Shown: one piece after another, positions 1 through 32,222 of the stretch
How positions within the stretch are numbered: the stretch's first letter is position 1
How the letters are laid out: every line of letters begins with the position of its first letter
From: Pseudomonadales bacterium
GTDB lineage: Bacteria; Pseudomonadota; Gammaproteobacteria; Pseudomonadales; Azotimanducaceae
DNA length: 32,222 nucleotides
Direction of reading: 5' to 3'
NCBI GenBank assembly: GCA_029248675.1
Contig: JAQWIX010000041.1
Span: 1-32,222 of the forward strand
Position numbers and translations under genes: made by a program
Notes under the pieces: model-generated
Seen by the model: the letters and a program-made list of their open reading frames with translations, nothing else
Told to the model about the DNA's origin: nothing
The model's database searches: none

Positions 1-54
1 AGGCCTATCCAGCGTTCAGGGTAGAGCCTGGGCAGCAGCAGAGTAGGGGGCGGT

Positions 55-1251
55 TTGACAACAGCAATCGATGTGGCGTTGGCCACGGTTACAGCACGAC
101 CTTCGCAGCCAGTAATGTTATCTAGCCCAATTGAGGTGGCCCAGTTGCCCACCCCTGCCTTGGTGCTGGATAGACCTACCATGGACGCCAACATAGGAGC
201 TATGGCTAAACACTTGGCGTCACATCACAAGGGCTTTAGGCCTCACGCGAAAACACACAAGTGTCCAACCATTGCTAAGGCACAAATGGCTGCCGGGGCT
301 GTTGGCATTTGTACCGCCAAAGTCAGCGAGGCGGCGGTGATGTTGAATGCTGGCATTGCCAGCGTTTTGGTGACATCGCCGGTGTCGACAAGACAAAAAG
401 CTCAGGCAGTAAATGCAATCGCCTCCAATGAGGCTGAGCTTTTGCTGGTTGTGGACTCTGTGGTGGGTCTTGATGCATTGGAAGCAGAAATCGACGCCAA
501 CAAGACCGTGGGCGTGGTTCTGGACTTAGACGTCGTGATGGGGCGGACCGGGTTGCGCGAAGACGATGTGTTTCTTCGATTGCTCGACCGCATCCACGAA
601 GACCCACGCTTTTACTTTGCTGGCGTGCAGCATTATGCCGGCCACATTATGCACATTCCGGAATTTGAGAAACGACGGGAAAAGTCCTTGCGCTCCTGGG
701 ATCGTTTGGCCACCAAATTCCAGTTGTTGGAACAGCGAGGTGTACGGGCGGACATTGTCACTGGTGGTGGAACGGGTACTTACGATATCGATGTCGGTAT
801 CGAACACCTAACGGATCTTCAGGTAGGCAGCTATATTTTTATGGACGAGGAATACCGGCAGGTTGGCGGCGCTGATTCGGATCGGTTCAAAGGCTTCGAC
901 TTAGCGCTAACCGTCGCCTGTACCGCCATTAGCCAGCCGCAACCTTCGGCGATCACTGTGGATGGCGGCTACAAGGCTTTTGCCTCAGACAGTGTCAATC
1001 CCGTGTGTGATGGACTACCCGAACTGCAGTTTCGATTTGCCGGCGACGAACACGGCGTTCTCCTGCGGCCCGAAGCGGCAGATAAGCCCGGTGACAACCA
1101 AGGCTTGGGGGTAATGCTGGGCGATGTGCTGGAGTTTGCGGTACCTCACTGTGACCCAACGGTAAATCTGCACGATCAGTACTGGGTGCGCGAAGAAGAC
1201 GGGATGGTGCACGGTTATTGGCCGATCTCTGCACGGGGCTGCTCGTGGTAG
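55..1251 (+). CDS. D-threonine aldolase / D-serine dehydratase-like PLP enzyme
   Basis: Probable PLP-dependent aldolase or dehydratase acting on a D-beta-hydroxy amino acid, in the cytoplasm. The 398-residue protein has the alanine racemase-like fold type III barrel at the N-terminus, with the PLP lysine likely K66 in RPHAKTHK. The phosphate-binding glycine stretch VTGGGTGTY is near residues 235-243, and a C-terminal beta domain carries the metal motif PHCDPT (H365, D367). As I recall the family, H-x-D is typical of D-threonine aldolases and H-x-C of D-serine dehydratases, so this leans to aldolase; the substrate is inferred. The start is TTG at 55 behind a good AGGGGG ribosome site at 45-50; the next candidate is ATG 115, which would remove 20 poorly conserved residues. 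It ends 25 bases before exbB on the same strand but has no obvious functional tie to it. Bases 1-54 hold no gene I can recognise. Confidence 0.85.
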   Translation: MTTAIDVALATVTARPSQPVMLSSPIEVAQLPTPALVLDRPTMDANIGAMAKHLASHHKGFRPHAKTHKCPTIAKAQMAAGAVGICTAKVSEAAVMLNAGIASVLVTSPVSTRQKAQAVNAIASNEAELLLVVDSVVGLDALEAEIDANKTVGVVLDLDVVMGRTGLREDDVFLRLLDRIHEDPRFYFAGVQHYAGHIMHIPEFEKRREKSLRSWDRLATKFQLLEQRGVRADIVTGGGTGTYDIDVGIEHLTDLQVGSYIFMDEEYRQVGGADSDRFKGFDLALTVACTAISQPQPSAITVDGGYKAFASDSVNPVCDGLPELQFRFAGDEHGVLLRPEAADKPGDNQGLGVMLGDVLEFAVPHCDPTVNLHDQYWVREEDGMVHGYWPISARGCSW

Positions 1252-1276
1252 GACGTAACTGCGTGGTCTTACCGTA

Positions 1277-1879
1277 ATGCTCGATCTTTTGTCCGCCGGT
1301 GGCGTTTTGATGCTGCCGATTTTGCTTTGCAGTATCGCGGTGCTCGCCATCGGATTGGAGCGATGGTGGTCGCTGCGCCGCTCTCAAGTCTTGCCTGAAC
1401 CTTTGCTAGCGCGCCTGATTAACACGGCTGGGTGGCCCAACCAAGCGTCTGCCCTAGACGAGCTGGGCCAAACGTCTCAACTGGGTTATGTGCTTGCGGT
1501 TGGGCTGGCTAACCTATCCTTGCCCCAAGATGAATTTCAGCAAGTCGTTCGAGGTGCGCTGGATATGATCGCTCATAACTTAGAGCGCTATCTCACGGTT
1601 CTAGGTGTGATCGCCTCTATCTGCCCGCTGCTAGGCATTCTGGGCACAGTGGTCGGGCTCATTGAGGTCTTTGATCAGCTTTTTGCGGCCCAACAAGCTG
1701 AGACGCAGCTTCTTGCTGGGGGCATCTCCACAGCTCTTGTGACCACTGCCGCAGGGTTGATGGTGGCGATTCCCGCACTGGTTTGTCATCGCGTGATGTT
1801 GCGACATATCGATGCTTTGCTGATCGAGGTTGAGGCGATCAGCAATCGCTTTTTCGAACAGATGAGGGCTGAACGGTGA
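1277..1879 (+). CDS. exbB: ExbB/TolQ/MotA-family proton channel protein
   Basis: Inner-membrane subunit of an ExbB-ExbD type motor that converts proton flow into work on an envelope partner. At 200 residues it is compact. A first hydrophobic segment lies at about residues 5-25. The family core with two further membrane segments (about 108-133 and 148-170) contains ICPLLGILGTVVGLIEVF and GGISTALVTTAAGLMVAIPA, both typical of the MotA/TolQ/ExbB domain. It precedes exbD and the msbA-lpxK gene, an order I know from Pseudomonas and other gammaproteobacteria (there without the fusion). No tonB is seen next to it, so the partner may be something other than TonB; that is inference. The start is ATG 1277 with a poor ribosome site. 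The GTGA at 1876-1879 overlaps its stop with the start of a 42-codon frame that is probably not a gene. Confidence 0.85.
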   Translation: MLDLLSAGGVLMLPILLCSIAVLAIGLERWWSLRRSQVLPEPLLARLINTAGWPNQASALDELGQTSQLGYVLAVGLANLSLPQDEFQQVVRGALDMIAHNLERYLTVLGVIASICPLLGILGTVVGLIEVFDQLFAAQQAETQLLAGGISTALVTTAAGLMVAIPALVCHRVMLRHIDALLIEVEAISNRFFEQMRAER

Positions 1880-1990
1880 GGGCGCGACTAACTTGGCAGA
1901 TCACTGTCGAAGGTAGCACAGCAAAGCAGTCTGGTGACCTTGGAGTTATGCACGAGCCTGCCGACTGTTTGGCTGGTGTAAGAGTAATTC

Positions 1991-2458
1991 ATGGCGCGTT
2001 CTAGTGCGGCAAGACGAGAGGCTGGAATAGAGATAACACCGTTGATCGATGTGGTGTTTCTTCTGTTGCTGTTTTTCATGGTGTCGACGAATTTCGTGCA
2101 AAATAAAAGCATCTCGGTCAATTTGCCGGAGGCTCGGGAAGGCGCCGCGGTGGTATCAACCCAGCTGGAAATTGATGTTGACGCCCAAGGCCAGTATTCA
2201 CTGGGCGGCGTGTCGATGGGGGATGATTTTGTAACCTTAGTCCAAGGGTTAAACCGCCATATGCAGGACGCTCGAGCCCCAGAAGCGGCGCAGATGCCGG
2301 TGCTTATTCGAGCCGACGCGGCAGCACCGCATCAGGCGGTGGTGACCGTTCTTGACGCATGTGCCAGCGTCGGTCTGACTCGCGTGAGTCTTGGGACAAC
2401 GGGGTTGCCGGCATCCGGCACTGACGCCGCCGAAAAAAATAACTGGAGTAGTAGGTGA
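1991..2458 (+). CDS. exbD: ExbD/TolR-family biopolymer transport protein
   Basis: Partner of the ExbB-like channel: one membrane helix plus a periplasmic domain. The N-terminal TPLIDVVFLLLLFFMVST (about residues 16-33) is the ExbD/TolR signature, and D20 matches the conserved proton-carrying aspartate. Residues 40-140 form the periplasmic domain. The length, 155 residues, is normal. The start ATG 1991 is fixed because an in-frame TAA lies at 1985-1987; the ribosome site is weak. A gap of 111 bases separates it from exbB, whereas these genes usually touch. Its TGA overlaps the GTG of the next gene (GTGA at 2455-2458), so translation of the MsbA-LpxK protein is likely coupled to it. Confidence 0.88.
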   Translation: MARSSAARREAGIEITPLIDVVFLLLLFFMVSTNFVQNKSISVNLPEAREGAAVVSTQLEIDVDAQGQYSLGGVSMGDDFVTLVQGLNRHMQDARAPEAAQMPVLIRADAAAPHQAVVTVLDACASVGLTRVSLGTTGLPASGTDAAEKNNWSSR

Positions 2459-5361
2459 CAGGTATTTCGAAGGACAAGTCGGACTGGATTATATATCGGC
2501 GTCTTCTGTCTTACGTGGGCCGTTATTGGGTGCTGTTGATCTGCGCCTTTATCGGTTTTGCGCTGGCTGCTGGCGCTGAAGCATATTTTGTCACGTTGTT
2601 TGGAAGTCTTATCGATGGTTGGGAGGATGCTCAGGTAAGGGCTGCCGCGACGATTCCTATCTTGATGGGTATTGTGGCTATCTCCAGAGCCCTCGGCGCC
2701 ATAGCCGGAGAAGCGGCGATGTCCCGGGTTTCCTTTGGCGTCGTTTATGATCTGCGTGAAGAGCTTTTCGGGCACATCCTTAAATCGCCCAGTCGTTACT
2801 TTGATGGCGCTTCCCAAGGTCATATCGTTTCGCAAATCACCTTTACCGTGACCCAATTGCGTGACACCGGCACCGACGCCTTGAGGGCGTTGATCAAGGA
2901 TGGTTTGAAGGTCATCGCTTACCTAGTCTTTTTGTTGTTGATTGACTGGCGTCTGACCATGCTTTTTATCGCCATGGCACCCCTGCTGGGCCTGATTGTA
3001 GTGTTTGCCAGCAACCGGTTTCGGCGAATCAGTCGGCGTATCCAGCATTCAATGGGAGATGTTACTCATGTGGTTTCCGAAGTGACCAACGGGTATCGAG
3101 AGGTCAAAATTTTTGGTGGGCAAAATCAAGAGGAAGAGCGTTTTCTCGCGGCCAGCAAGGTGAATCGTCAGCAAAATATGAAGATGGTGATTACCAAGGT
3201 ACTCAGTTCCCAGACCAACGAATCGATTATTGTGTTGGCTCTTTGCGGGCTGATTGTGGTGCTGTATAGCCCGGAATTTGGGGTGCAGTTGTCCAGCGGT
3301 AAAGCGGTTGAGTTTTTGGTATTGGCTGGCATGTTAGGTCGACCGATACGCAACCTTTCTGAAGTTAATGCCAAGCTACAGCGTGGGTTTGCGGCGGCTG
3401 AAGATATCTTCGCTCAATTAGACTCTGGGATAGAGGCAAACCTAGGTACATACACCCTTGAGCGTGCTCAGGGCGAGGTGACGGTGCGAAACGTGAGTTT
3501 TCGTTACGCCGATGATGGCCCCGATGTGCTTAAGGATATCGAACTGAGCATTGCTCCGGCTCAAACCGTGGCCTTGGTCGGGCGCTCTGGTAGTGGTAAG
3601 TCGACTTTGGCCAGTCTCTTACCTCGATTCTATGAGGTTGAGCACGGATCCATCCTGTTAGACGGGCAAGACATTCAGAGTTTTGAGTTGACCAATCTGC
3701 GACGGCATATTTCCTTCGTCAGTCAGCAAGTGACCCTGTTTAATGACACGTTGCGCAACAACATTGCATATGGCGATATGGCTGGGGCGTCCGATGAACA
3801 AATCAACGAGGCACTGCGCCGCTCCTATGCCGATGAATTTGTCAGCAAGATGCCTGATGGTCTTGAGACCTTGATCGGCGATGATGGCGTGCTGTTATCC
3901 GGCGGGCAGCGCCAACGCATAGCCATAGCCCGAGCCCTGTTGAAGGATTCGCCGGTTTTAATCATGGACGAAGCAACGTCGGCACTGGACAACGAATCGG
4001 AGAAAGCGATTCAGGGGGCTCTCGAAGAGGTTATGCAGGGGCGGACAACCCTGGTGATCGCTCATCGACTGTCTACGGTGGAATCGGCGGACGTTATCGT
4101 TGTCATGGATCAAGGAAAAATTGTCGAGAAAGGATCCCATCAGGTTTTGTTGGCCAAGGGAGGCCTTTACTCAGACCTTTATGGCGCCCAATTTCAAGAT
4201 GAAGAAGTCGAATCCCAAGTACCGGTATCCGGGTCATTGCGGCCTACCGGTGAAACTTCTAGGCAAGGGTCTTTGCTGGGTCAGTCAGCCAACGCCATTA
4301 CTCGGGCATGGTATAACGATGGCTTTTGGGTGAAATGTCTGCTGCCGCTTTCGTGGTTATACGGTTGGATCAGTGGGCGCAGGGCCACTCGGCAAAGGCT
4401 TAAACTGAGGGACGAAAGCTCTGCTGATAAGACGGAGTTGCCGGTTCTAGTGGTCGGTAATATTACGGTTGGTGGCACGGGTAAAACACCGTTGGTACTG
4501 GCTCTGGTGGAACTGCTGTCGGCTCAGGGTTATTCACCGGGGGTGGTTTCCCGTGGTTACAAGGGCAAGCTCAGCCGTCAGGGTGCTTTGATTCCTGCGG
4601 GGGCCTCTGCAAGCGTCTATTCGGATGAAGGCGTGATGCTTAAACAAAAGCTTCAGTGTCCAGTGGCCATAGCCGCTGAGCGCAACAGTGGGATAGCCCT
4701 TCTTAAACAAGCCGGCTGTGACTTGGTGATCGCTGATGACGGTCTTCAGCATTACGCGATGGCGCGTGATGTTGAGATAGCCGTAGTGGATGCGGCCCGG
4801 GGCGTTGGCAACGGCTTGTTGCTGCCTGCAGGGCCACTGCGTGAGCCGGTAGAGCGGTTGTCTACAGTGGATTTGGTAATCAGCCACGGTGGCGCTTCTG
4901 GCTTGGTGCCTCATGAGTACACAATGCAAACTGTACCGCTGGCATTCAAACGCCTAAGTGACGGCACCCAAACCCCGATAAGTGAATTTGCCGAGCGCTA
5001 TCCTTGGGTCCACGCCCTATGCGGAATTGGTAACCCCAGCCGGTTTTTGCGATCACTGACTGACCTTGGTATCTCCGTGGAGCCTCACTTGTATCCAGAT
5101 CATCACGGTTATACCGGCGACGAACTGGACTTCGCCGGTGGGCACCCGATTGTTTGCACGGAAAAAGATGCGATGAAGCTGGCTGCCTTAGATGTGGATC
5201 TGAGTTTTGTTTGGGCGTTGGAGATCTCGCTTGATCTGGATCCAAACTTCACGACACGGCTGTTTCAATTGATGACGGATCGGGGCATCCGCCCTAGCGG
5301 CGAGAAACAATTGGCAGAAAGTTCGATCGCCAAAGATCAAAACAAAACACAGGAAGGTTGA
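2455..5361 (+). CDS. msbA-lpxK: MsbA-LpxK fusion: lipid A flippase joined to lipid A 4'-kinase
   Basis: A single 968-codon frame covers two enzymes that are normally separate. Residues 1-583 are MsbA, the inner-membrane ABC half-transporter that flips lipid A-core: membrane domain to about 320, Walker A GRSGSGKST 376-384, signature LSGGQ 481-485, Walker B D505/E506, H-loop H537. Residues 618-968 are LpxK, which phosphorylates the 4' position of the lipid A precursor: membrane-anchoring helix FWVKCLLPLSWLYGWISG 624-641, P-loop GGTGKT 673-678, and DDGLQHY 761-767. About 33 polar residues (585-617) link them, with no stop and no ATG; in-frame TTG codons at 4237 and 4273 and a GTG near 4330 have no convincing ribosome site. 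Both catalytic sets look intact. The start is GTG 2455 after GGAG at 2445-2448, overlapping the exbD stop by 4 bases. E. coli has msbA and lpxK adjacent in this order, so loss of the msbA stop is a simple origin. Confidence 0.92.
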   Translation: MTGISKDKSDWIIYRRLLSYVGRYWVLLICAFIGFALAAGAEAYFVTLFGSLIDGWEDAQVRAAATIPILMGIVAISRALGAIAGEAAMSRVSFGVVYDLREELFGHILKSPSRYFDGASQGHIVSQITFTVTQLRDTGTDALRALIKDGLKVIAYLVFLLLIDWRLTMLFIAMAPLLGLIVVFASNRFRRISRRIQHSMGDVTHVVSEVTNGYREVKIFGGQNQEEERFLAASKVNRQQNMKMVITKVLSSQTNESIIVLALCGLIVVLYSPEFGVQLSSGKAVEFLVLAGMLGRPIRNLSEVNAKLQRGFAAAEDIFAQLDSGIEANLGTYTLERAQGEVTVRNVSFRYADDGPDVLKDIELSIAPAQTVALVGRSGSGKSTLASLLPRFYEVEHGSILLDGQDIQSFELTNLRRHISFVSQQVTLFNDTLRNNIAYGDMAGASDEQINEALRRSYADEFVSKMPDGLETLIGDDGVLLSGGQRQRIAIARALLKDSPVLIMDEATSALDNESEKAIQGALEEVMQGRTTLVIAHRLSTVESADVIVVMDQGKIVEKGSHQVLLAKGGLYSDLYGAQFQDEEVESQVPVSGSLRPTGETSRQGSLLGQSANAITRAWYNDGFWVKCLLPLSWLYGWISGRRATRQRLKLRDESSADKTELPVLVVGNITVGGTGKTPLVLALVELLSAQGYSPGVVSRGYKGKLSRQGALIPAGASASVYSDEGVMLKQKLQCPVAIAAERNSGIALLKQAGCDLVIADDGLQHYAMARDVEIAVVDAARGVGNGLLLPAGPLREPVERLSTVDLVISHGGASGLVPHEYTMQTVPLAFKRLSDGTQTPISEFAERYPWVHALCGIGNPSRFLRSLTDLGISVEPHLYPDHHGYTGDELDFAGGHPIVCTEKDAMKLAALDVDLSFVWALEISLDLDPNFTTRLFQLMTDRGIRPSGEKQLAESSIAKDQNKTQEG

Positions 5362-6101
5362 TGGCAATTCACGTCGTTATACCGGCTCGCTACGAATCAA
5401 CGCGTCTTCCAGGAAAACCGTTAGCGGACATTGCAGGACAGCCCATGATAGTGCGTGTGGCGGCTCAGGCAGCAAAGTCGAATGCCGATGATGTCGTGGT
5501 TGCCGTAGACGACGCTCGAGTTGCGGAAGCAGTTCAAGCCGCTGGCTGGGACGCGCAGATGACTCGATCCGATCATCAGTCTGGTTCTGATCGCGTTATG
5601 GAAGTTGCCCAGGAGCGTGGTTGGGTCAGTGACGATATCGTTATTAATTTGCAAGGAGACGAACCCCTCGCTCCCCCAGAGGTCATCAATCAATTGATTC
5701 AGGGAATGGTCGACAGGCCAGAAATCCCCATGGCAACCCTGTCCGAAGCGCTGGAGCAGGCAAAAGACTTCTTTGATCCAAATGTGGTTAAGGTTCTGGC
5801 CAACGATGAGGGTCTGGCATTGATGTTTTCAAGAGCGCCGCTACCTTTCCCAAGGGATAATCCATTGACTATGCCTGATGGAGCAGCTCGCCATGTTGGA
5901 ATGTATGGGTTTCGGGTTCAGGCTCTGGGCGAGTTCGTTCAGCTGGGAGAATCTCGTCTTGAGAGCATCGAACGGCTGGAGCAGCTTAGGTGGTTGCAGG
6001 CAGGTAAGAGTTTACTGGTGTTGTCGGCGATAAAACCGGTGCCCGGTGGCGTGGATACGCCAGCAGATCTGGCAAGAATTCAGGCGCTTTTCAGCGCCTG
6101 A
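5361..6101 (+). CDS. kdsB: 3-deoxy-manno-octulosonate cytidylyltransferase (CMP-Kdo synthetase)
   Basis: Activates Kdo with CTP to give CMP-Kdo, the donor used by WaaA on lipid A precursor in the cytoplasm. The 246-residue protein matches the usual length. The N-terminal VIPARYESTRLPGKPL (residues 5-20) is the nucleotide-binding signature, LQGDEP near residue 98 carries the metal aspartate, and HVGMYGFR near residue 181 is also typical. I chose ATG 5361 over the TTG one codon upstream because AGGAAGG at 5351-5357 would sit directly against the TTG. The start overlaps the lpxK TGA by one base (TGATG), so the genes are in one operon and probably coupled. The small Trm112-like gene (ycaR) that often sits between lpxK and kdsB is missing here. 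Confidence 0.95.
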   Translation: MAIHVVIPARYESTRLPGKPLADIAGQPMIVRVAAQAAKSNADDVVVAVDDARVAEAVQAAGWDAQMTRSDHQSGSDRVMEVAQERGWVSDDIVINLQGDEPLAPPEVINQLIQGMVDRPEIPMATLSEALEQAKDFFDPNVVKVLANDEGLALMFSRAPLPFPRDNPLTMPDGAARHVGMYGFRVQALGEFVQLGESRLESIERLEQLRWLQAGKSLLVLSAIKPVPGGVDTPADLARIQALFSA

Positions 6102-6123
6102 ATTAACAGCAGCCGTAGCTGCT
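6077..6123. other. Two hairpins between convergent kdsB and SDR gene
   Basis: A perfect 12-base-pair inverted repeat (6077-6088 with 6093-6104, loop TTTC) contains the last codons and TGA of kdsB. A second, 6-base-pair hairpin follows at 6108-6123 (AGCAGC, loop CGTA, GCTGCT). No T-run follows on either strand, so this is not a classical intrinsic terminator. It may slow exonucleases at the transcript end or help termination between the converging genes; that is inference. Confidence 0.5.
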
Positions 6124-6138
6124 AGACGCACTTAGTAG

Positions 6139-6906
6139 CTACTTGGGTGCCATGCGAATACCGCCGTCTAGACGGATGGTTTCACCGTTTAGATAGGAGT
6201 TCTCAACAATTTGCTTGCTCAACTGCGCAAACTCGGGAGGTAGACCCAAGCGCTTAGGGTATTGGACCATGTCGATTAGCGGGTCTCGAACCTGATCTGG
6301 TGCACCGGCCATCATAGGTGTGTTGAAGATGCCGGGAGCGATGGTGCAGATACGTACTCCCTGACGAGATAAATCTCGTGCGATGGGTAGCGTCATGCCC
6401 GATACACCGGCCTTACTTGCCGAATAAGCTGCTTGACCAATTTGACCGTCAAAGGCCGCAACCGAGGCGGTATTGATGATTACGCCACGCTCCAGGGCCT
6501 CGCCTTCTGGTTCGTTGACTTGCATGATCGCCGCGCACTTGCTAAGAACCGAGAAGGTGCCAATAAGATTCACCTGAACGATAAAATTGAACTTTGCGAT
6601 GTCTAAGGCACCTTCGCGCCCGACGGTACGTGATGCTGCGCCAATACCTGCACAGTTGACGTTAATGTGGATCGCACCAAAGTCTTCGGCGATCTGGTTA
6701 ACGGCAGTACTGACGGATTCGTCATCGGTCACGTTGACTTGGTAAGCCCTAGCGTCTCCAAGTTCGCTTGCCGTAGCCTTTGCCAAATCTTCGTTAAGAT
6801 CCAGGATCGCTACCTTACCGCCGTTAGCGATAATCATTTCTGCGGTTGCACGGCCTAGGCCCGACGCACCACCGGTGATGACGGCTACTTTTCCCTCAAT
6901 GTTCAC
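6139..6906 (-). CDS. SDR-family 3-hydroxyacyl-CoA dehydrogenase-like protein
   Basis: Short-chain dehydrogenase of 255 residues, most like the type II 3-hydroxyacyl-CoA dehydrogenases (HSD17B10-like) that oxidise 3-hydroxyacyl-CoA or 2-methyl-3-hydroxybutyryl-CoA with NAD+ in fatty acid or isoleucine breakdown. Seen: cofactor motif TGGASGLG 11-18, D36 at the end of the second strand (favours NAD over NADP), NCAG 84-87, catalytic S148, Y161 and K165 in YSASK, and PGIFNTPM after it. The start is GTG 6906, with the strong ribosome site AAAGGAAA just upstream on the minus strand. It stands alone on the minus strand between kdsB and the alkB-like remnant, so context gives no pathway. The exact substrate is not provable from the sequence. 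Confidence 0.88.
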   Translation of the reverse strand: MNIEGKVAVITGGASGLGRATAEMIIANGGKVAILDLNEDLAKATASELGDARAYQVNVTDDESVSTAVNQIAEDFGAIHINVNCAGIGAASRTVGREGALDIAKFNFIVQVNLIGTFSVLSKCAAIMQVNEPEGEALERGVIINTASVAAFDGQIGQAAYSASKAGVSGMTLPIARDLSRQGVRICTIAPGIFNTPMMAGAPDQVRDPLIDMVQYPKRLGLPPEFAQLSKQIVENSYLNGETIRLDGGIRMAPK

Positions 6907-7014
6907 AGGCTTTCCTTTTGTTGGTTGTGAAAACCCGCCCAGTATATACCCTAGGTCGAATTATTCAGCTTGTGCTGTGGCGATTTATTTGGCGCAAAGT
7001 GAGCGAGCAGGCTG

Positions 7015-7581
7015 TTGAATTATCGGGATTTGGGCATGCGTCTTATCGAGAACTTTTTGTCACCTTCGGAAGCCTCAGACTGGTTGACGGATTTTGTCGA
7101 TCCGAAGCGCATGGATTGGCAGCGGGAGTCATTCCAAATTTTTGGACGTTCGGTGCAGGCGCCAAGGCAAATAGCTTGGTTTGGCGATGCGGGATTAAAC
7201 TATCGGTATACTGGCATCGACCATGAGGCCGTGGGTTGGCCGACTAAACTGGCAGCGCTAAAAAGTCGCATAGAAGATCAAGCTGAATAACGCTTTAACT
7301 TTTTGTTGCTCAATCGTTATAACGACGGTTCTGATCATATGGGTTGGCATCGCGATGATGAGCAAGGATGCTTGGGGAGTATCGCCTCCTTGAGTATCGG
7401 CGCAGCCCGGCGGTTTAGCATTGATGTTATAAGGGACAATCACCGTACAAATCGCGAAACTCTAGAGCTAGGAAGTGGCTCCCTGTTAGTTTTTGATGGA
7501 CGTCAAAGACATTGTTTACGAGCAACGAAGAAACCCTGTGAACTTCGAGTCAATCTAACTTTTCGGCTGATAGCTCCTTGA
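7015..7581 (+). pseudogene. AlkB-family 2-oxoglutarate/Fe(II) dioxygenase, interrupted by in-frame TAA
   Basis: The two halves of an AlkB-type DNA/RNA repair demethylase (most like the ALKBH2 type) lie in the same frame, separated by one TAA at 7288-7290. The first half contains NYRYTGIDHE and WPTKLAALKSRIED. Six codons after the stop comes LLNRYNDGSDHMGWHRDDE, with iron ligands H112 and D114 counted through the stop from 7015. The distal ligand H166 (RQRHCLR) follows, then R178 and R184 in RVNLTFR, which bind 2-oxoglutarate. All catalytic residues lie after the stop, so the first half alone cannot work. The start is ATG 7036 or TTG 7015; neither has a strong ribosome site. The rest looks well conserved, so the lesion is recent, a sequencing error, or read through. 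Its final TGA overlaps the TTG start of murB. Confidence 0.8.
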
Positions 7582-8606
7582 AACACGAAAACGCATTCTT
7601 AGCCAACACCTTGAACTTGCGATCTCGGGCAGAACTCCTCGTCGAGGCCTCCTCTGTAGTGGAAGCAAGCCAAGCCATGGTTTGGGCCCAATCCGAAGGC
7701 CAAGTCCTTCGTTGTTTGGGTGAGGGGTCCAATGTGATCCTCTCAGAAATCGTGAACGGGCCCATATGTAGGATCAAATACGCAGACATCAAAGTGATTA
7801 ATCAGACCGATGAGTATGTCTGGATCGACGTTGGTGCGGGCAAGAATTGGCACGAACTGGTGCTAGAGGCATTGGAGCAGGGGTGGTTCGGATTGGAAAA
7901 CCTCTCGCTGATACCGGGTTCTGTTGGTGCAGCCCCGGTGCAAAACATCGGGGCCTACGGTGTGGAGGTGGCTGATCTTATTGATTCCGTGGAGGTGTTG
8001 CAGCGGGATGGTTCCTTGCAGACCCTGCCTCGAGAGCAATGTTGCTTTGGTTACCGGGACAGTTATTTTAAAAACTCGGTAAATCTGCTCAACGGGCTGG
8101 GTTGCCAGATAATTGTCTCCGTCAGGCTGCGTCTATCACGCAGTCCTCAGATCAACGTCTCCTACGAAGAACTGGCCCAAGCATTGGGTGTTGGTGCTGT
8201 CGGGGTTCCCGGTCGTCGCTTGCCGTCGCCCCAAGAGGTGTCCCGGGCGGTCATTGAGATTCGGCAGCGTAAACTGCCGGATCCAGATCGCTATCCTAAC
8301 GCTGGCAGCTTTTTTAAGAATCCCATCGTCGATCAAGAGAGTGCGGAAAGGCTTCGCAGGCTCGGCCTTAGCCCATATGCCTTTGAGGACAACTTCAAGG
8401 TGTCAGCGGCTCAATTGATCGATATGGCAGGGTGGAAAGGTGAGCGCCAGGGTGATGTCGGGTGCTGGCCCAGACAGCCCTTGGTGCTAGTGAACTATGG
8501 CCATGCTGTGGCGCCTGAGGTACTGGATTTTGCCAGTACCGTTCAGGCCAGCGTGGGGTCAGCGTTTCAGGTCGAACTTGAGTTAGAACCTTCCGTGGTG
8601 TCCTGA
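7578..8606 (+). CDS. murB: UDP-N-acetylenolpyruvoylglucosamine reductase
   Basis: FAD-dependent, NADPH-using reductase that makes UDP-N-acetylmuramate, the second committed step of peptidoglycan precursor synthesis, in the cytoplasm. The 342 residues equal the E. coli length. FAD-domain motifs are GEGSN 48-52 and [17 protein letters not shown] 112-128; FGYRDS 157-162 follows; the catalytic serine is S244 in NAGSFFKNP. The only sensible start is TTG 7578, which shares TTGA with the stop of the alkB-like gene and has no clear ribosome site, so expression probably depended on translation arriving from upstream. The next ATG would delete 33 conserved residues. The 3' end overlaps the 3' end of rne on the other strand by 40 bases. 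Confidence 0.95.
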
Positions 8607-11404
8607 CGACTCTTGCTCGGCTTGTTGATGGTCACGCCTTGAGCGCGCAAGGCGTCCTCTCGCTCGCGGCGTCGAATCTCTCGTGGGTCGTTAGAAGCTC
8701 TAGCAGGACGCGCTGAAGTACTCTCAGGCTCTGTCACCGGTGCGGACTTTTGCTTAGCAGGAGGCTCTTGTTCTGCTGAAGGCTCCTGTGCTGCTGAAGA
8801 CTCCTGTTCTGCTGAGGGCTCTGGGTCCGCTAAGCGCTCTTGTTCCGCTGAGGGCTCTCCACCCGCACTGAAGGCTTCAGTGACGACAGGCTGAGCTGGC
8901 TCGGCATCGGCAGTCGCGTCCACGGGGTTTTGAGGGGCTTGGGCTTCGCCTTGCGCCGTTGCCCTTGGTTCCATAGGGCTATCGCTGGTTGCCTGGTTAC
9001 CCGTACCCACTTCTTGACCTAAGTCTTGGCTTTGTTCCTGCTCCGGCTCCTGATTTACATTTGGCAGTGCATCAGTCTTGGCTTTCGCCGCCGATGCTTT
9101 GTTGCGGTTGCGCGGATCGTTGCTGGCTCGACCAACACGAGGTTTAGAGGCTTCTTCGGTCGTTTCCGCTTTCACCGGCTTTGGCGTCTCTTGAACGACG
9201 ACGGTTGCAGTGGACTCCACGGGTCTGGCTTTTTCTGCTTGGGGTTCTCGTTGGCTGTTACGATCACGCTTGGGTTGCCGCTTGCTATTGGCCAGCGCTT
9301 GGGCAGACGGTTGCCTTTCTTCTGGCGATACGGCCTCGAAGGCTTCTGTTTCAGCAGCGGTTACATCCGATAGCTTCTGCGGGGCTGCGTCTTTGCCGCG
9401 CCGTCGATCTTCCCGACGCGGCTTGCGACGTTCACCCTTGTCTTGATCAGTATTCGTTCGTTCAGGCTTGCCGTTCTCAGTGTCGGCTTGAGGCCTATTG
9501 CGGCGAGGCCGCTCGCTGTTTTTGGCTTCGCCCTCTTTGTTGTCGTCGCGTTCACGCTCAGCTCGATCGCTACGCCCGCGCCGTGCTTCGGTACCGCTCT
9601 TACCCCGTCGACGACCGCCATGCTCTTCGTCTTTTCTGGATCGGCTGCGATTGTTATTGGGCTTCTCTGTACGGTCTTTTTCTTCAACTACCGGAGCATC
9701 AGAGAATAGGCCTTTCATCAGACGGGAGAAAAAGCCTGGTTCAGCAGGCGCGGCCTGTTTGGCTTCCTGCTTGGGCTGTTCCTGTACAACGGGTGCCGGA
9801 GGCACTTGGCTGAACTGGGGTTTAACAGCTGCTTCCCGCTTCGCTGGCGCTTGGCTCTCTGCTGGTATTTCTTGCTGCTGTGCTTGATTTGCTAGGTCCG
9901 AGAGCATGTGACTGGGAACTTCACCCTCGACTTTGGCTTGGTCGGCGCGCAGGCGCTCAACTAAATAGTGAGGTGTTTCCAAGTTCATGTTTGGAATGAT
10001 CACTATGTGAGTGCCAGTGCGGCTTTCGATGTCGGCGAGATCTCCGCGTTTTTCATTAAGCAAAAACGCCCCAATGGCTAGGGGCACTTGGACACGTACC
10101 ACGGCGCTGCGCTCTTTTAGAGATTCCTCTTCCATTACGCGCAGAATAGCCAAGGCTAAGGATCGAGTATCTCGGATCCGTCCTTGTCCGTTACAGCGCG
10201 GGCAGAGGCCGGTGCTTATCTCTTCGAGAGATGGGCGCAAACGCTGGCGGCTCATCTCCATTAGGCCGAAGCGCGAAATACGCCCGGTCTGTATGCGGGC
10301 CCGATCCGGCTCTAGGGCAGTTCGCATGCGTGTTTCTACCGCTCTTTGATTGGCCGGATTGATCATGTCGATGAAGTCGATGACCACCAAACCGCCGATA
10401 TCTCGGATCCGCAGCTGGCGAGCGATTTCGTCCGCGGCTTCCAAGTTGGTGTTGGTGGCTGTCTCCTCGATGTCATGTCCCTTGGTCGCACGGGCCGAGT
10501 TAATGTCGATGGATACAAGGGCCTCTGTAGGGTCGATAACAATGCTGCCGCCGGAGGGTAGCTTTACTGTGTGCTCAAAAGCGGTCTCGATTTGGCTTTC
10601 GATTTGATATCGGCTGAAGAGGGGAATGGAATCTTTGTAGGATTTTAGTTTGTCGGAATAGTTCGGCATCACCTGAGAGATAAAGGCAGAAGCTTCTTCA
10701 TAAGCAGTTTCGCCTTCCACCAACACTTCGCCGATGTCAGCGCGGAGGTTGTCGCGAATAGTCCGCAGCACGGCGCTGTTCTCTTGGTACAAAAGGGACG
10801 GTGTGGGCTCTTGTTCTTCCGCGCTTTGAATCGCCTGCCACACTTGCAATAGGTAGTTAAGATCCCAGTTCAGTTCCTCTGAGCTACGTCCAACACCGGC
10901 GGTTCGAACGATCACGCCCATGCCCTCAGGTATCTCCATTTGCGACATGGCGCTGCGCAGTTGGTCCCGCTCCTCACCCTCGATACGGCGGGAGATTCCG
11001 CCGGCCCGCGGGTTGTTTGGCATTAGCACCATGTAGCGGCCGGCTAAGCTAAGGAATGTGGTAAGCGCGGCACCCTTGTTGCCCCGCTCTTCCTTTTCCA
11101 CTTGAACTAAAATCTCTTGGCCTTCCCGCACCAGTTCTTGAATGGGTGCTCTTTGTGAGGCGCCTTTTTTGAAATAGTTGCGAGAAATTTCTTTCAACGG
11201 CAAAAAGCCGTGACGTTCTGAACCGAAGTCCACGAACGCCGCTTCCAAGCTCGGTTCTACCCGGGTGATTTTTGCTTTGTAGATACTCGCTTTTTTCTGT
11301 TCGCGAGCGCTGTTCTCGATGTCTAGGTCGTAGAGCTTCTGGCCATCGACCAGGGCGATTCTCACCTCTTCGGTCTGTGTGGCGTTGATTAGCATTCTTT
11401 TCAT
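8567..11404 (-). CDS. rne: Ribonuclease E
   Basis: Endoribonuclease that matures rRNA and tRNA and starts mRNA decay, and scaffolds the degradosome at the inner membrane. Of 945 residues, the N-terminal half is the conserved catalytic part: the S1 domain spans about 36-120; D300 ([11 protein letters not shown]) and D343 (VVIDFIDM) match the magnesium aspartates D303 and D346 of E. coli; CPRCNGQG (C401, C404) is the zinc link that pairs dimers. From about residue 510 the protein is low-complexity: arginine-rich RNA-binding stretches near 590-690, then acidic Glu/Gln/Ala/Pro sequence that includes a six-residue tandem repeat. This tail should be disordered. The start ATG 11404 is supported by AAGGA upstream and the typical MKRMLINAT beginning. 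It is divergent from rluC across a long leader region, as in E. coli, where the rne leader mediates autoregulation. Confidence 0.96.
8763..8852. repeat. Five 18-bp tandem repeats in the rne tail
   Basis: Five imperfect 18-base units run head to tail: the first starts GGCTCTTGTTCTGCTGAA, and a partial sixth unit, GGCTCT, follows at 8853-8858. On the rne strand they encode repeats of the form Pro/Ser-Ser-Ala-Glu-Gln-Glu in the disordered C-terminal part. The 18-base period keeps frame, so copy number can change by slippage without breaking the protein. Units differ at several positions, which points to an older expansion rather than an assembly artefact. Confidence 0.8.
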
Positions 11405-12339
11405 GGTCAGTCCTTATGCGCTGAGCTTGCCTATGCTCGAGGCGCGATCAAAGGACGCAGAGGGGAAAGCGGTTCAGAAAGAGCTGTCTTGCAGAAGAGC
11501 TGTTCGACACCTAGCGGTAACAGATAATCCGTTTTTGCCACCGATCTGGGTGGTTTCATTGCGGAGGGCCAATTCGATAAGGCCTGTTAGCCATGAACTT
11601 CGCTTAAGTACTTGGCCGCAATGGATTTTTGACACTACTGCTAGTTTCGTTTACGACTGCTTCTGTTTCTTGCTCCCTGCACGCGGTGGGCTGTCTTCAA
11701 CAACCTTGTGCACCGCAGCGTTTTGCAGATGCGTAATGCTCTGCGAATCTGTTCCGATATTCAGCGGGTTTAGTCGCTGAATTTTGCCGCTAACTCGTCT
11801 CAGAAACTGACTGGGATCGAGTTGTCGACAGTTAACCTTTCTTTGATCGGACTTTGGCAAATGCGTCCGATAACGCCTCATATGCGTCTAAAATTAAAAT
11901 AGTGTGTTCATCAGGGATGTAAGTCCTTCCGAACTGTCGCTATACAAAGTGCGGTCGATTTCTAATCGGCCTGTTTACCACTTGCGTTTGCGTTTTCGTT
12001 CTTTAGTCCCGGCGCACTCATCAGCCGGGTATCGCTTCTCTTTGTCTGTTCTCTGTTCGTTGTAACCCGCTAAATGGTTACCGAATTCTGCTGCCTGATC
12101 CGCCGCTTGTTACTGATAAGAGCCCCCTGACTTTAACAGTGAGGCGTATCGCTGAATGCGGCCTAAATCATTAGCGTTGTCGAACTGGTGGAATGAATAA
12201 ATTCAAACGCCCCAATCGCCATATCTTTCCAGTACTATAGCAATCTTTAAAGAAGACTTTCCCGGAACGACGGGCGGATGTTAACAGTGATTGCTAAGCC
12301 CTTCAAACCTTTGATTTTTTCCTTTTTGAGCTTTAAGCG
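11405..12339. other. Long non-coding region between rne and rluC
   Basis: These 935 bases between divergent rne and rluC hold no convincing gene; the small frames inside have no recognisable protein character. It should carry both promoters and the rne leader. In E. coli a leader of about 360 bases with hairpins lets RNase E cut its own mRNA. Visible here: the rne ribosome site (AAGGA, 7 bases before the ATG); a near-exact direct repeat CAGAAAGAGCTGT 11475-11487 and CAGAAGAGCTGT 11492-11503; a hairpin CCCGGC 12008-12013 with GCCGGG 12024-12029; and minus-strand -10-like elements TATAGC (11939-11944) and TTTAAT (11893-11898) without good -35 partners. Promoter positions are guesses. Confidence 0.6.
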
Positions 12340-13278
12340 TTGAGTGTCACTTTCGTTGACATTGAGAACCTCAACGATGTGGGGCAGCGCATTGATAACT
12401 ATTTGATGCGCACCTTGAAGGGTGTACCTAAGCAAAAGATCTATTCGATTTTGCGTAAGGGTGAGGTTCGGATAAACAGCGCGAGGGTGAAGCCGACCTA
12501 TCGCCTGCAACTCCACGACAGGGTTCGAATACCGCCAGTATTTACAAAAGCCCAGGCGCCAGTGCGATTAAGCACCAATACTCACGAAGAACTCGAAGCT
12601 GCCATTGTTTTCGAAGACAGCGACCTGCTGGTGCTCAATAAACCACCGGGCTTCGCGGTCCACGGCGGTAGCTCTATAAACGCTGGCGTGGTGGAAATGA
12701 TGCGGGTGATCAAGGGTCGACCAGAGATCGAGCTGGCCCATCGCTTGGACCGAGATACGTCTGGGTGTTTGCTTCTGTGTAAAAAGCGCAGCGTACTCAA
12801 AGAGGTTCAGGCCGCCTTCCGCGATCGAACGGTTAAGAAAAAATACACTTTGATCGTGCATGGCGTATGGCCTAAAAAAATACGAGTGGTACAGCACCGG
12901 CTCCTGCGTTATGCAACGGATTGGGGCGAGCGTCGGGTTCGTGTGGACGAGGCCGGGCAAGTGGCTCGTACGGATTTCCAGGTTCTAGAACAGGCCCGCC
13001 AAGCGACGTTACTTCAGGCGGCGTTGCATACCGGGCGTACTCACCAGATTCGGGTGCACGCTCAGTCTGAGGGTCATCCGATTCTTGGGGACACGAAATA
13101 CAGACCGTCGAGAAGTCACCAGGGCTTTGATAGCGAAGTTGAACGTCTATGTCTGCATGCGTCCCGCTTGGTTGTGCCCTTGGGGAGCGCTCGACTGGAT
13201 TTTTCCGTGCCTTTGGAGCGGACCATGACCCAAATCTGGGAGCGCATGGCATCTGGGCCCCCAATCGAGGGTGAATAG
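12340..13278 (+). CDS. rluC: 23S rRNA pseudouridine synthase C
   Basis: Converts uridines of 23S rRNA (955, 2504 and 2580 in E. coli numbering) to pseudouridine. The 312-residue protein has an N-terminal S4 RNA-binding domain (about 15-70, with GVPKQKIYSILRKGEVRIN) and an RluA-type catalytic domain whose HRLDRDTSG (134-142) gives the catalytic aspartate D137. RTHQIRVH near residue 230 is also typical. The start must be TTG 12340 or later, because TAA occurs in frame at 12334-12336; TTG 12340 keeps the full N-terminus seen in E. coli RluC. The ribosome site is weak (GAG at 12328-12330). Position opposite rne is the conserved arrangement and separates RluC from other RluA family members. Confidence 0.93.
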   Translation: MSVTFVDIENLNDVGQRIDNYLMRTLKGVPKQKIYSILRKGEVRINSARVKPTYRLQLHDRVRIPPVFTKAQAPVRLSTNTHEELEAAIVFEDSDLLVLNKPPGFAVHGGSSINAGVVEMMRVIKGRPEIELAHRLDRDTSGCLLLCKKRSVLKEVQAAFRDRTVKKKYTLIVHGVWPKKIRVVQHRLLRYATDWGERRVRVDEAGQVARTDFQVLEQARQATLLQAALHTGRTHQIRVHAQSEGHPILGDTKYRPSRSHQGFDSEVERLCLHASRLVVPLGSARLDFSVPLERTMTQIWERMASGPPIEGE

Positions 13279-13360
13279 AGCTAAGCGAAAGTCGAGGCGC
13301 TTGGAGTAGATCGGGCCAGAGTATGTGCTGCGGGCGCTTGGGGTTATAGATGGTTTGGAT

Positions 13361-13966
13361 TCATTGGACGTTAGAGAGCGCTAGTGGATTAATGCCGAAT
13401 TCCTTTAATCGGCTGGTTAACGTGATCAGCGGCAAGCCGATTAACGCGCTGGGATCGTCAGCACGAATGTAGTCAAACAGAGCAATGCCCAAACTTTCTG
13501 CCTTAAATCCTCCTGCAGAATCTGTCGCGCGGTCATGCTCAACATATCGTTGGATTTCTGCGGTGCTCAGGTTTCGGAACTTCAGTTCAGTTTTGATCAC
13601 GTCGACGCAGGTACGTTCGCAGCCATTGTGATCAAAGCGGCTAATTGCCAAGGCCGTATAAAAGATAGCCGGCCATCCCGCATTATGCCTCAACATCTGT
13701 TTGGCAGCTTCCAAGCTGCCTGGCTTACCCAGCAAGTGATCCTGACACCATCCCACTTGATCGCTGCCGATGACAACCGCTTCCGGGTTTTGCTGTGCTA
13801 TCCAGGTGGCCTTGGCGACGGCCAAGCGCTGGGCTAGCGCGTCCGGTTGCTCTTCCGCTTCTGGCGCCTCATTGATATCTGGGGATATTTGCCGAAACGG
13901 CAGTCCCAAGGTCCGTAATGCAGCGGCGCGATAGACAGAAGATGAGCCAAGAATGAGTTCAGGCAT
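13361..13966 (-). CDS. yceF: Maf-family nucleotide pyrophosphatase (YceF type)
   Basis: Maf/YceF-like pyrophosphatase; the YceF subgroup is known to hydrolyse 7-methyl-GTP and is thought to keep modified nucleotides out of nucleic acids. The 201-residue protein starts MPELILGSSSVYR, close to E. coli YceF (MPKLILAST). It contains VIGSDQV with the catalytic aspartate, LGKPGS, and SAGGFKAESLGIALF with GLPLI near the C-terminus. An upstream ATG at 14038 in the same frame would add 24 residues unlike the family; I prefer ATG 13966 (or the ATG just before it, 13969) because GGAG lies 10 bases ahead of the latter. It diverges from yceD and converges with rluC. In E. coli yceF also sits next to yceD. 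Confidence 0.9.
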   Translation of the reverse strand: MPELILGSSSVYRAAALRTLGLPFRQISPDINEAPEAEEQPDALAQRLAVAKATWIAQQNPEAVVIGSDQVGWCQDHLLGKPGSLEAAKQMLRHNAGWPAIFYTALAISRFDHNGCERTCVDVIKTELKFRNLSTAEIQRYVEHDRATDSAGGFKAESLGIALFDYIRADDPSALIGLPLITLTSRLKEFGINPLALSNVQ

Positions 13967-14026
13967 CATTGATGGGTTGCTCCAGAATTCGGTTGGTAGG
14001 GTGCACTGCACCAAGCGGCACTCGTC

Positions 14027-14055
14027 GATACATGTCATAAAGTCAGACTTATACT
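14027..14055 (+). promoter_or_regulatory. Candidate promoter for yceD-rpmF-plsX
   Basis: A -10 element TATACT (14050-14055, five of six matches to TATAAT) lies 17 bases after a weak -35, GATACA (14027-14032, three of six). Transcription would begin near 14062, which removes GTG 14063 as a useful start for yceD and favours ATG 14093. The region lies between divergent yceF and yceD, where a promoter is expected. No operator is visible. Confidence 0.4.
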
Positions 14056-14092
14056 TTACACTGTGATTTCAGGTACCTATAGTTGCGCCGCC

Positions 14093-14650
14093 ATGAAAAG
14101 CCATGCCACAGGTTCGTCAACCTATCGCTCTTTGGCTCAGCAGCAAGCTGAGGTAGATCGGGTGTTAGAAATAGAGTCTTTGCCAAGGCTGGAAACTCTG
14201 TGCGATGCGGCGAAAGACCTGTCAGCTAAGATCAAGTTTGATCAAGACGATCAAGGTAGAATTCGGTTTCATGGCAAAATCAGCGGGAAGGTCAGCTTGG
14301 GTTGCCACCGTTGTGAAGGATTTGTGGAAAGGCAGCTTGCCTCAGCCTTCGTCGCCGTTATCGCGTTTGATGAAGACCGAGCTCAGCAGTGGCAAAAGGA
14401 AGGCCTAACCACAGAGGTCATCGTAGTTCAGGGCCCCAACCTAGATTTGGCGGAACTGATCGAAGATGAGTTTTTGTTGGCACTCCCTGAAAGGGTTTGC
14501 CTTGATGAATCATGTGAGAACATGCCGGCGATGTTTTACGGCGTCGGCGACGGACCTTCGGACCTTGCGGAAGAGGAACCCGAAGCAGAACGACGATTTC
14601 CCTTCGCTGGTTTAAAGCAAGCGATGGACGATGCTGGCGGCAAGCACTAA
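14093..14650 (+). CDS. yceD: YceD / DUF177 family protein (23S rRNA accumulation protein)
   Basis: Member of the YceD/DUF177 family, linked in bacteria and plants to 23S rRNA processing or accumulation and almost always found just upstream of rpmF. The 185-residue protein has the paired cysteines typical of the family (GCHRCEGFV, about residues 70-80), a central LAELIEDEFLLALPE (about 120-134), and a C-terminal PFAGLKQ. I chose ATG 14093 over GTG 14063 because the likely transcription start is at about 14062. The ribosome site is not clear for either. It is the first gene of the yceD-rpmF-plsX-fabD-fabG run on the plus strand. The molecular role is only partly known, even in model organisms. 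Confidence 0.85.
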   Translation: MKSHATGSSTYRSLAQQQAEVDRVLEIESLPRLETLCDAAKDLSAKIKFDQDDQGRIRFHGKISGKVSLGCHRCEGFVERQLASAFVAVIAFDEDRAQQWQKEGLTTEVIVVQGPNLDLAELIEDEFLLALPERVCLDESCENMPAMFYGVGDGPSDLAEEEPEAERRFPFAGLKQAMDDAGGKH

Positions 14651-14720
14651 CAGGTAGCTTCTATTCAAAGGGTGAAGAAGTAGCATCGTTAAGAAGCCTC
14701 GATAGAGATTGAATTTGAAT

Positions 14721-14741
14721 ACCGAGCCTCCGGGTCTCGGT
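14721..14741 (+). other. Hairpin in the rpmF leader
   Basis: ACCGAGCC pairs with GGTCTCGGT (one bulged T) around the loop TCCG, giving an 8-base-pair stem that ends 24 bases before the rpmF ATG and close to its ribosome site. It could be a processing point or affect rpmF translation; neither is shown by the sequence. Confidence 0.4.
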
Positions 14742-14765
14742 GGATGGAAAGAAAAGGACAGACAA

Positions 14766-14942
14766 ATGGCAGTTCAAAAAAGCAAAGTTACGCGCTCCCG
14801 CCGTGGCCAACGACGCTCGCACGATTCACTCAGCAATCCAGCCCTTTCGGTGGAGAGCACATCGGGTGAAACCCACCGTCGTCATCATGTTAGTGCTGAC
14901 GGTTTTTACCGCGGTAAGCAGGTAATGCCAGACAAGAGCTAG
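14766..14942 (+). CDS. rpmF: 50S ribosomal protein L32
   Basis: Small basic protein of the large ribosomal subunit. The 58 residues align well with E. coli L32: [20 protein letters not shown] at the start, then [19 protein letters not shown]. It has none of the four zinc-binding cysteines found in the C+ forms of L32, so it is the zinc-independent type. The start ATG 14766 follows AAAAGGA at a good distance; the same frame is open upstream but has no similarity there. It sits between yceD and plsX, its usual place. Confidence 0.97.
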
Positions 14943-15053
14943 TTTTCATTTCACCTATTTGGAAGGACCTACGTCTTTTTCGGTGATGATCAAACACATA
15001 TTTCGCTCTGATTTGGAAGGCAGCTGCGTCCAGCGGTTGCCTCGGGCATTTTC

Positions 15054-16013
15054 GTGAAGATCGCCGTCGACCTCATGGGTGGCGCCGGAGCGGGGAATGT
15101 AAACCTGCGAGCCTGCTGCCAATACCCCAATCCTGAAGAACTCACATTAGTGGGGTTGAACTCGCAACTTGATCCCAACCTCGTCGCCCAGCTTCGATCT
15201 CGCGGAGCAGATTTTCGATCATGCTCATCGGTTTTGGTCGGTCATGAAACACCGCGGGCGCTATTGAAAAAGTCGATTCAGACATCCTTGGCGGTGGCAT
15301 TGGATTTGTTGGCTCACGGGGATGCAGATGCCGTGGTCAGCTCCGCGGACACAAAGGCGGTTATGGTTCTGGGGCGAAGCCAGCTAGGTACTATCCAAAC
15401 GCTGAAACGACCCGCTATCGCCAAAGCATTTTTGGGGCCTCAGGGGCAGTTCTACATGCTGGACCTAGGGGCTAACCTGCGCTGTAGCCCTGAGCTGTTA
15501 CAGCAGTTTGCCCGACTGGGTAGTGCCTTACACCGCAGCCATTCACGGTCAGAGCACGATCCGACAGCCAGAGTTGGCTTGCTGAACATCGGCACTGAAC
15601 CGGGCAAGGGTACTGCGGAGCTGAATCAAGCGGCGAATCTTTTTCGGAACGATTCGAACATTCACTTTGTCGGCTTCATCGAGCCCAGCGACCTATTTGG
15701 GGGATCGGCTGACGTAATCGTCTGCGACGGATATGCAGGAAACCTTGTACTTAAAACCGTCGAAAGTATGGCCTCTTTTTTGCGCTCTCAATTGAAGCTG
15801 CTTGAAGCGAACACGGATCAGCTGCAAAGCCTAGCGGCCAAGGTAGACATCGACCGTTATAATGGAGCACTGCTGGCCGGTCTGGCCGGAGTTGTGATTA
15901 AGTCCCACGGCAGCGCCAGCGAACGAGGATTTTTACACGCGATCCTCCAGGGTAGAGACAGTGTGCGAGGGCAGCTTTTACAAGCTTGCACTCAGGCTCT
16001 GACAACGGGATAG
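15054..16013 (+). CDS. plsX: PlsX-like phosphate acyltransferase, divergent
   Basis: By position (rpmF-plsX-fabD) and overall sequence this is PlsX, which converts acyl-ACP and phosphate to acyl-phosphate, the substrate of PlsY in phospholipid synthesis. Supporting stretches are DLGANLRCSPELLQQFA, GLLNIGTEPGKG, VIVCDGYAGNLVLKTVE and YNGALLAGLAGVVIKSHGSA. It is unusual in other places: the common DVMGGDxxP start reads DLMGGAGAGN, and the SAGNTGA motif reads SSADTKA. At 319 residues it is shorter than E. coli PlsX (about 356). The start is GTG 15054 with only a poor GGG upstream. The 111 bases before it contain ATTTGGAAGG twice (14958-14967, 15011-15020), of unknown meaning. Activity may be altered; that is inference. 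Confidence 0.8.
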   Translation: MKIAVDLMGGAGAGNVNLRACCQYPNPEELTLVGLNSQLDPNLVAQLRSRGADFRSCSSVLVGHETPRALLKKSIQTSLAVALDLLAHGDADAVVSSADTKAVMVLGRSQLGTIQTLKRPAIAKAFLGPQGQFYMLDLGANLRCSPELLQQFARLGSALHRSHSRSEHDPTARVGLLNIGTEPGKGTAELNQAANLFRNDSNIHFVGFIEPSDLFGGSADVIVCDGYAGNLVLKTVESMASFLRSQLKLLEANTDQLQSLAAKVDIDRYNGALLAGLAGVVIKSHGSASERGFLHAILQGRDSVRGQLLQACTQALTTG

Positions 16014-16075
16014 GTCAAGAGCGATTAAAACGAGACACAAACAACGATGACACAAACTACGACAATGAGGGTGAT

Positions 16076-17008
16076 ATGAGTGGGACAGGGCAAACAGTAG
16101 CAGCGATTTTTCCGGGCCAAGGTGCTCAGTCCGTTGGCATGTTGGGCGAGTTAGCCTCGGCTCATGCGTCGATCATTGAGCGATTTGCGGAAGCTTCCGA
16201 GGTGTTGGGCTTCGATCTTTGGGCCATGGTTCAGCAGGGGCCCGGTGAAGTCTTGGGGCAAACAGAAAATACACAGCCTGCATTGTTGGTCGCCAGCGTG
16301 TGCCTTTGGGACCTATGGCAAGAGGCTGGCAGCAAGGTGAGCTGTATGTCGGGTCACAGTCTAGGCGAATACTCGGCCCTCGTGTGCGCTGGAGCCATGA
16401 GCTTTACCGATGGTGTCCGCTTGGTTCGTAAGCGGGGTGAACTGATGCAGGCTGCGGTTCCCAATGGACAAGGTTCTATGGCCGCGGTGTTGGGCTTGGA
16501 TGATGAGGCCATCGCTCAATGTTGTGATGAAGTTGACGGAGAGGTGAGTGCGGCAAATTTTAATGCCCCAGGTCAGGTAGTGATCGCCGGGGAAAGTGAT
16601 GCTGTGCTTGCCGCCATCGATGCCTGTAAAGCCGCCGGTGCAAAACGTGCGGTGCCTCTAGATGTGAGCGGTCCGTTTCATTCTCAATTAATGCGTCGCG
16701 CCGCTGATGACTTTGCTGATGCCCTGGACAGCATTCATGTGTCCATGCCAACGATTCCGGTCTATCAAAATGTTCACGGCGGTGTTGCCGAGTCAGTGGA
16801 CGCGTTAAAACACCTGCTGGTGGAGCAACTTTATTCCCCAGTGCGATGGAAGACCTGCGTACAAGCTCTGCTAGATAACGGTGTTGGCCAGTTCGTTGAA
16901 TGTGGTCCGGGCAATGTGCTGGCCGGTTTGGTAAAGCGTATATCACGAGCAACGCCGACGCTGAGTCTGGCCAGTGAGGATGGTATTGCCGCAGCGAATG
17001 TGCTTTAG
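16076..17008 (+). CDS. fabD: Malonyl-CoA:ACP transacylase
   Basis: Transfers malonyl from CoA to acyl carrier protein, supplying the elongation steps of fatty acid synthesis. The 310-residue protein has FPGQGAQ (12-18), the nucleophile S95 in GHSLGEYS, R120 that binds the malonyl carboxylate, and H202 in SGPFHSQLM. The frame is open back to a TTG at 15986, overlapping plsX, but those 30 residues are acidic and unlike FabD. ATG 16076 has GAGG 5 bases ahead. fabH, which lies between plsX and fabD in E. coli, is absent here, as I recall is also true in Pseudomonas aeruginosa. A stem TTTAGCG (17004-17010) with CGCTAAA (17027-17033) encloses its stop codon. Confidence 0.96.
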   Translation: MSGTGQTVAAIFPGQGAQSVGMLGELASAHASIIERFAEASEVLGFDLWAMVQQGPGEVLGQTENTQPALLVASVCLWDLWQEAGSKVSCMSGHSLGEYSALVCAGAMSFTDGVRLVRKRGELMQAAVPNGQGSMAAVLGLDDEAIAQCCDEVDGEVSAANFNAPGQVVIAGESDAVLAAIDACKAAGAKRAVPLDVSGPFHSQLMRRAADDFADALDSIHVSMPTIPVYQNVHGGVAESVDALKHLLVEQLYSPVRWKTCVQALLDNGVGQFVECGPGNVLAGLVKRISRATPTLSLASEDGIAAANVL

Positions 17009-17062
17009 CGCGCTTCGCATTGGGCACGCTAAACCGGGCAAACAGTTAATTAGGGGGAAGAA

Positions 17063-17794
17063 ATGGCAGAGCGAAGAACGGCTTTAGTAACCGGCGCGAG
17101 TCGCGGCATCGGCGCGGCTATTGCCGAACAATTGGTGTCCGACGGATATTTTGTCGCCGGTACCGCAACATCAGAGGCCGGAGCACAGGCAATTGCGGCC
17201 CGTCTTGGTGACAAAGGGGCTGGGCTTGAACTCGATGTGGGCAGTGCCGAATCTGTCGCCAATTGCCTTGCACAGGTAACCGAGTTGGCCGGTGCGCCAT
17301 TGGTGTTGGTCAACAATGCCGGCATCACGAAAGATAACTTACTGATGCGTATGTCCGAGGCCGAATGGACCGAGGTTATCGACACCAACTTATCGGGAGC
17401 ATTTCGCGTGGCGAAACCGGTTTTGAGGGGCATGTTGAAAGCCCGTTGGGGACGTATTGTTAATGTGGGGTCCGTAGTTGGACGACTAGGTAACCCGGGC
17501 CAAGGCAATTACGTTGCCAGTAAGGCTGGGCTGGAGGGTTTTACCCGTTCGCTGGCCATGGAAGTAGCCTCACGAGGGGTCACCGTTAATGCTATTGCCC
17601 CGGGCTTCATCGAGACTGATATGACAGATGCACTAACCCAAGAACAAAAGGATGCTATGTTGGAAAGGATTCCGCTTGGCCGTATGGGTGAGGCCGAAGA
17701 AATCGCTGGTACGGTAGGTTTTTTGTGCTCAGACCAGGCTGGCTACATCACCGGCCAAACCTTGCACGTCAATGGCGGGCTGTTATTTGGCTAG
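17063..17794 (+). CDS. fabG: 3-oxoacyl-ACP reductase
   Basis: NADPH-dependent SDR that reduces 3-oxoacyl-ACP to 3-hydroxyacyl-ACP in each round of fatty acid elongation. The 243-residue protein has TGASRGIG (10-17), NNAG (84-87), and the catalytic residues S137, Y150 and K154 (NYVASKAG). The C-terminus ends LHVNGGLLFG, close to the FabG consensus. The start ATG 17063 follows a strong AGGGGGAAG. Position between fabD and acpP identifies it as the housekeeping FabG, not one of the many other SDRs; the SDR at 6139-6906 is clearly a different type. Confidence 0.97.
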   Translation: MAERRTALVTGASRGIGAAIAEQLVSDGYFVAGTATSEAGAQAIAARLGDKGAGLELDVGSAESVANCLAQVTELAGAPLVLVNNAGITKDNLLMRMSEAEWTEVIDTNLSGAFRVAKPVLRGMLKARWGRIVNVGSVVGRLGNPGQGNYVASKAGLEGFTRSLAMEVASRGVTVNAIAPGFIETDMTDALTQEQKDAMLERIPLGRMGEAEEIAGTVGFLCSDQAGYITGQTLHVNGGLLFG

Positions 17795-17943
17795 ATATCT
17801 GGGTCCTAGTCCCAGTTCCTGGCTGAAAAACCAAGAATTTTGTGCTTCCTGTTCGGCTCGTTGCTGATAAATGTGCTAAAAATCAAAGAGCTATAGCATC
17901 TAGGCAGGGGGCCTTGGCTTGCAAATAGCGAGGGATAGTTCGC

Positions 17944-17972
17944 TTGAATTGGCCATAGTGCCTCTATAGAAT
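17944..17972 (+). promoter_or_regulatory. acpP promoter
   Basis: TTGAAT (17944-17949) and TAGAAT (17967-17972) are separated by 17 bases, four and five of six matches to the sigma-70 consensus. Transcription would start near 17979, about 39 bases before the acpP ATG. A separate promoter fits the very high demand for acyl carrier protein and the 223-base gap after fabG. Confidence 0.65.
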
Positions 17973-18017
17973 GCCGTTCGCTTCGCGCCCACCATCACTT
18001 ATGGAGTAAACACCCGC

Positions 18018-18251
18018 ATGAGCAACATCGAAGAGAGAGTAAGAAAACTGATCTGTGAGCAGCTCGGTGTCAAAGAAGACGAAGTCCAAAGCGACGCTTC
18101 ATTCGTCGAGGACCTAGGAGCCGATTCATTGGATACGGTCGAGTTGGTTATGGCTCTTGAAGAAGAGTTCGAGACCGAAATTCCTGACGAAGAGGCCGAA
18201 AAAATCACCACGGTGAAAGAGGCCATTGACTATATTTTGGCGCACCAGTAG
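18018..18251 (+). CDS. acpP: Acyl carrier protein
   Basis: Small acidic carrier that holds growing acyl chains on a 4'-phosphopantetheine arm and donates them to lipid A, phospholipid and other pathways. The 77 residues match the usual length. S37 in [19 protein letters not shown] is the attachment site. GGAG at 18003-18006 serves ATG 18018, although the distance (11 bases) is long. With its own promoter upstream and a strong terminator downstream it is probably made mainly as a one-gene transcript, with some read-through from fabG. Confidence 0.98.
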
Positions 18252-18334
18252 CCGGCTATCCTGAACACTGCCCCAGCGCGCTAAGACTGGGTCCAGTGGC
18301 ACGAATAAGAAAATCTGGGATAAGAATTCCAGAC

Positions 18335-18358
18335 AAAAGGGGCTATCGGCCCCTTTTT
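18335..18358 (+). terminator. Rho-independent terminator after acpP
   Basis: AAAAGGGGC (18335-18343) pairs with GCCCCTTTT (18349-18357) around a five-base loop (TATCG), and T18354-T18358 form the T-run. It lies 84 bases after the acpP stop and is the clearest intrinsic terminator in the window. A weaker stem (TCTGG 18314-18318 with CCAGA 18329-18333) sits just before it. Confidence 0.9.
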
Positions 18359-18567
18359 CGTTGGGGCTAAGCTGAATTGGGAGCCACGTGCTCTTTCGCT
18401 AACAGCCTGCTGCGCATAAACAGAGCGTGGTTGAGGATATGGGCGGGCAAGTCGGGGTATCATAGGTCGTCACCGACGGCTGTTGGCGTTGCAGTATTAG
18501 CTTTACGAGAGTTGATCTGGCCTGAAAAGAGTTCTGTCGAAACACGTACTGAATTGGAAAATTGAAG
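18359..18567 (+). other. Leader region upstream of fabF
   Basis: With the strong terminator just before it, fabF needs a promoter in these 209 bases, but I see no good -35/-10 pair. TATCAT (18458-18463) is a passable -10, but the nearest -35-like TTGAGG is 21 bases away. A short stem GTCGG (18451-18455) with CCGAC (18473-18477) overlaps that area. No gene is visible. Confidence 0.35.
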
Positions 18568-19803
18568 ATGACCAAAAGAAGAGTAGTTGTGACTGGTATG
18601 GGGATGATCAGTTCAATCGGTCATAACGTTGAAGACTCCTGGCAGGCGGCGGTAGCCGGCCAAAGCGGTATTGGACTGAACGAGTCGTTTGATACAGAAA
18701 ACTACGGCGTAAAGATTAGCGGCAGTGTTCGTGACTTCGATGTTTCCGCCTACATGAATCCAAAAGAAGCGCGACGAATCGATCAATTCATTCAGTTTGG
18801 TGTGGCTGCTGCCAATCAAGCGATTAAAGACGCGGGTATCGAATCTCACCCCAGCGATGCAGATCGTATTGGGGTTGCTATCGGTTCTGGCATCGGCGGG
18901 ATCAACACCATTGAGTCGACTCATGACACCCTAGTGAAGAGTGGCCCCAGAAGAGTCTCACCTTTTTTCGTCCCCGGCGTTGTCATCAACATGATCTCCG
19001 GCAATGTGTCTATCGAGCACGGCTTTAAAGGACCCAACATAGCCATTGTGACCGCCTGCACTACTGGCACACACAACATCGGTTTCGGTGCGCGCATGAT
19101 TCAATACGGTGACGCTGACGTGATGGTGGTTGGTGGTGCTGAGGCTGCTACATCGCCAATTACTGTCGCCAGTTTTTCTTCCATGAAAGCTCTATCCAGT
19201 CGTAACGACGACCCCGAAAAGGCCAGCCGACCTTGGGATAGTGATCGAGACGGCTTTGTTCTCGGTGAGGGTGCTGGGGTGCTGGTGCTTGAGGAATATG
19301 AGCGAGCCAAGGCAAGGGGCGCGCACATTTACGCCGAGGTTCTTGGCTTTGGTATGAGTGCCGATGCTTTTCATATTACGGGCCCGGCAGAGAACGGGGA
19401 GGGTGGCGCTGCAGCCATGCAAAATGCTCTGAATGATGCTGGCCTGAACCCAGAAGAACTTGGCTACCTGAACGCCCACGGAACCTCCACTCCCTTGGGC
19501 GATGTGGCAGAGACGAAAGGTGTGAAGTCGATTTTTGGAGACAAGACGCCGCTAATGATCAGTTCTACCAAGTCGATGATCGGCCACCTGCTTGGTGCTG
19601 CCGGGGCGGTGGAAGCGATTTTTACGATCAAGTCGCTAGAAGACCAAGTGATTGCACCGACCATTAATTTAGACAATCCAGGTGAAGGGTGCGATTTGGA
19701 CTACGTACCAAACCAAGCCCGTAGCGTCGATATCCGTGCAGCAGCGAGCAATTCGTTCGGATTTGGTGGCACAAATGGAACGCTGGTTTTCGGTAAAGTA
19801 TAG
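18568..19803 (+). CDS. fabF: 3-oxoacyl-ACP synthase II
   Basis: Condensing enzyme that extends acyl-ACP with malonyl-ACP and in E. coli performs the palmitoleate to vaccenate step. The 411-residue protein has the Cys-His-His triad C164 (VTACTTGTHN), H304 (NAHGTSTPLGD) and H340 (GHLLGAAGAVEA), plus K335, and ends with SFGFGGTNGTLVF. I chose ATG 18568, since GGAAAA lies about 9 bases ahead; a TTG two codons earlier would be too close to that site. mltG begins 9 bases downstream. pabC, often between fabF and mltG, is missing. Confidence 0.97.
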   Translation: MTKRRVVVTGMGMISSIGHNVEDSWQAAVAGQSGIGLNESFDTENYGVKISGSVRDFDVSAYMNPKEARRIDQFIQFGVAAANQAIKDAGIESHPSDADRIGVAIGSGIGGINTIESTHDTLVKSGPRRVSPFFVPGVVINMISGNVSIEHGFKGPNIAIVTACTTGTHNIGFGARMIQYGDADVMVVGGAEAATSPITVASFSSMKALSSRNDDPEKASRPWDSDRDGFVLGEGAGVLVLEEYERAKARGAHIYAEVLGFGMSADAFHITGPAENGEGGAAAMQNALNDAGLNPEELGYLNAHGTSTPLGDVAETKGVKSIFGDKTPLMISSTKSMIGHLLGAAGAVEAIFTIKSLEDQVIAPTINLDNPGEGCDLDYVPNQARSVDIRAAASNSFGFGGTNGTLVFGKV

Positions 19804-19812
19804 GCAGCACCC

Positions 19813-20841
19813 ATGGCTGGGTTACGTCGTCCTCGGTTTTTAGCCGGTCATCAACAAAAACTTCTGATCCTCGTCAGCTTGGTGATCCTTGGCATGACAG
19901 CCGGCGTTCGTGAATTGTGGGTCTGGCCGGAACGCGACGGGGACTATTCGGCTACGGTAGTGGAAGTGCCCAAGGGCGCGTCTCTTGGCGCGTTGACAGC
20001 GATGTTAGAGCAGCGAGGGCTGATCAACAGTCCCCTATTGTTCCGACTCTATGGGCGTATTTCCGGATACGATCGCCGCCTTCAGGCTGGCGTTTATGAC
20101 GTGGCAGAAAATCTCTCCGCTGAGGCATTACTGATGCTTTTTGCCAGCGGCAAAGTACAACAGCACCCCATTCGAATTCCCGAGGGCGCTACGTTGGCGC
20201 AACTGTTACCAGGGCTTCGCAGCGAAGCGGTCCTAGACCAATCCATTGAGGATGTAGCCGGCCTTACGGATCAGTTGAATCTTGAGTTACCTTTCTTAGA
20301 GGGCGCTTTTTTCCCCGACACCTATTTTGTGCCTCGTGGCGAGTCGGATATCAACGTTTTGCAACGCGCTCACGATGTCATGATGACTACTCTTGGGCGG
20401 GCATGGGCAAAGCGAGATTCGAGCGTGCAATTAAACAGCCCCGCCGAAGCGCTGGTGCTCGCTTCGATTATCGAAAAAGAGAGCGACGGCTTGTCCGATC
20501 GTCGTCAGATCAGTCAGGTATTTCATTTGCGGTTGCAAAAGAACATGCGCCTACAGACAGACCCAACGGTGATTTACGCCCTTGGCGCCGAGTTTGATGG
20601 TGATCTTCGGCGTCGAGATCTGAGGGTTGATTCTCCTTTCAATACCTATCGTTACCGGGGGTTGCCTCCCACACCCATTGCACTGCCCTCATTGGCCTCC
20701 ATCGAGGCAGCGCTGCATCCGGCGCCCGGCGATTACCTGTACTTCGTTGCTCGGGGGGATGGCAGCAGCCAATTTTCCCGTACACTGGAAGAACACAACG
20801 CAGCCGTCCGGCGCTATCAGCTATCAGGAAAAGGGACATAA
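19813..20841 (+). CDS. mltG: Endolytic murein transglycosylase MltG
   Basis: Inner-membrane lytic transglycosylase (YceG) that cuts nascent peptidoglycan glycan strands and sets chain length. The 342-residue protein has a short cytoplasmic start, one membrane helix at about 16-31, then a periplasmic part with an N-terminal LysM-like region and the YceG catalytic domain. E221 in ASIIEKES aligns with the catalytic E218 of E. coli, and MRLQTDPTVIYALG, FNTYRYRGLPPTPIA and AALHPAPGDYLYFVA are all family landmarks. It starts 9 bases after fabF and ends 9 bases before tmk, so fabF-mltG-tmk-holB is one transcription unit. Confidence 0.95.
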   Translation: MAGLRRPRFLAGHQQKLLILVSLVILGMTAGVRELWVWPERDGDYSATVVEVPKGASLGALTAMLEQRGLINSPLLFRLYGRISGYDRRLQAGVYDVAENLSAEALLMLFASGKVQQHPIRIPEGATLAQLLPGLRSEAVLDQSIEDVAGLTDQLNLELPFLEGAFFPDTYFVPRGESDINVLQRAHDVMMTTLGRAWAKRDSSVQLNSPAEALVLASIIEKESDGLSDRRQISQVFHLRLQKNMRLQTDPTVIYALGAEFDGDLRRRDLRVDSPFNTYRYRGLPPTPIALPSLASIEAALHPAPGDYLYFVARGDGSSQFSRTLEEHNAAVRRYQLSGKGT

Positions 20842-20850
20842 TACCGGTCC

Positions 20851-21480
20851 ATGAAAGGTCGATTCATCACGCTAGAAGGTTCCGAAGGGGCCGGTAAATC
20901 CACCAATGTGGATACCGTTTGCGCGACTTTGGAGTCAGCAAACATAGAGTTTGTTCGCACGCGTGAGCCCGGTGGTACGCCTATGGCTGAGGCGTTGCGA
21001 GCCACTATGTTAGAACCCTGGGAAGAAACCGTGGATGGCTTGACCGAGTTGCTGCTTGTTTTTGCAGCCCGTGCTCAACACCTGAATAACGTTATTTTGC
21101 CCGCTCTAAATCGGGGGCAGTGGGTCGTTTGCGACCGTTTCACTGATGCCACCTTTGCTTATCAGGGGTATGGGCGGCAGCTGGATTTATCCAAGTTGGA
21201 AGTGCTGGAATCTTGGGTGCAGTCTGATCTTCAGCCTGACTTAACGGTATACCTAGATTTAGACCCCGCCGTGGCAGAGCTGCGCATCGCTGATCGTGAA
21301 AAAGATCGCATGGAGTCTGAGCAAAGGGCCTTTTTCTTACGGGTTCGAGAAGGTTATTTGGCCCGAGCCGCTGAGCACCAGCGATTTCAGACCGTTGATG
21401 CGTCCCAGCCCTTGGCAGAGGTTCGTGCTCAGGTTGCAGGTTGCATCGGCGATTTCATTGCTCGTAGTGCCTTGCAATGA
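20851..21480 (+). CDS. tmk: Thymidylate kinase
   Basis: Phosphorylates dTMP to dTDP with ATP, an essential step to dTTP. The 209-residue protein has the P-loop GSEGAGKST (10-18), the substrate-binding TREPGGTP (37-44), and the DR(F/S) motif at 95-97 (VVCDRFTDATFAYQGYGR). The arginine-containing LID region (ADREKDRMESEQ, about residues 146-157) follows. Length and motifs are standard. Its TGA overlaps the holB ATG by 4 bases (ATGA at 21477-21480), so translation of holB is probably coupled. Confidence 0.96.
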   Translation: MKGRFITLEGSEGAGKSTNVDTVCATLESANIEFVRTREPGGTPMAEALRATMLEPWEETVDGLTELLLVFAARAQHLNNVILPALNRGQWVVCDRFTDATFAYQGYGRQLDLSKLEVLESWVQSDLQPDLTVYLDLDPAVAELRIADREKDRMESEQRAFFLRVREGYLARAAEHQRFQTVDASQPLAEVRAQVAGCIGDFIARSALQ

Positions 21481-22343
21481 ATCGCTACCCTTGGCACGAG
21501 GGCGTTATATCCGCACTGGCAGCCCGATCCGATAACGGATCCTTGCCTGCTGCCATAGGGCTGTCCTGTCCGCTGGGTTGGGGTGGTCGATCTCTTTTGG
21601 CCCGTGCAGTCACGATGCTCCTAGGTGTTGACGGCGACAAAGATCCCGAGGACATCGCCCACCCAGATCTTCGCTGGATTGCGCCCGATGGAGTGTTGAT
21701 CAAAATCGACCAAGTGCGTGCGCTCAACGCTTTTGCCGTGCAGACACCACAGATCGCGGGTCGTAAGGTAGCCGGGATTTACAACGCACACTTGCTGAAC
21801 AACAACGCAGCCAACACGCTGCTGAAAACCTTGGAAGAGCCGCCGGGCAATACCCATATACTTCTTAGCACGCCGTATTGGAGTCGGCTGCTGCCGACCA
21901 TTCGCAGCCGTTGCCAACGTTTTCAAGTCAACCCCTCCCAGGCCGACGCTCAGCAATGGTTGAGTGATCAAGGGGTGGCGTTTTCCCCGCAGAAATACGT
22001 TGAGGCGGGTTATGCGCCCATTGCCTATCTGGAGCACAGTGAGTCACTGGGCATCAACGAGCTGTTGCAAGAAGTGTCTCGGGCCCAGCACTTCAGCCCC
22101 ATTGTGGAACAAGTACTGGCTGCCGACGTGCCCCAGTTACTGGCCGCTTGGTATCGCTTGTTGATTCATCGTCAATCAGAGCATCCGAGTCGAGCCTTGC
22201 TGGCCTTCGCTGACGAGCTTAGCGACGCTCGACGAATGATTGAGATGTCCAGTGCTGCCAACAGCCGGCTGATTTTGGAGCGACTGTTTCACCTATGGCA
22301 GCAAGTCGAGGCGTTACAGCGCCGGCAGCAGCAAAGCGCTTAG
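21477..22343 (+). CDS. holB: DNA polymerase III subunit delta' without zinc module
   Basis: Clamp-loader subunit delta' of DNA polymerase III, a AAA+ fold protein without ATPase function. The 288 residues show LLNNNAANTLLKTLEEPPGNTHILL and the SRC motif (IRSRCQRF), which sends the arginine finger to the neighbouring subunit. It is shorter than E. coli HolB (334). The zinc-binding segment with four cysteines that normally lies between the degenerate P-loop and the HPD motif is absent: only about ten residues (DGDKDPEDIA) separate LLGV from HPDLRWI. The P-loop region (CPLGWGGRSLL) is also non-canonical, as usual for delta'. Overlap with tmk and position before tatD support the call. pilZ, found between holB and tatD in Pseudomonas, is missing. 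Confidence 0.9.
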   Translation: MNRYPWHEGVISALAARSDNGSLPAAIGLSCPLGWGGRSLLARAVTMLLGVDGDKDPEDIAHPDLRWIAPDGVLIKIDQVRALNAFAVQTPQIAGRKVAGIYNAHLLNNNAANTLLKTLEEPPGNTHILLSTPYWSRLLPTIRSRCQRFQVNPSQADAQQWLSDQGVAFSPQKYVEAGYAPIAYLEHSESLGINELLQEVSRAQHFSPIVEQVLAADVPQLLAAWYRLLIHRQSEHPSRALLAFADELSDARRMIEMSSAANSRLILERLFHLWQQVEALQRRQQQSA

Positions 22344-22378
22344 CACGTGATGCACGTTCAAGTTTTTGGAGAGAAGAC

Positions 22379-23128
22379 ATGCTGATTGATTCCCACTGCC
22401 ATCTGAACTATCTGGACGAACCGGAGCAGGCGATCCTTCGTGCCCGCGAGTCTGGAGTCACCAGTTGTCTTTGCATTAGTGTGGACGAACCGGGTTTTGC
22501 CGGCGTCATGGCCCTTGCCTCCAGTCACGATGATATTTGGGCTAGCGCTGGTGTGCACCCAGATGCCGCTGGCGGTAATTTGGATTGGATCGAAGATGCC
22601 TTGGCTGCATCGGAAGTGGTGGCTGTGGGGGAAACAGGGCTAGACTATATGCATGGCACCGAGCCTGATGTCCGAGCCCGGCAACGCGAAGCGTTCGACC
22701 TGCAGCTTGGTCTCGGAGTTAAACACCAGTTGCCCACCATTGTTCATACCCGGTCCGCCGAGGATGACACCCTGGATCTGCTGCGCGCCCACGCCGGCGC
22801 GTTTGGCGTTTTGCATTGCTTCACAGAATCTTGGGCAATGGCTAAACAGGCCTTGGATTTGGGATTCTACATATCCATTTCAGGAATCGTGACGTTCAAA
22901 AACGCAGATAATGTTCGGGATGTGGCTCGTCAGGTGCCGGCAGATCGATTGCTGGTAGAAACGGATGCGCCTTGGTTGGCACCGGTGCCCAAGCGGGGCA
23001 AAACCAACGAGCCGGCTTTTGTCACCCACACAGCCGCGTTTTTAGCGGAGCTGCGCCAGACCTCCACGGAAAATCTGTGTAGTCAAACCAGCGACAACTT
23101 TGTCCGATTGTTCGGATGCGGAGTCTGA
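22379..23128 (+). CDS. tatD: TatD-family metal-dependent DNase
   Basis: TatD/YcfH-type hydrolase with a TIM-barrel fold; family members act as 3'-5' DNases or deoxyribonucleases in DNA repair and turnover. The 249-residue protein has all metal-site residues: H6 and H8 (DSHCHLN), E85 (GETGLDY), H123 (IVHTR), H146 (LHCFTES) and D196 (ETDAPWL). ATG 22379 follows GGAGAGAAGAC; the frame is open back to 22295 inside holB, but that part has no TatD character. As the gene after holB it is the YcfH-type member. Substrate preference is not provable here. Confidence 0.93.
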   Translation: MLIDSHCHLNYLDEPEQAILRARESGVTSCLCISVDEPGFAGVMALASSHDDIWASAGVHPDAAGGNLDWIEDALAASEVVAVGETGLDYMHGTEPDVRARQREAFDLQLGLGVKHQLPTIVHTRSAEDDTLDLLRAHAGAFGVLHCFTESWAMAKQALDLGFYISISGIVTFKNADNVRDVARQVPADRLLVETDAPWLAPVPKRGKTNEPAFVTHTAAFLAELRQTSTENLCSQTSDNFVRLFGCGV

Positions 23129-23143
23129 CATCGAACGTGTTTT

Positions 23144-23166
23144 GCCCCTGGCTTTAGACAGGGGGC
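23144..23166. other. Hairpin between convergent tatD and DPP IV-like gene
   Basis: CCCCTG (23145-23150) pairs with CAGGGG (23159-23164) around an eight-base loop, with a possible extra G-C pair past a bulged G. It fills the 41-base gap between two converging genes, so it may act as a transcript end on both strands, but neither side has a proper T-run. Confidence 0.4.
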
Positions 23167-23169
23167 GGC

Positions 23170-25329
23170 TCAAAGATTGCGTTGGAAAAAGTTCAAAATT
23201 GTTTCGAATCTGTGGATGGAAATGTGTGTTTCCTGCATGGAGTGTTTCGCTCCGGGATAGGTCATCAGATCGAAGGGTTTTCCGAGTTTTTGCAGTTCAG
23301 ACATCAGCATCGTGCTGTGGGTGAACAGCACGTTGTCGTCCGCCATGCCATGCATAAGTAATAACGGACGCTCCAGTTTATGCAGGTGTGGCAGCACGCT
23401 ACTTTTATCGTAAGCGTCGCCATCATCATTAGGCAGGCCCATAAAACGTTCTGTGTAGTGAGTGTCGTACAGGCGCCAGTCGGCGACAGGCGCCACAGCT
23501 GCACCGGCTTTGAAACGCTCTCCAGCCTGACACAAACACATCAAGCTCATATAGCCGCCGTAGCTATGACCAAAAACGCCAATGCGGCTGGGGTCTGCCC
23601 AACTTGTATTGTCTAGAATCGTTAAGGCCTGTAGCTGATCATCGACTTCGATGCTTCCCATGCGCTTGTACAGTGGTGCTTCGAACAAGCGACCCCGGTT
23701 AGCCGACCCCCGATTGTCCAGTTCCAACACCCCAAAACCCTGGTGAGCGAACAGTTGTAGCAGTAGGGCACCCCAGTCTCGCCGCACTTTTTGGGCACCG
23801 GGGCCGCCGTATACGTATACGATGGTTGGATGCAAACCGTCAGGATTCGCCGGGGGCGTCAGTCGATAATATAAAGCATGGTCCTCCACCGTAATGTGAC
23901 CAAATTCGGCGGTCACATGATTCGAGGAGAAAGGGAAGTATGGGTGAGATTGATCCACGATCTCTTCGTACAGAAGTTGTTGGTTGCTGCCATCCAGACT
24001 TGCAACGGTGATTTTTAATGGGACTTGCACGTCGGTATAACGATCCACAAACAGCTGTTGGCTCTGATTGACCGCGATGTCGTGGACGCCTGCACCATCA
24101 GTGAGGCGACGATAACCGGAGCCGTTCAAGGACACCTCGTACAGGTGGTTTTCGATAGGGGTCTCGTCCCAACCGGATGCAAGCAAGGCCTTACCGTCGA
24201 CACTGAGCACCTGGTTGATGTGAGACGGGCCAGCTAAGCGGCGAGGCTCGGCAGAGGCGGATAAGATCAGGGCTTGGCGTTGCCCCTGGTCCTCGCTTGA
24301 GAATACAAATTCACCGTCGCCAATTGAGCGAAGGTCATCCGATAGGTTAATCCAAGTGTCTGAGGATTCTTGATAAAGCTGATGCCAGCTTCGGTCTGTG
24401 AATCGGTAGCGGCGCAGGGTCAATGTCTGCTGCAAACGATCCTGAGTTTGGATGAGCAATCCGTCTTCCCAGCAGTCTACTCGGGCGAGGTACACATCTT
24501 GTTCGGATGCTCCAGACTGCCAGACTTGGTGTGTTGTACCTTTTTCGGTGTCGAAAATATGCAACGACACAAGGGGGTTGGCCTCGCCGGCAAAAGGATA
24601 ACTCTGTTCTACGGTTCTGCTGCCATTGCCATCGATTTCCAGTCTATGGCTGATGGAAACTGGGCTTTCATCGTTTCGACAGTAGATTAGATACCGCTCG
24701 CACTCAGACCACCAACTACCCTTGAAACGATGCATTTCCTCTGCCGAAAGAAAATCCGGTAGGCCATTGGTCACACTAGGGCTGGCGTCTGTGGTAACCC
24801 GGACTGCCGGTTGGGCGCCGGAAGCGTTTGTAAAATACAAGTCGCCGTCGGTGACATAACTCAATAGCTGTCCGCTTGGGCTAGGATTGAAGCCGCTATG
24901 CCTTTGGCCTAGCTCAGTGACCGCCTGAATTGGATCGGCTTTGCCGCTTTCGCCGACTCGCGTGGCATAGGCCTGCCCATCGGCGTACAGCACCAAATCA
25001 CAGGATTTGCCCAACCACTGATATTGGGAAATGCCAAAGGTAAATTGTCTCCTGCGTTCGCGCTCAGCTCGCTCCGCATCACTTAGGTTGGTGACGCTTT
25101 CGTCGGCCCGAGCATCCAGCGTGGATGCGCTTACTAGCTTCGTGTGATCTTTTCTTGATCGGTCAAAGCACCACAAGTCCAATACGGTGACAGCCTCTTT
25201 GGAACCTTTTAGGTAAGCAATGAAGCGTCCACAAGGCGAGATTTTGTAGTGACTGGGTGGCGTGGGTCGCAAGCCGGGTTGGGTGAACAAAGCCTCGGGG
25301 GTTAGCGGTTGTAGGGTACTGGTGCTCAC
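23170..25329 (-). CDS. S9 family peptidase, dipeptidyl peptidase IV-like
   Basis: Prolyl-oligopeptidase family serine peptidase that probably releases X-Pro or X-Ala dipeptides. The 719-residue protein has an N-terminal beta-propeller (to about 470, DPP IV N domain) and a C-terminal alpha/beta-hydrolase. The catalytic triad is S589 (FGHSYGGYM), D664 (HGMADDNV) and H696 (GAKHSM). The double glutamate E197-E198 (SAEEMHRF) matches the Glu pair that holds the substrate N-terminus in DPP IV. No signal peptide is seen, so it is likely cytoplasmic. The start is GTG 25329 with AGGA 7 bases ahead. It follows pepQ by 100 bases on the same strand; both handle proline peptides, which suggests a shared task in peptide breakdown. 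Confidence 0.9.
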   Translation of the reverse strand: MSTSTLQPLTPEALFTQPGLRPTPPSHYKISPCGRFIAYLKGSKEAVTVLDLWCFDRSRKDHTKLVSASTLDARADESVTNLSDAERAERERRRQFTFGISQYQWLGKSCDLVLYADGQAYATRVGESGKADPIQAVTELGQRHSGFNPSPSGQLLSYVTDGDLYFTNASGAQPAVRVTTDASPSVTNGLPDFLSAEEMHRFKGSWWSECERYLIYCRNDESPVSISHRLEIDGNGSRTVEQSYPFAGEANPLVSLHIFDTEKGTTHQVWQSGASEQDVYLARVDCWEDGLLIQTQDRLQQTLTLRRYRFTDRSWHQLYQESSDTWINLSDDLRSIGDGEFVFSSEDQGQRQALILSASAEPRRLAGPSHINQVLSVDGKALLASGWDETPIENHLYEVSLNGSGYRRLTDGAGVHDIAVNQSQQLFVDRYTDVQVPLKITVASLDGSNQQLLYEEIVDQSHPYFPFSSNHVTAEFGHITVEDHALYYRLTPPANPDGLHPTIVYVYGGPGAQKVRRDWGALLLQLFAHQGFGVLELDNRGSANRGRLFEAPLYKRMGSIEVDDQLQALTILDNTSWADPSRIGVFGHSYGGYMSLMCLCQAGERFKAGAAVAPVADWRLYDTHYTERFMGLPNDDGDAYDKSSVLPHLHKLERPLLLMHGMADDNVLFTHSTMLMSELQKLGKPFDLMTYPGAKHSMQETHISIHRFETILNFFQRNL

Positions 25330-25429
25330 AAAAAAATCCTGTGGGTATTCGTTTGGACTGGTTTCATCGGAACAACATAGCAGCAGCCTTGGTCTTCGTC
25401 TCGTCTACCGGGGTCGGTTCGTCAATCGG

Positions 25430-26803
25430 CTAAGATTGCGCTTCCTGTACCCTGGTAAAGGCGTCCCGGGTTAAGTTTTCGACACCACTGCCCTTGGTTA
25501 GGATGCGCACATTGTCCTCTATCCGGATGCCGCCAAAGGGTGTCAGTGAATCAATGGCCAGCCAATTAATCGGCGCGTTTTCTGCGCGCTTTGCCGCCAG
25601 CAACATGGGAATAAAGTACAGACCAGGCTCTACGGTGATCACCATGTCCTCGGCTAATGGCCGGGTCAGTCTGAGAGAGGCGTATGGTTCTGGTGGCGGT
25701 GCGATCTGGCCTTCGATATCCAATTGCTGTCCACCAACGTCGTGCACCTGAATACCCAGTAAGTGTCCCAAACCGTGGGGACAAAACGGAACGGTGAGTT
25801 GACGATCAAAGGCTTCTTCCGGGCTACAGGTAATCAGCTTGGTGTCGGCCAAGATTTGCGCTAGCGAGCGGTGCATTGCGCTTTGAAGTTCTACGTAGCT
25901 GGCGCCGGGTTCCACCTGAGCGATCAGAGCATCTTGGTGCCCTTGCATTCGAGTTAATAGATTTTCGAAAAGATCCGCAGCTTCATCGGAGTAGCACCGC
26001 GGACCCAAGTAGGTTCGGGTAATATCACTCGCGTAGCCACTGGCGTTGGCTCCTGCATCGATGAGTAAGCTGTTTTGAAACCGTTGGGTCTGCCTTTCCT
26101 GATATTGGTAGTGCAGCAGGCTAGCGTGTTCGTTTTGGGCAACGATGTTGCCATAGGGTAGCTGCCACTCATTCATCCTACTGCCTTGCAGAAACGCCAA
26201 ATGCACTTCAAATTCGCTGGCGCCTTGGGCGAAGGCTTCTGCTGCCGCAAGGTGGCCCTGAGCGCCCAGCGCTGATGCGTCTCGCATCATCTTTAACTCG
26301 TACTCGCTCTTGCAGGCACGCTGGAAGTGCAAGGCATGTATAACGTTGGGTGGATTCAGAGTGCACCCCGGATTAATGGCGCTGTGGTGTTCGCCGATTT
26401 GAGCTGTTTTTCTGGTACCACCAGCGGATAAAAGTTCATCTAGACGCTCCAGCAGCAACTGCCCTTCAGCGAACACTTCTAGTGTGAAAAAGCTGGCCAT
26501 GTGATGCGGTGCTTGGATCGAAGCGTGCCAAAAGTCCTCGGGCTGCAGGAATAACAAAACCGGCCGGGCGTTGGCGGTGATAACCAACCAGCAGTTTTCT
26601 GCCAGATGTTGCTGTTCGAGCCACTGCACCATTACCGGGTTGGGGCGAAAGGCTGGGCCTTGATCGTCGTGAAAATAAAACCCCTGTCGCCCGGAGCACA
26701 GGGCTATGGCATCGAAACCGGTCCGCTCCATGACATGGGCATAAAAATCCTGCAGCACGGCGTAGTGAGCTTGCTTAAGCGCTTGCTGGTCTGTTGCATC
26801 CAT
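25430..26803 (-). CDS. pepQ: Xaa-Pro dipeptidase
   Basis: Cytoplasmic metallopeptidase that splits X-Pro dipeptides; PepQ enzymes also hydrolyse some organophosphates as a side activity. The 457 residues are close to E. coli PepQ (443). The pita-bread domain carries the five expected metal ligands: D249 (LLIDAG), D260 (ASDITRTY), H343 (PHGLGHLLGIQVHDVGG), E392 (TVEPGLYF) and E429 (RIEDNV). The start ATG 26803 has GGAG 8 bases ahead. It is divergent from the FAD-subunit gene at 26990 and is followed by the DPP IV-like gene on the same strand. Confidence 0.94.
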   Translation of the reverse strand: MDATDQQALKQAHYAVLQDFYAHVMERTGFDAIALCSGRQGFYFHDDQGPAFRPNPVMVQWLEQQHLAENCWLVITANARPVLLFLQPEDFWHASIQAPHHMASFFTLEVFAEGQLLLERLDELLSAGGTRKTAQIGEHHSAINPGCTLNPPNVIHALHFQRACKSEYELKMMRDASALGAQGHLAAAEAFAQGASEFEVHLAFLQGSRMNEWQLPYGNIVAQNEHASLLHYQYQERQTQRFQNSLLIDAGANASGYASDITRTYLGPRCYSDEAADLFENLLTRMQGHQDALIAQVEPGASYVELQSAMHRSLAQILADTKLITCSPEEAFDRQLTVPFCPHGLGHLLGIQVHDVGGQQLDIEGQIAPPPEPYASLRLTRPLAEDMVITVEPGLYFIPMLLAAKRAENAPINWLAIDSLTPFGGIRIEDNVRILTKGSGVENLTRDAFTRVQEAQS

Positions 26804-26989
26804 TGGTTTTGCTCCGTTACTTAACGCAGTCTAGCAGCCTCGGTTCGCCGCGGTCTGCCAATGCCCAAACAAAATGGTTGCACAAAATATGTCCATGGAA
26901 AAAAAGCCGGACAACCGGGTCGCCGTGATTCCGACTCTGGCGGTGACGTGGTAACGTCAGTAATAAGTAACGAAGTATCTGGGGGACGT

Positions 26990-27865
26990 ATGGAGAGCTA
27001 TGGGTATGCAGCACCAAGTAGTGTTGCCGAAACCGTTGCACTACTGGCCAGCAGTGCCGAGCAAGGCCAAGCGACACAAATCTTGGCTGGAGGTACGGAC
27101 GTTTTGGTGCAGATGCGCTCGGCAGGCCATCAAGCGCGGACGATTATCGACATCAAGTCGCTTGCAGAAACGAATCGCTTAGAAGTGAATGCCGATGGCA
27201 TCTACATCGGCGCAGCTATTCCGAGCGCGGTGATCAACGAAACGAGGGCCCTACAAGAAGCCCTTCCGGGGTTGCTAGAGGCCGCCGATTTGATTGGTTC
27301 GACCCAGATTCAGGGGAGGGCCACCATTTGCGGCAACCTATGTAATGCGTCGCCGGCTGGCGACAGCATTCCCGCAATGATCGCCGCGGGCGCGGTCTGT
27401 GATATTGCAACATCGTCAGGTTCTCGGCAGGTGCCGGTAGAAGACTTTTTAGTCGGTGTTGGAAAGAATGCCTTGGCGCCGGGCGAGTTTTTGCTGGGAT
27501 TGAGGCTGCCAATGCCAAGCGCGAATACAAAGGACGCTTACTTGCGTTTCACGCCGCGAACAGAAATGGACATTGCCGTAGCAGGTGTTGGGGTGTCGCT
27601 GACGGTAACGGATGGTCTGTGTACTGACGCCCGAATAGCCATTGGTGCGGTAGCCCCTACCGCGAAATTGGTCTCGGCTGCCGCTGAGGCCATCCTTGGT
27701 ACGGATCTCAACGAAGCCGCCGTTCATGCAGCAGGGGAGGCATGTAAGGCCGCTGCGTCACCCATCAGCGATAAACGTGGTACCGCCGAGTATCGCCGGA
27801 AAGTCGTGGCGGTTCTTTGCCGCCGTGCGATCGGTGTTGCCAAACAACGAATTCAGGGGAGTTAA
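26990..27865 (+). CDS. FAD subunit of a molybdenum hydroxylase (CoxM/XdhB type)
   Basis: Middle subunit of an enzyme of the xanthine dehydrogenase/CO dehydrogenase type, which passes electrons from iron-sulfur clusters to FAD. The 291 residues have the PCMH FAD motifs ILAGGTDVLVQMR (AGGTD 33-37) and TQIQGRATICGNLCNASPAGDS (105-126), and a C-terminal CO_deh_flav_C domain ending AEYRRKVVAVLCRRAI. The frame is open to 26861, but ATG 26990 has GGGGGA just ahead, and the extra 43 residues have no family character. The iron-sulfur subunit follows after 2 bases. No molybdenum-binding large subunit lies on either side, so the substrate cannot be read from context. Confidence 0.9.
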   Translation: MESYGYAAPSSVAETVALLASSAEQGQATQILAGGTDVLVQMRSAGHQARTIIDIKSLAETNRLEVNADGIYIGAAIPSAVINETRALQEALPGLLEAADLIGSTQIQGRATICGNLCNASPAGDSIPAMIAAGAVCDIATSSGSRQVPVEDFLVGVGKNALAPGEFLLGLRLPMPSANTKDAYLRFTPRTEMDIAVAGVGVSLTVTDGLCTDARIAIGAVAPTAKLVSAAAEAILGTDLNEAAVHAAGEACKAAASPISDKRGTAEYRRKVVAVLCRRAIGVAKQRIQGS

Positions 27866-27867
27866 CA

Positions 27868-28347
27868 GTGGCCAGACTGCAAGTGGAAACCGTCATTAAC
27901 GGCGAAAACAAAGAGTTTTTATGTGATGCCAATCAGTCCATGTTGGATGTCCTGCGGGATGAATTGGGTTTGACTGGAACTAAGGAAGGCTGCGGTACCG
28001 GCGATTGTGGTGCCTGTTCCATTTTGGTGGATGGCCGACTGGTGTGTTCGTGTCTGATGCTTGGTGTTGAATCCGGTGGTAAGAGCGTGGAAACCATCGA
28101 AGGAATTGCTGGCGAAGAAGGCCTGCACCCATTGCAGCGCCAGTTCTTAGAGAATGCAGCCCTGCAGTGTGGTATCTGCACTCCGGGTTTTATTGTTGCG
28201 TCAAAGGCGCTGCTTGAGAAAAATCCAAACCCCGACGAAGAGACCATTCGCTATTGGCTTGCTGGGAACCTTTGTCGCTGTACTGGCTATGACAAGATCG
28301 TTCGTGCGGTACAAGATGCCGCCGCTGAGATGTCCCACCCGGCCTAG
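27868..28347 (+). CDS. [2Fe-2S] subunit of a molybdenum hydroxylase (CoxS/XdhC type)
   Basis: Small electron-transfer subunit with two [2Fe-2S] clusters. In the 159-residue protein the plant-ferredoxin-like cluster uses C42, C47, C50 and C62 (EGCGTGDCGACS, then CSCLML). The helical cluster uses C101, C104, C136 and C138 (QCGICTPGF, LCRCTGYD). The start is GTG 27868 after AGGGGAG; the frame is open to 27817, inside the upstream gene, without family similarity. It forms a two-gene unit with the FAD subunit, and a hairpin likely ends the transcript. The large subunit expected next is absent; the following gene is on the other strand and unrelated. Confidence 0.92.
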   Translation: MARLQVETVINGENKEFLCDANQSMLDVLRDELGLTGTKEGCGTGDCGACSILVDGRLVCSCLMLGVESGGKSVETIEGIAGEEGLHPLQRQFLENAALQCGICTPGFIVASKALLEKNPNPDEETIRYWLAGNLCRCTGYDKIVRAVQDAAAEMSHPA

Positions 28348-28390
28348 TCTTGGGTAACTTAGTCGTTGGGTTAGGCGAACGATAAACGAG

Positions 28391-28423
28391 GTTCGGCAGC
28401 TTGGTGCCGCCGAACTCTATTTT
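28391..28423 (+). terminator. Candidate terminator after the FAD/Fe-S subunit genes
   Basis: GTTCGGC (28391-28397) pairs with GCCGAAC (28409-28415), followed by TCTATTTT. An alternative inner stem, GGCA with TGCC, is possible. The tail is only partly T-rich, so efficiency is uncertain. It sits between the convergent iron-sulfur subunit gene and the HAD gene. Confidence 0.45.
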
Positions 28424-28428
28424 GACCG

Positions 28429-29091
28429 CTACGGGAAGGTCAGTCCTGTTAAAGCAGCTAAATCCTCGATGGCTTGGGACTCGCTGACAACCTTAATGGT
28501 GCGCATACCCAAGGCTTTTGCGGGTTTAAGGTTAATGCCAAGGTCGTCAAGAAAAATGGCTTCATCGCAGGCCACCCCAAGCCGCTGGCAGGTCCGGGTA
28601 TAGATCTCTGGGTTGGGCTTACGCACACCCTCCACACTGGATTCCACCACCAGATCAAAAAGCGACATAACCTCGGCTACCGCATTGGCCTTGCCCTTGC
28701 CACGGGCCATACCCGGTCCTTCACCGGCCTTAACGTTGTTCGTAATGCAGGCTACTTTGTAGCGGGCCTTGCACACTTTGAGCACCTCCACCATGCGGGG
28801 TCGTAACTGTCCCGAAAGAACTGCGATCACCTCCTTGCCCGGTATTCGGTGTCCGCGCGCCTCGCTCTCTGCAGCAAATAGATCATCAAAATCGTCAAGG
28901 GATACGCTGTTGGACTCAAATTGGGCCCATGCATTGTGCTCTGGATTGATGGCATTGGTTTGTCGGATGAAATCCTTAGGGACGCCGAGTTTGTCCTCCA
29001 AGGTGTTGAATGCTTCGAACGGGCTGCTGGTGAACACCCCGCCAAAATCCCAAAGTATGGCCGTTGTTGTAGCGGTATCAGTTGAGGACAA
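28429..29091 (-). CDS. HAD-superfamily hydrolase-like protein
   Basis: HAD subfamily IA protein of 220 residues, most like the group that includes the N-terminal domains of ACAD10 and soluble epoxide hydrolase. Motif I is LWDFGGVF with nucleophile D15; motif II is ITNN (T118); motif III includes K158 (GVRKPNPEIY); motif IV is D182-D183 (FLDDLG). The second acid of the phosphatase DxD motif is replaced by glycine (D15-F-G17), so simple phosphatase activity is doubtful; a cap domain lies at about 22-90. The start is TTG 29091, with GGAG 8 bases ahead on the minus strand. No partner gene is evident. The substrate is unknown. Confidence 0.82.
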   Translation of the reverse strand: MSSTDTATTTAILWDFGGVFTSSPFEAFNTLEDKLGVPKDFIRQTNAINPEHNAWAQFESNSVSLDDFDDLFAAESEARGHRIPGKEVIAVLSGQLRPRMVEVLKVCKARYKVACITNNVKAGEGPGMARGKGKANAVAEVMSLFDLVVESSVEGVRKPNPEIYTRTCQRLGVACDEAIFLDDLGINLKPAKALGMRTIKVVSESQAIEDLAALTGLTFP

Positions 29092-29422
29092 AATGCTCTC
29101 CTAGTAAATGCCTTGATGAGCAAGGCTGTTGAAATTCGAAGTAGATAGTATGAAGTAAAGTATGAAGGCAATGCAGTGGCAGTTCGAGTCTATCGCCTTA
29201 GCTCTAACTCAATAGGCCTTGAATCTCTGGGGGGTTAGCGAATTGAGAATCTAAGACGCACCGGAAAACCGAAGGTGCAGGGCGTTCGGTGGGTAGCTTG
29301 AAGCTGTGGCCGACACGGACCCCTCAGCCGCTATCGGTCCGAGGTGCCACTTAGGTAGTGAGGCGGTGTGTTGCTCCATCAGCGCGAGGCGTCTTAGGAT
29401 GGGGTTTTAACGGAGGAAGATC
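29092..29422. other. Intergenic region between HAD and dienelactone hydrolase genes
   Basis: These 331 bases lie between divergent genes and should hold both promoters. I see no gene. AGTATGAA occurs twice near 29147-29165. Possible stems are CGGACC (about 29317) with GGTCCG (about 29336), and a GCAC/GTGC stem enclosing CGG-AAAA-CCG near 29260. TTGAAT (29219-29224) has no well-placed -10. Confidence 0.4.
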
Positions 29423-30094
29423 ATGGGACAAATGCACAACATAGAAATGGCTGACGGTTTTGAATTGGGGGCCTACACGGCGGAACCTGCCACCGGTGAT
29501 GCCAAGGGTGTCATCGTGGTGATTCAAGAGATCTTTGGTGTTAACGGTCACATCCGTGAAGTGGCCGATGGTTATGCGGCGGAAGGCTACATAGCTATAG
29601 CACCAGCGCTGTTTGACCGAGTCGACAAAGACATTCAGCTAGGCTACACCGAGACTGATATGGGGCGGGGGATCGAATTGGCTTTTCAAAAGTTGGATAT
29701 GGGCCAAACCCTCAAGGATTTGCAAAGCGTCGTCACATTCGCCGAACAAAAGGGCTCTGTCGGAGTGGTAGGGTATTGTTTTGGCGGTCTCCTCACGTTC
29801 TTGAGTGCCTCTCAGATCAAGGGTGTTAAGGCCGCCTCGAGTTACTATGGCGGCGGAATAGTGGGCGTGTTGGATCAGCAACCGCAGTGTCCATTGATCA
29901 TGCATTTTGGAGAGTTAGACGCCCATATTCCCATGAGCGATGTTGACAAGATCAAACAGGGCTGTCCCGACGTGCCGGTCCACGTGTACGACGCGGATCA
30001 CGGGTTTAACTGCGACCACCGTGGCAGTTACAGCGAACCGGCTGCCGCGCTGGCCCGCCAACGCACCTTGGCGCATTTTGCAAAGCACCTCTAG
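29423..30094 (+). CDS. Dienelactone hydrolase family protein
   Basis: Alpha/beta-hydrolase of the dienelactone hydrolase family, 223 residues, cytoplasmic. The cysteine triad is complete: C119 (VGYCFGG), D166 (GELDAHIP) and H193 (YDADHGFNC). E36 in VIQEIFGVN matches the glutamate that interacts with the resting cysteine. True dienelactone hydrolases act in chlorocatechol breakdown, but most family members in genomes have other ester or lactone substrates, and no catechol genes are near. The start ATG 29423 has GGAGGAAG just ahead. It stands alone on its strand between two long gaps. Confidence 0.9.
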   Translation: MGQMHNIEMADGFELGAYTAEPATGDAKGVIVVIQEIFGVNGHIREVADGYAAEGYIAIAPALFDRVDKDIQLGYTETDMGRGIELAFQKLDMGQTLKDLQSVVTFAEQKGSVGVVGYCFGGLLTFLSASQIKGVKAASSYYGGGIVGVLDQQPQCPLIMHFGELDAHIPMSDVDKIKQGCPDVPVHVYDADHGFNCDHRGSYSEPAAALARQRTLAHFAKHL

Positions 30095-30562
30095 ACGAGA
30101 TTCGCGGCCATATATCGGCAGGCAAGAATGCGAGTTTTAGACCGCCTTCAAGTTCACAGCAATGAATTGCCCGCGGAGATTTTTGCTTCGCTGGTCGCTG
30201 TGATCGGCAGGTTTGGGCAAATGCGGAATAATCTTAAACAAATAGTCCTATCTTGCCCTTGTCTAGTATTGACAACCTCATGCCCATTGTTGATCCTTCG
30301 TTTCGGATTGGCGGGGAGGCCGCAATCGCTTGAGCCTTTTAGTTAGAGGCCGTTTCGTTGTTCACGCTTCTGAGATTTGCTTGGGTAGAAATGCTCATGG
30401 AACGATCAAAGTTAGGCAAACGGGCACTAGGACAGGCATCATCTGAAATACTTGCTTCGGCAGACAAAAGCTGGCTAAGAACATAACCGCATGGTAGCGC
30501 TTTGGCGTAGCTTAGCGGTTGGGTAGCCATACAGAAACCAGGGATTCCAGTAGGAAGTACTA
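30095..30562. other. Intergenic region before the DUF3450 gene
   Basis: These 468 bases contain no convincing gene; short frames on both strands lack protein-like features. It likely holds the promoter for the DUF3450/ExbB-type operon. A perfect TTGACA occurs at about 30266-30271, but no matching -10 is found 16-18 bases on. I searched by eye for a Fur-like palindrome, since TonB2-type systems are often iron regulated, and saw none. Confidence 0.4.
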
Positions 30563-31339
30563 ATGAAAAAACACATGCAAAAGCTGTCGCTAGCACTGCT
30601 AACCACTGCTGCCGTATTCACAGGAACGTCGGCGGTAGGGGCCACTCTAAGTGACGTTTTTCAGGCTGCGGAGCAGTTGAATACTCAAGCGAAGCGCTCT
30701 CAGGCCAAGATCGATGATCTGACAGAAGATACGCGTCAGCTTCTGAACGAGTACAAGACAGTGCTTAAAGAAGTGGAAGGCTTGAAGGTTTACAACCGTC
30801 AGTTAGAAAAACAAATCGGCAACCAAGAGCGTGAAATGGTTCAACTGGCGGCGTCAATTGACGAGGTCACGATTATCGAACGCCAAATTACGCCTTTGAT
30901 GCTTCGCATGATCGACGGTTTGGAGCAGTTTGTTTCTCTGGACGCTCCATTTCTCTTAGACGAACGCACCGCTCGAGTGGACCGTCTGCGGGAGATGATG
31001 GATCGTGCTGACGTAGCTGTGTCAGAAAAGTTCTCCCAAGTCTTCCGTGCATTCCAAATCGAGAACGAATATGGACGCACCATGGAAACCTATCCTTCAA
31101 CTATCGAAATCGATGGCGTTGAACGAAAGGTTGATATTTTAAAGGTCGGTCGAATCGCACTGGTTTATCAGACACCAGACGGCGCAGAGACAGGTATGTA
31201 TAACCCGACTACCCGCCAATACGAACCCGTTGATAATTCTTATCAAGCATCGGTTCGGCAGGGTATTCGAATGGCTCGTCAGCAAGCTTCGATCGATATG
31301 CTGAGCTTGCCGGTAGTTGGCGCGGGAGCAGCACAATGA
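30563..31339 (+). CDS. DUF3450 family periplasmic coiled-coil protein
   Basis: Exported protein of the DUF3450 family, 258 residues, function not established. It has a clear signal peptide (KKHMQK, a hydrophobic core, then cleavage after VGA at residue 27), a long charged coiled coil at about 35-100, and a C-terminal domain with ITPLMLRMIDGLEQFVSLDAPF and RTMETYPSTIEIDG. DUF3450 genes are regularly the first gene of clusters that continue with a TtpC-like ExbB, ExbB2, ExbD2, TonB2 and a TPR protein, so a role in TonB2-type energy transduction is likely but inferred. The start ATG 30563 follows AGGAAG. Its TGA overlaps the next ATG (ATGA at 31336-31339). Confidence 0.88.
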   Translation: MKKHMQKLSLALLTTAAVFTGTSAVGATLSDVFQAAEQLNTQAKRSQAKIDDLTEDTRQLLNEYKTVLKEVEGLKVYNRQLEKQIGNQEREMVQLAASIDEVTIIERQITPLMLRMIDGLEQFVSLDAPFLLDERTARVDRLREMMDRADVAVSEKFSQVFRAFQIENEYGRTMETYPSTIEIDGVERKVDILKVGRIALVYQTPDGAETGMYNPTTRQYEPVDNSYQASVRQGIRMARQQASIDMLSLPVVGAGAAQ

Positions 31340-32222
31340 TCAGCACTAGCATAGTTAAACTTAAATCTTTGAAGAAATACGCGGCGGCGGCGCTGGCATT
31401 TGGTGCGGTTGTTTTTGCCCACCCCAGTCATGCAGAAGAAGCGGCGCCAGCGACGGATCTGGTTGTAAACGAAGCCAGTTCGTTAGATGAACTGCTAGAT
31501 AATGTAAAAGCACGCCGAGTTGTTGAGTCTCGTGAGAATACTGCTCGCGAGCGCCGTTTTGCCAATGAAAAAGCGGCTCAGGCTCGTTTGCTTAAAGAAG
31601 CTCAAGACGAACGCCTGCGAGAGGAGCGTCGTTCCGATCGATTGGAAACCCAATTCGAAGAAAATGAGATTCGAATCGGTAACTTGACCGAACAATTGGA
31701 CAAGCGTTTGGGAAGCCTGCGTGAACTCTTCGGTGTGCTGCAGCAGGTGGCAGGTGATACTCGGGGCGGATTCGAAGGCTCCATCGTCTCCAGCCAACAC
31801 GCCAATCGCGGCGAGTGGTTGGGCGCACTAGCGAAGAAGATGGGCACCTCTAGCCAGTTGGCGACCATCGATGAGATGGAAAGCCTGTGGTTTGAGCTAC
31901 AGCGTGAAATGACAGAATCAGGAAAGATTTCTAAATACCCGGGCACGATTACTAAGCTTTCGGGCGAGAAGGTTGATACCGAAATCGTGCGGGTCGGCTC
32001 ATTCGCCCTATTAGGGCAGGGCCAGTACCTACAGTGGGACGCCGACAGCCAGTCGATTGTTGAGCTTCCTCGTCAACCCACCGGTCGACATGTTTCGACT
32101 GCTCAGGATTTGCAAGATGCGGCTCCCGGTGAAGTGGTTGAATTCTCTGTAGACCCCACACGTGGCTCTTTGCTTGCGCTATTGATTCAAGCAGCCACCT
32201 TGGGTGAGCGTATTGGTTCGCC
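31336..32222 (+). CDS. TtpC-like ExbB/TolQ-family protein, N-terminal part (cut by window end)
   Basis: The first 295 codons of a frame that runs off the window. It starts with a signal peptide (basic start KLKSLKK, hydrophobic AAAALAFGAVVFA, cleavage after SHA near residue 33). A strongly charged coiled coil follows at about 50-120 (many Arg/Glu, for example RENTARERRFANEKAAQARL). Then comes a periplasmic domain with QYLQWDADSQ and a segment, SLLALLIQAATLGERIG, that leads toward the expected membrane part. This is the architecture of the long ExbB-like protein TtpC of TonB2 systems (about 450 residues), whose MotA/TolQ/ExbB domain would lie beyond the window. The family call therefore rests on N-terminal layout and on coupling to the DUF3450 gene. 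Confidence 0.78.
   Translation, partial: MISTSIVKLKSLKKYAAAALAFGAVVFAHPSHAEEAAPATDLVVNEASSLDELLDNVKARRVVESRENTARERRFANEKAAQARLLKEAQDERLREERRSDRLETQFEENEIRIGNLTEQLDKRLGSLRELFGVLQQVAGDTRGGFEGSIVSSQHANRGEWLGALAKKMGTSSQLATIDEMESLWFELQREMTESGKISKYPGTITKLSGEKVDTEIVRVGSFALLGQGQYLQWDADSQSIVELPRQPTGRHVSTAQDLQDAAPGEVVEFSVDPTRGSLLALLIQAATLGERIGS

Follow-up and report, generated by a model that had tools for sequence, protein, structure and literature searches.

A single reading frame in the genome of an Azotimanducaceae bacterium spans MsbA and LpxK, which are separate and essential proteins in E. coli, and this raises the question of whether the two genes are genuinely joined and what the joining might achieve. 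In the window, the whole stretch of 32,222 nucleotides that we analyzed, one frame of 968 codons runs from position 2455 to 5361 on the plus strand, begins with GTG, and contains no internal stops.

The MsbA half (residues 6–580, positions 2470–4194, plus strand) comprises a transmembrane domain and an ABC ATPase (PF00664 and PF00005). The NCBIfam MsbA profile TIGR02203 is matched over its entire length (profile positions 1–572 of 572, residues 13–582 of the fusion) with 679 bits against a cut-off of 602, and BLASTP aligns residues 5–580 of the 582 residues of E. coli MsbA with residues 6–580 of the fusion at 43% identity. The ABC motifs are kept, namely the Walker A motif GRSGSGKS (residues 376–383, positions 3580–3603, plus strand), LSGGQ (481–485), DEATS (505–509), and the H-loop His537. 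Whereas the E. coli protein ends two residues past the aligned part, the fusion adds a C-terminal linker and a kinase. Given the full-length match above the curated cut-off and the intact ATPase motifs, this half probably represents the TIGR02203 equivalog and is predicted to flip lipid A or core-lipid A.

The LpxK half (residues 615–941, positions 4297–5277, plus strand) opens with an N-terminal helix region and aligns with residues 2–322 of the 328 residues of E. coli LpxK, the tetraacyldisaccharide 4′-kinase, at 37% identity. Pfam PF02606 covers residues 627–938 with 305 bits (cut-off 27), and TIGR00682 covers residues 632–918 with 229 bits (cut-off 92). The P-loop GGTGKT lies at residues 673–678 (positions 4471–4488, plus strand), and the Walker B-like DDGLQH lies at residues 761–766 (positions 4735–4752, plus strand). 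Residues 677, 678, 724, 725, 761, 762, and 883 are what we take to be the equivalents of K51, T52, D99, E100, D138, D139, and H261 of A. aeolicus LpxK, matched by motif. The catalytic roles of these residues are described in the accessible text of PMC6286764. With both curated cut-offs exceeded and the catalytic residues kept, 4′-kinase activity is predicted for this half. The preliminary description had given LpxK a membrane helix; the region aligns with E. coli LpxK, but its hydrophobicity is weak, with a best 19-residue Kyte–Doolittle mean of 0.89 in the stretch examined, which is low for a membrane span. Moreover, the LpxK helix on the substrate face is described as amphipathic in the same accessible text (PMC6286764). 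Unlike the free N terminus of E. coli and Aquifex LpxK, that of the fusion is tethered to the MsbA ATPase domain, which is cytosolic, so the LpxK N terminus would be cytosolic as well; an amphipathic helix fits such a tether, and the fused topology suits a helix that is monotopic and amphipathic better than one that crosses the membrane.

At the search thresholds applied, this genome shows no separate copy of either gene: the one LpxK match and the one MsbA match at E <= 1e-140 are both the fusion gene. The fusion must therefore supply both steps, provided that the assembly searched (192 contigs, 91.7% complete) misses nothing. Overall, this is a genuine joining of MsbA and LpxK. The full-length family matches and the intact motif residues in both halves bear out the earlier proposal of two proteins with complete catalytic centers in one 968-residue frame; likewise, the order given there for E. 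coli, with msbA directly before lpxK, is correct and is found in many relatives as well.

The genes around the fusion are tightly packed. An exbB/tolQ-like gene (PF01618, positions 1277–1879, plus strand) lies upstream and is likely part of the same operon, an exbD/tolR-like gene (PF02472, positions 1991–2458, plus strand) overlaps the GTG start of the fusion with its stop (GTGA), and the ATG of kdsB (PF02348 and NF003952, positions 5361–6101, plus strand) overlaps the stop of the fusion (TGATG). Among 26 related loci, fused and unfused, a kdsB match was present in 24 and an exbB-like match in 20. As kdsB is the next gene after the fusion, CMP-Kdo is probably made in the source organism. In E. 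coli, the msbA and lpxK genes share a four-base overlap (ATGA) and are co-expressed in the ycaI-msbA-lpxK-ycaQ operon, according to the available part of PMC10328246. However, that operon yields two proteins, whereas the fusion forces a 1:1 ratio if the chain stays whole; a model estimate for E. coli, in the accessible text of PMC4412817, is about two LpxK per MsbA.

The fusion was found in 78 of the 81 genomes of the window's family with an LpxK match, spanning 31 of the 33 genera with such a match. Of the three exceptions, G069 has the two genes split in place, the locus of G073 is decayed, and that of G029 lies at the edge of a contig. The preliminary description had asked whether related genomes share the fusion and had allowed for close relatives that all carry two genes; the reverse is true. 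The frame is common to relatives and no separate copies were found in the window's genome, so the fusion is a heritable trait of the family, although the split locus implies that joining is not strictly required. That an error of sequencing or assembly joined two genes might be suspected from the 192 contigs of this genome, but the relatives refute it: the same fusion occurs in diverged sequences across the family, including two single-contig genomes (G075 and G077), which leaves the artifact a negligible probability.

Outside the family, the fusion was seen in none of the 53 LpxK-bearing genomes of other families of the same order, two of which were fragments, and an MsbA frame lies directly 5′ of lpxK in 11 of the 18 order members fetched outside the family. 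A class-wide survey revealed eight further fusions among 262, and three genomes with a fusion from beyond the family (G173, G309, and G406) are small, at 0.9–1.3 Mb. All listed frames of at least 482 aa outside the family were mapped individually, as were nine family genomes for which frame length had been the initial criterion. A long stop-to-stop frame proved an unsafe proxy for fusion, as MsbA may lie in another frame or outside the fetched stretch; misleading frames include those of G395 (950 aa), G364 (726 aa), G385 (700 aa), G281 (692 aa), and G311 (687 aa), among others. G204 is the weakest fusion case, as its sequence contains Ns in both the linker and the P-loop. Unfused genomes are far more numerous than fused ones.

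We then consider how often the fusion arose. A single origin for all fusions was discarded, as the AU test rejected one clade (p = 2e-82). Grouping f124 with the window's family in a single clade was likewise rejected (p = 6e-39), as was a clade of f124, G391, and G313 (p = 6e-46), whereas a clade of f124 and G204 gave a borderline result (p = 0.046). A tree joining the three small genomes with the window's family was not rejected (p = 0.856) and scored 21.7 lnL above the free quick tree; the 57-row quick tree is accordingly not the best one. We had read these three as a separate origin and dropped that reading; they may share the origin of the family's fusion. The fusion thus appears to have more than one origin, though the clade tests do not separate gain from loss, and G340 and G288 could be splits.

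These distributions bear on whether the fusion brings any gain. It is possible, if doubtful, that a boundary between adjacent, coupled genes was simply lost and that the fusion works equally well and persists by descent. The step would be short, given the four-base overlap in E. coli and the frequent MsbA frame before lpxK in the order, and the split family locus and the variable, fast evolving linker agree with it. However, retention in 78 of 81 genomes and 31 of 33 genera, together with fusions in several lineages for which single clades were rejected, argues against a mere accident. We tentatively entertain, in turn, that the fusion was favored by selection on repeated occasions, and that a functional or regulatory partnership of MsbA and LpxK that is loose elsewhere was made covalent several times independently. 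Such a partnership would mean that LpxK level or activity is tuned to export, limiting the build-up of lipid A intermediates.

Catalytic residues hardly vary in either half. They were counted from alignment columns of 68 family fusions beside 30 unfused pairs. The MsbA Walker A lysine (Lys382 in the window), signature serine, Walker B aspartate and glutamate, and H-loop histidine are each present in 68/68. Among the LpxK equivalents, K51 (Lys677) is kept in 68, D99 in 65 with glutamate in the other three, D138 (D761) in 67, D139 (D762) in 68, and H261 in 67, and H766 of the Walker B-like motif is kept in 65. The 30 unfused MsbA/LpxK pairs have the same catalytic residues. Among 10 closely related pairs, dS was usable in seven, where omega was 0.017–0.088 for the MsbA half, 0.046–0.122 for the LpxK half, and 0.14–0.89 for the linker; silent sites were saturated in the other three, including both pairs with the window's fusion, so these values come from other fusions.

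The linker (residues 581–614, positions 4195–4296, plus strand) aligns with neither E. coli protein and has a high content of Ala, Ser, and Pro. It is about 33 residues long by the measure applied across the family, where linkers are polar and range from 18 to 74 residues; this variability gives no hint of a specific docking surface. A chain cleaved after synthesis, or an LpxK also made from an internal start, would leave separate enzymes at work, and the linker composition as well as the in-frame TTG 595, TTG 607, and GTG 626 of the window's fusion are compatible with this. A second LpxK product is possible in that an in-frame ATG or GTG lies near the junction in 51 of 69 fusions. However, no conserved internal start near the junction was found among these 69: an ATG occurs in 22, an ATG or GTG with a 5-mer Shine–Dalgarno in five, and the window's linker has no in-frame ATG. 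We therefore regard separate products as unlikely.

Taken together, the fusion is probably a true bifunctional protein, a reading drawn from sequence comparison. Neighboring genes would have been joined within the order exbB-exbD-msbA-lpxK-kdsB. Judging from the families, the MsbA half would dimerize in the inner membrane and flip core-lipid A, and each subunit would hold an LpxK kinase on its roughly 33-residue cytosolic tether, giving two kinases per dimer in 1:1 amounts. The amphipathic LpxK helix would rest on the same inner leaflet, where the lipid A disaccharide would be phosphorylated at the 4′ position beside the exporter. The benefit, which is less certain, may lie in the fixed dosage and in keeping an early membrane step close to the exit pump rather than in direct hand-over.

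Direct hand-over from LpxK to MsbA is unlikely, since the two steps are separated by the transfer of Kdo and of the late acyl chains. According to the accessible text of PMC6286764, no LpxK activity is seen on substrates that carry Kdo, and WaaA of E. coli favors 4′-phosphorylated acceptors, so the LpxK and MsbA reactions do not directly follow one another in the pathway as it is known; the earlier caution on this point was right. A shortened pathway with few steps between could still channel substrate from kinase to flippase, as the physical link of an early enzyme to the exporter and the small size of three fused genomes might suggest. However, Kdo transfer and late acylation intervene in E. 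coli, earlier intermediates are poorer substrates for MsbA (PMC6286764, same text), and kdsB sits next to the fusion, which makes channeling very unlikely.

A literature search found no report of an MsbA–LpxK fusion. A catalogue of bacterial metabolic gene fusions (PMC4921024) likewise treats joined pathway genes, and its accessible text names bottlenecks and toxicity avoidance among the proposed rationales; LpxK and MsbA are absent from that text, as are "lipid A," "LPS," and "lipopolysaccharide" from its main text. Two lipid A proteins that E. coli makes separately are thus combined in a single molecule in almost every genome of this family that bears LpxK, and in several other lineages. The fusion is Rosetta-stone evidence linking LpxK, which has been proposed as a second point of control in lipid A synthesis, to the exit pump. 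In addition, annotation software that assigns a single product name to each gene may overlook one half of it.

The fused msbA-lpxK gene lies at positions 2455-5361 of the forward strand as a single frame of 968 codons running from GTG to TGA. A complete MsbA was matched at residues 13-582 of the fusion (NCBIfam, 679 bits; curated cut-off 602) and LpxK at residues 627-938 (Pfam, 305 bits; cut-off 27). Likewise, residues 6-580 align with E. coli MsbA at 43% and residues 615-941 with E. coli LpxK at 37%, and the stretch joining the two halves is absent from both E. coli proteins. The single frame, the domain matches, and the alignments thus bear out the preliminary description of MsbA and LpxK in one 968-residue protein. 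The top match of solved structure, within the best 60 of 293 sequences, was 9bd6, an ATP-dependent lipid A-core flippase (E 2.3e-166, over residues 10-584). The gene order is exbB-like, exbD-like, fusion, and kdsB, with the start of the fusion overlapping the exbD stop and its own stop overlapping the kdsB start. Elsewhere in the window, at 13361-23128, the frames scanned with Pfam form an ordinary-looking cluster of Maf, YceD, FA_synthesis (plsX-like), acyl transferase (fabD-like), ketoacyl synthase, YceG, thymidylate kinase, and TatD.

The preliminary description had suggested looking for the fusion in relatives, and a PF02606 search over 146 genomes, comprising the window's own and its relatives, found it to be shared. 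LpxK was matched in 81 of the 91 genomes of the window's family (G000-G090); the ten others comprise six near-complete genomes and four that are 58-70% complete. Seventy-eight of the 81 LpxK-bearing genomes, in 31 of 33 genera, carry the fusion. In 69 of these, both domains mapped to one frame, and nine more did likewise after fetching; several of the 78 end at a contig boundary inside LpxK or MsbA. The family formed one clade in quick trees (support 89 and 94, not starred). Outside the family, LpxK was matched in 53 of 55 members of the order, in frames no longer than 476 residues, and no fusion was seen among these 53 (18 mapped, none fused; G092 and G134, both fragments, may be of either kind). 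In one genome from outside the family (G106, another family of this order), LpxC is complete, LpxB is partial, and LpxK has no match, which may reflect an assembly gap or gene loss.

Three LpxK-bearing family members are exceptions. The locus of G029 is cut by a contig edge. In G069 (locus L079), msbA and lpxK are separate genes read in different frames, with their location and the surrounding gene order unchanged; because this genome is nested inside the fused family in the trees, it is best read as an apparent later split of an earlier fusion. G073 (L078, L215) has a C-terminal MsbA piece alone (window residues 519-583 by tblastn) followed by a separate LpxK frame; a different contig holds a further MsbA-like exporter that scores under the curated cut-off.

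To place the fusion within the class, 275 genomes were searched, 110 of them in a separate re-run and G125, G340, and the window's genome through other searches, and all listed frames of at least 482 residues were fetched and mapped. LpxK was found in 263 genomes, the window's included, and 8 of the other 262 are fused (G204, G223, G309, G313, G187, G173, G406, and G391), some of the non-fused being contig-edge fragments. Of four genomes in the family of G223, three are fused (G223, G417, and G418) and one is not (G340). The sister of G391 (support 100) is G288, a member of the same family, in which the genes are not fused.

Quick-search trees built from concatenated alignments of the two domains, MsbA and LpxK, without the linker required four changes between the fused and unfused states on 45 rows and seven on 57 rows, one of them being G069. 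These counts do not separate gain from loss; we read the changes as gains because unfused genomes far outnumber fused ones. AU tests rejected one clade of all fusions (p 1.9e-82); also rejected were the window family's fusions with f124, a fused group outside it and apparently the family of G223 (p 5.8e-39), and f124 with G391 and G313 (p 6.1e-46), the groups having been chosen after a first tree had been viewed. Grouping the window's family with G309, G173, and G406 was not rejected (p 0.86) and had a higher likelihood than the free tree; these may share a common origin or reflect a transfer. There is good support for three origins (the window's family, f124, and G391), and the number could be as high as about six.

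Across 68 family fusions, the residues of the MsbA ATPase show little or no variation, the first G of the signature being R in two and the Q-loop Q being E in one. Conservation of the LpxK catalytic residues ranges from 65 to 68 of the 68, except for the T52 equivalent (A. aeolicus numbering), which is T in 54 and S in 14. The alignment also took in 30 unfused pairs and 10 fusions from elsewhere, and these showed the same pattern. In one family member (G042, L146), the LpxK half does not have the D138 and H261 equivalents and the MsbA ATPase residues are kept, and its kinase domain is possibly inactive. Of ten close pairs, the seven with usable dS gave an omega of 0.017-0.088 for MsbA and 0.046-0.122 for LpxK, and for the linker omega was 0.14-0.89 in seven pairs; these values are rough, as several dS are above 1 and both pairs that include the window are saturated. 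Linker length varies from 18 to 74 residues, with a median of 35, and the composition is rich in Ala, Ser, and Pro. No conserved internal LpxK start was found in 69 fusions (ATG in 22, ATG or GTG in 51), and an internal start with a Shine-Dalgarno sequence was present in nine by a loose 4-mer and in five by a 5-mer. Judged by sequence, the MsbA half and the LpxK half have both been kept, and so has the open frame through a linker that changes freely.

According to PMC6286764, MsbA functions as a dimer whose ATPase domains are cytosolic, and LpxK is attached to the membrane by an amphipathic helix at its N-terminus, located on the face that also bears its lipid site; the fusion would therefore most likely be a dimeric flippase bearing two tethered kinases. 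The same text states that substrates bearing Kdo are not used by LpxK and that earlier intermediates are handled less actively by MsbA. What one half makes would thus not be what the other normally takes as substrate. That the fusion is a tolerated accident is a serious rival. If tethering kinase to flippase brings any gain, it would come from fixed dosage and from co-localisation of the two halves. An E. coli model estimated LpxK to be about twice as abundant as MsbA (432 versus 206 copies; PMC4412817), so a 1:1 ratio in the fusion would depart from this. A role as second control point of the lipid A pathway has been suggested for LpxK (PMC6286764), and LpxK depletion in Acinetobacter baumannii is linked to a toxic build-up of intermediates (PMC5555675).

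No report of an MsbA-LpxK fusion was found among the papers listed by a literature search that covered few subscription journals and no supplements. Two candidates were set aside: an LpxK-GFP construct (PMC4412817) and "msbA-lpxK" as an operon name (PMC10328246). The parts themselves are known; that they are joined, that the joined form is nearly fixed in a family, and that it recurs were not found in print by this search, and the architecture may be listed in protein databases.

In the window's genome assembly (2.55 Mb, 192 contigs, 91.7% complete), the fusion is the only LpxK match and the only MsbA match at E <= 1e-140. LpxC and LpxB were matched as well, implying a lipid A pathway. LptD had no match in this assembly, likely an assembly gap, since LptD was found in five of six family genomes without LpxK (all except G064) and in G069 and G073. 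In the window's genome, LpxC occurs as one complete and two further partial frames (contigs C124, C93, and C88), and the extra frames may represent a second copy, a strain mixture, or contamination.

Those six genomes (G049, G080, G052, G083, G064, and G074; four genera, 91-100% complete) gave no match to LpxK, LpxC, or LpxB. Five had no MsbA match at E <= 1e-140, and G080 had one, below the curated cut-off. BamA was found in all six, which look as if they have lost lipid A synthesis and kept the outer membrane and LPS port; a literature search on such a loss listed nothing apt. LpxK, LpxC, and LpxB were also not found in G098, from another family of the order, in which LptD and BamA are present.
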